The notes under the pieces were generated by a model. That model was not told the origin of the DNA, did not search any database, and saw only the letters and a list, made by a program, of their open reading frames with translations. The position numbers and the translations under genes are program-made. Positions 1 to 64,000 of a stretch of DNA of 64,000 nucleotides are shown here, in pieces (position 1 is the stretch's first letter; the number at the start of each line of letters is the position of its first letter). This DNA comes from Candidatus Avimuribaculum pullicola (lineage in GTDB: Bacteria > Bacteroidota > Bacteroidia > Bacteroidales > Muribaculaceae): positions 62,001-126,000 of the forward strand of contig DVKC01000030.1 in NCBI GenBank assembly GCA_018716295.1. The letters are read 5' to 3'.

Positions 1-1
1 G

Positions 2-1423
2 TCGGGTGGTCAAGCTCCTGGCGGGCACAATGTCATCAGCGGCTTGTTCGACGGCATCAAGGCTATAAACAAGGAGTGCCGCCTTTATGGCTTCCTCATG
101 GGACCTGGCGGACTTGTTGACCACCAGTATATCGAACTCACATCGAGCATTATCGACGAGTATCGCAATACGGGTGGTTTTGATATTATTGGTTCGGGGC
201 GTACAAAGCTCGAAGAGGTTGAGCAATTCGAGAAAGGTCTTGAAATCCTCCGTGAACTCAATATCAAGGCACTTGTAATTATAGGTGGTGACGATTCCAA
301 TACCAATGCTTGTGTGCTTGCCGAGTATTACAAGGCTCATAATGCCGGCGTACAGGTGATCGGTTGCCCGAAAACTATTGATGGCGACTTGAAGAACGAC
401 ATGATTGAAACTTCATTTGGTTTCGATACAGCTACTAAGGTTTATTCTGAAGTTATCGGCAACATACAACGTGACTGCAACTCGGCCAAGAAGTATTGGC
501 ACTTTATCAAGTTGATGGGTCGCTCGGCTTCGCACATTGCACTTGAGTGCGCTTTGCAGGTACAGCCTAACTATTGCATTATCAGCGAGGAAGTTGAAGC
601 AAAGAACCAGACTCTCGACGACATCGTGAGCGGCATTGCTGCTGTTGTTGCCAAGCGTGCAGAGAATGGCGACAACTTCGGTACTGTGCTTATCCCAGAA
701 GGACTTATCGAGTTTATCCCGGCAATGAAGGCTCTTATCGCAGAACTCAACGACTTGCTCGCACACACTCCTGACTTTGCAGCAAAGAGCGAGGACGAGC
801 AACGCAGCTTTGTTATTGCTAACTTGAAGCCCGAAAATGCAAAGATATTTGAAAGCCTGCCTAAGGGCGTAGCTCGCCAGCTGACACTCGACCGTGACCC
901 TCATGGCAACGTACAAGTGTCGCTTATCGAAACCGAGAAGTTGCTTAGCGAGATGGTAGGCAAGAAACTTGCCGATATGAAGGCCGCTGGCAAGTATGTT
1001 GGCAAGTTTGCCGCACAACACCACTTCTTCGGTTACGAAGGCCGTTGTGCCGACCCGTCGAATTTCGATGCCGACTATTGCTATGCACTCGGTTATAATG
1101 CCGCACAGCTCATCAATTGTGGCGCAACGGGTTATATGTCGTCGGTTCGCAACCTCACCAAGCCATCGGTTCAATGGGTTGCAGGTGGCATACCTATCAC
1201 GATGATGATGAACATGGAACGCCGCAATGGCAAGATGAAGCCCGTAATTCAAAAGGCTCTCGTTGACCTCAATGGCAAGCCATTCAAGAAATTTGCAGAA
1301 CAACGTGACGAGTGGGCATTGAATACATGCTACATGTATCCTGGCCCGATACAATACTTCGGCCCTGCCGAGGTATGTGACCAGCCATCACGTACACTCT
1401 ATTACGAGCAAGACGGCAAGTAA
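2..1423 (+). CDS. Diphosphate--fructose-6-phosphate 1-phosphotransferase (PPi-PFK), 5' end truncated by window edge
   Basis: Open frame reads in from the window edge ([21 protein letters not shown]...); contains [17 protein letters not shown] and [11 protein letters not shown], typical of PPi-dependent PFK. Confidence 0.93.
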
Positions 1424-1445
1424 TAGACAAAACATATTTTAATAG

Positions 1446-1478
1446 CAGCCCCGGTGGTTTACAAGTCCACTGGGGCTG
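1446..1478 (+). terminator. Hairpin downstream of PPi-PFK
   Basis: cagccccggtgg / ccactggggctg inverted arms (one G-T wobble), ~23 bp after the stop codon. Confidence 0.6.
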
Positions 1479-1584
1479 TTGTCGTTATGTGGAACCGTCA
1501 CTGATAACGAGTGCAGCGCATTGTGAAATGAGTCATAATAAAATAATAAAACTAATTCTTATTTTATTTCCGCAGCAAACATTG

Positions 1585-1592
1585 TATCTTTG
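1585..1592 (+). promoter_or_regulatory. Bacteroidetes -7 box (TATCTTTG) upstream of the Fur-family gene
   Basis: Matches TAnnTTTG consensus, ~50 bp upstream of the ATG start. Confidence 0.5.
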
Positions 1593-1642
1593 CATTTGGG
1601 CTTGCCTTGACAATCAAGGGTGACCGAAACGACGAATATGCA

Positions 1643-2125
1643 ATGGTTGACGACAAACAAAGACTTAACGCAAGGAGCAAATTTGCTTCATATCTTGAAA
1701 ACCTGAAGTTGCGCAAAACTCCAGAGCGATTTACGATACTGGATGTCACGCTGTCGTTTAACGAGCATTTTAATGCCGACACTCTGTTTAAACGCATGGA
1801 AGAGGAGGCCTACCATGTGAGCCGGGCTACAGTTTACAATACGCTCGACTTGCTTACTGATTGCGGCCTGTTGCGAAGGCACAGGTTTGGAGAGAATAGC
1901 CAAACGCAATATGAATGCGTGCTCGATACTCCTGTCCACCACCACTTGATATGCACCGAGTGTGGCAAGATAAAGGAGATAAAGGACGCTGAGCTGTTGA
2001 AATATTTGAACTTGAAGAAATATCCATCATTCACGGCTTCGTATTATGTGTTGTATATTTATGGTATATGTAATGCGTGTGCGCGTCGAATGAGAAAGGA
2101 ACAGAAAATTAATAAAACTAAATAA
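1643..2125 (+). CDS. Fur-family transcriptional regulator
   Basis: LRKTPERFTILDV...HVSRATVYNTLDLLTDCGLL...HHHLICTECGKIKEI; Fur-like HTH and CxxC metal site. A TTG start at 1607 is also possible. Confidence 0.88.
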   Translation: MVDDKQRLNARSKFASYLENLKLRKTPERFTILDVTLSFNEHFNADTLFKRMEEEAYHVSRATVYNTLDLLTDCGLLRRHRFGENSQTQYECVLDTPVHHHLICTECGKIKEIKDAELLKYLNLKKYPSFTASYYVLYIYGICNACARRMRKEQKINKTK

Positions 2126-2143
2126 ACACCAAGCATTAAAACT

Positions 2144-3415
2144 ATGAAAGTGGATGTATTATTAGGCCTACAATGGGGCGATGAAGGAAAGGGTAAGGTT
2201 GTGGACGTGTTGACGCCGCACTACGACGTGGTAGCTCGATTCCAAGGAGGTCCCAATGCCGGGCATACGCTTGAATTTGAAGGAAAGAAATATGTGTTGC
2301 GTTCAATTCCTTCGGGGATTTTCCAACATGGACAAATTAATATAATAGGTAATGGTGTCGTGCTTGATCCAGTATTGTTTGCCGAGGAAGCCGAGGCTTT
2401 GATTGCCAATGGCATAGACTTGAAGCACACGCTTAAAATATCGCGCAAGGCCCACTTGATTATGCCGACGCACCGCTTGCTCGATGCCGCACAAGAGAAG
2501 TTGAAAGGCGACTCGAAGATAGGTACTACAGGAAAGGGTATCGGACCGACTTATACCGACAAGGTTAGCCGCAATGGATTGCGGGTCGGTGATATATTCG
2601 AGGGCTTTGATAAAAAATATGCGGTTGCAAGAACTCGCCATATAAATTTGCTTCATGCGCTTGGTGAAACCCCCGACATATCGGCTCTGGAAGAAAAATG
2701 GTTGGCTGCCATTGAATATTTGAAGCAATATGATATAATCGACAGTGAAATAGTAGTTAATCGCTATCTTGCCGAAGGTAAAAAGATATTGTGTGAGGGT
2801 GCGCAAGGCAGTATGCTTGATGTCGATTTCGGGTCGTATCCTTTTGTGACATCGTCCAACACCGTTTGTGCTGGCGCTTGCACGGGTCTTGGTGTAGCTC
2901 CTGGCAAGATAGGGGAGGTATATGGCATTTTCAAGGCTTATTGTACTCGTGTCGGCAGCGGCCCGTTCCCTACCGAACTGCATGATGAGATTGGTGCCAA
3001 GATACGCGACATAGGGCATGAATATGGAGCTGTAACCGGACGCGAACGCCGTTGTGGTTGGATCGACCTTGTAGCTTTGCGTTATACCATAATGCTGAAT
3101 GGCGTTACACAGTTGATAATGATGAAGAGTGATGTGCTTGACGGATTCAAGACTGTGAAAGCATGTAACGCCTATCGCATTAACGGTGTTGTGACAAAGG
3201 ATTTCCCTTACGACATAGAGCATAACGTGGAACCGATATATGATGAGATGGAGGGATGGAATGTTGACATGACAAGCATGACCTCGGCAGATCAATTCCC
3301 CGTGCAGTTCAAGAATTATATTGCATATCTTGAACGGGAATTGAACGTGCCTATAACCATCGTGTCGGTAGGCCCTGATAGAATGCAGACAATCGACATG
3401 CGTAACAACAAGTAA
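2144..3415 (+). CDS. purA: Adenylosuccinate synthase
   Basis: MKVDVLLGLQWGDEGKGKVVDVL...GPNAGHTL...GTTGKGIGPTYTDK; canonical PurA motifs. Confidence 0.97.
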   Translation: MKVDVLLGLQWGDEGKGKVVDVLTPHYDVVARFQGGPNAGHTLEFEGKKYVLRSIPSGIFQHGQINIIGNGVVLDPVLFAEEAEALIANGIDLKHTLKISRKAHLIMPTHRLLDAAQEKLKGDSKIGTTGKGIGPTYTDKVSRNGLRVGDIFEGFDKKYAVARTRHINLLHALGETPDISALEEKWLAAIEYLKQYDIIDSEIVVNRYLAEGKKILCEGAQGSMLDVDFGSYPFVTSSNTVCAGACTGLGVAPGKIGEVYGIFKAYCTRVGSGPFPTELHDEIGAKIRDIGHEYGAVTGRERRCGWIDLVALRYTIMLNGVTQLIMMKSDVLDGFKTVKACNAYRINGVVTKDFPYDIEHNVEPIYDEMEGWNVDMTSMTSADQFPVQFKNYIAYLERELNVPITIVSVGPDRMQTIDMRNNK

Positions 3416-3430
3416 CAATCAGGTGCAGTT

Positions 3431-4675
3431 ATGATGACAGTAAAACCATTCAAAGGTTTGCGCCCGCCAAAGGCCATAGTAGAAAAAGTAGCTGCCAGGC
3501 CGTATGACGTGTTGAACTCCGACGAAGCCCGCAGCGAAGCTGCCGGGAATGCGATGTCGTTGTACCATATCACTCGGCCCGAGATAGAATTTCCGGCAGG
3601 AACAGATGAACATAGCAAGGAGGTGTACCAACGCGCCGTTGACAACTTCGAGATGTTCCAGCAGAAAGGTTGGCTCGTTGAAGAAGAAAAGGAATGTTAT
3701 TACCTCTATGCCCAGACAATGGGCAGCCACAAGCAGTATGGTATCGTTGTGGCTACCAATGTCAAGGACTATATGGAAGGGCGCATAAAGAAGCATGAAC
3801 TTACGCGCCACGACAAAGAGGAAGACCGCATGAAGCACATTCGCAACACCAAGGCCAACATTGAACCTGTGTTCTTGTCGTTTCGTGACAATGACACTCT
3901 TGCCGATGTGATTGCTGCGGTGGCTAAGGGCGAAGCTGAATATGACTTAACTACCGAAGATGGCATAAGGCACGAATTGTGGGTTATAGACGATGATGAC
4001 ACCATAGCCACGATAACCGAGGCTTTCAACTCGTTGCCAGCACTGTACATTGCCGACGGGCATCATCGCACGGCAGCAGCAGCGTTGGTGGGCGATGAAT
4101 TTGCTCGTAACAATCCCGACCACAATGGTAGCGAAGAATATAATTATTTCTTGGCTGTATGCTTCCCCGAGTCGCACTTGAAAATTATTGATTACAATAG
4201 ATTGGTGAAAGGCTTGAATGGGCATAGCGAGGCAGAGCTGTTGGATTTGCTCGGCAAGAACTTTGACGTAGTGCCGATGGGCAAAGAAATATACCATCCA
4301 AGCAGACTTCACAATTTTACACTTTATATAGGCGGAAATTGGTATTCGCTCACGGCTCACGGCGATACTTATGACGATAACGACCCGATACTCGGTCTTG
4401 ATGTCACAATATCGTCGAAATATATACTTGATGAATTACTGGGCATAACCGACCTGCGCCGTGACAAACGTATCGATTTTGTCGGCGGCATACGTGGGTT
4501 GGGGGAGTTGAAGTCGCGTGTAGATAGTGGCGAGATGGATTTGGCACTGGCGTTGTATCCAGTGACTATGCACCAATTGCTTGCCATTGCCGACACGGGC
4601 AATATAATGCCTCCAAAAACCACGTGGTTTGAGCCAAAGTTGCGTTCGGGGCTTGTAATACACAAGCTATGTTAG
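3431..4675 (+). CDS. DUF1015 family protein
   Basis: PFKGLRPPKAIVEKVAARPYDVLNSDEAR...YIADGHHRTAAAAL, characteristic of DUF1015. Confidence 0.85.
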   Translation: MMTVKPFKGLRPPKAIVEKVAARPYDVLNSDEARSEAAGNAMSLYHITRPEIEFPAGTDEHSKEVYQRAVDNFEMFQQKGWLVEEEKECYYLYAQTMGSHKQYGIVVATNVKDYMEGRIKKHELTRHDKEEDRMKHIRNTKANIEPVFLSFRDNDTLADVIAAVAKGEAEYDLTTEDGIRHELWVIDDDDTIATITEAFNSLPALYIADGHHRTAAAALVGDEFARNNPDHNGSEEYNYFLAVCFPESHLKIIDYNRLVKGLNGHSEAELLDLLGKNFDVVPMGKEIYHPSRLHNFTLYIGGNWYSLTAHGDTYDDNDPILGLDVTISSKYILDELLGITDLRRDKRIDFVGGIRGLGELKSRVDSGEMDLALALYPVTMHQLLAIADTGNIMPPKTTWFEPKLRSGLVIHKLC

Positions 4676-4682
4676 GCACAAG

Positions 4683-6029
4683 ATGAAAAGTGCGATAGTG
4701 ACATTGGTATTCCTGGCTGTGGCATTACTTAAAGCAATGCCACAGCAGGTTTCTTTTGTGGGTGGGCAACATGCCGTGTATGAAGATAAGCCGGCTGCCA
4801 GCACCGGGCTTGATTGCATATATGTCATATATGACTGTGACGGCGTGTCGATGAATTATACTCAAGCAAGCAATGCTGCGGTTACATGGTACACTTATGG
4901 GGAACTTGGCGGCGGATATGCAACTGTGGCCGATGGTGTGGTGCGAGTAGATAGCCGCACTACGCAATTGCCGCAAGTGAAAGCCAATTGTGGATATATC
5001 ATCGAGGAAGGTACAACGCGCACATACGTGTGGGTTGTGAATTATGCCGATTACCACCTATCGTTGAATGCCATAAGTTTTGACAATGAGCGCGATTGCG
5101 GCACTGCCCGATTGAATGTGGATGGCAGCGGGCCGAGTATTGTGTATTACACAATCAATGGCGCAATGATGCATCTTGACCGTGACTTGACGCTTTCTTA
5201 CCGTACACTTGAATGGAACGATACCAATATGGCATGGGAAGAAACTCAGGTGGAAAGCGCGGAGGAGGATTTTGACGCAGTCATGGCAGTGCAAGCACCT
5301 TATTGCAACACCGAATTTACATTGAGCGGTGACCGTTTCCTGCGTTATTGGAATATGGAAGAAACTGTCACAAGCGACACTTATTTGACAAGTGCCATCG
5401 CTGTGGAAACCACTGCCGTGCAAGAGGAGCGGGCTGTTGAAAACGAGCAAAAAGATGATGCGAGCTCTGAGTCGTCGCTGGGAGGTTCAGCTCCAGTGAC
5501 AATAACTTTTACTGCATATTGTACCGATGCCATGGCTCATGCCGAGTGGCAAATGGCCCGTGATGCGGAATTTGCCGACATTGATAGCCGTTTTGCACAG
5601 GATGAAATCACGCAAACTTTCAATGAAGGTGGCACGTTTTATTATCGATTCTATGGGGCAGATAGTTCGGGCGAATGTGAAACAACGAGTGAAACTTACA
5701 CTATAACTATAGGCGAGTCGGTGCTTGAGTGTCCCAATGCTTTTTCACCGCAAGGGAGCGAAGGTATCAATGACGAGTGGCGTGTATCTTACCGCTCGAT
5801 TGTGGAGTTCCAGTGCTGGATATTCAACCGTTGGGGTGTTGAAATATGCCACCTCACCGACCCGTCGCAAGGGTGGGATGGCAAGTATAAAGGCAAATAT
5901 GTAAAATCGGGAGTTTATTTCTATGTCATAGAGGCCCGTGGTGCCGATGGCAAGGAATATAAACTCAGTGGCGACATTAATATTTTGAATTACACGGGAA
6001 TCGACAATGGTTCCAGTGGCATAGAATAA
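4683..6029 (+). CDS. Secreted protein with gliding-motility-associated (type B) T9SS C-terminal domain
   Basis: N-terminal signal-like segment; C-terminus LECPNAFSPQGSEGINDEWRV...FNRWGVEICHL...GWDGKYKGKYVKSGVYFYVI. Confidence 0.82.
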   Translation: MKSAIVTLVFLAVALLKAMPQQVSFVGGQHAVYEDKPAASTGLDCIYVIYDCDGVSMNYTQASNAAVTWYTYGELGGGYATVADGVVRVDSRTTQLPQVKANCGYIIEEGTTRTYVWVVNYADYHLSLNAISFDNERDCGTARLNVDGSGPSIVYYTINGAMMHLDRDLTLSYRTLEWNDTNMAWEETQVESAEEDFDAVMAVQAPYCNTEFTLSGDRFLRYWNMEETVTSDTYLTSAIAVETTAVQEERAVENEQKDDASSESSLGGSAPVTITFTAYCTDAMAHAEWQMARDAEFADIDSRFAQDEITQTFNEGGTFYYRFYGADSSGECETTSETYTITIGESVLECPNAFSPQGSEGINDEWRVSYRSIVEFQCWIFNRWGVEICHLTDPSQGWDGKYKGKYVKSGVYFYVIEARGADGKEYKLSGDINILNYTGIDNGSSGIE

Positions 6030-6044
6030 AGCAAACGAAAAAAA

Positions 6045-7004
6045 TTGATGAAAAGATTTGTCATGATGTTAATGGCATTTGCTATTGCAGCAAATGCATG
6101 GGTGATGGCTGAAGACGAATTTGCTATAGGCCCATTTATCAATGGCTTGCACCCAATATCGGCCAATCCAAGCGTGCCTATGTCGGTGATGATTGCCGGC
6201 GAACAGGTTATGCTTGACCGCATAGACATGTATGAACGGCTCGACCGTGAGATGACGCAAATCATATATGGTCACAGCAACTTGTTTCTGTCAATAAAGA
6301 GAGCCAACCGATATTTTCCGATAATAATCCCTATATTGAAAAAGAATGGCATACCCGAGGATTTTGCCTATCTTGCAGTTGTTGAAAGTTATCTAAGCAC
6401 TACGGCGCGTTCTTATGCCGGGGCTGTGGGAATGTGGCAGTTCATGAAAGGCACTGCCAAGCAGTATGGACTGATTGTTAACGATGAGGTTGACGAGCGT
6501 TACGATCCTGTGAAATCGACCGAGGCGGCTTGCAGGTACTTGAAAGCCGCGTATGCCAAGTATGGGCATTGGCCCACCGTGGCTGCGTCGTATAATGCGG
6601 GCATGGGCCGCATATCGAAAGAACTCGACAGGCAACTTGCCGAAAATTCATTTGATTTGTATCTCAATGAGGAAACTTCGCGGTATGTGTTCCGTTTTAT
6701 CGCAATGAAGTTGATAATTGAAAATCCCAAGAAATATGGGTTCTTTATCACCAAGCAGCAACTTTATCAACCAGTGAAGTTTACCGAGGTGAAAGTGTCG
6801 GGCAGTGTAAGTGATTGGAGCGATTGGGCCAAGTCGCATGGTATTTCTTACATGCAACTGCGTGAGATGAATCCTTGGATAAGGACTACTAAGCTCACCA
6901 ATAGAGAAAAACGCACCTACACTGTGCGAATCCCGCAAGCCGATAGCATGTATCGCAGTAAAATGACATATACAGTTTATAATAAAAACTGGATTGCCGA
7001 TTAG
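6045..7004 (+). CDS. Lytic transglycosylase (SLT/MltD-like)
   Basis: [34 protein letters not shown]...[14 protein letters not shown]-type SLT motifs. Confidence 0.88.
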
Positions 7005-7011
7005 GACGATT

Positions 7012-9846
7012 ATGGATTTAAACGGTAAAGAAACCGATTGCGTGTCGGTGTTGGGGGCTCGTGTGCACAACTTGAAAAATATCGATGTAGATATACCCCA
7101 TGACAAATTAACGGTTATAACTGGGCTTAGCGGTAGCGGGAAGTCGTCACTTGCCTTCGACACGATTTTTGCCGAGGGGCAACGTCGTTATGTCGAAACT
7201 TTCTCGGCGTATGCCCGTAATATGCTCGGATTGCTCGAACGCCCCGATGTTGACAAGATTACAGGTTTGTGTCCTGTGATTTCAATCGAGCAGAAAACTG
7301 TCAATAAGAACCCGCGCAGCACCATAGGCACCACCACTGAAATATATGATTTCTTGCGCTTGCTTTATGCAAGGGTTGCCGATGCTTACTCTTATGTGTC
7401 GGGTGAAAAGATGGTGAAATTTACGGTTGACAAAATCATACACATGATTTTGAAGAAGTATATAGGTCATCGCATTTTTATCCTTTCACCGCTTGTGAAG
7501 AACCGCAAGGGGCATTATAAAGAGTTGTTTGAGCAGCTGCGCAAAAAAGGGTATCTGACTGTGAGAATTGATGGTGAACTAACTGAGATACACTATGGAA
7601 TGAAAGTCGATAGGTATAAGAACCATAGCATAGAGCTTGTGATTGACAAGCTACGAACCGATGACAAATTCAAGGAACGTATCAAAGACTCTATTGAAAC
7701 AGCGTTTAAGCAAGGTGATGGGCAGTTGATGATTCTTGATGCCGACGATGGCAATAGCATAGGGCATTATAGCCGTAAATTGATGGATCCTGCGACTGGA
7801 ATGTCATACGCCGAGCCTGCTCCACATAATTTCTCGTTTAATTCGCCTCAAGGAGCTTGCCGTAAGTGCAAAGGCCTCGGATACGTCAATATCATCGACA
7901 ATGATAAGATAATGCCCAATACCAATTTGTCGATACATGAAGGTGGAATTTTGCCGCTCGGCAAATATAAGAATACCTTGATTTTTTGGCAGATTGCTGC
8001 TATTTGCGAGAAATATGGAATGACCATAAAAACGCCAATCAAGGACTTGCCCGACGAGGCAATCGATGATATAATGAATGGTACTGATGAACATCTCGAC
8101 TTGAAAAATGATACTTTAAGCACGTCAAATTATTTCTTGCGTTATGATGGGCTTGTGAAGTATATCGAGATGCAGCAGTCCGACGATGCTTCGGCGCAAG
8201 CACAGAAGTGGGCCGGGCAATTTTTCTCGCGAGTAGTATGTCCCGAGTGTAATGGGGCAAGGCTCAACCAGGAAGCTTTGCACTACTACATAGGAGGAAA
8301 GAATATTGCCGATTTGGCCGCAATGGATATATTGGAATTGCAGGCATGGATGGGCGGCATTAAGGATTACCTCACCGACCAGCAGTGGAGCATAGCCAAG
8401 GAAATAGTGAAAGAGATAAACGGGCGGCTCAGTTTCCTTGTAGATGTCGGCCTTAATTACCTTGCGCTGAATCGCAGCTCGGCTACGCTCTCGGGCGGCG
8501 AGAGCCAGCGCATAAGGCTTGCAACACAGATTGGGTCGCAATTGGTGAATGTGTTGTATATACTTGATGAGCCGAGTATCGGGCTTCACCAGCGCGACAA
8601 TGTGCGCCTTATTGCTTCGCTTAAGAAATTGCGTGATGCAGGCAATACTGTTATTGTTGTCGAACATGACAAGGATATGATGTTGCAGGCCGATTACATA
8701 GTTGATGTAGGCCCTTTTGCCGGACGCAAAGGTGGCAAAGTGGTGTTTGCCGGTACTCCGGCCAAGATGCTCAAAAGCGACACCATCACTGCGCAATACT
8801 TGAATGGGTTGCGCAGGATAGAGGTGCCGGCCGTGCGTCGCAGCGGCAATGGTAAATATGTGGAGTTGCGTGGCTGCCGTGGCAATAATTTGAAAGGCAT
8901 CGATGTGCGCATACCGTTGGGAATGCTCGTTTGCGTGACTGGAGTGTCGGGCAGTGGCAAGTCGTCGCTGATAAATGGAACATTGCAACCGATATTGAGC
9001 CAGAAGTTTTACAAGTCGGTTCAGGCTCCGTTGAAATATGATGAAATTGCTGGGGTGGAGAATATCGACAAGGTTGTGACTGTAGATCAATCGCCGCTTG
9101 GACGTTCGCCGCGTTCAAATCCTGCCACATACACAGGCGTGTTTGCCGACATAAGGAATTTGTTTGTAAACTTGCCAGAGGCAAAAATACGTGGATACAA
9201 AGCGGGTAGATTTTCATTCAATGTGGCTGGTGGACGTTGTGAGGAATGCAAGGGCAATGGTTACAAGACTGTGGAGATGAATTTTTTGCCCGATGTGCTT
9301 GTACCCTGTGAGGCTTGTGGCGGCAAACGTTATAACCGGGAAACGCTCGAAGTGCGTTTCAAGGGTAAGTCGATAGCCGATGTGCTCGACATGACGATAA
9401 ACCAAGCTGTGGAATTTTTCGATTCTATGCCTTCGATATTGGCTAAGATAAAAGTCCTGCAAGATGTAGGTATGGGATATATCAAGCTCGGGCAGCCATC
9501 AAGTACACTGTCGGGAGGTGAAAGCCAACGAGTGAAACTTGCCGCCGAATTGTCGAAGAAAGACACGGGACGAACCATGTATATACTTGATGAACCTACG
9601 ACGGGGTTGCACTTTGAGGATATCAAGGTGTTGCTCGATGTGCTGAATAGGCTTGTCGAGAAGGGCAACACTGTAATAGTAATTGAGCATAACATGGATA
9701 TAATCAAGAATGCCGATTATATTATCGACCTTGGCCCCGAGGGTGGTAATGCCGGGGGCGAGATTGTCGCGACAGGAACACCTGAGGAAGTAGTGAAAAA
9801 CAAGAAGTCGCTGACAGCAAAGTTCCTGAAAGATGAGTTGCAATAA
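7012..9846 (+). CDS. uvrA: Excinuclease ABC subunit A
   Basis: Two ABC ATPase modules, zinc-finger CxxC motifs, [37 protein letters not shown]. Confidence 0.97.
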
Positions 9847-9852
9847 ATAATC

Positions 9853-11874
9853 ATGGCACATATACCCGACATCGATTTTGATAATCCCGATTTTATCACA
9901 GCCATCGACATGGTGAACAATACCAATCGGTCGATTTTCCTTACAGGAAAGGCTGGGAGCGGGAAAAGCACGTTGTTGAAGTATATTTGCGAAACGACCA
10001 AGAAGAAATTTATAACATTGGCTCCGACAGGCATTGCTGCCGTGAATGTCGGGGGAATGACAATGCACTCGTTTTTCAAGATGCCGTTAAAGCCATTGCT
10101 TCCCGACGACCCCGATTATTCGCCGAAGCGCATTCGTGACACCTTGAAGTATTCAAAAGAGAAAATCAAGATCATAAAGAACCTTGAGTTGATTATCATC
10201 GATGAGATATCGATGGTGCGGGCCGATATGATTGACTTCATGGACAAGGTGTTGCGGTTTTATTCGGGAAATAATCGTGAACCGTTTGGCGGCAAGCAAT
10301 TGCTGTTGGTGGGGGATATATTCCAACTTGAGCCTGTCATAAAAAGTGATTTCAGGGAGATTTTGCGCCGATATTACGATAACTTCTTTTTTTTCGGAGC
10401 AGCAGCTTTCTCGAAGTTCAAGCTTGTGGCGATAGAATTGCGCAAGACCTATCGGCAGAAAGATGCAATGTTTATCAACATGCTCGACCGTGTCAGGGAG
10501 AACAAGGCAACGGCCGATGACTTGAATAAAATCAATAGTCGTTGCAATAGCGGAAACCTCGACGATGATGAGAATGATGGGAATTTTGTGATTACGCTCG
10601 CCACGCGCCGCGACACGGTGGACTATATCAACGAGCAGAAGCTTGATGAATTGAAAACACCCAAGTATAATTTTGAGGGTGTGATTGAAGGTACGTGGTC
10701 AACGTCGATATTGCCGACATCTCAAAATCTTACTCTTAAAGAAGGGGCACAGGTGGTGTTCATTCGCAATGATATTGAGCACCGTTGGTATAATGGAACG
10801 ATAGCAAGGATTTCTCAAATCAGCGATGATGCCATTACCGTTGAACTTGAGAATGGCGACCAGTGCGAACTCGACCAATACCAGTGGGAGAATATACAAT
10901 ATGAATATGACGACAAGGAAAAGCGCATCAAGGAAACTGTGCTTGGTACTTTCAGGCAATATCCCATCAAGCTTGCTTGGGCAATGACAATACATAAGAG
11001 TCAGGGATTGACTTTCAACCGTGTTATAATCGACATGGAAGGAGGTGCTTTCTCGTGCGGGCAGACGTATGTGGCCCTGTCGCGTTGCACATCGCTTGAA
11101 GGTATCACATTGAAGCATCCAATCACTTATCGTGATATATTTGTCAATCCAGTAGTGATTGAGTTTAGCAAGCATTTCAACGATATGAAGCTCATCGACG
11201 AAGCTAAATGCGAATATCAAGTGAGGCTATTGCTCGGTGCTGCCAATAAGGCATTTGATGCGTATGATTTTAAAGCGTGTGTCGAAAACCTTGCCGAGGC
11301 TGTGGAGTTGTCGGGTACGTTTGGCAATGAAACTGTTAAAAGATTTGCCCGCTTAAAATTGGCTTCTTATTCAGGGTTGAAGAGGATTATCGATGAAAAA
11401 CAAGCTGTAATTGACGAGCAGCGGCGCATGTTGCGCGACCTGGCATTGGAATATGTTTTTATGGGCAATGAGTCTTTGTCGATGATGGGCGACGATGATG
11501 AAATTGCCATAAATGCCGCTATGGCCAATTTCGACAAAGCTCTTAAAATCTATCCCGATTGTATCGATGCAAAAACTGGGAAAGCCTCATTATTGGCTCG
11601 TCGAGGTAAGAAAACCGAAGCCGAGGCCCTGTATAAGGAAGTGCTGAAATGCGACAAGCATAACATGGCTGCCAATTATGGCTTAGGCATGATTTGCCTC
11701 GGCCGGAAGAAGCTTGCCAATGCCTTGAAGTATATGAAGACAGCACTAAAGGCATCGCCTGAAGATGCAGCCGTCCATGAGGCCCTTGCCGAAATATACG
11801 AAGCCATAGGCTTGCCCGACAAGGCCAACCACCACCGCTCCCTCGCCCGAAAATACCACTATCATAAAGATTAG
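9853..11874 (+). CDS. PIF1/RecD-like AAA helicase with C-terminal TPR region
   Basis: FLTGKAGSGKSTLLKYI...LAPTGIAAVNVGGMTMHSFF...IIDEISMVRADM...AWAMTIHKSQGLTF; C-terminus TPR-like. Confidence 0.85.
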   Translation: MAHIPDIDFDNPDFITAIDMVNNTNRSIFLTGKAGSGKSTLLKYICETTKKKFITLAPTGIAAVNVGGMTMHSFFKMPLKPLLPDDPDYSPKRIRDTLKYSKEKIKIIKNLELIIIDEISMVRADMIDFMDKVLRFYSGNNREPFGGKQLLLVGDIFQLEPVIKSDFREILRRYYDNFFFFGAAAFSKFKLVAIELRKTYRQKDAMFINMLDRVRENKATADDLNKINSRCNSGNLDDDENDGNFVITLATRRDTVDYINEQKLDELKTPKYNFEGVIEGTWSTSILPTSQNLTLKEGAQVVFIRNDIEHRWYNGTIARISQISDDAITVELENGDQCELDQYQWENIQYEYDDKEKRIKETVLGTFRQYPIKLAWAMTIHKSQGLTFNRVIIDMEGGAFSCGQTYVALSRCTSLEGITLKHPITYRDIFVNPVVIEFSKHFNDMKLIDEAKCEYQVRLLLGAANKAFDAYDFKACVENLAEAVELSGTFGNETVKRFARLKLASYSGLKRIIDEKQAVIDEQRRMLRDLALEYVFMGNESLSMMGDDDEIAINAAMANFDKALKIYPDCIDAKTGKASLLARRGKKTEAEALYKEVLKCDKHNMAANYGLGMICLGRKKLANALKYMKTALKASPEDAAVHEALAEIYEAIGLPDKANHHRSLARKYHYHKD

Positions 11875-11915
11875 GGATAAACGCGTGTAAATGAATGGTA
11901 GGTGGAAACAAAATT

Positions 11916-11945
11916 TCGGCACGGAGCTTGGGGCTGCCGTGCCGA
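11916..11945. terminator. Convergent (bidirectional) hairpin terminator
   Basis: tcggcacgg ... ccgtgccga perfect arms between convergent genes. Confidence 0.6.
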
Positions 11946-11979
11946 GAACATTTATTTAGGAAAAATATATATGCGCTTC

Positions 11980-12132
11980 TTATTTGCTAAGAGTAGCTTG
12001 CACTTGGTCGTTGGGTACCATTTCTTCTTTGAAGACATAAGCACCAGTCTTGGGCGACTTTACCATCTTGATAACCTTGCTGTAAGTACGCCCTTCACCT
12101 TTTTGCAGGGTTGCTACGGTTTTCTTTGCCAT
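11980..12132 (-). CDS. DUF4295-like small protein (50 aa)
   Basis: MAKKTVATLQKGEGRTYSKVIKMVKSPKTGAYVFKEEMVPNDQVQATLSK on the minus strand, directly after rpmG; below the ORF-track size cutoff. Confidence 0.85.
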   Translation of the reverse strand: MAKKTVATLQKGEGRTYSKVIKMVKSPKTGAYVFKEEMVPNDQVQATLSK

Positions 12133-12144
12133 GGGTGAGAATTA

Positions 12145-12333
12145 TTATTTAATTTCTTTATGAACAGTAACTTTCTTCAAATATGGGTTGTACTTTTTCA
12201 ATTCCAACCTGCCTGTAGTATTTTTGCGGTTTTTGGTGGTGATGTAACGCGACATTCCTGGCACTCCGCTGGCCTTTTGTTCGGTACATTCAAGAATTAC
12301 TTGTACCCTATTACCTTTTGCTTTCTTTGCCAT
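12145..12333 (-). CDS. rpmG: 50S ribosomal protein L33
   Basis: [20 protein letters not shown]...[29 protein letters not shown]. Confidence 0.95.
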
Positions 12334-12346
12334 TTTTGCTCAATGT

Positions 12347-12589
12347 TTAAAGTTGTGTAAGATGACCTTTCTTGGCAGCTTGTTTCAATGCTGCGTCAAG
12401 ACCGATTTTGTTGATTAAGCGTAACCCTGAAGCCGACAGTTTGAGTCGAATCCATGTGTCTTGTTCTACCCAATAGAATTTCTTAGAGAACAGGTTAACG
12501 TTGAATTTACGCTTCGTCCTCCTCTTCGAGTGCGATACGTTGTTACCGGTCATCGCCCTTTTGCCTGTGATTTGACAAACTTTTGACAT
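12347..12589 (-). CDS. rpmB: 50S ribosomal protein L28
   Basis: [33 protein letters not shown]. Confidence 0.96.
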
Positions 12590-12923
12590 GGCTGTGTATT
12601 TTTAATCTTTTGTTTCTATTAAAATTTTCTTGCTCTTCTTGTGGTGCATTTCGGTTTTATAGAACTTAGCTTGTACCAAAGTCGTGACACAAAAACATAT
12701 TGACGACTACTTTGCTTGTGGCATTGAAGTGCGAAGTGAAAAGTCGGAGAAGTTTGTTGCACATCAGCCAGCCTAAGCAGCCGCTCAATCAACCAAGTGG
12801 TCTGTTTCTCGGGAGTTTAGCATCATTTTCCCGACTACGCAGCCTCAAGGCAATCTCAACATGTCTTGGTGCATTTCTTGCAATGGACAAGCGTAAAACC
12901 GCAGCCTCCTTCAGAATTGCGCC

Positions 12924-12932
12924 GCAAAGTTA
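12924..12932 (-). promoter_or_regulatory. -7 box (TAACTTTGC) for the rpmB-rpmG operon
   Basis: Minus-strand TAacTTTGC; predicts a ~330-nt leader before rpmB. Confidence 0.5.
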
Positions 12933-12972
12933 GCATTTTCTATTAAAATATGCAACAGTTGCTTTTGTGGTG

Positions 12973-13452
12973 TTATGATTTTTTTTCAATTAATACCACC
13001 GCGTATGCGGCAATGCCTTCTCCACGACCGGTGTAGCCAAGCCGTTCGGTAGTGGTGGCTTTGATCGACACGCAGTCGGCTGGACACCCAATGCAACGGG
13101 CAAGCTCGGCTTGCATGGCTGGTATGTATGGGTTGAGTTTGGGCTGTTCGGCACAAACAGTCACATCGGCATTGCCAAATTCGTAGCCGTGCTGGTGTAG
13201 CAGGTTCATGACCTGTTCCAGTAGGCGGCGGCTGTCAATACCCTTGTATTGTGGATCGTTGTCGGGGAAATGGTAGCCTATGTCGCGCAAACATGCCGCG
13301 CCCAGCAGGGCATCGCACAGCGCATGGATAAGTACGTCGGCATCGCTGTGTCCTAATAGTCCCAAGTGATAAGGGATTTTAACGCCTCCGAGCCACAAGT
13401 CGCGGCCTTCGACAAGTCGATGGACATCAAATCCCATTCCTACGCGTATCAT
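12973..13452 (-). CDS. ispF: 2-C-methyl-D-erythritol 2,4-cyclodiphosphate synthase
   Basis: MIRVGMGFDVHRLVEGRDLWLGGVKIP...GHSDADVLIHALCDALLGAA. Confidence 0.96.
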   Translation of the reverse strand: MIRVGMGFDVHRLVEGRDLWLGGVKIPYHLGLLGHSDADVLIHALCDALLGAACLRDIGYHFPDNDPQYKGIDSRRLLEQVMNLLHQHGYEFGNADVTVCAEQPKLNPYIPAMQAELARCIGCPADCVSIKATTTERLGYTGRGEGIAAYAVVLIEKKS

Positions 13453-13479
13453 ATTAGTTGTGTTTTAATTTGTTGGTGA

Positions 13480-14685
13480 TTATCGGCGACCGAGCAATTC
13501 TTTTATGCCGTCCATGTCGAAAGTGAGTGTGAACCTCAGCGTTTGGTCGAGCGGGCTGCTTTGTGCCGTTGCTATCATGTAGGCTGCATCGAGGCGTATT
13601 ACGTTAAGTGCAAATCCTGCGCCGAAGCCAAAGTATTTGCGGTCGCCCTTCATGGCGTTTTCGTAATAGTATCCACCGCGTAGAAAGAATTGCTGGTTGT
13701 AATTGTATTCGAGTCCGAATGACAGGTTGATTTCTTTAAGTTCTTCGCTGAACCCGCCTGGTGCATCGCCAAACGACTTGAAAATACCTGTGATTGGCGA
13801 CATGTCTTGCCATTCTTGCAAGTCGTCCCAATAGGGTGAGTCTTCGGCGCTGCCTTCCTCATAATCCGATGTACGCGGCTTGGTGGGGACAAGCAGCTTG
13901 TTGAGGTCGAGTGATACGGCGAGGTTGTGGTAGTCGGCAAGTGGGAATGTGAATGTAGTACCAATTTTCAAGTTGGTAGGAAGGAAGGCCGACTCGGTGC
14001 CGCCATCGTATGACACTTTTGAACCTATGTTTGATATATTGAAACCCCAAGACCACTGGCATTCATTGCGCCCGATAATAGGGTAGGTGGTGAAGTATCC
14101 CGAAATGTCGGCAGCAAATGCCGAAGCTCCGCTCAAGGCCTCGTCGGTAGCGTCGTTGAAACCGAGGTTGGAGTAGATATAGCGCAATACAACGCCCATG
14201 GAGAATTTTTCGCTCAATTTTCTGGAATAACCCACGTCGAAAGCCATTTCGTAGGGGTTGACCGATGAAAGGGTGGCACCCTGGTCGTCGTAATTGGTGA
14301 TTTCGCCGAGTGTAAAGTATCGCAGCGAGGCACTTACTGCTTGGTTGTCTTCGCTACCGAATTTCCAGTATCCCGATGCATTGAGCAATGCAATGTCGTT
14401 GACCAACTTGCGCAACCATGGGGTATAGGAGATGGAAACGCCAGCCGAGCTGTAGGCGAAGGCATATTTCGATGCATTCCAGAATTGCGAGTTGACATCG
14501 GGGTCGGTGGCAGCTCCCAAGTCGCCCATTGATGCTCCACGGGCATCGGGGGCGATGCTGAGTGATGTCACACCAGTGGTGACAGGGTTAAATTCGTTTT
14601 TGTCTTGCGCTGTTATTGTAAATGTTGCAATGGTTGTTAATGCCATGGCAACTGCCGCTATTGCGATTATCCTTTTTTTCATCAA
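13480..14685 (-). CDS. Type IX secretion system outer membrane protein, PorV-like
   Basis: VTTGVTSLSIAPDARGASMGDLGAATDPDVNSQFWNASKYAFAYS...; PorV/PorQ beta-barrel signature. Confidence 0.85.
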   Translation of the reverse strand: MMKKRIIAIAAVAMALTTIATFTITAQDKNEFNPVTTGVTSLSIAPDARGASMGDLGAATDPDVNSQFWNASKYAFAYSSAGVSISYTPWLRKLVNDIALLNASGYWKFGSEDNQAVSASLRYFTLGEITNYDDQGATLSSVNPYEMAFDVGYSRKLSEKFSMGVVLRYIYSNLGFNDATDEALSGASAFAADISGYFTTYPIIGRNECQWSWGFNISNIGSKVSYDGGTESAFLPTNLKIGTTFTFPLADYHNLAVSLDLNKLLVPTKPRTSDYEEGSAEDSPYWDDLQEWQDMSPITGIFKSFGDAPGGFSEELKEINLSFGLEYNYNQQFFLRGGYYYENAMKGDRKYFGFGAGFALNVIRLDAAYMIATAQSSPLDQTLRFTLTFDMDGIKELLGRR

Positions 14686-14740
14686 TCGTAGTTTTTGTTA
14701 CCTATCTTAGTTAACTGCAAAAAGGTCATATTATTGTGTT

Positions 14741-15313
14741 TCACTTCACCTTCATGTGCAACACTTCGTGCTGTTCGATGGTGGCGGTGATGCGTTGTTC
14801 GATAGATAGTGGTAAGTTTACATCGGGTCGGCACAGGAAGATGTAGTCGCCGATTTTCAATGTCATGAACCGGCTCACGTATTCTATAACCTCGTCAATC
14901 CCATGCCATAGCATTGCCGTATTGCCATTGAAGCAAACTTCGCCATTGATGCTCACGGTGTAATTTATTCCTGTACCGGCTTGTGGCAATTGGGCAAGGT
15001 CGATGAAGTCGCCTATTATGGCTGCGCCGTCGAATGCGTTGCACAGTGCTCCCGCAGGGCTTGAAGCTTCGACCGATAATCCTACGGTGACTTGGTCGTA
15101 ATAGCGTGGGGCGAATTTGCGGGCAATGTTTTTGCCGAGGCGGCAAATGTGCACTACTATTGTTGGAGCAAAGTTGAAGTGGCTTGCGAAGTCGGGTATG
15201 AAAAATGGTTTCCCATCTTTAAGCAGAGAAGAATCACACATCAAGAAGACTTCGGGCATGTTGTCACTGGGCATGTCGGGGCCATAATTCTGGCGTATTC
15301 CTATTATTTTCAT
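14741..15313 (-). CDS. Fumarylacetoacetate hydrolase family protein
   Basis: FIPDFASHFNFAPTIVVHICRLGKNIARKFAPRYYDQVTVGL; FAH-fold-like. Start overlaps the rex stop. Confidence 0.7.
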   Translation of the reverse strand: MKIIGIRQNYGPDMPSDNMPEVFLMCDSSLLKDGKPFFIPDFASHFNFAPTIVVHICRLGKNIARKFAPRYYDQVTVGLSVEASSPAGALCNAFDGAAIIGDFIDLAQLPQAGTGINYTVSINGEVCFNGNTAMLWHGIDEVIEYVSRFMTLKIGDYIFLCRPDVNLPLSIEQRITATIEQHEVLHMKVK

Positions 15314-15990
15314 TTTAGTAGTCGATGTTTTTCGTCAAGACGGTTGTACATCACGGCAAGGTGGGCGTAAATCGATGTGTTTTGTATCACAATGTCGCCG
15401 CTTGCCTTGATGCGGAAAGGGGTGAAGTTCCATATTGCTTGTAGCCCACAAGCGATCATGGTGTCGGTGGCATCTTGTGCATGTTCGACAGGGACTGCGA
15501 GAATGCCGATTTCGGTATCCAATTCTTTCTGCTTTGTCCCCAGCTTGTCCATGCTGTAAACAGGCACTCCACGAATATTTTTCCCGATTATGGCAGGATT
15601 GATGTCAAATCCCGCCACGATGTTGAGTCCATATTGTAGCAATCCTTGGTCTTGTATCAATGCCGAGCCGAGGCTTCCCACGCCAATCATGAACGCTTTA
15701 TGCTCGATGCCGAATCCCAGAAATTCGGCAAGTTCGCTCACAAGCGTGTCAACTTCATAGCCTATGCGTGTCTTGCCGCGTATGTTCAGGAATGACAGGT
15801 CTTTGGCAATCTGTGAAGCATCGACATTGATTTCTTTGGCAATCTGTGTTGACGACACATATTCCACGTTGTTGGACTTGAGCAGCCGCACATAAGCAAG
15901 ATACCACGGCAGCCGCCGCAGCGTCGGTTCGGGCAATATCACTTTTGCAATACTTTTATCTCCCATGATGCAGGAACTATTATCTTGCAA
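15310..15990 (-). CDS. rex: Redox-sensing transcriptional repressor Rex
   Basis: LPEPTLRRLPWYLAYVRLLKS...VSSTQIAKEINVDASQIAKDLSFL...GVGSLGSALI. Confidence 0.93.
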   Translation of the reverse strand: MQDNSSCIMGDKSIAKVILPEPTLRRLPWYLAYVRLLKSNNVEYVSSTQIAKEINVDASQIAKDLSFLNIRGKTRIGYEVDTLVSELAEFLGFGIEHKAFMIGVGSLGSALIQDQGLLQYGLNIVAGFDINPAIIGKNIRGVPVYSMDKLGTKQKELDTEIGILAVPVEHAQDATDTMIACGLQAIWNFTPFRIKASGDIVIQNTSIYAHLAVMYNRLDEKHRLLK

Positions 15991-16126
15991 AGTTACTCAT
16001 AAATCTCCTATGACAAAATAGGAATGTGAAGTTGTGGAGTTTCTTTGCCGGTTTTGCGGGAATGAAAATTGCCAAGCAGCGGACATGGAGTCCGTGCCTG
16101 GCAATCGTTATGTGTGTGAGTGTTGG

Positions 16127-17281
16127 TTAGAAAGCTTTGTGATACAGTGCTTCGATTTCTTCGATCGATGTTGGGCGCGGGTTGCCACCTGTGCACACGT
16201 CGTTGAATGCGTCGATTGCCAACTGGTGCAGGTCTTCTTCACGTACACCTATTTCATGCAGCCTTTGAGGGATGTTGATGCTGAGCGAGAGCTTGCGCAC
16301 TGCATCGATTGCAGCTTTTATACCCTCGGCTTCGGTCATGCCAGTGGTGTCAACGCCCATGGCTTTTGCTATGTTGATATACTTTGGTGCAGCTGGCGAC
16401 TCGGCGTTGTATTCCATTACGTAAGGCAGCAACAGGGCGTTGGCCAATCCGTGAGGAGTGTCGTAATGTGCTCCGAGAGGGTGTGCCATCGAGTGTACTA
16501 TACCCAAGCCGACGTTGCTGAATCCCATGCCGGCGATATATTGTGCTTGCGACATGGCTTCGCGGGCTACAGGGTCGTTGCCGTTGTCAACGGCAGCCTT
16601 GAGGTTGCCGGCAATCATTTCGATAGCCTTGAGTTCCATCATGTCTGACATAACCCAGGCACCAGGTGTGATGTAGCTTTCGATGGCGTGGGTGAGCGCG
16701 TCCATACCAGTGGCGGCAGTAAGTCCCTTAGGCATAGAGTACATCAGTTCAGGGTCAACGATAGCCACGCATGGAATGTCGTTGGGATCGACACATACCA
16801 TTTTCTTTTTGGCTTCTTCGTCGATAATTACGTAATTGATAGTGACTTCGGCACCTGTTCCAGCAGTTGTCGGCAGGGCAAATGTGGGTACGGCCTTGTT
16901 GTGAGTGTCGGCTGTGCCTTCGAGCGAACGCACGTCGGAAAATTCAGGGTTGTTGGCAACGATGCCGATGCCCTTTGCAGTGTCGATTGATGAGCCTCCT
17001 CCAAGAGTTACGATGAAATCGGCACCCGAAGCCTTGAATGCTTCTACACCATGTTGTACGTTTGCAATTGTCGGGTTGGCTTTAACATCGGTGTAAACCT
17101 CATAAGGGATGTTGTTCTTCTCGAAGACTTCGATTACCTTGTCGGCCACGTGGAAACGGATAAGGTCTTTGTCGGTAACAAAAAAAGCTTTTTTGAAACC
17201 TCTGCGTTTGGCTTCTATGGCAATGCTTTCACGGCATCCGGCACCAAAGTAAGAGGTTTCGTTAAGGATCATTCTATACAT
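16127..17281 (-). CDS. Iron-containing alcohol dehydrogenase (FucO-like)
   Basis: MYRMILNETSYFGAGCRESI...GGGSSIDTAKGIGI...ATGMDALTHAIESYI...HSMAHPLGAHYDTPHGLANA. Confidence 0.93.
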   Translation of the reverse strand: MYRMILNETSYFGAGCRESIAIEAKRRGFKKAFFVTDKDLIRFHVADKVIEVFEKNNIPYEVYTDVKANPTIANVQHGVEAFKASGADFIVTLGGGSSIDTAKGIGIVANNPEFSDVRSLEGTADTHNKAVPTFALPTTAGTGAEVTINYVIIDEEAKKKMVCVDPNDIPCVAIVDPELMYSMPKGLTAATGMDALTHAIESYITPGAWVMSDMMELKAIEMIAGNLKAAVDNGNDPVAREAMSQAQYIAGMGFSNVGLGIVHSMAHPLGAHYDTPHGLANALLLPYVMEYNAESPAAPKYINIAKAMGVDTTGMTEAEGIKAAIDAVRKLSLSINIPQRLHEIGVREEDLHQLAIDAFNDVCTGGNPRPTSIEEIEALYHKAF

Positions 17282-17392
17282 ATAATAGTTGTTTAAGATT
17301 AAATCAGTGCAATTTATGTTTTTTTTTGCATACAGCCAAGCCTTGTGTGGTGAAAAAAATCTTAAACTTGTAATCACTTGGTATGTAAGTGG

Positions 17393-17842
17393 CTACAAGT
17401 CGGCATAGCTGGGTATTTCGGCGAGGAATGAGTAGCTGCCTTTGTCATAGTTGATGCGGCAGCAGTAATGGCATATTCCATTTGACACTATCAGGTAGGA
17501 GGCGTGCAATACCATGTTATAACGCACTATCTGGTCGAAAACGCTTTGCGTGATGTCGATTGATGGGGCTTTATATTCAACTATAAGTAGCGGGTGTCCG
17601 TTGTGGTCGCTGACGAGGGTGTCGCATCGGCGGCTGATACCATTCTGTGTGAGTGATACTTCATTGGCCATCAGTCCGGCAGGAAACCCTTTGTCGTCGA
17701 TGAGGAATGCCACAAAGTGCTGGCGTACCCACTCTTCGGGTGTCAATGCCACAAACTTGTGCCGTAGCCTGTCGAGTATGATAGGCTTGCCGTTGGCGTC
17801 TTTTTTTATGTTGAATTGTTTTTTGGGTAGGTTGAGAGTCAT
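17393..17842 (-). CDS. Small protein with Type I restriction enzyme R-subunit N-terminal-like (HsdR_N_2) domain
   Basis: LRHKFVALTPEEWVRQHFVAFLI...RCDTLVSDHNGHPLLIVEYKAPSI; PD-(D/E)XK-like core. Confidence 0.7.
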   Translation of the reverse strand: MTLNLPKKQFNIKKDANGKPIILDRLRHKFVALTPEEWVRQHFVAFLIDDKGFPAGLMANEVSLTQNGISRRCDTLVSDHNGHPLLIVEYKAPSIDITQSVFDQIVRYNMVLHASYLIVSNGICHYCCRINYDKGSYSFLAEIPSYADL

Positions 17843-17897
17843 AAATTGGATTATAATGTGTAAATTTACACAAAAATCGCAATATAGAGAAAGAAGA

Positions 17898-18923
17898 ATG
17901 GCCGCAAAAAAAGAGTCGCAAGGCTACTTGCAGATTGTCAACAGCATCAAGCGTGGAGTGTTTGCCCCCATATATGTGCTGATGGGGGAGGAGGCTTTTT
18001 ATATTGACCGCATTCAGAAAATGATTGAAGAAACTGCACTTAACGAGGAGGAGCGTGACTTTAACCTGACTGTGTTCTATGGTATGGATTGTGACATGCA
18101 CGATGTGGTGAATACGTGCCGCCGTTATCCAGTCATGTCGCGCTACCAAGTGGTGGTGTTGAAAGAAGCCCAGAATGCATCGAACCTCGACTTGTTGCGG
18201 CACTATGCAGCCAAGCCATTGATGTCAACCATATTGGTGGTTTGCAACAAAGGGGGCAACATAAAAGCTCCTGAATTGATGGCGGCATTGAAAGCCAATG
18301 GAAATGGAGTGGTTTTCGAGTCAAAGAAACTTGGCGAACAAGATGTCGCGGCGGTAATAAGAAGTTATGTGCAAGAGAAAGGGTGCCGGATTGATGAGAA
18401 ATCGGTGTCGATGATGAAAGATTTTGTCGGTACTGATGTGTCGCGTCTTGTGGGCGAGCTTGATAAATTGTTGCTGCTCGTGGGTGATGGTGGCGATATT
18501 GTGCCAGAAACAATTGAGCGTAACATAGGCATAAGCAAGGATTTCAATAACTTTGAACTTGAAAATGCCGTGCGAGCACGCGATGCTGCCAAGGCTTTCA
18601 GGATAATTGACTACTTTGAGCGTAATCCTAAGCGTAACCCGACGGTGCTTACCGTGGGTGTGCTGTTCTCGTTTTTCTCCAATTTATTGCTTGTGTGTAC
18701 TTCGCGCGACAAGTCGGAACAGGGAATAATGGCACAAATCGAAACCAAGTCGGCTTACAGGGCACGCCTGTTTATCGAGGCTACGCGTAACTACAACACT
18801 GCAAGTTGCGTCAGGATTATAAGTTATCTGCGCGAGTTTGATGCTCGCAGCAAGGGTGTAGGTTCACGGCAGAACGAGTATGCACTGCTGCGTGAACTGA
18901 TGTACAAGATTTTTTATCTGTAG
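17898..18923 (+). CDS. holA: DNA polymerase III subunit delta
   Basis: MAAKKESQGYLQIVNSIKRGVFAPIYVLMGEEAFYIDRI...; start shifted downstream from the ORF-track call. Confidence 0.88.
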   Translation: MAAKKESQGYLQIVNSIKRGVFAPIYVLMGEEAFYIDRIQKMIEETALNEEERDFNLTVFYGMDCDMHDVVNTCRRYPVMSRYQVVVLKEAQNASNLDLLRHYAAKPLMSTILVVCNKGGNIKAPELMAALKANGNGVVFESKKLGEQDVAAVIRSYVQEKGCRIDEKSVSMMKDFVGTDVSRLVGELDKLLLLVGDGGDIVPETIERNIGISKDFNNFELENAVRARDAAKAFRIIDYFERNPKRNPTVLTVGVLFSFFSNLLLVCTSRDKSEQGIMAQIETKSAYRARLFIEATRNYNTASCVRIISYLREFDARSKGVGSRQNEYALLRELMYKIFYL

Positions 18924-18941
18924 AAGAGCATGGGGCAACAG

Positions 18942-19637
18942 TTACTTCAGACGGAACATGTAGCCGAGGGTGACGGTAATAGACGAGCCGTTTGACTTGC
19001 CGAAATGGTCGCTTTTGCTGCTCCCGAAAACATTGCCGATGCCGAAGTAATAACGTCCTTCAAGAAGAAACGAGTGCTTGTTTTTCAGAATAAATTCCAT
19101 GCCCAAGCCGGCCGAAATACCATAGTCGAACTTTGAGTTCACTTCCATGTCGAACTGTTCGGTTTCGCGGTAGTCGTCGTTGAAATCGGGCAGGTTGTTG
19201 ATGTCAAAATTGGAATCGTAGCTATCGCCAATCATAAAGCATAGTTCAGGGCCCGCATTGAAAAATCCACGGAATTTGTGGCTGCCAAAATATATGTGGG
19301 TGAGGAATGGCAGGTGCAAATAGGTGAGGCGACGTTGATAGGAATATTGTGGCGCATATTCAAATTTTTCTTTCCATCCACGTTGCATCATGTTGAGTTC
19401 CACAATGAAGCCAAAGTTCCGTTCTTCGATATATCGGAATGAAACCCCCATGGTAGTACCCATGAGCATGGTTTGTGGCACGGAAGGTGACAAGCCGATC
19501 ATCGAGAAAGTAGTACCGCCTTTTACCCCTATGGAAATGTTGGATTCATAGTGTGTTTGTGCCACTGCCGCATTGTGCGGCAGCAGCACAAATATAAAAA
19601 ATGACAATGTTGCTATGAGAAATTTGGCTTGTTGCAT
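18942..19637 (-). CDS. Outer membrane beta-barrel protein, PorT-like
   Basis: MQQAKFLIATLSFFIFVLLPHNAAVAQTHYESNISIGVKGGTTFSMIGLSPSVPQ; C-terminal LGYMFRLK. Confidence 0.65.
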   Translation of the reverse strand: MQQAKFLIATLSFFIFVLLPHNAAVAQTHYESNISIGVKGGTTFSMIGLSPSVPQTMLMGTTMGVSFRYIEERNFGFIVELNMMQRGWKEKFEYAPQYSYQRRLTYLHLPFLTHIYFGSHKFRGFFNAGPELCFMIGDSYDSNFDINNLPDFNDDYRETEQFDMEVNSKFDYGISAGLGMEFILKNKHSFLLEGRYYFGIGNVFGSSKSDHFGKSNGSSITVTLGYMFRLK

Positions 19638-19639
19638 TG

Positions 19640-21682
19640 TTATTTGATATATGTTTCGGTGGTGTTGAATACAGTGAAGTGGATGAAATACACCGACTTG
19701 TTGATGAAACCGCTCCAATTGCTAACGCGGTCGAAGTCGAAGCAATTTTGCAATCCATCATATTTGAAATTATTGTTGTAATCTTTGCCACGCATGAAGA
19801 GTTCCAGGAAATATCGGCCAGTGTCGTAGCCGAGCAACCCGAATTTGGGTGCGGCATAAATCATGTATTCTCCATACCAGCGGTGGAATGTGTCGTCAAA
19901 GTTGTGCACTGCCGGAGAGTCGGGACGTGTAAAGAAGCGTGAATAAATGTAGGTATCCACACGGTTGAAGTCGGCCCCAAATTCGGCAGTATATGTAGCC
20001 CATTCAGGGTGGCCAAGCATACACAGACTTATGTCGTAACGGTCGATTTTGACATTTTTGATTGCGTCGAGCGACTTGATGAGTATGTTGCGGCTTCCCG
20101 ATGTGGGAATTATTACATATCGTTTCCCTTGCATGAGGGCTTGGTTGAGCGTGTCGGCCTGTAGTGAAGTGTTGATGTCTATTGTGGTGTAGTTGACATC
20201 CTTGGCCGATAGGTGGGCTTTCAATTCGCCTATCATTTCTTTTTCTGATTCAGATTCAAGGTTGATGAACACCACTTCGTAGCCACGGAATGTGTCGTCG
20301 AAGAAGTCAAATAACTTGGCTTGCATGTAATTCTGTGGCGTATTTACTTGAAATAGTGTGGAGTAGTCGTTGTATATGTCGTTTTTAAGTGAGAATGAGT
20401 TTATTACTGCAATCTTGTGCTCAGTTCCATATCGTGCGATTCGTGCAATATGATTGTCGTCGTCGGGAGTGAATATCATGTCCATCTCGGCCAGCGCAGG
20501 CATATTGAGTATTGAATCGACACGGGCTTGCGAGTCTTGTGTGTCGTAGGCAAAGATGTTGATTCGTTTCGATGTGTTGTTTTTGCGTATGGTATCGACG
20601 GCAAGCAGGAAGCCTTTGTAAAACTCGGTGTAGAGGCGTGCTTGCTTGGATTGTAATTGGTTGTTGAGCATGAACGGCAGCAATAGTGCTACGTTGATGT
20701 TGTTGTCGTCGCGGAACACATGTATCGAATCATACATTTCTTGTATTATCGGAGATTCGTTGCTTGCAAGTTGGTCTTTTAGCAATCCGCTCATCGATGG
20801 GTCAACGACTACGGTTTCTGTTTTCTTTATGGGAATATACAACGTCTTGCCGCGTTTCAATTTTTTCATGTCGGGGTTGGCGGCTTTCAGGTCGTTGACG
20901 CTCACATTAAAGTTCCTGGCAATTGAAAAATATGTATCGCCACGTTTTATTTCGTAGGTGTGGAACTCGGTGGTTTCCCTTTCGGTAGTTATGGTCGTGT
21001 AATAATTGGGACGCACACGTATCACTTCGCCGCTTTTGAAGTTTTGCGGTGAAATGCCCGGATTTAGTTCCATTAGTTTGTCGATCGATGTGTTGTAACG
21101 CTTGGCTGTGCTGAACAAGGTGTCGCCCGGGCGTATGGTTACATAGATGAGCGTTGTGTCTTCGGGTGTAACTTCGGTTTCGGTTGCAGCGGCTATTTCT
21201 TGCCCTTGTTGCATTGCTGCATTTTGAGGGATTTTGAGGGTTTGCCCTTCTTTTATGCCCGAGTTCGCATTGGAATTCAGTTTTATGATGTCTTCGGTGC
21301 TTATTCCATAATTCTTGGCAATGCCATATAATGTTTCACCTTTTTCCACAATGTGGTCAAATGAAGTTGGAGCGGTGGTCGATGCGTCGGCTTGGGCATT
21401 TTGTGTTGCAGCCTTGTTGCTGAGGTTGGCGAAATCACTTACAGGAAAAAACAAGAATTGGCCTTCCTTGATTTTTTCGGCAGCATTTGGATTGTATTTG
21501 ATGATGTCGCTCTTGTCGATGCCTAATTTTTTTGCAATGCTGTAAAGCGTTTCTTTCTTTTGCACTTCGTGGTAATAGAATTGAGTGCCGCCTATGGTTC
21601 TTGTGGGCAATGGCAGTTGTGCACTCGATGGCATCGAAATCGAGAGTATGACGGCAATCAGCAGCAACAGTTTTAATTTCAT
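19640..21682 (-). CDS. LysM (x4) + periplasmic-binding-like domain protein
   Basis: Four LysM repeats (YHEVQKKETLYSIAKKL, HIVEKGETLYGIAKNY, VTIRPGDTLFSTAKRY, TYEIKRGDTYFSIARNF) then a LivK-like region. Confidence 0.85.
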   Translation of the reverse strand: MKLKLLLLIAVILSISMPSSAQLPLPTRTIGGTQFYYHEVQKKETLYSIAKKLGIDKSDIIKYNPNAAEKIKEGQFLFFPVSDFANLSNKAATQNAQADASTTAPTSFDHIVEKGETLYGIAKNYGISTEDIIKLNSNANSGIKEGQTLKIPQNAAMQQGQEIAAATETEVTPEDTTLIYVTIRPGDTLFSTAKRYNTSIDKLMELNPGISPQNFKSGEVIRVRPNYYTTITTERETTEFHTYEIKRGDTYFSIARNFNVSVNDLKAANPDMKKLKRGKTLYIPIKKTETVVVDPSMSGLLKDQLASNESPIIQEMYDSIHVFRDDNNINVALLLPFMLNNQLQSKQARLYTEFYKGFLLAVDTIRKNNTSKRINIFAYDTQDSQARVDSILNMPALAEMDMIFTPDDDNHIARIARYGTEHKIAVINSFSLKNDIYNDYSTLFQVNTPQNYMQAKLFDFFDDTFRGYEVVFINLESESEKEMIGELKAHLSAKDVNYTTIDINTSLQADTLNQALMQGKRYVIIPTSGSRNILIKSLDAIKNVKIDRYDISLCMLGHPEWATYTAEFGADFNRVDTYIYSRFFTRPDSPAVHNFDDTFHRWYGEYMIYAAPKFGLLGYDTGRYFLELFMRGKDYNNNFKYDGLQNCFDFDRVSNWSGFINKSVYFIHFTVFNTTETYIK

Positions 21683-21742
21683 ATTTTTATTTTGCTATAT
21701 GTGTTATAATTTAGGGTGGAGAGAAGGTGCTTTTTGGGGGCA

Positions 21743-23020
21743 TCAATCCAAAGCTTGTTTTAGGTCTTCGATTATGTCATCGACATTTTCGATACCCACT
21801 GACAAGCGTATAAGGTCGGGTGCCACGCCTGCTTCGATGAGTTGTTCGTCGGTGAGCTGGCGGTGTGTGTGGCTGGCCGGGTGCAACACGCAAGAACGCG
21901 CGTCGGCAACGTGGGTGACGATGCAAATGAACTTGAGGCGATCCATGAAGTCGATGGCATCTTGCCGTGATCCCTTGATGCCGAATGTAAGCACGCCGCA
22001 AGTGCCGTCTGGCATGTATTTCTTGGCAAGTGAGTGGTAGCGGTCTTGTTCAAGCCCGGCATAGTGCACCCAATTGACACGTGGGTGTGCCGATAGGAAG
22101 CGGGCAACTTTCAAGGCATTCTCGCAGTGTCGTGGAACTCTCAAATGCAATGTTTCAAGGCCGATGTTGATGAGGAATGCGTTTTGTGGTGATTGGGCTG
22201 AACCCAAGTCGCGCATCAGTTGCGCCACAGCCTTTTCGATATAGGCCAAACGTCCAAATTTCTTGGTGTAAGCCAGTCCGTGGTATGATTCATCGGGCTG
22301 TGTGAGGCATGCAAAACGTTCGGGATAAGCTTCCCAATTGAAATTTCCGCTGTCAACAATAGCTCCGCCTACGGTCATGGCGTGTCCGTCCATGTATTTT
22401 GTAGTTGAGTGTGTTATGATGTCGGCACCCCATTCAAATGGACGGCAATTGATGGGGGTGGCAAATGTGTTGTCAACAATAAGTGGCACACCGTGCTTGT
22501 GGGCAATGCGGGCAAATTTTTCGATGTCGAGAATGTTCATGCCTGGGTTGGCGATGGTTTCGCCAAACATGGCTTTGGTATTTGGCTTGAAGGCTGCTTC
22601 TATTTCGGCATCGTCGGCATCGGCATCAACAAAAGTTACATCAATGCCTAATTTCCGCATTGTTACATTGAACAAGTTGAAAGTGCCGCCGTATATTGTT
22701 GAAGAACATACCAAGTGGTCGCCCGCTTGGCAAATGTTGAACACTGCATAGAAATTGGCTGCTTGCCCCGATGATGTGAGCATACCTGCTACACCGCCTT
22801 CGAGTGCGGTGATTTTTGCTGCCACGGCGTCGCACGTGGGGTTTTGCAAGCGGGTATAAAAATAGCCAGGAGCTTCGAGGTCGAAGAGGCGAGCCATTTC
22901 TTCGCTTGTGTCGTATTTGAAAGTGGTGCTCTGGTAGATGGGCAGTATGCGTGGTTGGCCGTTGCTTGGCTTCCAGCCAGCTTGTACGCACAGCGTTTCT
23001 CTGTTAAGTTTATTGTTCAT
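21743..23020 (-). CDS. metY: O-acetylhomoserine aminocarboxypropyltransferase/cysteine synthase
   Basis: ETLCVQAGWKPSNGQPRILPIYQSTTFKYDT...VDNTFATPINCRPFEWGADIITHSTTKYMDGH. Confidence 0.92.
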   Translation of the reverse strand: MNNKLNRETLCVQAGWKPSNGQPRILPIYQSTTFKYDTSEEMARLFDLEAPGYFYTRLQNPTCDAVAAKITALEGGVAGMLTSSGQAANFYAVFNICQAGDHLVCSSTIYGGTFNLFNVTMRKLGIDVTFVDADADDAEIEAAFKPNTKAMFGETIANPGMNILDIEKFARIAHKHGVPLIVDNTFATPINCRPFEWGADIITHSTTKYMDGHAMTVGGAIVDSGNFNWEAYPERFACLTQPDESYHGLAYTKKFGRLAYIEKAVAQLMRDLGSAQSPQNAFLINIGLETLHLRVPRHCENALKVARFLSAHPRVNWVHYAGLEQDRYHSLAKKYMPDGTCGVLTFGIKGSRQDAIDFMDRLKFICIVTHVADARSCVLHPASHTHRQLTDEQLIEAGVAPDLIRLSVGIENVDDIIEDLKQALD

Positions 23021-23280
23021 GATTCGATATTGTCTTAAAGTGAGGGAATTTTATGCCACAAGTTGTTGTTACCTATTGTGCGCAAAAAATATTTTTAATG
23101 CAAAGTTAAGCAATATCGCTGGATTATCGAACAAAATCGATAGATTACGGTGGTATCCAGTTTGAAATTTCCAATATTTCAAATTAAGTCAAGTTGTTTT
23201 GTGGTTGCTTCTTTTGTTTTGTGTCGTTATTTTTTTTGAGCCAGAAAGAAAAATATCTGTGGGTAATGCCGTGTGAAACC

Positions 23281-23343
23281 AAAAAAATAGCCATGTTGCA
23301 AGTGAAATCGTGTGATTTGCTTGGCAATATAGGCTATTTTTTG
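23281..23343. repeat. Long hairpin overlapping the lpxD promoter region
   Basis: aaaaaatagcc-(atg)-ttgcaagtgaaatc-gtgt-gatttgcttggcaa-(tata)-ggctatttttt nested arms. Confidence 0.6.
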
Positions 23344-23384
23344 CATCTTTGCACATTGATTTGAATTAATATTACCTATAATTT

Positions 23385-24413
23385 ATGGAATTAACAGCAG
23401 GTAAATTGGCTGAATTGGTGGGTGGAACTGTTGACGGGGACGCCAGCGTGGTCATCAATAGATTTGCCAAGATAGAAGAAGCAAAAGAAGGATGCATTAC
23501 ATTTCTTGCAAATCCTATATATACTCATTTTATATATACTACCGAGGCTTCGGTGGTGCTTGTAAGGAAAGACTTTGAGGCCGAGCATCCCGTGAAAGCG
23601 ACCATGGTGCGTGTTGACGACCCGTATGCGACACTTGCAATGCTGCTTAATTATGTAGCCAACCAGCAAGTCCGCAAACATGGCATCGAACAGCCGTGTT
23701 ATGTGTCGGAAGGCGTGGAATTGCCCGAAGATGTATATGTAGGTGCATTTGCTTATATTGGCAAGAATGCCAAAATAGGTAAAAACGTGTGCATATACCC
23801 GCAATGCTATATTGGCGACAATGTGTCGATTGGTGACAATAGCATAATTTACCCAGGCGTGAAGATTTATCATGATTGCGTGGTTGGCAAAAATTGTATT
23901 TTGCAAGCCGGGGTAGTTATCGGTGGCGATGGCTTCGGGTTCGCGCCCGAAAATGGCGAATATGTTAAAATTGCCCAGATAGGTAATGTAGTGATATGCG
24001 ACAACGTGGAAATCGGTGCCAATACCACTATCGACCGAGCCACGATGGGTAGCACGGTAATCCACAAAGGTGTCAAACTTGACAATCTGATCCAAGTGGC
24101 CCATAACGTAGAGATAGGTGAGCACACTGTGATGGCCGCGCAGGTAGGTGTGGCTGGTTCGACCAAGATTGGTGCGCACAACATGGTGGGCGGACAAGTA
24201 GGGTTTGCTGGTCATATCAAGGTGGGCGACAACAATAAATTTGGAGCCCAGTCGGGTATTCCTAACAGTATAGGAGATGGCAACTCGGTGATTGGCAGTC
24301 CTGTGGTTAATGCTATGGATTTTGCACGCCAGACCGTATATATGAAGCGGCTCGGTGAATTGTTTAAAGATGTTGCCGCTTTGAAGAAAGCAATGTCTGA
24401 AAAGGATAAATAA
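23385..24413 (+). CDS. lpxD: UDP-3-O-(3-hydroxymyristoyl)glucosamine N-acyltransferase
   Basis: Hexapeptide repeats; [42 protein letters not shown]. Confidence 0.95.
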
Positions 24414-24448
24414 GCACAATATAGCAAACGAAAATAAGATATACATTT

Positions 24449-25831
24449 ATGAAACAATGCACATTAAAAAATTCGTTTACCGTCAGCGGGAAAGGGTTGC
24501 ATACAGGAATGGCAATTGAGGCCACGTTTAGACCTGCACCCGTAAACCATGGATACAAATTCCAGCGCATCGACTTGGACGACAAGCCTGTGATTGATGC
24601 TTTGGCCGAAAATGTGGTTGAAACTACCCGTGGAACGGTTTTGGGCCGTGGCAATGCCAAGGTGAGCACGGTGGAGCATGCACTTGCTGCCTTGTATGCT
24701 GCTGGTGTTGACAATTGCCTCATAGAGGTGAATGCCCCCGAAATGCCCATTCTTGATGGCAGTGCGATAGAGTATGCCACCAAAATTGCCGAGGTGGGCA
24801 CAGAAGAGCAAAATGAAGAGAAGGATTTCTACATCGTCAAGCAAAAACTCGAAGTGGTCGATGAGGAAACTGGTGCATCAATTGTGGTGCTGCCTTTTGA
24901 TAGTTTCCGCATCGATGCCATGATAGAATTCAAGTCACCGATAATTCCCAACCAATTTGCTTCGCTCAACAGCTTGTCGCGCTTCAAGGACGACATTGCC
25001 GCAAGCCGCACGTTTGTATTCGTGCGTGAAATTGAGCCGTTGGTAAAGGCCAATTTGATAAAGGGTGGCGACTTGGATAACGCTCTGGTGGTGTATGACC
25101 AAGCAATGGAGCAAGCCGACCTTGACAAACTTGCCGACTTGATGGGTGTACCTCACAAGCATGTGAGCGAACTTGGCTATATCAGCAACATACCTCTTGC
25201 ATACGAAAATGAGCCTGCTCGCCACAAATTGATGGACGTGCTTGGCGACTTGGCCTTGATTGGCCGCCCGCTCAAGGGCTATGTGATAGCTACCAAGCCC
25301 GGGCACACAATCAACACTACATTCTCCAAGAAAGTGCGCCGTGAAATCAAGCATCAGGAGTTGCAAGCACCGGTATATAACCCCAATATCGCTCCAGTGA
25401 TGGACGTTAACCGCATACGTCAATTGTTGCCGCATCGTTATCCGTTCTTGCTTGTCGATAAGATTATAGATATAGGCTCAAATTACATAGTGGGTGTGAA
25501 AAATGTGTCGGGCAACGAACCATTTTTCCAAGGCCACTTCCCGCAAGAGCCTGTGATGCCAGGTGTGTTGCAAGTGGAAGCTATGGCGCAAGTGGGTGGA
25601 TTGCTTGTGCTTAACATGGTGGAAGATCCCGAGAAATATTCTACTTATTTCTTGAAAATCGACAATGTAAAGTTCCGCCAGAAAGTGGTTCCTGGCGACA
25701 CGCTCATATTCCACTTGTCGTTGCTCACTGAGATACGACGTGGCTGCGCAGTGATGAAAGGCTATGCGTTTGTTGGCGAAAAGATTGTGAGCGAGGCCGA
25801 ATTTATGGCTCAAATCATAAAGAACAAGTAA
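24449..25831 (+). CDS. Bifunctional LpxC/FabZ fusion
   Basis: N-terminal LpxC (VEHALAALYAAGVDNCLIEVNAPEMPILDGSA) fused to FabZ (LLPHRYPFLLVDKI...HFPQEPVMPGVLQVEAMAQ). Confidence 0.96.
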   Translation: MKQCTLKNSFTVSGKGLHTGMAIEATFRPAPVNHGYKFQRIDLDDKPVIDALAENVVETTRGTVLGRGNAKVSTVEHALAALYAAGVDNCLIEVNAPEMPILDGSAIEYATKIAEVGTEEQNEEKDFYIVKQKLEVVDEETGASIVVLPFDSFRIDAMIEFKSPIIPNQFASLNSLSRFKDDIAASRTFVFVREIEPLVKANLIKGGDLDNALVVYDQAMEQADLDKLADLMGVPHKHVSELGYISNIPLAYENEPARHKLMDVLGDLALIGRPLKGYVIATKPGHTINTTFSKKVRREIKHQELQAPVYNPNIAPVMDVNRIRQLLPHRYPFLLVDKIIDIGSNYIVGVKNVSGNEPFFQGHFPQEPVMPGVLQVEAMAQVGGLLVLNMVEDPEKYSTYFLKIDNVKFRQKVVPGDTLIFHLSLLTEIRRGCAVMKGYAFVGEKIVSEAEFMAQIIKNK

Positions 25832-25867
25832 TCACATTATATTTTATTACATAACAACGAAGTATAT

Positions 25868-26644
25868 ATGAAACAACCATTAGCCTACGTTCATCCGGCT
25901 GCAAAGATTGCCAATAATGTGGTAATCGATCCATTTGTCACTATCGACCAAAATGTGGAGATAGGCGAAGGTACACGCATCGGTAGCAACGTAACTATCC
26001 TTGAGGGGGCTCGCATTGGCAAGAATTGTACTATATGTTCGGGTGCAGTTATCTCGGGTATCCCGCAGGATTTGAAATTCAGAGGTGAAGAATCGGTTGC
26101 CATCATTGGCGACAATACGACAATCAGGGAATGTGTGACCGTCAGCCGAGGCACTGCCTCTAAGGGCAAGACTGTGATTGGCAGCAATTGCCTTATCATG
26201 GCTTATTGCCATGTGGCGCACGACTGTGTGGTAGGCGACAATGTGATTATGTCAAATGCCGTGCAGGTGGCAGGAGAGGTGGTTATTGACAATTATGCCG
26301 TCATAGGTGGTGGCGCGTTGATACACCAGTTCTCGCACATCGGGCAGCACGTGATGTTGCAAGGTGGTGCGCTTGTCAACAAGGATATCCCGCCGTATGT
26401 CAAGGCAGGTCGTAACCCTATCTCGTATGCAGGCATTAATTCGATAGGCTTGCGCCGCCGTGGTTTCACCAATGAGCAGATACGCGATATACAGGAAATT
26501 TTCAGGTACTTGTATCTGTCGGGCATGAACAATACCGATGCCATAGAACGCATCGAGGCCGAATTGCCAGCCACCAAGGAGCGCGACGAGATTATACTCT
26601 TTGTGCGTAATTCCAAGCGTGGCATAATTCGTGGTTATGTATAA
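25868..26644 (+). CDS. lpxA: Acyl-ACP--UDP-N-acetylglucosamine O-acyltransferase
   Basis: VHPAAKIANNVVIDPFVTIDQNVEIGEGTRIGSNVTI...AYCHVAHDCVVGD. Confidence 0.95.
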   Translation: MKQPLAYVHPAAKIANNVVIDPFVTIDQNVEIGEGTRIGSNVTILEGARIGKNCTICSGAVISGIPQDLKFRGEESVAIIGDNTTIRECVTVSRGTASKGKTVIGSNCLIMAYCHVAHDCVVGDNVIMSNAVQVAGEVVIDNYAVIGGGALIHQFSHIGQHVMLQGGALVNKDIPPYVKAGRNPISYAGINSIGLRRRGFTNEQIRDIQEIFRYLYLSGMNNTDAIERIEAELPATKERDEIILFVRNSKRGIIRGYV

Positions 26645-26662
26645 TTAAAGCAACGTAAAATT

Positions 26663-26713
26663 AGAGCAAGCACCGAGGCGACATTCATTGAGATTGACCT
26701 CGGTGCTTGCTCT
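26663..26713 (+). terminator. Strong hairpin terminator after lpxA
   Basis: agagcaagcaccgagg / cctcggtgcttgctct perfect 16-bp arms followed by attttcc. Confidence 0.8.
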
Positions 26714-26735
26714 ATTTTCCAAATAAAAGATTGTT

Positions 26736-28268
26736 ATGGAGAACAACGACAAACGAGAAATCAACAAAGTTGAGGTGCGGCAATTGCAATTGGGCGACTA
26801 TGCCGAGTTGGCTCAGTCGTTCAAGCGCGTGTATGCCGATAAAGATGAATTTTGGACTTTCGACCAAATAAAGAAACTTACCGAGATTTTTCCCGAAGGG
26901 CAAGTGGTGACTGTGGTCGATGGGAAGATTGTGGGGTGCGCTTTGGCAATTATTGTCGATTACAACCTTGTAAAGGGCGACCATACTTATGCGCAAGTGA
27001 CCGGGAACGAAACATTCTGCACTCATAATCCCCATGGTAACATACTCTATGGCATCGAGGTGTTTATCCACCCCGATTACCGAGGCTTGAGGTTGGCACG
27101 GCGAATGTATGAGTATCGTAAGGACTTGTGCGAAACGCTCAATTTGAAAGCTATAATGTTTGGCGGGCGAATACCTAACTATTACAAATATGCCGACCGC
27201 TTGCGTCCTCGCGAATATATCAACAAGGTGCGCCAACGTGAGATTTACGACCCTGTATTGACGTTCCAGCTGTCGAATGATTTCCACGTGCGCAAGGTTA
27301 TGACAAATTACCTGCCCAATGACGAGGAATCCAAGCATTATGCCACTTTGCTGCAATGGGACAACATTTATTACCAGCCGAAGCCTGAAATCATCGAGCG
27401 CAAGACGATGGTTCGCATTGGGCTTGTGCAATGGCAAATGCGGCCATATAACAGCCTTGATGATGTGTTTGAGCAAGTGGAATTTTTTGTCGATGCCGTG
27501 TCGGACTACAAGAGCGACTTTGTGTTGTTTCCCGAGTATTTCAATGCTCCTCTTATGGCAAAATATAACAACCTTGGCGAAGCACAGTCGATTAGGAAAC
27601 TTGCGAAATATACCGATGAGATACGCGAACGCTTTATCAAGCTTGCCATAAGTTACAATATAAATATTATCACGGGTAGTATGCCTTTCCTTGGCAGCGA
27701 CAATCGTTTGTTCAACGTGGGCTTCCTGTGCCGCCGTGATGGTACATACGAAACCTATGGCAAGGTTCATATTACTCCCGACGAAGCTAAAAGCTGGGGC
27801 TTGTCGGGTGGCAAGATGGTGAAAACATTTGATACCGATTGTGCCAAGATAGGCGTGCTTATATGTTATGATGTGGAATTCCCCGAACTGTCGCGACTGC
27901 TTGCCGAGGAAGGTATGCAAATTCTTTTTGTGCCATTCCTCACCGATACGCAGAATGCTTATTCGCGTGTTAAAGTGTGTGCAAGGGCCCGTGCTATTGA
28001 AAATGAATGCTTCGTTGCAATAGCTGGTTCGGTGGGTAACTTGCCGCGTGTCCACAACATGGATATACAGTATGCCCAGTCGGCAGTTTTCACGCCATGT
28101 GATTTTGCTTTCCCCACCGACGGTCGCCGTGCCGAAGCTACACCTAACACCGAGATGATACTTGTGAGTGATGTTGACCTCGACTTGCTCAACGAGCTTC
28201 ACACCTATGGTAGCGTCCGCAACCTGCGTGACCGCCGCCTCGACCTCTATGAATTGCGCAAGAAGTAG
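26736..28268 (+). CDS. GNAT acetyltransferase-carbon-nitrogen hydrolase (nitrilase superfamily) fusion
   Basis: N-terminal GNAT (IEVFIHPDYRGLRLARRMYEYRK) and C-terminal nitrilase (FPEYFNAPL, YGKVHITPDE, GVLICYDVEFPELSR). Confidence 0.88.
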   Translation: MENNDKREINKVEVRQLQLGDYAELAQSFKRVYADKDEFWTFDQIKKLTEIFPEGQVVTVVDGKIVGCALAIIVDYNLVKGDHTYAQVTGNETFCTHNPHGNILYGIEVFIHPDYRGLRLARRMYEYRKDLCETLNLKAIMFGGRIPNYYKYADRLRPREYINKVRQREIYDPVLTFQLSNDFHVRKVMTNYLPNDEESKHYATLLQWDNIYYQPKPEIIERKTMVRIGLVQWQMRPYNSLDDVFEQVEFFVDAVSDYKSDFVLFPEYFNAPLMAKYNNLGEAQSIRKLAKYTDEIRERFIKLAISYNINIITGSMPFLGSDNRLFNVGFLCRRDGTYETYGKVHITPDEAKSWGLSGGKMVKTFDTDCAKIGVLICYDVEFPELSRLLAEEGMQILFVPFLTDTQNAYSRVKVCARARAIENECFVAIAGSVGNLPRVHNMDIQYAQSAVFTPCDFAFPTDGRRAEATPNTEMILVSDVDLDLLNELHTYGSVRNLRDRRLDLYELRKK

Positions 28269-28290
28269 CAGGGTAATATAATGCAACGAT

Positions 28291-28330
28291 AAAACGAGTG
28301 GCGGAGGTTCATATCCATGCCACTCGTTTT
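28291..28330. terminator. Hairpin terminator between convergent genes
   Basis: aaaacgagtggc / gccactcgtttt perfect arms. Confidence 0.75.
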
Positions 28331-28415
28331 TTATTATTGTGTATGTTCCGTTTCTTGTATTATCCGAATTATGCAAATCGAATAATGTGAATGGCATCAT
28401 CTGGGATGGTGCGGT

Positions 28416-30269
28416 TTATCCTCGGGGATGGGTGGCGAGGTAGTCGCGGACTGTGGCGGTGAATTGGAGCCAGTACATTTCGGTTTTCTTTTCGCCGATG
28501 CCGTAGAGCGAGGCAAATTCTTCGCGGGTAGTGGGGAGGTTGCGTGCTATCACATCGAGTACGCGGTCGCTGAAGACGATGTAGGGAGGCACGTGTTGTG
28601 CGCGGGCAATAGCCAGGCGGGTTTCCTTAAGCCTTTCAAATAGGCCTTTGTCGGCTGGCGGCATTTCGTCAAGGCTGGATTGCTTGGTTTGTTTCTCTTT
28701 TGTCGTAGCCGCACGTTGTGTATAAGAGAATTTCGAGAGCATCACTTGTTTCAAGCCTTTCAGTACTTCCCAGCCAAAAGGAGTGACATGCAGGTGGTTA
28801 TAATCGTCGTATGCTACATCGATAATGCCCATTTGCAACATTTGCAGCAAGTAGGCGTTCCATGTTGCGAAACTTAAGTCGCGTCCTACGCCATACGTCC
28901 GCAGTTTGTCATATCCTTTTGCGATAATATCGGTTTTCCCCGAACCCCGCAAAATGTCGATTATTGCTGTGACGCCTTCACGTTGGTTTGTGCGAACTAT
29001 CGCGCTTAGTGCCATTTGGCATAACGTGGTGGCATCGAAACGTTCGGGGGGATTAAGGCATACATCGCAGTTGCCACAGTCATGGTCGATATGTTCATTG
29101 AAGTAGCTCAGCAGTGTGCGTCGGCGGCATACGTTGCTTTCGGCATATTGCTGCATTCGCCTAAGTTTATTCATGTTCACGGCTTCTTGCCCCGAGTCTT
29201 GGGCCAAACTTTTGAGCGTAATTACATCGCCGAAAGAATAGAACATCAATGCTTCGGCTGGCATTCCGTCGCGCCCGGCACGCCCTATTTCTTGGTAATA
29301 GCATTCAATGCTCTTGGGCATGTTGCTGTGGATTACCCAGCGGACGTTGCTCTTGTTGATTCCCATGCCGAAAGCTATTGTGGCGCATACAATAGGCAAG
29401 TCGTCGTTGAGGAAAGCGGTTTGCACCTGCTCTTTTTCGGCAACAGGCATACCGGCGTGAAACGCAGCAGCGTTAAATCCCAGTGAACGTAGCCTTGTTG
29501 CCATTTTCTCGGTGTCGGTACGTCTGAGGCAGTATATGATGCCGCTTTCGCCACGATGGGCGGTTATGAAGCGAGTTATCATTTTCATTTTGTCGGTGCT
29601 GCTGATGTTGCTCACTACATTAAGCCGAATGTTGGGGCGGTCGAATGATGTCATGAACAGCCGTGCATTGGGAATGCCTAATTGCCGGCTTATATCGTCG
29701 CGAGTCAGGCGGTCGGCAGTCGCTGTCAGTGCCATTATTGGTACTGATGGAAATCGTTGCCGCAATGTGGCGAGTTGTGTATATTCGGGACGGAAGTCGT
29801 GCCCCCACTGTGATATGCAATGAGCTTCATCGATGGCGAAAAGGCTTATTTTCATTTCGCCAGACCATTGTTCAATCTCTGTCAGCAGCCGTTCGGGCGA
29901 GATGTAAAGCAATTTTATGCGTCCAGCATATACTTGTTCGATGACTTGCCGGTTGAATGAGTCGGATTGCGCACTGTTGACCGATGCCGCCGGTATTCCC
30001 ATCGCTTGCAGTGCATCGACCTGGTCTTTCATCAGGGCAAGAAGAGGCGATATGATAATCGCGCAGCCATCGGATAGCAGGGCGGGAATTTGAAAGCAAA
30101 GCGACTTGCCGCCCCCGGTCGGCATAAGAATCACTGCGTCGTTGCCTTGCATAACACATTGTATAGCCTCGAATTGCAAGGGATAAAAAGAGTTGTAGCC
30201 ATAAAAACGGCGCAGCACACCGAGGGCGCGTGGTTTCAAGTCGCTGTTGTTCATATATGCTTTTTTCAA
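28416..30269 (-). CDS. recQ: ATP-dependent DNA helicase RecQ
   Basis: FRPEYTQLATLRQRFP, MPTGGGKSLCFQIPA, DEAHC, GRAGRDG, RQC and HRDC-like C-terminus. Confidence 0.94.
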   Translation of the reverse strand: MKKAYMNNSDLKPRALGVLRRFYGYNSFYPLQFEAIQCVMQGNDAVILMPTGGGKSLCFQIPALLSDGCAIIISPLLALMKDQVDALQAMGIPAASVNSAQSDSFNRQVIEQVYAGRIKLLYISPERLLTEIEQWSGEMKISLFAIDEAHCISQWGHDFRPEYTQLATLRQRFPSVPIMALTATADRLTRDDISRQLGIPNARLFMTSFDRPNIRLNVVSNISSTDKMKMITRFITAHRGESGIIYCLRRTDTEKMATRLRSLGFNAAAFHAGMPVAEKEQVQTAFLNDDLPIVCATIAFGMGINKSNVRWVIHSNMPKSIECYYQEIGRAGRDGMPAEALMFYSFGDVITLKSLAQDSGQEAVNMNKLRRMQQYAESNVCRRRTLLSYFNEHIDHDCGNCDVCLNPPERFDATTLCQMALSAIVRTNQREGVTAIIDILRGSGKTDIIAKGYDKLRTYGVGRDLSFATWNAYLLQMLQMGIIDVAYDDYNHLHVTPFGWEVLKGLKQVMLSKFSYTQRAATTKEKQTKQSSLDEMPPADKGLFERLKETRLAIARAQHVPPYIVFSDRVLDVIARNLPTTREEFASLYGIGEKKTEMYWLQFTATVRDYLATHPRG

Positions 30270-31639
30270 AATGCGTTTTTCTCTCCCCGTATTGCATTCT
30301 TTACGGTTAAGAATATTATTTTCAAGTCAAGCATGAGATTCCAGTTTTCGGCATACCATACATCGTATTCCACACGTTTTTCCATTTGCCATAATTCACG
30401 TGTTTCGCCACGGTAGCCGTTTACTTGCGCCCAACCAGTTATGCCAGGTTTTATTGTGTGGCGTACCATGTATTTGTCGATAAGGGCACTGTAGTCTTTT
30501 GTGTGCTTGAGCATGTGTGGTCGAGGCCCAACAATCGACATGTCGCCTTTCCATACATTGAAGAATTGTGGCAGTTCATCGATACTTGTCCGTCTGAGGA
30601 AGTCACCAAAAGCTGTTTTTCGCGGGTCGTTTTCTGTGGCTTGCACACTGTCGCTGTCGTTGTTGACCTTCATTGTGCGGAATTTGTAGCAGTAAAATTC
30701 TTTGCCCCGGTAGCCTGTTCGTTTCTGCTTGAAAAATATCGGGCCTGGCGATGACAATTTGATGCCAAGGGCGATTAATGGCAATACGATGGGGGTGAAT
30801 ACTAAGACGCACGAAGAGAAAATGATGTCGAAAGTGCGCTTAATGATGCGATTAAGGGTCTTGTTGAGTGGGTTTGGACGAATGGCGAGTATAGGTACAT
30901 TGCCTATTGATTGTAATTCAAATTGTCGTTTTATCGCACTGCCGAATTGAGGCACATAGTAAAAATCCACGGCGTTGCGGTCGGCCAGTTTTATCATTCT
31001 TTGTACTACGCCATCTTCCCCGTCGGGTAGTGTACAATACATCTCGTCGATAAGGTTGTCCTTGATAAAAGCTTCCAGATTGTCTAATCCACCTTTGTAG
31101 TATTTTGTTTGCCGGGGTGTGTCGTCAAATAGCCCCATGATGCGGAATCCGTATCCGTTGTCACCAATCAGCTCATCGAGCAACCTCATTCCCACAGTGC
31201 TGCCTCCAATGATGACGGTGCGCTTGAAATTGAATCCGCGACTGCGGTAAATCTTCAACATTTGCCGTGACAACAGCCACCAAATGGAAAGTGACGGGAA
31301 GAAAATAAGGAAAAACTCAACGAATGTGAGTACACGTATGTTATCTAAGTTAAGAAACAGCAGTGATGCAAAGAATAGTATGGCGAAAAGCATTACCGAC
31401 TTGGTAGCCGTGAGCACTACACGGTCGGCAAATACTACACGACGATTGTGGATGTTGGAATATATGGAACATCCTGCGGCAAAAGTTATGTTCATCATGA
31501 ACCACACATGACGAGTAAAAAAGTCATCTGGTTCATTGTTGAACAAGTATAAAATTAAATATGTAAGGTTCAAAATCAGGAAGTCAACGAGAGTGAACAG
31601 ACCACTGATAAATTGCCCATACCTACCTTTTTTTACCAT
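30266..31639 (-). CDS. Undecaprenyl-phosphate glucose phosphotransferase-type polyprenyl glycosylphosphotransferase
   Basis: N-terminal transmembrane region, FKQKRTGYRGKEFYCYKFRTMKVN...RRTSIDELPQFFNVWKGDMSIVGPRPHM. Confidence 0.93.
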   Translation of the reverse strand: MVKKGRYGQFISGLFTLVDFLILNLTYLILYLFNNEPDDFFTRHVWFMMNITFAAGCSIYSNIHNRRVVFADRVVLTATKSVMLFAILFFASLLFLNLDNIRVLTFVEFFLIFFPSLSIWWLLSRQMLKIYRSRGFNFKRTVIIGGSTVGMRLLDELIGDNGYGFRIMGLFDDTPRQTKYYKGGLDNLEAFIKDNLIDEMYCTLPDGEDGVVQRMIKLADRNAVDFYYVPQFGSAIKRQFELQSIGNVPILAIRPNPLNKTLNRIIKRTFDIIFSSCVLVFTPIVLPLIALGIKLSSPGPIFFKQKRTGYRGKEFYCYKFRTMKVNNDSDSVQATENDPRKTAFGDFLRRTSIDELPQFFNVWKGDMSIVGPRPHMLKHTKDYSALIDKYMVRHTIKPGITGWAQVNGYRGETRELWQMEKRVEYDVWYAENWNLMLDLKIIFLTVKNAIRGEKNAF

Positions 31640-31944
31640 GGTACAGAGATGCTGTTGTTTTTTTTGAATTTACAGAAAAAGTTTCACAAAATTGGCAAAG
31701 ATGGTATTTATATCCGCATTTTTCGCTAAGCAAGAAATGTGGAACACCTGTCAGCCCTTTATTCCCAAGCGATCATAAAACAGCCCCTCATAGGGATTAA
31801 ATGACACTTGGGTATGATACGACTTTTAGTGGTTCTTAATAAAAGAAACGAATTGTTGCACTTCTTTATTATTTGAGTAGGCGATTATTTCACTTGCGTG
31901 TTGTGAAAATTGCACTATACCCCGTCGTGCGATTTATTATAATG

Positions 31945-31983
31945 CAAGTGGTTGTCCCGTTTTTTCCAAGGGGCAACCACTTG
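31945..31983 (-). terminator. Hairpin downstream of the DUF349 gene
   Basis: caagtggttg / caaccacttg arms ~30 bp past the stop on the minus strand. Confidence 0.6.
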
Positions 31984-32014
31984 TGAATATGTGAAAGAAA
32001 GGGAATTGCCTGTG

Positions 32015-33922
32015 TTACAATTTCTCGTCGATCATCTTGATTTTCTGTTCAAGCAGTGCGAGTTCTTCCTTTATTTTCTGAATGCGACGTTCTACTTCCT
32101 TGAGCATCGAATTGCCACCTTTTGATTGGGCATTGAAGAAGCCAAGGTTGTTTTCGTAGGTTTTCAATTCGTTGCATTTTTGTTCGTATGCACGAACCAA
32201 GCGTTCACGTTCGCGGTAAATTTTGTCTTGGCTCGAATTGCTCAATGTTGCTTCAAATCCGCCTAATCCGCCTTGAGCTTCTTTCATGCCGAATTTTTCA
32301 AAAGCTTTTGCTGTGGCAGCTTTGTACTCGGCATAAATTTTATCCTTTTCCTTGAAAGGAACGTGGCCAATTTCTTGCCAGCGTTTCATCAGTTCGCGTA
32401 CCTTCTTTTCGCCGTCGGTTTCTGTTTCATCGGCAACAAGGGCATTGATTGCGTTGATTATTTCACGTTTTGCAGCGAGGTTGGCATGTTCGGTCTGGTG
32501 TACCGATGAAGTCTGTTTGTTTTTTTGGTCGAAGAAGTAGTCGCATGCTGCGATAAAACGTTTCCACACGCTATCGCTGTGTTTTTTCACCACTGGGCCT
32601 ATGGTCTTCCATTCGCGCTGGAGTGCTATCATTTTTTCGGTAGTTTTTTTCCAGTCGGTGGAATCTTTCAATGCTTCGGCTTGCTCGCACAGTGCAATTT
32701 TTTTCTCAAGGTTTGCTGCAAATTCTTCTTTCATAGCTTTGAAGAATTCGGCCTTGCGGGCAAAGAATTTGTCGCAAGTTGCTCTGAATCGGGCAAACAA
32801 GTCGGCATTTACTTTCCTTGAAGCAAATCCCAGTTTTTTCCACTCTTCTTGCAACCCTATGATGATTTTTGTAGCTTCGTCCCACTTGGCAAAAGACTTA
32901 AGCGAATCGATGTCGATAGCTTCGATGCGTTCGCACAGTGCGATTTTTGCTGCTTCGTTTTCTTTTTCTTTCTCTTTCCGACCTTCAAAGAATGCCTGGT
33001 ATTTCTTGTTGATTTTTGCTGAAGCTTCTTTGAATCGTGCCCACAATTCTTCTCGCACTTCTTTTGCCACTGGCCCTATTTCGCGCCACTGGTTGTGCAG
33101 GTCTTGCAGCTTGCGAAAAGCGAGTACAACATCTTCCACGCTGTCGAGTGATTCGGCTTCGGCGCAAAGTTGTTGTTTGGCTTCAAGGTTTTTCTTGAAG
33201 TCATAGTCGCGCAATTCTTTGTTCATTTTCAACAAGTCATAGAAACTTTCGGTGGCTTTCTGGTAGCTCTTCCACGTTTCGGTGACATGGGCTGCTGGCA
33301 CTTCACCAATAGCCTTAAATTCCTGTTGCAACTGCTGAATGCGGTTGTATTGCTTGTTGATATTGTCGGGGTCGCTGACAATGCTTTTGATTTCTTCAAT
33401 GATAGCCAGTTTCCTTTTCAGGTTTTCTTCTTTCTCGGCTTCTTGTTTGGCATTGTATTCAGCTCGTTTCTCTTTTATTTCGTTGAGCAATTCTTTGAAT
33501 TTTTCTTCATCGGGATCGCTTTTGGGGGCAAACGCAGTTTCTTCGTTCCCGTTTGCAACAAATTCCTCTTTCTCTGCAGCGAGTTCGGCGTTACGCAGGG
33601 AATAAAAAGCGACCTTGATGAGGTTCACGTCATCGCGAATCGATTCTATTGGTTTTTGTAATTGCGCTTCGAGAGCCGCCACCAACCCCTGCTTGTCGAG
33701 GGCCGAGTAATCGGTAGCCACCTGTTTCCCAGCAGGGTTGTCCTCGGGTGCTTGGGTATTATTGACTATCGGGGCAGAATTGTCTTCCCCGGAGTTGTTT
33801 TCTGTTACTACAGTTTCTGCGGCCTCGGTGCCAGAAGTTTCAGGCGAGTTTGCCGTGTCGGTGTTCAAGGTTAAGTCTTTTTCTTGGTTTTCACAAGCTT
33901 CAGACATTTCACGCAATTCCAT
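32015..33922 (-). CDS. DUF349 repeat protein
   Basis: Repeated W..I/LG.......LW.RF.AA.D.FF modules throughout (HNQWREIGPVAKEVREELWARFKEASAKINKKYQAFF etc.). Confidence 0.88.
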   Translation of the reverse strand: MELREMSEACENQEKDLTLNTDTANSPETSGTEAAETVVTENNSGEDNSAPIVNNTQAPEDNPAGKQVATDYSALDKQGLVAALEAQLQKPIESIRDDVNLIKVAFYSLRNAELAAEKEEFVANGNEETAFAPKSDPDEEKFKELLNEIKEKRAEYNAKQEAEKEENLKRKLAIIEEIKSIVSDPDNINKQYNRIQQLQQEFKAIGEVPAAHVTETWKSYQKATESFYDLLKMNKELRDYDFKKNLEAKQQLCAEAESLDSVEDVVLAFRKLQDLHNQWREIGPVAKEVREELWARFKEASAKINKKYQAFFEGRKEKEKENEAAKIALCERIEAIDIDSLKSFAKWDEATKIIIGLQEEWKKLGFASRKVNADLFARFRATCDKFFARKAEFFKAMKEEFAANLEKKIALCEQAEALKDSTDWKKTTEKMIALQREWKTIGPVVKKHSDSVWKRFIAACDYFFDQKNKQTSSVHQTEHANLAAKREIINAINALVADETETDGEKKVRELMKRWQEIGHVPFKEKDKIYAEYKAATAKAFEKFGMKEAQGGLGGFEATLSNSSQDKIYRERERLVRAYEQKCNELKTYENNLGFFNAQSKGGNSMLKEVERRIQKIKEELALLEQKIKMIDEKL

Positions 33923-34062
33923 ATTATTCCTTTCTTTAAATTTACCACATAAACAAAATTATGTGGTTGTTTGCATTTAGCGTCAAATGTACGCAAATTT
34001 TTGTTATTTCAACTACTAATTAACGATTTTTTTTGTTGAGAGGCTGGCATATTTGTTGTCTG

Positions 34063-35304
34063 TCATATTTCAGGGCCATATAAGATAGTAGTTTCGTTGT
34101 TTGGGGCAAACAATTTTTCAGCCTCTTGTGCTACAATGTCGGTTGTAATAGAACGATATGTGTCTATTTCGCGGTTGATGTTGTTGGCATCGCCTGATAT
34201 GAGTTGGTGGTAGCACAGTTTCGATGCAATGTCGGTGTATCCTATATTTTCAAAGCATTCTTTAGAGTCGAGTTTGTTGACATATTTGTCAATTTCGTAT
34301 TGGGTTGCGTCGCCATTTGCGATTTTTCGGATTTCTTTCTGTATGGCTTCTTCGGCTTTGTCGATGCTTGCGCCGTTGGCGATTTTGCCTGTCACGACGA
34401 GTAATCCAGGGTCGATCGATCCCCAGACCGCAGCATCGAGGTCGGTGAATAAGTCGGTTTCCATAAGTATGTTCTTGAAGAAACGGGCCGAGTTGCCATT
34501 GGCCAACAGGTCGCTGATTATGTCGCAGGTGGGAAACATGTTGTCATTGCGTCCGCAAGTGTGGTATGCCTTGATTATCATGTTTTGTGGAACATTGCGG
34601 TTTATGGCAATGCGCCGTGGTGATTGTTGCCGTGGTTCGGCAGGCAGATTGCGTATAGCTGTGTGACGGTAGGGAATGTCACCAAACCATTTCTCGACAA
34701 GGCGGGCGGCATCGGCAAATTCTATGTTGCCAGTAATGCACAGCGTGGCGTTGCCTGGGGCATAGTGCGCCGCATGGAAATTGTTGATGTCATCAAGTGT
34801 AGCATTCTCAATATCGGCGAATTGCAAACCTATTGTCGGCCATCGGTAAGGGTGCGTGGTGAAGGTTGCTGCCCGTAGTACATGGCCTATGTCGCCGTAT
34901 GGGACGTTGACACATCGTTCTTTGAACTCTTCGACTACGACACCTTTTTGCACTTCGAGCGACTGTTGGGTGCACGACATGTTGGCCATGCGGTCGCTTT
35001 CGAGCCACAGGGCTGTTTCTATGTTTTGGGCTGGTAGTATGTCGTAGAAATTTGTCAAGTCGTTGGTAGTCCATGCATTGTTTTCCCCTCCGGCTTCCTG
35101 CAACGGCGTGTCGAAGTCGGGGATAGATGGAGTACCGCTAAACATCAAGTGCTCAAAAAGATGAGCCATTCCCGTGCGCCCGATTACTTCATCGCGTGCC
35201 CCCACGTTGTACATGGTGTTCACGACAACCATCTGTGTCGATGTGACACGATGGTGCAACAATAGCAATCCGTTGGGCAGACGCAGGGAATTTATATCGA
35301 TCAT
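34063..35304 (-). CDS. M16 family zinc peptidase
   Basis: GMAHLFEHLMFSGT (HxxEH-type) and C-terminal M16 domain. Confidence 0.93.
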   Translation of the reverse strand: MIDINSLRLPNGLLLLHHRVTSTQMVVVNTMYNVGARDEVIGRTGMAHLFEHLMFSGTPSIPDFDTPLQEAGGENNAWTTNDLTNFYDILPAQNIETALWLESDRMANMSCTQQSLEVQKGVVVEEFKERCVNVPYGDIGHVLRAATFTTHPYRWPTIGLQFADIENATLDDINNFHAAHYAPGNATLCITGNIEFADAARLVEKWFGDIPYRHTAIRNLPAEPRQQSPRRIAINRNVPQNMIIKAYHTCGRNDNMFPTCDIISDLLANGNSARFFKNILMETDLFTDLDAAVWGSIDPGLLVVTGKIANGASIDKAEEAIQKEIRKIANGDATQYEIDKYVNKLDSKECFENIGYTDIASKLCYHQLISGDANNINREIDTYRSITTDIVAQEAEKLFAPNNETTILYGPEI

Positions 35305-35333
35305 CTTTGTATGGAAGAATATGTTGAAAATAA

Positions 35334-36215
35334 TTATTCAACTACTGTGGCCGAGATGATTTTAATGTCTTCATTTGGTCGGTCAGCACGGTTGGTCGGT
35401 ACTTTTTCTATAGCTTCAATTGTTGTCATTCCATCGACAATTTCACCAAATACGGTATATTGCCCGTCAAGGTGTGGAGTACCGCCAATTGTAGTGTATG
35501 CCTCGGTTTGCTCGTCGGTAAACACGAATGGATTTTTGTCGTATTCAGCTTGAGCTTTGGCAATTAGTTCATTGCTCAGGTTGTTTATTGCGGCAGTATC
35601 ACCCGACATGCGTAATTTCATTATTTCCTTTCGATATGGAATTACAAGTGTGTCGAGGATTTGCCTTATTCTCATGTTGGCAATTTGTGCTTGCATCTGG
35701 TTGAGTTGCTCTTGCGAGTAGTTGCGTCCTGTGACAATATAAAATTGTGAACCCGATGACTCTCGCTTTGGGTTTACCGAGTCGGCTTGTCGAGCGGCAG
35801 CCAATGCACCTTTCTTGTGGAAGAATTGTGGATATGCAATTTCGGCCTCGATGTTATAGCCAGGCCCGCCCGCACCGAGCATTGCGTCGGATGCGGCATT
35901 TTTTGAATCGGGGTCACCCGTTTGTATCATGAATTGATTTATGACACGGTGAAACAGCACATCGTTGTAGAAACCTTCTTTTACCAATTTCAGGAAATTG
36001 TCGCGGTGTTTGGGTGTTTCGTTGTATAATTCTACAGTGAAGTCGCCCATTGTGGTTTTGAAAGCGACTTTTGTCCGACCGTTGTCGGCATTTGTGCTGG
36101 TTTGTGTCATTGTTTTGTTATTGTTGTTTGTGTTATTGGCATTGCAGCTCAAGCATGTTACCGCCATGACGATAACTATTGAAATGATATTTAATATTTT
36201 CATATATTTATTCAA
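35334..36215 (-). CDS. Peptidyl-prolyl cis-trans isomerase (cyclophilin type), lipoprotein-like
   Basis: LSC lipobox; TTMGDFTVELYNETPKHRDNFLKLVKEGFYNDVLFHRVINQFMIQTGDP. Confidence 0.93.
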   Translation of the reverse strand: MNKYMKILNIISIVIVMAVTCLSCNANNTNNNNKTMTQTSTNADNGRTKVAFKTTMGDFTVELYNETPKHRDNFLKLVKEGFYNDVLFHRVINQFMIQTGDPDSKNAASDAMLGAGGPGYNIEAEIAYPQFFHKKGALAAARQADSVNPKRESSGSQFYIVTGRNYSQEQLNQMQAQIANMRIRQILDTLVIPYRKEIMKLRMSGDTAAINNLSNELIAKAQAEYDKNPFVFTDEQTEAYTTIGGTPHLDGQYTVFGEIVDGMTTIEAIEKVPTNRADRPNEDIKIISATVVE

Positions 36216-36589
36216 ATAATAGAAGTGGGGTATAGACGCTTATATATGCGTCGGAAGTTGTCGTTGCTTTGGCAAAGCTCGGCAGCATGTTCACGGTAGT
36301 CGTCACCCCAAATTCCCGAGATAAGGTCGGCGAGATATCTATGTTCACGGTCTTTGGCAATCGCAGCCTTTATGAGGGTGTCAATTGCCGATGCGTATTT
36401 TTGCGGGTCGATGGCATTCAAGTATCGAGCCGTGCTTACAATAAATTGACCTATATTGTCAACGGCGATGATGTTATCGACCAGTTCAGGTAAAATAGGG
36501 TCGATATTGTCGATATTGTTTGCTATATATTCATAAGTTAGCAATCCGTTAGGGTCTTTTGCTAATTTTTTCTTCAATATTTCGTCCAT
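36212..36589 (-). CDS. Hypothetical protein (~125 aa, helical)
   Basis: MDEILKKKLAKDPNGLLTYEYIANNIDNIDP...; overlaps the start of the downstream cyclophilin gene by 4 bp. Confidence 0.7.
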   Translation of the reverse strand: MDEILKKKLAKDPNGLLTYEYIANNIDNIDPILPELVDNIIAVDNIGQFIVSTARYLNAIDPQKYASAIDTLIKAAIAKDREHRYLADLISGIWGDDYREHAAELCQSNDNFRRIYKRLYPTSII

Positions 36590-36703
36590 AGAAATAATTG
36601 TGGATAATTGTTTGTGCCGCAAAGATAGTGCAAGGTGAGCGCAAAAGCAAAAATGTGCCCGCACAATTTTTATTTTGCCGGGCTGCATAGGCCTTATTCA
36701 AAT

Positions 36704-36783
36704 AATATAGCTGCGCCTCGGCAATACAATAAAAATCAGCGAGCTGTTTTTTTGTATTGCACTCGACTTTCGCTATATTTGCG
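36704..36783 (+). repeat. Dispersed Bacteroidales promoter-bearing repeat, copy A
   Basis: aatatagc-tgcgcctcg-gcaatacaa...ttgtattgc-actcgactttc-gctatatttgcg; contains TTTG-N19-TATATTTG. Confidence 0.75.
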
Positions 36784-36805
36784 CAATCTTTTTGAATATC
36801 TTATC

Positions 36806-38068
36806 GTGAGAAAGTTTTTTACCATTTGTTTAACTTTTTTGCTGGTTGCCATTTTTGCTAAGAGCTCGGAATTAAGGGCTTGCAGTTGTACTGCCGATAC
36901 TATATCTCACTTCGATACTGCGTGTGCGGAAGTTGGTAGTATCAAAGTGGAGGCGGCAAGTGATAGCGTTGTTACAAATGAAATCGGTGTTGCAGCTGTT
37001 GATACAGTAGTGAAGAAACGCAATGTAATACAACGTTTTTTCGATTATTTCGGGAATGCCAACAAGGAGCGTAGCGACAAGAAGTTTGATATAAGTTTTA
37101 TCGGTGGCCCATTTTATAATTCGGCATTGGGTGTCGGTATAGGTGTTGTCGGGTCGGGGCTTTATCGCATCAAGGGGTGCAGCCGTGAATTGCAGCCATC
37201 GAATGTGTCGATTTTCGGAAGCGTTTCGACAACAGGTTTCTATATGATAGGCATAAGGGGCAACAATATCTTTCCCGAGGAGCGGTTCAGGATAAATTAC
37301 ACGATGAATTTTTATTCCATGCCATCATATTACTGGGGAATAGGGTATGACAATGGCGACAATGACGATAATCGCACGAAGATGGATAGATGGCAAGCCG
37401 AGATTAAAGGCGAATTTATGGTCAAGGTTGCCGATAATTTTTATGCAGGGGCATTGTTGGCGTGGGATTACATACGTGGTGGCGGTGTGGAAAAGAACGC
37501 CTATCTGTTTGAAGGCATGGACTTGATTACACGCAATTATGGCATGGGGGTGACGTTGCAATATGATTCGCGCGACTTGATAAACAATGCAAGTCGTGGA
37601 GTGTATGTATGCGTAAATCAGATGTTTCGTCCACGTTGGCTGTGGAACGATTATGCTTTCAGCAGCACTGAGTTTATTGCGAGTGTTTACAAGCAGGTGT
37701 GGAAAGGTGGGTTGATAGCTGGTGACCTGCGTGGAAAATTCAATTTTGGCGATCCGTCTTGGGCAATGATGTCGAAGTTGGGTGGCAGCACAGCAATGCG
37801 AGGTTACTATGAAGGTCGATACCGCGACATGCACTATATGGCGGCGCAGGTGGAATTGCGGCAACATGTGTGGCATCGTAATGGAGCTGTAGTGTGGGTC
37901 GGAGTGGGAAACGTGTTCCACGACCGCAAGTCGTTCAAGCATATATTGCCTAATTATGGTTTCGGCTACAGATGGGAGTTCAAGAAGCGTGTCAATGTGC
38001 GACTCGATGTCGGGTTTGGCAAGCCGGGCCAGTACAGTTTCATGTTTAATATCAACGAGGCATTTTAG
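36806..38068 (+). CDS. BamA/TamA-type outer membrane (surface antigen) barrel protein
   Basis: GTG start, signal peptide; YDSRDLINNASRGVYVCV...LGGSTAMRGYYEGRYRD...GFGYRWEFKKRVNVRLDVGFGK. Confidence 0.8.
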   Translation: MRKFFTICLTFLLVAIFAKSSELRACSCTADTISHFDTACAEVGSIKVEAASDSVVTNEIGVAAVDTVVKKRNVIQRFFDYFGNANKERSDKKFDISFIGGPFYNSALGVGIGVVGSGLYRIKGCSRELQPSNVSIFGSVSTTGFYMIGIRGNNIFPEERFRINYTMNFYSMPSYYWGIGYDNGDNDDNRTKMDRWQAEIKGEFMVKVADNFYAGALLAWDYIRGGGVEKNAYLFEGMDLITRNYGMGVTLQYDSRDLINNASRGVYVCVNQMFRPRWLWNDYAFSSTEFIASVYKQVWKGGLIAGDLRGKFNFGDPSWAMMSKLGGSTAMRGYYEGRYRDMHYMAAQVELRQHVWHRNGAVVWVGVGNVFHDRKSFKHILPNYGFGYRWEFKKRVNVRLDVGFGKPGQYSFMFNINEAF

Positions 38069-38279
38069 ACAATAGGATTTGGTGCCTAAGTGGCATGATG
38101 GTAATTGTGCTTGTGCACTGGTAAAATAATGTTAAATTGGTGCGTGGCGGGTGCTGTACACGATTATTCTTATTATTTTTACTCTTTGAAAAATATTGCC
38201 TTGTTATTTGGGCTTGTTTTTAACCACTAATACTTAAAAAAAGTGTGTGTGCTGGTAAGGCAACCCTTTAAATTCGATT

Positions 38280-38654
38280 ATGGAAAGAAAAAAGCAAATA
38301 GTAATAGTTGACGATGCAGCAGTTATTGCAAAAGTTGTGTCGATGTATCTCAAAGAATACAATTGTGTGTATCACTCCAACCCATTGCAGACGATAAAGT
38401 GGTTGGCCAATAATGAGCTTCCCGATTTAATCGTAACAGACTTGCGTATGCCTGAAATATCGGGGCGCGAGTTTCTGGCTTATTTGAAAGGCAATGAATT
38501 TTACAAGAATATACCTGTGATAATATTGTCGTCGGAAGATAGCACCTCGGATCGCATCAAGTTGCTTGAAGAAGGAGCTGTGGACTATATAGTGAAGCCG
38601 TTCAACCCGCTTGAGTTGAAGACGCGCATAAGAAATGTATTGACAAGGTACTGA
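38280..38654 (+). CDS. Stand-alone response regulator receiver
   Basis: IVIVDDAAVIAK...LPDLIVTDLRMPEISGREFL...IPVIILSSEDSTSDRIKLLEEGAVDYIVKPFNP. Confidence 0.9.
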   Translation: MERKKQIVIVDDAAVIAKVVSMYLKEYNCVYHSNPLQTIKWLANNELPDLIVTDLRMPEISGREFLAYLKGNEFYKNIPVIILSSEDSTSDRIKLLEEGAVDYIVKPFNPLELKTRIRNVLTRY

Positions 38655-38658
38655 TGTT

Positions 38659-39831
38659 ATGATTTATATAGGAGAAACCGATAACACATTCCGTTACTTT
38701 TGGAACTTGCTTGACGGGAATTTACACCGCCTGTCGGGTGCAACTGCCGAGGCCGAGGCACGGTTGTTGCTGGGCAAGTCGTCCAGTGGAAACCGTTCGG
38801 AATTATTCTTCATAGAGGCGCATACGGTGGAGAAGGTGCGCAGTTGCATTGACTACCTTAAATCGGTTTATCCGCGTGCATACCTGGTGCTTGTGTACAA
38901 TCATGATGATGGTGAACACGACTCCAAGCAATATGAAACAATGGGCTTCAATGACATGATGCCCGACGACATAAGCAAGGATGATTTTCGCCAACGGCTA
39001 TATGTTATAAACTTTGTCACTAAGAAGTTGCGTGATACCGACCTCCATGAGGGGAAGGTGAAATTGTTCAAATTGCCAATAGGAATACGCATTTTTGACA
39101 TACTGTTTTCGTTGGGCGCACTCATTGTGCTTTCACCCTTGATGCTTGCAGTGGCTCTTGCCATCAGGCTTGAGAGCAAGGGACGCGTTATTTACAAGTC
39201 GAAGCGCGTGGGTAGCAATTACAAGGTGTTCGACTTCTTGAAGTTCCGCTCGATGTATGCCGATGCCGACAAGCGTTTGAAAGAATTGAGCCAGTATAAC
39301 CAGTATGCTGCCGATAAAGATAAAAAAGATGATGCTTCGGCGCAGAAAATACACATTGATAGTAGTGGCATTGAAAATGCCGACCTGTCTAACATGCTCA
39401 TTGGCGATGACTATATAATCGAAGAGGAGAAATACCTTGACAGTATAGTGGAAGAGCAGAAAAATGCGTTTGTGAAATTTGAGCATGACCCGCGCATCAC
39501 CAAGGTCGGACGATTTATACGCAAATACAGCATTGATGAACTCCCGCAATTGTTCAACGTGCTCAAAGGCGACATGTCGATAGTGGGAAATCGGCCTTTG
39601 CCGCTTTATGAGGCAGAATTACTCACTAATGACGAAGATGCCTTGCGGTTCATGGCTCCAGCGGGGCTTACCGGGCTGTGGCAGGTTGAGAAACGAGGTG
39701 AAGGTGGACGGTTGTCGGCCGAAGAACGCAAACAGCTCGACATAAAGTATGCAAAAACTTACAGCTTGTGGCTGAATATAAAGATAATTTTCCGCACATT
39801 CACGGCTTTTATTCAAAAAGACGATGTGTGA
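38659..39831 (+). CDS. Sugar transferase with N-terminal receiver-like domain
   Basis: C-terminal initiating sugar transferase (FDFLKFRSMYADADKRL...RKYSIDELPQLFNVLKGDMSIVGNRPLPLYEAE); divergent N-terminal ~125 aa. Confidence 0.88.
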   Translation: MIYIGETDNTFRYFWNLLDGNLHRLSGATAEAEARLLLGKSSSGNRSELFFIEAHTVEKVRSCIDYLKSVYPRAYLVLVYNHDDGEHDSKQYETMGFNDMMPDDISKDDFRQRLYVINFVTKKLRDTDLHEGKVKLFKLPIGIRIFDILFSLGALIVLSPLMLAVALAIRLESKGRVIYKSKRVGSNYKVFDFLKFRSMYADADKRLKELSQYNQYAADKDKKDDASAQKIHIDSSGIENADLSNMLIGDDYIIEEEKYLDSIVEEQKNAFVKFEHDPRITKVGRFIRKYSIDELPQLFNVLKGDMSIVGNRPLPLYEAELLTNDEDALRFMAPAGLTGLWQVEKRGEGGRLSAEERKQLDIKYAKTYSLWLNIKIIFRTFTAFIQKDDV

Positions 39832-40639
39832 ATATTTGTTTTTCAACCAAGACAAGAAACAATATATGAAATTAATCAGTATAATAGTCATATCGGTAAT
39901 GGCAATGACTTCGGCCTTGGGTGTCAAGGCGCAGAATGCCTCGGCAAAGCCTGTGATAATAGGCAGTGCGGCAATCGACTCGCTGTGGAATGCCATCGAC
40001 CGTTATGACGAGATTGAGCTGCCTCCATTGTCGGTGTTCCTTGCCACTGCCGAGCAGCATCCGTCAATCAAGACCTTTGAAACTGATTTTGCTGCGGCTT
40101 ATGCCGAAATGGCATTAATTAACCGTGAATGGCTTAATTATGTGCGTTTCCAAGCCAATTATCAATATGGTTATAATTCTTACTGGTCAAATGGCTATTT
40201 GGTAGAGGGTATAACGTATGACCAAAGCAAGCAAGCTGGCCACAGTTATGGTGTGGGTGTGTCGTTCAGCCTTCCATTGGGCGACATTTTCACACGTAAA
40301 TATAAACGCCAGAAGCAGCAGGCTGCCATCGACAGGCTGAAGTATTCCTATGAGATGAGCCTTGAAAACCGCCGTATGGCAATAGTGGAAGCCTATAATG
40401 CCGTAATGGCACAACTTTCGACAATACAGGTTAAAGCCGAGGCTGCAGCGTTGTATAATGCTCAAATGCGTATTACCGAGCAAGATTTCGTGAACGGAAA
40501 AATCGATATAACGGCATTGTCGCTCGAACGTAGCCGACGCTCGCAAGCTATCTCGGATTACGAACAATCGAAAGTGTCGCTGTACAATGCCATCACGATG
40601 CTTGAGATGATGACAAATATCGCCATAATACGTCGATAA
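39824..40639 (+). CDS. TolC-like outer membrane efflux/export protein
   Basis: Signal peptide; SVFLATAEQHPSIKTFETDFAAAYAEM... and long coiled-coil-like region. Confidence 0.72.
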   Translation: MCEYLFFNQDKKQYMKLISIIVISVMAMTSALGVKAQNASAKPVIIGSAAIDSLWNAIDRYDEIELPPLSVFLATAEQHPSIKTFETDFAAAYAEMALINREWLNYVRFQANYQYGYNSYWSNGYLVEGITYDQSKQAGHSYGVGVSFSLPLGDIFTRKYKRQKQQAAIDRLKYSYEMSLENRRMAIVEAYNAVMAQLSTIQVKAEAAALYNAQMRITEQDFVNGKIDITALSLERSRRSQAISDYEQSKVSLYNAITMLEMMTNIAIIRR

Positions 40640-40682
40640 TCGTATATTTTTTTCACCACATCACACCGCGTTACCTATAGTT

Positions 40683-42842
40683 ATGGATATTCCATTGTTT
40701 ATATCACGTTTTTTGTACCGCAACCGTTACAAGTTGTTGATAGGCAGTATTGTCGTGACGATAATAGTGGCATATTTCACGCAATTCTTGCCCAAAACCT
40801 ACACTGTGAAAACCACGATATACACAGGGCTGGTATCGGGCACGACCATTGATGAAACGGCCAACAGGCAATCGGTGGGTACGATTTTCGACAATCTGTT
40901 TAACTTGGTGAAGGCACAAAGCACACTTGAGAATGTGTCATTAAGGTTGCTGTCGATGAACTTGATTTATGGCAACCCTAATGCCGACAACACGTATATC
41001 TCGGCCGAGAATTACAGGTTGCTTGTATCGAGAATGCCGCAAGAAGTGCTCAACCTCGTTGACAAAAATTCGGTTGAAATCACTGCCGAAAGGTTACGGA
41101 AAGTGGAAAAAACCTCGGGTGGCAACTATATCTATAACTTGCTTAATGGTGGCGATCCTCACTACAGTTATGCTGCATTGTCGGATGTCAAGGTCAGCCG
41201 TGTGCAGAATAGCGACATGGTAGAAATTTCTTATACCAACAATGACCCGGGCATAACTACCAATACTGTGAAACTTTTCAACGAGGAGTTGTTGGCAAGT
41301 TACAACAAGTTGCGGTATAATTCCACCAACGATGTAATCGAATATTTTGAGGAAGAGGTGGACAAATTGCGCCGCCAACTCACCCAGCAGGAGAATGAAT
41401 TGACCGAGTATAATGTTGACAACAACATCATAAATTATAATGAGCAAACGAGTGCGCTTGCTACATCATATAACAATTATCTCGATAGATACGACGAGGC
41501 ATTGATGGCCTACAGGCGGTCGTCGATGGTGATTGAGGAGATGGAGCAGCACATGACCGACAGCGAGAAACTGTATTTTTCCAATCGGGATTTCCTTGAC
41601 AAACTCAACCGCTTGACCGATATAAATTCAAAGGTTGTTGAAACCGAACTTTTTTCATCGGATGAGGTTGCGTCGCGTGACGCTCGTTTGAATGATTATA
41701 AGAAACAACTTGCCGAGAACGAGAAATCGCTTCATGAACTGTCTGACAGCATTAACGCATTTCGTTACACATCGCATGGCATGGCAAGCGATGAATATGT
41801 GGCGCAATGGCTTACAGCGGTAATTGAAAGGACTAAAGCCGAAGCAGAAATTGAGGTACTTGATTCGCGGCGTGGCGATTTTGCTGCTACTTACAGGCAA
41901 TTGTCGCCGCTTGGCACGGAAATAAAAAGGCGAGAGCGCGAAATAAGTTTTACCGAAAAATCTTATATTGAGATGCTGCACTCGCTCAATGAGGCATACG
42001 CGCGCAAGAAGAATTTGCAACTTACCACAGCCAATCTTAACACAGTAAATGAACCTGTGTTTCCGTTGGCTCCCAACAAGAGCAAGCGGTTCCTGTATGT
42101 GGTTGCGGCATTTTGTGGCAGCATTGCATTTATAATACTTTATCAATTGTTGGTAGAGATGCTTGACCGCACGTTGCGTGACGGCGACCGCACGTTGCGC
42201 CTCACTGGAGTTGCCCCGGTGGGCGCATTGGTGGGAAAAGGTTCAGCGCGAACCCGCAAGTATGTTGATGCTTGGAATCAACTTGCGGCTGCCAATATCT
42301 GTAGCAAGCTCAACCGTTACTTGAAGCCACGCACGGTGAATTATGTCAATGTGGTGGGTATCGACCGTCGTGAAGGAAAGAGCTTTGTCATAGAGTATCT
42401 CAAAAAAGAGTGGGAGCGGATAGGGTTGCAGGTGAAGTATGTGGATATTGACATTGAACAAACCGAAACACAGGGATATGTGCTTACTGAAGATTTCAGC
42501 TGCATTATCGACCCGAGCGAGGCGGTTAATTACAATGTAGTGATAGTCGAGCATCCGTCGTTGATGTCAAATAGTATTCCTCCCAAGATGCTGCATCTGG
42601 CATCGATGAACTTGCTTGTCGCCAATGCCCGCCGTGTGTGGAGGAAAAGCGACACCGATACATTGAAAAATTTTGAAGAAGAAGCTGGCGGAGATGTCCC
42701 GTTCAAGATGATATTGAACAATGCCAACCGTTTCGATGTGGAAGATTATACTGGCGACTTGCCACCATCTATGTACCATCATCGGCTGGTGACCCGCTTC
42801 ATGCACATCGGGCTTACTTCACGAGGCAATGCCGTGGAGTGA
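40683..42842 (+). CDS. Wzz/Wzc-like polysaccharide chain-length/export protein
   Basis: N-terminal TM + Wzz-like region, long coiled coil, second TM, degenerate P-loop-like cytoplasmic domain. Confidence 0.82.
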   Translation: MDIPLFISRFLYRNRYKLLIGSIVVTIIVAYFTQFLPKTYTVKTTIYTGLVSGTTIDETANRQSVGTIFDNLFNLVKAQSTLENVSLRLLSMNLIYGNPNADNTYISAENYRLLVSRMPQEVLNLVDKNSVEITAERLRKVEKTSGGNYIYNLLNGGDPHYSYAALSDVKVSRVQNSDMVEISYTNNDPGITTNTVKLFNEELLASYNKLRYNSTNDVIEYFEEEVDKLRRQLTQQENELTEYNVDNNIINYNEQTSALATSYNNYLDRYDEALMAYRRSSMVIEEMEQHMTDSEKLYFSNRDFLDKLNRLTDINSKVVETELFSSDEVASRDARLNDYKKQLAENEKSLHELSDSINAFRYTSHGMASDEYVAQWLTAVIERTKAEAEIEVLDSRRGDFAATYRQLSPLGTEIKRREREISFTEKSYIEMLHSLNEAYARKKNLQLTTANLNTVNEPVFPLAPNKSKRFLYVVAAFCGSIAFIILYQLLVEMLDRTLRDGDRTLRLTGVAPVGALVGKGSARTRKYVDAWNQLAAANICSKLNRYLKPRTVNYVNVVGIDRREGKSFVIEYLKKEWERIGLQVKYVDIDIEQTETQGYVLTEDFSCIIDPSEAVNYNVVIVEHPSLMSNSIPPKMLHLASMNLLVANARRVWRKSDTDTLKNFEEEAGGDVPFKMILNNANRFDVEDYTGDLPPSMYHHRLVTRFMHIGLTSRGNAVE

Positions 42843-42888
42843 AAAGGTGTGCGCATGTTCCAAGTGACGAATTGCACGTTTACACTAT

Positions 42889-44349
42889 ATGAGGCCGACA
42901 GTGTGGAATAGGTTTTTCCCCGATAGTATCGAGGTTAGCAAGCAACGCTTTATGGCGTTGTTTGCCATCATCGGGCTTGCGTGTATTGCCGCTGCATTGT
43001 CGAGTGGCAATATGATGGCTTTTGCCCTTATACTCGCTGTTCCACTTGGTATCATAACGCTGTTGTCGGTCGTCAATAGCCCGATGTTGATGTTTTTTGT
43101 AGTGTTTGTGTTCAACTATCTTGTCATGGGAGTGTCGAGGTATTATTTTGTTGCAGGAATTAGTGTCATAATGGATATTATCCTGTGGTTAGAGCTCCTG
43201 TTGATAATCATGCACAAGGTGGTGAAACGTGAAGATGGGTGGAGTAGGGCAGTGAATTTGCTCACGGTGCTGTCGCTTGTATGGACTATATATTGTGTCT
43301 TGGAGGTGGTTAATCCCTCGGCGGTGTTTGAAGCCTGGCTCATGGCTCGGCGACTTATATACCAAGGTCTGATTATGGCGGTTATAGTGTCGTTGTTGTT
43401 CACCCAGTTCAGGCAAGTGCGTTGGTTGATATTGGCATTTTCAGTGTTGACGCTGATTGCAGTGGCAAAGATATTGATGCAGCGTTTCATGGGTTTTGAC
43501 TCTTATGAAATAAGGTGGTTGATAGAGTCGGAATCGCTTAAAACGCACGTTATACAGGGTGGCAGCTTGATACGCTATCCGTCGATATTTACTGATGCGG
43601 GAAATTGCGGCTCCAACATGGGGTGTGCTGGTATATTGTTTTTATTGTTGCCTTTTTATGAAAAGAAATTAGGATTGAAGATATATTATGCCGTAGTTGG
43701 ATTGTTGGCAATGTATGCCATGTTCCTGTCGGGGACGCGTGGTGCGATGATTGTGCCATTGGCAGGTTTGGCGATCTACACAATTTTGTCGAAAAACTTC
43801 AAGGCTATGGCAATTGGCGGGGTAACGCTTGTGGGCGTTTATGTGTTTTTCGCATTCACTTACATAGGCGAGGGCAATGCACTTATCAGGCGTATGCGCA
43901 CTGCATTCCGCCCAACCGAAGATGCTTCGTTCCAAGTGCGAATGCATAATCAGGCAGCATTGCGCGAATACCTTAAAGACAAGCCATTTGGCGAGGGTGT
44001 AGGCCTCGGTGGCGTGGAAAACCGCAAGTATGCCTACCGCGTAACAACAATGATACCACATGACTCATGGTATGTGAAGATATGGATGGAAACTGGCATC
44101 GTCGGCTTGATACTTTATGTGGGTACACTTGTAGCTGTGATGTTAAAGTGTAGCCATATAGTGATGTATAAGATTAAAGACAGGGAATTGCGCGGTTATA
44201 TCATAGCCATGCTGTGTGGCACATTTGGATTGATGGTTAGTGCCTATGGCAATGCGTTTCTTGGGCAGTTCCCAACGATGTTGCTGATGTTTACATTCCT
44301 CAGCATAGCTATAAATGGCGATAAAATAAGTGTTACAACCGACAAGTAA
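42889..44349 (+). CDS. O-antigen ligase/polymerase-like (Wzy/WaaL) membrane protein
   Basis: Multiple TM segments; MFLSGTRGAMIVPLAGLAIY and GVGLGGVENRKYAYRVTTMIPHDSWYVKIWMETGIVGLILYV. Confidence 0.85.
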   Translation: MRPTVWNRFFPDSIEVSKQRFMALFAIIGLACIAAALSSGNMMAFALILAVPLGIITLLSVVNSPMLMFFVVFVFNYLVMGVSRYYFVAGISVIMDIILWLELLLIIMHKVVKREDGWSRAVNLLTVLSLVWTIYCVLEVVNPSAVFEAWLMARRLIYQGLIMAVIVSLLFTQFRQVRWLILAFSVLTLIAVAKILMQRFMGFDSYEIRWLIESESLKTHVIQGGSLIRYPSIFTDAGNCGSNMGCAGILFLLLPFYEKKLGLKIYYAVVGLLAMYAMFLSGTRGAMIVPLAGLAIYTILSKNFKAMAIGGVTLVGVYVFFAFTYIGEGNALIRRMRTAFRPTEDASFQVRMHNQAALREYLKDKPFGEGVGLGGVENRKYAYRVTTMIPHDSWYVKIWMETGIVGLILYVGTLVAVMLKCSHIVMYKIKDRELRGYIIAMLCGTFGLMVSAYGNAFLGQFPTMLLMFTFLSIAINGDKISVTTDK

Positions 44350-44362
44350 ATCAAGTGTGGAG

Positions 44363-45565
44363 ATGGAAGGTAGAGATTTTATCATAACGAGCTTGCAGCC
44401 TTGGGATATCGAGATAGGCAGTACAATAAAGAATACTGCTGTGGAAATTTCCAAGCGCAACCGAGTGTTGTATATCAACACACCACTCGACTTGACTGCA
44501 ATGCGCAATAAAAATTCAAAAATCAATGCCCATCGCGTGGCCGCAATGAAGGGCGAAGAGCCTTGTGTGAGGCAAATCAATGCCAATATGTGGATTATTG
44601 ATTGTCCGTTTATGGTATTTCCTGTGAGCAAGTTGCCCACTGCTTGGCTGTTTGATATCGTAAACAAGTATAACAACCGCAAGATTGGCAGGTATTTGCA
44701 AGGGGTTATTAGGCAATTTGAGGTACAGAATTTTATTCATCTCATTGATACCGATATATATCGAAGCCGTTATTTAAAAGGTCTCATCGATCCGGCAGTG
44801 TCGGTTTATTATTGCCGCGACTTCGTGATAGGTGACAAATACTGGCTTAAGCATGGTCGCAGGGTCGAAGATGAATTGGCTCGTAGTTCTGACATTGTGC
44901 TTGCCAACAGCACTTTCTTTGCCGAACGTTTCAGACAGTTGAATCCCAATACATTCCCTATTGAAACAGGTGTGAATTTGTCGGTTTATGATTCAAGCAA
45001 GGCTTACTCGGTGCCAGATGACATGAAATCTATTGCCCGCCCTATAATTGGATACATGGGTACGGTTAATTCCACGCGCCTTGATATTCCATTGCTCGAA
45101 GAGCTTGCTGCAAGATGCCGCCAATGGAACTTTGTGTTTGTCGGGCCCGAAGATGAAACTTTCGCTTCCAGCCAGCTACATGGAATGGACAATGTGTATT
45201 TCCTTGGGCGCAAGGAAACTCACGAAGTGCCTGCTTATATTAATGCGTTTGATGTGTGTATCAACCCTCAAATTGTAAATGATGTGACGATAGGCAATTA
45301 TCCGCTTAAAGCCGATGAATACTTGGCCATGGGCAAGCCTATGGTTGCAACCGAAACGCACACTATGCGTGATGTTTTCGGCAATTACACACACTTGGCA
45401 AACGGTTGTGATGAATATATTGAGGCAATAGGCAAGGCACTTGGCGAGGTGGGCGACCAGCGGTTGCGCAGTGAGCGTATAGCATACGCCCATACCCATA
45501 GTTGGGAAAATAGTGTGAAAAAGATTTATAGGATAATTGAAGATTACGAAAATAGTAAAAGATGA
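44363..45565 (+). CDS. Family 1-type glycosyltransferase
   Basis: PIIGYMGTVNSTRLDIPLLEELAAR...VYFLGRKETHEVPAYINAFDVCINP...NYPLKADEYLAMGKPMVAT. Confidence 0.88.
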   Translation: MEGRDFIITSLQPWDIEIGSTIKNTAVEISKRNRVLYINTPLDLTAMRNKNSKINAHRVAAMKGEEPCVRQINANMWIIDCPFMVFPVSKLPTAWLFDIVNKYNNRKIGRYLQGVIRQFEVQNFIHLIDTDIYRSRYLKGLIDPAVSVYYCRDFVIGDKYWLKHGRRVEDELARSSDIVLANSTFFAERFRQLNPNTFPIETGVNLSVYDSSKAYSVPDDMKSIARPIIGYMGTVNSTRLDIPLLEELAARCRQWNFVFVGPEDETFASSQLHGMDNVYFLGRKETHEVPAYINAFDVCINPQIVNDVTIGNYPLKADEYLAMGKPMVATETHTMRDVFGNYTHLANGCDEYIEAIGKALGEVGDQRLRSERIAYAHTHSWENSVKKIYRIIEDYENSKR

Positions 45566-46497
45566 ATTACCGCACGATCGATGATATGAACAAGGCTATT
45601 CTGGGCCGTCTGTATATATTTCCACGCGATATAGATCTCATTGTGGGCATACCACGCAGTGGTATGTTTCCTGCCAACTTGCTTGCGCTTTATCTAAATT
45701 GCAAAGTCACCGATTTGGGTTCGTTCATAAACGGGCATATTTATCAAACTGGCGAACGTGGAAAGTTTATTGATGTTCATCGGTTTAGGAAAGTGCTTGT
45801 CGTTGACGACAGCATTGCGTCGGGCGCAGCGATGGAACAATGCAAGAATATGCTGAAGGAGCTTGAGAATCAGTATGAAATAAAGTATTGTGCTATATAT
45901 GTTGTTCCTGAAAAAAAACACCTCGTTGACTATTATGTGGAGGTTGCGCCGTTGCCACGTTATTTCCAGTGGAATATAATGAACCACACAATATTGAAGA
46001 AAGCATGTTTTGACATTGATGGTGTGCTGTGTGTTGACCCTACTCCCGAGGAAAACGATGATGGCCCTCGTTATCGCCAATTCTTGTTGAATGCCAAGCC
46101 GTTGTTCATTCCAGGCGCAGAAATAGGCACGTTGGTAACATCGCGGCTTGAGAAGTATAGAGCCGAAACCGAAGAGTGGCTTGCAAGAAACGGTGTGAAA
46201 TATGGCAAACTTGTGATGCTCGACCTTCCCGACATGGCGGCCCGTAGGCGGGCAAATTGCCATGGGCGATTCAAGGCCGAGGAATACAAGAAGTCGCAAT
46301 ATGTGTTATTTGTTGAGAGCAATCCTGGGCAGGCCGAGGAGATAAACCGCATCACAGGGAAGCCAGTGCTTTGCACGGCCGATTTCAAGATGGTGTTTGC
46401 CTCGCAATCGTTGCTTTATAACATCAAGCAAGGCGAGAGTTTGCCATGGCTGCGCCGTGCGGCATTAAAGCTGCGCAACCGGTTGCGTGGGCGGTAA
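45562..46497 (+). CDS. Phosphoribosyltransferase-HAD-like fusion protein
   Basis: N-terminal PRTase (DLIVGIPRSGMFPANLLALYL...KVLVVDDSIASGAAM); C-terminal HAD-like (KKACFDIDGVLCVDPTPEEND). Confidence 0.8.
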   Translation: MNYRTIDDMNKAILGRLYIFPRDIDLIVGIPRSGMFPANLLALYLNCKVTDLGSFINGHIYQTGERGKFIDVHRFRKVLVVDDSIASGAAMEQCKNMLKELENQYEIKYCAIYVVPEKKHLVDYYVEVAPLPRYFQWNIMNHTILKKACFDIDGVLCVDPTPEENDDGPRYRQFLLNAKPLFIPGAEIGTLVTSRLEKYRAETEEWLARNGVKYGKLVMLDLPDMAARRRANCHGRFKAEEYKKSQYVLFVESNPGQAEEINRITGKPVLCTADFKMVFASQSLLYNIKQGESLPWLRRAALKLRNRLRGR

Positions 46498-46509
46498 TTT
46501 TGGCTGTTT

Positions 46510-47394
46510 TTATTGCTTGTTCTTGTGCTCATCGTCAGGCTTGGGCTTGATGATGTTGTAATCTTGGTCTTTGTATTCTGCTTGAGAGGTAAAAAGTAGC
46601 TTTAGGTTTGTGGCCTTTTTTATCCTTAGCCATGCGTTTGCCATCAATCCACCTTTGCTGTCGAGGGTGCTATTGCATGTGACGGCTCTCGCTTTGCGGC
46701 TTTTAAGCATTTTCAATTTGCCATATTTTTTCAATCCTAAAGCCATCATGCCATCTTCGCCGCGCTTGATGTGGGTGCGGTAGCCTACTTTTCGGGCCGC
46801 TTCGGTGTCGAAAGCGAGAACCATGCCCCTCACCACCAATTCAGGCCTGTTGAAATTTTGCAGCGATAGATATATGTCGCGGAAAAGTTCATAAAAGAAG
46901 AGTCCTAACTTCGAATGTCGGTCATCGGGTATAAAACTCCACAGGCCATAAGTGCATATAGCACCATTTGAAAGGTGCTTTACATGTGTGGCTATGTAAT
47001 GAGGAGGATATAGGGTGTCGCTGTCGATGCAAATGTGGTATTTGCCTTGGGCTGCATCGAGTCCGCATTGCCTGGCAAAACCAGGGCTTTGGCGGCTTTC
47101 GTTATAGTAAGTAACGCCGACATCTTTTAGCAATTGTTCGGTCGAGTCGGTCGAATTGTTGTTCACTACGATTATTTCGATAGGAAAATCGCAAATATTG
47201 TCGGTCAACGACCACAGGCAACCTAATATGTGTGTTTCTTCGTTATGCGCTATGGCAACAACCGAGCACAAGGGTTTTTCAGTTTCAAGCCTTTTGTTTG
47301 CTTTGTTGATTTTGTTGGCAATATCTTGCTTGACTGTGTGCGGAAATTCTGTAACAGGACGGTTGAAAACTTGCAAATATTTGCTATACCACAT
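46510..47394 (-). CDS. Family 2 glycosyltransferase
   Basis: PLCSVVAIAHNEETHILGCLWSL...IEIIVVNNNSTDSTEQLL...GKYHICIDSDTLYPPHYI. Confidence 0.9.
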   Translation of the reverse strand: MWYSKYLQVFNRPVTEFPHTVKQDIANKINKANKRLETEKPLCSVVAIAHNEETHILGCLWSLTDNICDFPIEIIVVNNNSTDSTEQLLKDVGVTYYNESRQSPGFARQCGLDAAQGKYHICIDSDTLYPPHYIATHVKHLSNGAICTYGLWSFIPDDRHSKLGLFFYELFRDIYLSLQNFNRPELVVRGMVLAFDTEAARKVGYRTHIKRGEDGMMALGLKKYGKLKMLKSRKARAVTCNSTLDSKGGLMANAWLRIKKATNLKLLFTSQAEYKDQDYNIIKPKPDDEHKNKQ

Positions 47395-47416
47395 GGCTGA
47401 TATCTGTTTTTATGGC

Positions 47417-47491
47417 AAATATAGCGAAAGTCGAGAGCAATACAAAAAACAACTTGTTGATTTTTTGCATTGCCGAGGCGCATCCTATATT
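47417..47491 (-). repeat. Dispersed promoter-bearing repeat, copy B
   Basis: Reverse-oriented copy of the 36704 repeat: aaatatagcgaaagtcgagagcaatacaaaaaa...gcattgccgaggcgcatcctatatt. Confidence 0.8.
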
Positions 47492-47495
47492 ATGG

Positions 47496-47565
47496 AAATA
47501 TAGCGAAAGTCGAGAGCAATACAAAAAAACAACTTGTTGATTTTTTTGCATTGCTGAGGCGCATC
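47496..47565 (-). repeat. Dispersed promoter-bearing repeat, copy C (tandem with B)
   Basis: aaatatagcgaaagtcgagagcaatacaaaaaaacaacttgttgatttttttgcattgctgaggcgcatc; near-identical to copy B. Confidence 0.8.
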
Positions 47566-47622
47566 GGCTGCTGCGCATGCAGGAAATGTGTGCGGTGGCG
47601 TGGAAATACCGATAATTCTGCG

Positions 47623-47630
47623 TACCTTTG
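47623..47630 (+). promoter_or_regulatory. -7 box (TACCTTTG) for the PhoH-like gene
   Basis: TAnnTTTG match 22 bp before the ATG start. Confidence 0.5.
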
Positions 47631-47651
47631 CAATAGGTTTTGAAAGACTTT

Positions 47652-48632
47652 ATGATAGAACGCATAATAATTGTCGATAGCGTTGACCCAGTGGTATTTT
47701 ATGGGGTCAATAATACTAATATACAATTAATACGCAATCTTTTCCCCAAGTTGCGCATTGCCGCCCGTGGCAGCATAATAAAAGTGATAGGCGATGATGC
47801 CGAAACTTCGGTTTTCGAGCAGAAAGTGAAGAAGCTCGAAGAGTATTGTGCCAAATATAATAAATTGCCGCAGGAGGTGATTATTGACATGGTGCGTGGT
47901 GAGGCTCCGCAAGAGGTCAAACTTGATGACGTGATTATTTATGGTGTCAATGGAAAACCTATTGTAGGACGCACGCCCAACCAGCAACGCCTCGTCAAGG
48001 CATTCCAGGAGAACGATCTCACATTTGCACTTGGCCCTGCTGGTACGGGTAAGACATACGTTGCCATAGCCCTTGCCGTGAAAGCCTTGAAAAACAGGCA
48101 GGTGAAAAAGATAATTTTGTCACGTCCGGCGGTTGAAGCAGGTGAAAAACTCGGTTTCTTGCCAGGCGACATGAAAGAAAAAATCGACCCTTACTTGCAA
48201 CCACTATATGATGCGCTTGAGGATATGATTCCTGCGGTGAAGTTGAAAGAGTACATGGAATCAAACGTCATACAGATTGCGCCGCTTGCGTTTATGCGTG
48301 GCCGCACATTGAGCGATGCTGTGATTGTGCTCGACGAAGCACAGAATACGACTGCACACCAGATAAAGATGTTCATGACGCGCCTTGGCCTCGGCTCAAA
48401 GATGATTGTCACTGGCGACATTACGCAAATCGACCTGCCTCGTACCGTGACATCGGGGCTTGTGCAGGCTTTGGGCATATTGCGAGGTGTGCCAGGAATT
48501 GGTCGTGTGGAATTTGACCGCCGCGATATTGTAAGGCATCGACTTGTGCAACTGATTGTGGAGGCATATCAAAATTATGATGAGGAACGCCGCGAAGCTG
48601 CCGCCCTTGCCCGACAAGAAGAAAACGAATAA
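47652..48632 (+). CDS. PhoH family ATPase
   Basis: TFALGPAGTGKTYVAIALAVKAL...SRPAVEAGEKLGFLPGDMKEKIDPYLQPLYDAL...VLDEAQNTT. Confidence 0.95.
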   Translation: MIERIIIVDSVDPVVFYGVNNTNIQLIRNLFPKLRIAARGSIIKVIGDDAETSVFEQKVKKLEEYCAKYNKLPQEVIIDMVRGEAPQEVKLDDVIIYGVNGKPIVGRTPNQQRLVKAFQENDLTFALGPAGTGKTYVAIALAVKALKNRQVKKIILSRPAVEAGEKLGFLPGDMKEKIDPYLQPLYDALEDMIPAVKLKEYMESNVIQIAPLAFMRGRTLSDAVIVLDEAQNTTAHQIKMFMTRLGLGSKMIVTGDITQIDLPRTVTSGLVQALGILRGVPGIGRVEFDRRDIVRHRLVQLIVEAYQNYDEERREAAALARQEENE

Positions 48633-48668
48633 CAGTATTTATACACATATATACAATTTTATTTTATC

Positions 48669-49613
48669 ATGGCTACAACTTTAACACACACCGATTTTAA
48701 TTTCCCAGGACAGAAAAGCGTGTATCATGGGAAGGTACGTGACGTGTATGACATCAACGACGACTTGCTTGTGATGATTGCAACAGACCGCATCTCGGCA
48801 TTCGACGTGATTTTACCTAAGGGCATTCCGTTCAAGGGACAAGTGCTTAACCAGATCGCAGCAACTTTCCTTGACGCTACTGCCGATATTGTACCGAATT
48901 GGAAAATAGCCACTCCCGACCCGATGGTTACTATTGGATTGAAGTGCGAGGGCTTCCGTGTTGAGATGATTATACGCGGTTACCTCACAGGTAGTGCATG
49001 GCGTGAGTACGCCGCTGGTTGCCGCGAACTTTGTGGCGTAAAGCTTCCCGATGGAATGCGTGAAAATGAGAAATTCCCCGAACCTATAATCACGCCTACC
49101 ACCAAGGCCGAGGCTGGGCATGACGAGAATATATCGAAAGAGGAAATCATAGCAAAGGGCTTGGTGTGCCGTGAGGACTATGAGCAGATGGAACGTTACA
49201 CACGCGCACTTTTCGCACGTGGCACCGAGATGGCTGCCGAGAAAGGGCTTATACTTGTTGACACAAAGTATGAGTTTGGCAAGCGTGATGGCAAGGTGAT
49301 ACTTATTGACGAGATTCACACTCCCGATTCATCACGTTATTTCTACAGCGACGGTTACCAAGAAAGATTTGAAAAAGGCGAACCGCAGAAGCAACTTTCC
49401 AAGGAATTTGTACGTCAGTGGCTTATCGACCACAATTTCATGGGCAAGCCAGGACAGACAGTTCCCGAGATGACCGATGAATACTGCCAGTCGGTATCGG
49501 CTCGATATATTGAGTTGTATGAACACATCGTTGGCAAAAAGTTTGTTCCTGCCGAAGATGGCGACATCGTGGCCCGCATCGAGAAAAATGTATTGGCTCA
49601 ATTGGGCAAATAA
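48669..49613 (+). CDS. purC: Phosphoribosylaminoimidazole-succinocarboxamide synthase
   Basis: [46 protein letters not shown]. Confidence 0.96.
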
Positions 49614-49636
49614 TATTAGATGAATTTGTATAATCT

Positions 49637-49667
49637 GGCGTGCCGAAATGTGCATTTTCGGCACGCC
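49637..49667 (+). terminator. Hairpin after purC
   Basis: ggcgtgccgaaa / tttcggcacgcc perfect 12-bp arms followed by tttat. Confidence 0.7.
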
Positions 49668-49687
49668 TTTATAACTTTTATTACACC

Positions 49688-50428
49688 GTGGATTACAAAG
49701 CCGAAAAAATAACGCCATATAACGACACCGAAAGCAAAACGGGACAAGTGAGGCAAATGTTTGACTCCATTGCTCCTGCTTATGACTTCATGAACCGCGC
49801 CATGACGATGGGTATCGACAAGTGGTGGCGGCGTAAAGCGGTGAAGATGGTTGGAAAGTATAATCCGGCCCAAATACTCGACGTGGCAACTGGTACTGGC
49901 GATTTCGCAATACAGATGTACAAGACTTTGCAACCGTCAAATGGTATAGTCGGCATTGACTTGTCGAGGCAGATGCTTGATGTGGCTGTGGCCAAGGTCG
50001 GCAAGGCTGGCATGGCCAGGCATTTCGATTTTAAGGAGGGCGATTGCATGGCATTGGATTTTGCCGATGGCACGTTTGATGCAGTCACTGTGGCATTCGG
50101 TGTGCGCAATTTCGAACATCTTGAGCAAGGGTATGCCGAGATGTACCGAGTGTTGCGGCATGGCGGCGTGTTGTGCGTGCTTGAGCTTTCAACGCCGACT
50201 AATCGTTTTATCAAGTCGCTTTACGATTTATATACCCGCACTCTTATTCCCATGGTTGGGCGTATGGTGTCGCACGACCGCCGCGCCTATAGCTACCTGC
50301 CCGAGAGCATAGCAGCTGTGCCGCAAGGCGACGAGATGTGTGAAATCATGCGTCGAGTGGGTTTCAAAGGCTGCCGCTATGTGCGCATGACTTTCGGCAC
50401 CTGTACCATCTACATGGGCGAAAAGTAA
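49688..50428 (+). CDS. Demethylmenaquinone/ubiquinone methyltransferase (MenG/UbiE)
   Basis: GQVRQMFDSIAPAYDFMNRAMTMGIDKWWRRKAVKM...LDVATGTGDFAI. GTG start proposed. Confidence 0.92.
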   Translation: MDYKAEKITPYNDTESKTGQVRQMFDSIAPAYDFMNRAMTMGIDKWWRRKAVKMVGKYNPAQILDVATGTGDFAIQMYKTLQPSNGIVGIDLSRQMLDVAVAKVGKAGMARHFDFKEGDCMALDFADGTFDAVTVAFGVRNFEHLEQGYAEMYRVLRHGGVLCVLELSTPTNRFIKSLYDLYTRTLIPMVGRMVSHDRRAYSYLPESIAAVPQGDEMCEIMRRVGFKGCRYVRMTFGTCTIYMGEK

Positions 50429-50634
50429 GAGATTTCCATAGTAAGAACGTTATCCTTGCTTGCACTTTTCTGGTTATGCACTGGAAAGAGGGTGGGCGAG
50501 GTCTATATCGATATTTGGTGCTTAGCGGATATAAATGTAGTCAGCATAAAAACAGATATAAAAATGGAAAAAGTGCACGAATTATTTACCCTCTTACAAA
50601 AGTGCAGATAATTCTGTTATCGGATATAATTCAT

Positions 50635-50642
50635 TATATTTG
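50635..50642 (+). promoter_or_regulatory. -7 box (TATATTTG) upstream of the Type I R-M operon
   Basis: TAnnTTTG match 170 bp upstream of hsdR. Confidence 0.45.
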
Positions 50643-50771
50643 CGAAATAAAATAGCATCAAAAATAAAACTGAATAGTATAAAGGCTGTTTTTGTCGGAC
50701 AAAGGCATTTTGCATATATGATTGGCTAAAATTAAGTAAATAAGTAAATATGCCTATTTTTACTGCGTAAC

Positions 50772-50796
50772 TTCCGATAATATAGAATTATCGGAA
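50772..50796. promoter_or_regulatory. 10-bp perfect inverted repeat next to the hsdR start
   Basis: ttccgataat-ataga-attatcggaa, 15 bp upstream of the hsdR ATG. Confidence 0.65.
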
Positions 50797-50811
50797 CTAA
50801 ACATATAGCGT

Positions 50812-54955
<4,144 letters not shown>

Positions 54956-54959
54956 ATCT

Positions 54960-56117
54960 ATGGGAGATAATAAGATAACCGTTTCTGTAGAGCGACAGTT
55001 TGGCGAAGTCATAGACATTATCCTCAGGCACAAAAGCCGTGCTTCTAAAGTTGTCAATGAAGAGTTGCTGCTTACGGCATGGCATGTGGGTGGTTATGTT
55101 TCAAACAAACTGAAAAGCGAAGAATGGGGAAGCAAGGTGGTAACGCAACTGTCGGAATATATCCGGTCGCAGCGTCCTGACATTAAAGGATTTGGGCGGA
55201 GCAGTATTTATAATATGGTGCTGTTTTATGATGAATATTCCTCGGCAGCATTTACTGCGACTGTTGAGAAATATCTGAATTCTGAATTTGTCCAGCCAAG
55301 AATTGGACAAATCGAGGCATCTAATTTTGAACTTTCATCAGACCATGCGATAACTGTGCAGCCAAAAACTGCACGAATTGTCCAGCCAGAAATCGGACAA
55401 ATGCCGAAGATACTGGAGTTGACCACATTGACCAATCATATAGAGATACTTTGTCGTTGTAAAAATAGCGAAGAACGGATGTTCTATATACTCTATGCCA
55501 ATAAGGAACATCTGGTAAAACGAGAACTGCAACGTTGTATCTCAAATCAGACGTTTACGGCCTTATTAGGCAGCAAGGACAATATGTTAAAAGGATTGCT
55601 TGAGGCATACCCTAATGCTCCCATTATGTTCAAAGACACATTGTTTGTTGATTTTCTTGATTTGCCAAAGAAGCATAGTGAATCCCGGTTGAGAAACGGC
55701 TTGTTGGAGCACATGAAGCAGTTTATCCTTGAATTGGGCAAAGATTTTATATTCATGGATCAGGAATACCGTCTCAATATCGGAGCGTCCACCTTCAAGG
55801 CTGATTTGCTGTTCTTTCATCGTGGATTGCAAGCATTGGTCGCCGTGGAACTGAAAAAGACGAAGTTCCATCCTCGCGATCTCGGTCAGCTGGAATTTTA
55901 TTTGGAGGCGCTTGACCGGGATGTGAAACGCTCCAACGAGAATCCGTCCATAGGCATAATTCTCTGTCCTGAAGCAGACCGGGTAGTGGTGGAATATGCC
56001 ATGAGCCGTAGCATGAGCCCGACAATGATAGCTGAATACAAGCGTATCCTTATTCCACAGGAACGTATGCAAGAGAAACTGAATGAATTTTGCAACCTGT
56101 TTCTGAATAAAGACTGA
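54960..56117 (+). CDS. DUF1016/YhcG family PD-(D/E)XK nuclease domain protein
   Basis: N-terminal DUF1016 region (YIRSQRPDIKGFGRSSIYNMVLFYDEY); C-terminal LGKDFIFMDQEYRLNIGASTFKADLLFFHRGLQALVAVELKKTKFHPRDLGQLEFYLEALD. Confidence 0.9.
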   Translation: MGDNKITVSVERQFGEVIDIILRHKSRASKVVNEELLLTAWHVGGYVSNKLKSEEWGSKVVTQLSEYIRSQRPDIKGFGRSSIYNMVLFYDEYSSAAFTATVEKYLNSEFVQPRIGQIEASNFELSSDHAITVQPKTARIVQPEIGQMPKILELTTLTNHIEILCRCKNSEERMFYILYANKEHLVKRELQRCISNQTFTALLGSKDNMLKGLLEAYPNAPIMFKDTLFVDFLDLPKKHSESRLRNGLLEHMKQFILELGKDFIFMDQEYRLNIGASTFKADLLFFHRGLQALVAVELKKTKFHPRDLGQLEFYLEALDRDVKRSNENPSIGIILCPEADRVVVEYAMSRSMSPTMIAEYKRILIPQERMQEKLNEFCNLFLNKD

Positions 56118-56122
56118 TTGTT

Positions 56123-57571
56123 ATGGATACTAAGAAATTACGTCAAAAGATATTAGACCTTGCCATTCATGGTAAACTCGTACCGCAAGACCCGAATGAT
56201 GAACCTGCATCTGTCCTGCTTGAGCACATCAAGGCAGAGAAAGAACGGTTGATAAAAGAGGGGAAGATAAAAGGAAGTAAAAAGTCTGCAAAGGCTTCTG
56301 ATACGCCCCATTATCAGCAGGATGTGCCGTATGAAGTACCAGAGAATTGGGTGTGGACAACTCTTGGAGAAATATGTTTATTCTTATCTAGAGGTAAATC
56401 ACCAAAGTATTCAGATACAGATAAAACTTATCCTGTATTTGCTCAAAAATGTAATCTAAAAGAAGGTGGTATATCTTTAGAACAAGCACGCTTCTTAGAT
56501 CCATCTACAATTTGTAAATGGAGTGAGGAATACAAACTAAAAACCGGAGATGTGCTTGTTAATTCAACAGGAACAGGGACAGTTGGGCGAACTCGACTTT
56601 TCCACGAAAGTTATTTGAAACATTATCCTTTTGCTGTGCCTGATTCTCATGTCTCTGTTATAAGGACAGCTAGCGAGATTAAATCTGAATTTGTTTTTGC
56701 TTATATCTCATCTAAACTTATACAAGAGTACTTGGAAGATAATCTTGCGGGAAGTACCAATCAAAAGGAATTATATATCGGAGTTTTGTCGGATTTATCA
56801 TTTCCTCTTCCTCCTTTTGCTGAGCAGCAGCGCATTGTCAAAGAAATCGAGTATTGGTTTGTCTTAATAGACCAGATAGAACAAGACAAATCTAACTTGC
56901 AAACAGTCATCAAGCAAGCCAAAAGCAAAATCCTCGACCTCGCCATTCACGGTAAACTTGTGCCACAAGACCCGAATGACGAGCCAGCTTCGGAATTGCT
57001 TAAACGTATCAACCCGAAAGTTGAAATCACTTGTGATAACGGGCATTATCCCGTTGGTTGGATTGATGTAATTCTAGGAGATATATTCTATCATAATACG
57101 GGAAAGGCTCTTAACTCATCAAACAAAGAAGGTGTATTGAGAAACTATCTTACAACATCCAATGTGTATTGGAATCAGTTTGACTTGTCTCTTGTTAAAC
57201 AAATGCCTTTTAGGGATAATGAGTTAGAAAAATGTACTGTTCAAAAGGGTGACTTACTTGTATGTGAAGGCGGAGATGTTGGCCGTTCTGCAATATGGAA
57301 TTTTGATTACAATATCTGCATTCAGAATCACATTCATAGATTGCGTCCTAAAGGAGACTTGAATGTCTCATTTTATTATTATGTTTTACGGTTCTTGAAA
57401 GAACATAATCGAATAGGAGGTAAAGGCATTGGATTGCTAGGGTTGTCGTCCAATGAATTGCATAAAATAGGAATGCCATTACCGCCACGAAAAGAACAAG
57501 ATAGAATAGTGTTAAAGATTGAAGAGCTGTTTTCCGTTCTTGATAACATTCAAAATGCCTTAGAAGCGTGA
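56123..57571 (+). CDS. hsdS: Type I restriction S (specificity) subunit, expressed copy with two TRDs
   Basis: Two TRD modules separated by a conserved ILDLAIHGKLVPQDPNDEPASELLKRINPK central region; FAEQQRIVKEIE and KEQDRIVLKIEELFSVLD motifs. Confidence 0.94.
   Translation: MDTKKLRQKILDLAIHGKLVPQDPNDEPASVLLEHIKAEKERLIKEGKIKGSKKSAKASDTPHYQQDVPYEVPENWVWTTLGEICLFLSRGKSPKYSDTDKTYPVFAQKCNLKEGGISLEQARFLDPSTICKWSEEYKLKTGDVLVNSTGTGTVGRTRLFHESYLKHYPFAVPDSHVSVIRTASEIKSEFVFAYISSKLIQEYLEDNLAGSTNQKELYIGVLSDLSFPLPPFAEQQRIVKEIEYWFVLIDQIEQDKSNLQTVIKQAKSKILDLAIHGKLVPQDPNDEPASELLKRINPKVEITCDNGHYPVGWIDVILGDIFYHNTGKALNSSNKEGVLRNYLTTSNVYWNQFDLSLVKQMPFRDNELEKCTVQKGDLLVCEGGDVGRSAIWNFDYNICIQNHIHRLRPKGDLNVSFYYYVLRFLKEHNRIGGKGIGLLGLSSNELHKIGMPLPPRKEQDRIVLKIEELFSVLDNIQNALEA
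56301..56315 (+). repeat. Recombination-site candidate IR1 (TRD1 boundary, expressed hsdS)
   Basis: atacgccccattatc; exact inverted copy at 60209-60223. Confidence 0.75.
57034..57051 (+). repeat. Recombination-site candidate IR2 (TRD2 boundary, expressed hsdS)
   Basis: tgataacgggcattatcc; exact inverted copy at 59485-59502 and 15-bp core at 58445-58459. Confidence 0.78.
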
Positions 57572-57590
57572 TAAGATGCGCTTCTAAGGC
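57557..57590. terminator. 12-bp perfect hairpin between convergent hsdS and recombinase
   Basis: gccttagaagcg-tgataagatg-cgcttctaaggc; hsdS stop codon lies in the loop. Confidence 0.7.
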
Positions 57591-57597
57591 TACGTTA

Positions 57598-58401
57598 TTA
57601 CCAATTTACTACCTTATCGACAATTTTCTGCTGTTCGCTGGCGGTGCGGCGCAGGTAGATGCGAGTGGTTTCTATGCTTTCATGTCCCATAAGGTCGGCC
57701 AATAAAGCAAGGTCGTTGAAACGGTCAAGGAAGTTTTTGGCGAAACGGTGACGGAAAGAATGAGGATAAACGACATCCCGATTTAGTCCATACTTATCGG
57801 CAAAATGTTTAAGTTGCTGGGCTATGCCTCGTGTAGTGATGCGTTGCCCGAAACGGTTAAGAAAAATATAACCACTTGTCATGCTCTTTTTTTTCAACCA
57901 TTGGGTAGCTTCAATTCTCAAATTCTTGGGGATATAAAGGCGGCGTATTTTTCCACCTTTGCTATAAAGATCGAGATAGCCTACCTTTACATGTTCTACC
58001 TTGATATGTAGTAACTCGCTCACACGGGCACCAGTAGCAGCCATAAACCAAACCACAAAATACCAGTCATCGTAGCCATCTGCTTTTAACCGTGCTTTCA
58101 GAAACTTATAGTCAGCATCACTAATCACGTTTTCCAAGAAGTTTTTCTGTTGCACTTTAACGAACTTCACTTTCAGCTTGTCCTGCTTGATAAATTCCAG
58201 ATACTTGTTGATACCCTGCAACCGTAGATTGACGGTCTGCGGCTTAAAGTTCTCGACCAAGTAGCCCTTATAGGCCAACAGGTTTTTCTTGTTTACTTCT
58301 CCATAGTGACAGAGAAAGTAGTTCACCGTCCACACATACGATGTCACGGTATTCTTTGCCAAATTCGTTTTGGCAAGATAATTTTTGAATCTTGTTATCA
58401 T
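57598..58401 (-). CDS. Tyrosine recombinase/integrase (putative hsdS invertase)
   Basis: GARVSELLHIKVEHV (catalytic R), YPHSFRHRFAKNFLDR (HxxR), LMGHESIETTRIYLRRT (active-site Y). Confidence 0.93.
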   Translation of the reverse strand: MITRFKNYLAKTNLAKNTVTSYVWTVNYFLCHYGEVNKKNLLAYKGYLVENFKPQTVNLRLQGINKYLEFIKQDKLKVKFVKVQQKNFLENVISDADYKFLKARLKADGYDDWYFVVWFMAATGARVSELLHIKVEHVKVGYLDLYSKGGKIRRLYIPKNLRIEATQWLKKKSMTSGYIFLNRFGQRITTRGIAQQLKHFADKYGLNRDVVYPHSFRHRFAKNFLDRFNDLALLADLMGHESIETTRIYLRRTASEQQKIVDKVVNW

Positions 58402-58444
58402 ATCATTTATTTTTATGAATACGACAACAATATAAAACACAACC

Positions 58445-58459
58445 TAACGGGCATTATCC
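58445..58459 (+). repeat. IR2 core at the orphan TRD2 cassette
   Basis: taacgggcattatcc; identical to the core of IR2 at 57037 and inverted at 59485. Confidence 0.75.
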
Positions 58460-58463
58460 ACAG

Positions 58464-59015
58464 TTGCCTGAAGGATGGATTAATGTAACCATCAAAGACG
58501 TATGTGAAAACATCAATGGATTATGGAAAGGGAAAAAAGAACCATTTGTAAATGTAGGAGTTATACGCAATACTAATTTTACAAAAGACTTCAAGTTAGA
58601 CTATTCCAATATAGAGTATATTGATGTAGAAGAAAGAGCTTTTGCACAACGTCATTTGTTGAACGGAGATTTGATTGTAGAAAAATCTGGAGGTAGCGAT
58701 AATAATCCCGTAGGAAGAGCTGTTTTATATGAAGGGGGTAATGGCGTATTTTCTTATAGCAATTTTACAATGGTTCTAAGGATAAAATATAAGGAGCTTG
58801 TCTTAAGCAAGTTCTTGTACTATTATATATTGGCAAAATATAAGGCAGGGGTAATGAAATCTATGCAAACCCAAACTACTGGTTTACATAATTTAATCCT
58901 TGACAAATATCTTGCAATACCGTTATATCTTCCACCATACTCAGAACAAGAACGTATCATAAATAAGATTGAAGATATGTTTGAAAAACTTGACGCAATA
59001 ATGGAGAGTCTATAA
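58464..59015 (+). pseudogene. Orphan HsdS C-terminal half (silent TRD2 cassette)
   Basis: Frame continues upstream into GHYPQLPEGW without promoter or HsdS N-terminus; ends EQERIINKIEDMFEKLDAIMESL. Confidence 0.85.
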
Positions 59016-59030
59016 ATTCTCCATTATTGC
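58995..59030. repeat. 13-bp perfect inverted repeat at convergent ends of silent S modules
   Basis: gcaataatggaga ... tctccattattgc, encoding the DAIMES/DAIMEN C-termini on opposite strands. Confidence 0.75.
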
Positions 59031-60203
59031 ATCTAATCTACTCAGTGCTAAATTTATGGCAGCAACAATCCTTACTTGTTCGTTATAAGGCGGCACAGGT
59101 ACTTCTATTGCTTTAAATAGTTTTTTGTTCAAATGAGGTATTGCCGAACCTACTTTATTTTCACGCAAAGCCTTGCGATGCAAGTTTATAACGTGCAAGA
59201 GGTAGTCGGTAAACATATTTTCATTGATGTTTAGTTGCTTGAATGTGCTACCTTGATAACCTTCAATCGGTGTTCTGAACACTTCACCGGAGTTTTCTCC
59301 ATCAACCAAAATCATCAGACTATTGGCTGCTACATATTTGCCACTTTTTAAAATCTTAAATTCACGCTCTCCTCTTAGATATTTCACGTCAAGGTTAGGC
59401 ATTTCTTTACCGTCAACTTTCTCTCCATCCGCCAAAGAACATAGCATCTGCATGGGAACTATTACCCATCCATCAGGTAACTGCGGATAATGCCCGTTAT
59501 CAGTTGTTATCTCGGTTTTCGGGTTGATGCGTTTGAGCAGTTCCGATGCTGGCTCGTCGTTCGGGTCTTGCGGCACGAGCTTGCCGTGAATGGCCAGGTC
59601 GAGGATTTTGCTTTTGGCTTGCTTGATGATGGTTTGCAAATCGGCTTTGCCTTGCTCAATTTTATCAATCCAAGCGAACCAATGTTCTATTTCTGTGACG
59701 ATACGCTGCTGCTCCGCGAATGGAGGAATAGGAATATTAAGCGTTCTTAAATCGGTTTTATTAAACTTTCCTTGAGCCGTAGAACTGGAAATTATGCGTA
59801 ACCGCTCTTGACCAAATGGAGATAAGAATAAATATTGTAGCCATTTCTTATGTGTATCTTTATAGCACCTAATCATTATTGAATTTGGTGCTAAAGTCAT
59901 TCTTTCTCGTAAATAGGGTACAATAAAGACCTTTCCGATAGATGCTCCAATGTTTGGCAATATAAGCTCCCCTCCAAAGAGGTTTGAATTAGATAAAAAT
60001 TCATAACCATGTTGGTCTGTATATGCTAAATCTTTTGTGAAATTATTTTGAAAATCTTTGGTACGAACCAATATTGCATATTCTGGTTCATCATAATACC
60101 TCACATTTTCCCTCAATGATGCAAAGCTCCCACTTGCTACAAAATCAGTTGTTTCTTTTATGAAATCTTCTAACTTACACCACGCCCAGCCATTCGGCAG
60201 CAA
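59010..60203 (-). pseudogene. Silent, inverted hsdS lacking the native N-terminus (TRD1+TRD2 donor)
   Basis: Two TRDs and conserved central region ILDLAIHGKLVPQDPNDEPASELLKRINPKTEITTDNGHYPQLPDGW; frame extends 5' through PHYPYLLPNGWAW to IR1 but lacks the KKLRQKILDL start. Confidence 0.88.
59485..59502 (-). repeat. IR2 inverted copy in silent hsdS
   Basis: ggataatgcccgttatca, reverse complement of 57034-57051. Confidence 0.78.
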
Positions 60204-60208
60204 ATAGG

Positions 60209-60223
60209 GATAATGGGGCGTAT
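60209..60223 (-). repeat. IR1 inverted copy at the 5' end of silent hsdS
   Basis: gataatggggcgtat, reverse complement of 56301-56315. Confidence 0.75.
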
Positions 60224-60440
60224 GTATTGATCCACTTTGAATGCTGCTATCTTATTTGTAATTAACCCATAGAAATATAGCTAAATAGCAGAACGTCAAA
60301 GTCATTTCTGAGTTTTGAGCCAACGATTAGAAAGCTATGTGTCATCATTCTTTTCAAGTGTATTGACAATACGTTTCTTGTGTTCCATGAAATGTCATGA
60401 TGGGCATTGTGTTGTAGCCATTGGATTGTTATATAAAAAT

Positions 60441-60469
60441 GGGGTGCAACTCATTGAGTTGCACCCCAC
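60441..60469 (-). terminator. Hairpin terminator downstream of dnaK
   Basis: tggggtgcaactca-t-tgagttgcacccca perfect 14-bp arms. Confidence 0.75.
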
Positions 60470-60499
60470 TTTCATGTGGTTATCGTTGGTTGTCGATAT

Positions 60500-62413
60500 T
60501 TACTTCACTTCCTCGAAGGGAACGTCGGTTACGTCGCCGTTGTTGCCGCCTTGTTGGTTACCGCCTTGTTGGCCTGCACCTGGTTGAGGGCCGGCTTGTG
60601 ATTGTTGTTGACCGGCAGCGTTGTACATGTCTTGCGAAGCTGCGTGGAACACGGTTTCGAGTTCTTTCATTGCAGCGTCGATAGCAGCCACGTCTTGGCG
60701 TTGGTGAGCTTCTTTCAGCTTGGCAAGGGCAGCTTCAATCTGCGACTTCTTGTCGGCTGGCAGCTTGTCGCCGAGGTCTTTGAGGCTCTTTTCGGTTTGG
60801 AAAATCATCGAGTCGGCTTGGTTAATCTTGTCGATGCGTTCCTTTTCGCGGGCATCAGCTGCGGCGTTGGCTGCGGCTTCGTCTTTCATACGCTTGATTT
60901 CCTCATCGCTCAAGCCGCTTGATGCTTCGATTCGTATGCTTTGTTCCTTGCCAGTGGCTTTATCTTTGGCCGAAACGTTCAAGATACCGTTTGCGTCGAT
61001 TTCAAAAGTAACTTCGATTTGTGGCACACCACGGGGTGCAGGAGCAATGCCGTCGAGGTGGAAGCGTCCCAGTGTCTTGTCGTCTTTAGCCATTGGGCGT
61101 TCGCCTTGCAACACGTGGATTTCAACCGAAGACTGGTTGTCGGCTGCGGTCGAGAATACTTCGCTCTTGCGGGTTGGGATAGTGGTGTTGGCATCAATCA
61201 ACTTGGTCATTACGCCTCCGAGTGTTTCGATACCTACCGACAAAGGAACTACGTCGAGCAACAGCACGTCTTTCACATCACCGCTAAGCACGCCACCTTG
61301 TATTGCTGCACCCACTGCTACTACTTCGTCGGGGTTAACACCCTTTGAAGGAGCTTTGCCGAAGAACTTTTCTACAATTTGTTGAACGGCTGGGATACGA
61401 GTAGAACCACCTACAAGGATAACCTCATCAATCTGTGAAGCTGTCAGGCCAGCATCGCGCAGAGCTTGTTCGCAAGGTTTGATAGTGGCTTGTATCAAGC
61501 TGTCGCACAATTGTTCAAATTTTGCGCGAGTCAATGTCTTGACAAGGTGCTTTGGAATACCATTGACTGGCATTATGTAAGGCAAGTTGATTTCGGTCGA
61601 AGTCGAGCTTGACAATTCGATTTTGGCTTTTTCGGCAGCCTCTTTAAGGCGTTGCAATGCCATTGCATCTTTGCGCAGGTCAACACCTTCTTCGCTTTGG
61701 AATTCGTCGGCGAGCCAGTCGATGATGCGGTGGTCGAAGTCATCGCCGCCAAGGTGTGTATCACCATTGGTCGATTTTACTTCAAATACGCCGTCGCCCA
61801 ATTCAAGGATAGAGATATCGAATGTACCACCACCGAGGTCGAACACGGCGATGCGCTTGTCGCTTGTCGATTTGTCGAGGCCGTAGGCAAGTGCGGCAGC
61901 TGTAGGTTCGTTCACGATACGCATTACTTTCAGACCGGCAATTTCACCAGCTTCCTTGGTGGCTTGGCGTTGAGAGTCGTTGAAGTATGCAGGAACGGTG
62001 ATAACAGCTTCGCTGACAGTTTGTCCGAGGTAATCTTCGGCTGTTTTCTTCATTTTTTGGAGAATCATTGCCGAGATTTCTTGTGGAGTGTAGTCGCGGT
62101 TGTCGATTCTCACTTTCGGCAGCCCGTTTTCCGAGCGAACCACCTGATAGGGTACGCGAGAAATCTCGTTTTGCACGTTTTCATAGTTTTCGCCCATGAA
62201 ACGTTTGATAGAGAACACTGTCCTTGTAGGGTTTGTGATAGCTTGACGTTTTGCTGGTTCGCCCACTTTGCGTTCGCCACCATCTACAAAAGCTACAATT
62301 GAAGGAGTGGTATTGCGACCTTCGCTGTTAGGAATAACAACTGGGTCTTTACCCTCAAGTACTGCAACGCATGAGTTGGTAGTACCTAAATCTATTCCAA
62401 TAATCTTTCCCAT
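60500..62413 (-). CDS. dnaK: Molecular chaperone DnaK (Hsp70)
   Basis: [42 protein letters not shown]... Confidence 0.98.
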
Positions 62414-62740
62414 AATTTCTATGTTTTTTATTTGTTATTAATCAATATCAATTGGCCAACTTTTAAGCCTCTGTAGCGTGTTACAGAGCGTAGCCGCATA
62501 GTAACGTTGCAAATGTTATGCCAAAAACGCAAAAGTGCCGTAAAAAGGCATGTCGGAATGCTTTTTGTGTGTCGTTAATACTGCCATAACGTCAGTATAT
62601 GGTGGCTGAGAAATGGGTAAGGTTGGCATATAAGTGGTTTGTTTTGCGCTTTTTCGCGGTGTTTAGTGTCCTATTTTGCGGTGTTTAAAATTTTTTTGAT
62701 ATTTAATTATTGTATAATTAATGGGTATGCTGTATTTTTG

Positions 62741-62756
62741 TATGCTGAATAGCATA
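62741..62756. promoter_or_regulatory. Small inverted repeat in the Crp/Fnr-family gene promoter
   Basis: tatgct-gaat-agcata, overlapping a TAGTTTTG -7-like box (62755-62762). Confidence 0.4.
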
Positions 62757-62779
62757 GTTTTGTAGCACCCTAATACGTT

Positions 62780-63481
62780 ATGATTAAAAAAAGCACCCTT
62801 GAGAATATAATAAAGGAAGACTTAGCCGAGATATGGTCGATATTGACTCCGGAAGAAAAACGTCTTGTGGCTGACAATTTTGTCATTCATAATTTCAAGA
62901 AAAACCAGATAATATATGCCGAGAATGATGAGCCTGAGTACTTATGGTGTCTTTTGAAAGGGAAAGTAAAGATGTTCAAAGATGGCATAGGCGGGCGGCA
63001 GCAGATTTTGCGCCTGTACAGGCCTATCCAATACTTCGGATACCGTGCATATTTTGCCAATGAGCCATACGTGTCGAGCACATCGGCTTTTGAACCGTCG
63101 CAATTAGGGGCTATAAGCATGAAGATTGTCACGAATATAATAGACCAGAACCGCAAGTTGGCTTGGTTTTTCATTCATGAGTTGTCGAAGCACTTGGGCG
63201 GGTCGGACACGAAGATGGTGAACTTGACGCAGAAACATATACGTGGCCGCCTTGCCGAGGCGTTGACAATACTTATCGACAATTACGGGTTTGAAGATGA
63301 TGGCGAAACATTGAAGATATACATGGCTCGTGAAGATCTTGCCAATTTGTCGAATATGACCACATCGAACGCAATTCGCACATTGTCGTCGTTCGTGAGC
63401 GAAAAGATTATAACTGTCGATGGTCGCAGAATTAAAATAATGAACGAGGCTGCATTGCGCAAAATCAGCAAATTTGGTTAA
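62780..63481 (+). CDS. Crp/Fnr family transcriptional regulator
   Basis: cNMP-binding-like N-terminus (NFKKNQIIYAENDEPEYLWCLLKGKVKMF) and C-terminal HTH (MAREDLANLSNMTTSNAIRTLSSFVSEKII). Confidence 0.9.
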   Translation: MIKKSTLENIIKEDLAEIWSILTPEEKRLVADNFVIHNFKKNQIIYAENDEPEYLWCLLKGKVKMFKDGIGGRQQILRLYRPIQYFGYRAYFANEPYVSSTSAFEPSQLGAISMKIVTNIIDQNRKLAWFFIHELSKHLGGSDTKMVNLTQKHIRGRLAEALTILIDNYGFEDDGETLKIYMAREDLANLSNMTTSNAIRTLSSFVSEKIITVDGRRIKIMNEAALRKISKFG

Positions 63482-63506
63482 ACGCCGCATTGAGTGGCTC
63501 ATATAT

Positions 63507-64000
63507 ATGCTTATTGCCGAAACGAAACGTAAGGAAAACATGGCCGAATACCTGCTATACATGTGGCAGGTGGAAGACTTGATACGCGCCAATGGCTGTG
63601 ACATTGATGCCATTGAACGCAACTTGATTTCACGCTACGATGTGGACGATGCCAAACGTGGCGAAATACGCGAATGGTATGAAAACTTGGTGAAAATGAT
63701 GGAGCATGAAGGTGTCAAGCAAGGGGGGCACCTGCAAATCACCAAGAATGTAATAATACGCCTCACCGATTTCCATAACGCATTGCTGGCTTCACCCAAA
63801 TTCCCCGAATATAGGGCCGAGTATTACAAGACGTTGCCATATATAGTGGAATTGCGGGCAAAATCGGGCGAAGAGCCATCGGGCGAAATTGAAACGTGCT
63901 TCAATTTGCTATATGGCACGTTGCTACTGCGGCTTCAACACCGCGAGGTGAGTAAAGGCACGGAAGAAGCCGTTGCCCAGGTTTCTCGGTTGTTGGCACG
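63507..64000 (+). CDS. DUF4924-like protein, 3' truncated by window end
   Basis: MLIAETKRKENMAEYLLYMWQVEDLIRANGCDIDAIERNLI...; open to the window edge, not in the ORF track. Confidence 0.7.
   Translation, partial: MLIAETKRKENMAEYLLYMWQVEDLIRANGCDIDAIERNLISRYDVDDAKRGEIREWYENLVKMMEHEGVKQGGHLQITKNVIIRLTDFHNALLASPKFPEYRAEYYKTLPYIVELRAKSGEEPSGEIETCFNLLYGTLLLRLQHREVSKGTEEAVAQVSRLLA

Follow-up and report, generated by a model that had tools for sequence, protein, structure and literature searches.

Matus-Garcia, Nijveen and van Passel (as cited in PMC4596501) reportedly described in 2012 putative mobile promoters, near-identical promoter stretches that lie before unrelated genes and are present at some orthologs and absent at others. 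The element analyzed here resembles them in that near-identical promoter stretches precede genes of one genome that are unrelated to each other, and its presence likewise differs between orthologous genes. Compared by their description as cited, they are set apart from the element by its unusual traits: an 80-bp hairpin that covaries over its full length including the -7 box, a boundary that coincides with the -7 box, and a gene-proximal polarity of its tandem arrays.

BrickBuilt, a MITE of Porphyromonas gingivalis, occurs in about 19 intergenic copies with internal tandem repetition, carries bidirectional promoters and a 23-nt minisatellite between leader and tail, and has IS5-like inverted repeats (GAGACCTTTGCA) containing CTTTGCA (PMC4596501). 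The present element is also found in Bacteroidales and is intergenic, tandemly repeated and apparently promoter-bearing; however, it is a directional 80-bp hairpin unit, and its aligned copies have no 23-nt tandem core. With the REP/REPIN sequences associated with RAYT (PMC3733652, PMC6006769) it shares a palindromic structure, extragenic location, multiple copies and the pairing of some of them, but it has no tetranucleotide tag, needs no Y1 transposase, holds its predicted promoter in one arm and measures 80 bp. The sigma-ABfr consensus of Bacteroides consists of TAnnTTTG at -7 and TTTG at -33 (PMC7366714). Both motifs are found in the element, whereas ordinary sigma-ABfr promoters are devoid of its left arm, its hairpin and its covariation with the -7 box. 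Searches of the open-access literature turned up no account of the repeat.

The window, i.e., the whole stretch of 64,000 nucleotides that was analyzed, includes one copy reported in an earlier note as an imperfect palindrome at 36704-36783, as well as three further copies (Table 1). On re-reading of the sequence the arms and their coordinates proved correct, with inner arms gcaatacaa at 36721-36729 and ttgtattgc at 36752-36760. The copy itself is real, but turned out to be slightly longer than reported (C19:98695-98783 in host-genome coordinates). It also has a central A-tract/T-tract hairpin, and as single-stranded DNA its folding beats 200 of 200 shuffles (z of -2.8 and -3.1 for the two strands). 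The note had further claimed that the repeat carries a complete Bacteroidetes promoter, and the right arm indeed reads TTTG, 19 nt, TATATTTG, followed by 24 nt and the GTG at 36806. With TAnnTTTG at -7 and TTTG at about -33 both in place, the right arm is, by prediction, a complete promoter of the sigma-ABfr type. The GTG start of the Omp85-like gene behind it is shared with the orthologs. The second copy stands back to back with the reported one and, judging by position, serves the divergent neighbor gene. A search of the window against Rfam gave zero matches at gathering scores.

Table 1. Copies of the element in the window, their parts and the adjacent genes
Feature	Position	Strand	Evidence
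Whole copy of the element: left arm, inner hairpin and a right arm with the predicted promoter	36695-36783	+	R1 covariance-model match, 85.4 bits
Left outer arm aatatagc (AATATAGC), complementary to the -7 region	36704-36711	+	Sequence; covaries with the -7 box across copies
Inner hairpin GCAATACAA...AAAAATCAGCGAGCTGTTTTTTT...TTGTATTGC	36721-36760	+	Stem variable among copies, yet complementary
-33-like TTTG	36751-36754	+	Sequence; consensus from PMC7366714
Right outer arm gctatatt (GCTATATT)	36772-36779	+	Sequence
-7 box TATATTTG, right end of the element	36774-36781	+	Sequence; kept in orthologs with and without the element
Gene behind the element, starting with GTG and weakly matching the Omp85 superfamily	36806-38068	+	Pfam PF01103, E=1.9e-5, 24.8 bits vs. 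cut-off 24
Second, diverged copy, TATCTTTG at 36620-36627	36618-36704	-	R1 54.3 bits, E 4e-10
Divergent 125-aa gene, lying 28 bp behind the second copy	36212-36589	-	No Pfam match
Copy nearest the gene in a tandem pair, with intact TATATTTG	47414-47500	-	R1 96.6 bits
Distal member of the same pair, decayed, with TATATTTCC and a lost left arm	47493-47581	-	R1 60.0 bits
Gene for 294 aa whose N-terminus resembles a glycosyltransferase by eye, lying 19 bp behind the tandem pair	46510-47394	-	

The sequence had been taken for a dispersed repeat and for one with similar elements in the intergenic regions of many Bacteroidales; genome searches support its dispersal and its occurrence in several Bacteroidales groups. 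In the host draft genome (2.4 Mb, 83% complete) 22 BLAST matches were obtained, and a covariance model, R1, built from 16 copies identified 36 non-overlapping copies that score 60 bits or more, along with about 22 that score lower. Since many of these lie near contig ends, counts from draft genomes are lower bounds. The oriented copies align as one family with two subfamilies. The consensus left arm is nnATAAGATAGGCTGCGGCTCGG, the consensus right arm is TTTG...GCGCTCGCCTTGCACTATCTTT, and the TTTG of the -7 box is invariant or nearly so in the 16 copies. The R1 tallies of other genomes, in which the same palindrome is sometimes matched on the opposite strand as well, are 38-72 in each of eight congeners and patchy in the family and the order (72 in G032, 28 in G025, 24 in G012), with 42 in G057, which belongs to another family. 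The exact two-arm pattern, applied to one genome per species, was found in 97 stretches, whose records are labeled Muribaculaceae, Prevotellaceae, Bacteroidaceae, Prevotella, Alloprevotella and Ca. Enterocola. Plasmid records contain zero matches to the cassette, and phage records contain two, both named 'Bacteriophage sp.' The better of these, MT837172.1 (1-7534), has two matching places and, by eye, PrmC-, RecX- and ComF-like ORFs; it is probably a Bacteroidales chromosomal fragment rather than a phage. In the host genome (G000) the cassettes cluster at contig ends, e.g., at C14:434, C31:271, C18:170, C17:138, C40:32313, C22:11631 and C8:14873, and are thus a probable cause of breaks in short-read assemblies. 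This calls for caution with upstream regions of these genomes, which are repeats of this assembly-breaking kind.

Distance and orientation relative to genes were tabulated, and they agree with the proposed placement as a promoter of the downstream gene. According to a simple codon-usage gene caller, which overlooked some small genes, 57 of the 58 host copies are intergenic. A codirectional gene stands at the right end of 55 of the 58 (p 2e-11) and of every one of the 36 copies that reach 60 bits, mostly at a distance of 5-50 bp. Among the 92 copies of an independent Bacteroidales set, 88 face a codirectional gene vs. 55% in the control (p 1e-18), and the order-wide median distance to the start codon is 34 bp, 15-50 bp being typical of the host and order-wide copies; selection on the right arm in the searches biases such sets toward promoter-bearing copies. 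The orientation of the left neighbor is unbiased (33/74). Many of the downstream genes, named by eye from their N-termini, look like housekeeping genes, e.g., typA, ychF, rpoN, argS, gltX, efp and fum.

In 91 distinct sequences from the genus 95% of cells are paired and double changes occur in 19 of 24 pairs, figures inflated by the use of an alignment that had been fitted to the structure. None of 500 shuffles reaches any of the five measures, and pairing falls to 40-55% once the partner is shifted by one to three columns. The whole palindrome covaries, including the -7 box with the far left end of the element. Arm pairs read without structural alignment (TATCTT/AAGATAG, TATATT/AATATAG, TACCTT/AAGGTAG) reveal the same: the -7 variants TATC, TATA and TACC are tracked by the left arm, which matches the second n of TAnn in 82% of cases vs. 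56% in permuted pairs. Given that the -7 box covaries with a site at 70 bp distance, it may be asked why a promoter is kept inside a hairpin. The inner stem has about 120 different core sequences, with loops that often read, for example, CAAG or CGAG. Hairpins at the same locus of different species are no more alike (identity 0.71) than those at different loci of one genome (0.73), which suggests that the hairpin turns over by conversion or replacement.

Tandem arrays in the host genome are polar. The gene-proximal copy has the top score in 10 of 10 arrays, and TAnnTTTG is intact in 10/10 proximal copies vs. 2/12 inner copies; inner copies read TATCTTTnn or TACTTTnn. This polarity fits two scenarios that the data do not separate: units may be added on the side that faces the gene, between TTT and G, or the arrays may arise by tandem duplication, their unused copies decaying.

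Sixteen downstream genes were traced through nine congeneric genomes. At efp, fum, dedA, ybeY, d4290 and the Omp85-like gene of the window the element is present in some species and absent in others. At all six, the -7 box and the leader are common to element-free and element-bearing species, while the sequence upstream of the box differs; the right end of the element is thus the -7 box that belongs to the gene itself. At d4290 and c32 the upstream gene has been kept, so that the differences there are truly local. At d4290, the stop codon and the -7 box are separated by ~53 nt in element-free species; in the host, a stretch of similar length leads to a decayed -7-like site and is followed by one unit of ~78 nt. 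At efp and fum the upstream neighborhood is wholly different, and rearrangement could thus explain the promoter swap. No empty site was seen between strains of one species.

We infer both promoter activity and mobility of the cassette from what was observed, namely its sequence, the number of its copies, how they are oriented and spaced, their presence at some orthologous promoters and absence at others while -7 box and leader are conserved, the covariation and the array polarity. The element is probably, on the strength of these sequence data, a mobile-promoter cassette of ~80 bp that occupies the position just upstream of existing -7 boxes and drives the gene. It would land directly before a gene in such a way that its right end is the gene's -7 box (TAnnTTT, then G) and the native leader is untouched. 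The native upstream half of the promoter would be displaced or replaced, and the cassette would then drive the gene. Arrival may proceed by insertion at or next to -7 boxes, through either a structure-recognizing recombinase acting in trans or recombination between cassettes. New units would join on the gene side, and the G would thereby be cut from the old -7 box, silencing it. Dozens of gut Bacteroidales genes, many of them housekeeping, seem to draw their promoter from this one dispersed, rapidly turning-over cassette, which, if active, would allow the replacement of promoters by a repeat to be tested directly.

A more specific proposal, which we make tentatively and rate as rather doubtful, is that the integration target is the -7 box itself. 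A unit would enter between TAnnTTT and G, silence the old start signal and rebuild an identical one at the same distance, its far end staying complementary to the -7 variant of its host promoter. A -7 box held in the stem of a cruciform or a single-strand hairpin could gate transcription by supercoiling.

The element could instead be a non-mobile, ancestral and lineage-specific promoter architecture at housekeeping genes, homogenized by gene conversion among copies and by selection, and gained or lost by tandem duplication and decay. Orthologs of typA, ychF, rpoN and c32 carry it in several species, right-arm-only half-elements stand before ybeY in G004 and G006, the arrays resemble tandem duplication, and the species-specific sharing of hairpins fits conversion. 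We nevertheless consider this explanation somewhat unlikely, since near-identical 80-bp units lie ahead of unrelated genes, the occurrence is patchy across families, and presence varies at many loci, among them gt2 in addition to efp, fum, dedA, ybeY and the window gene.

Mobility of the more familiar kind, that of a classical DDE-type MITE in which the promoter is incidental, has in its favor short terminal inverted repeats (AAGATAG...CTATCTT), a non-coding, AT-rich sequence and 36 strong copies, nearly all intergenic. It appears improbable given the strong orientation bias of the copies and their flanks, where no clear target-site duplication was seen and only a -7-like TTT is common to both sides; the left flanks often end in a -7-like CTTT, which is indistinguishable from array remnants. 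The host genome (83% complete) also has no autonomous element bearing such ends: no isolated left arm lies inside any contig, and all left-arm matches belong to cassettes, bar one at a contig end. In general, the order-wide, promoter-shaped dispersed cassette is real and resembles both REPs and MITEs; it lacks the defining features of RAYT-type REPs, and those of MITEs are partly unproven.

We regard as quite improbable that the element is punctuation combining a bidirectional terminator with a promoter, its pairing being kept for an RNA terminator hairpin. Many copies do have an A-tract/T-tract hairpin, and the stems are variable but complementary. However, a terminator scan of the region of the window copy returned none, and in several hairpin types a T-tract or G-C core is missing. 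Nor do stem mismatches display an excess of G-U over A-C (inner GT 12/AC 8 and GT 2/AC 24), and this strand test does not clearly point to sense RNA; relatedness of the copies may account for the order-wide excess of A-C. Moreover, the outer arms including the -7 box covary too, for which a terminator has no need.

The earlier note's suggestion of a REP-like element, here taken as a REP/REPIN moved by a RAYT (Y1 HUH transposase), could appeal to palindromic, intergenic, tandem units in many copies and to the Y1_Tnp genes of the host, but is hardly credible, because most element-rich genomes have no Y1_Tnp gene (among them G001 with 71 copies, G002 with 64, G006 with 67, G032 with 72 and G057 with 42, as well as G005, G007, G012 and G035), the host Y1_Tnp genes are flanked by a repeat unrelated to the element, the GTAG/CGTC tag is absent from both strands of the 16-copy consensus, and the unit measures ~80 bp rather than being a tagged hairpin of 20-40 bp. 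Linkage to RAYT/REP is largely refuted by these findings, and no linked transposase was found for the element.

Two RAYT-like Y1_Tnp genes of the host, at G000:C46:16793-17137 and G000:C46:20567-20907, have their own flanking repeats, GTGCGGCATCTCCGAAGCCGC and GCGGTTAAGCATGGTG, and constitute with them a separate REP system; one of the two is broken by a stop. A third Y1_Tnp gene is located on G000:C27.

Upstream of ybeY in G003, the left arm and the hairpin of the cassette are ~140 bp apart with a GC-rich repeat (GAAAGAGCCGTG ends) between them, apparently a nested insertion of that repeat. In the host genome, at G000:C16:23000-23900, two tandem cassette pairs flank what appears from the sequence to be a nucleotidyltransferase/HEPN-type toxin-antitoxin pair, and the end of the proximal copy lies ~4 nt ahead of the first ATG.
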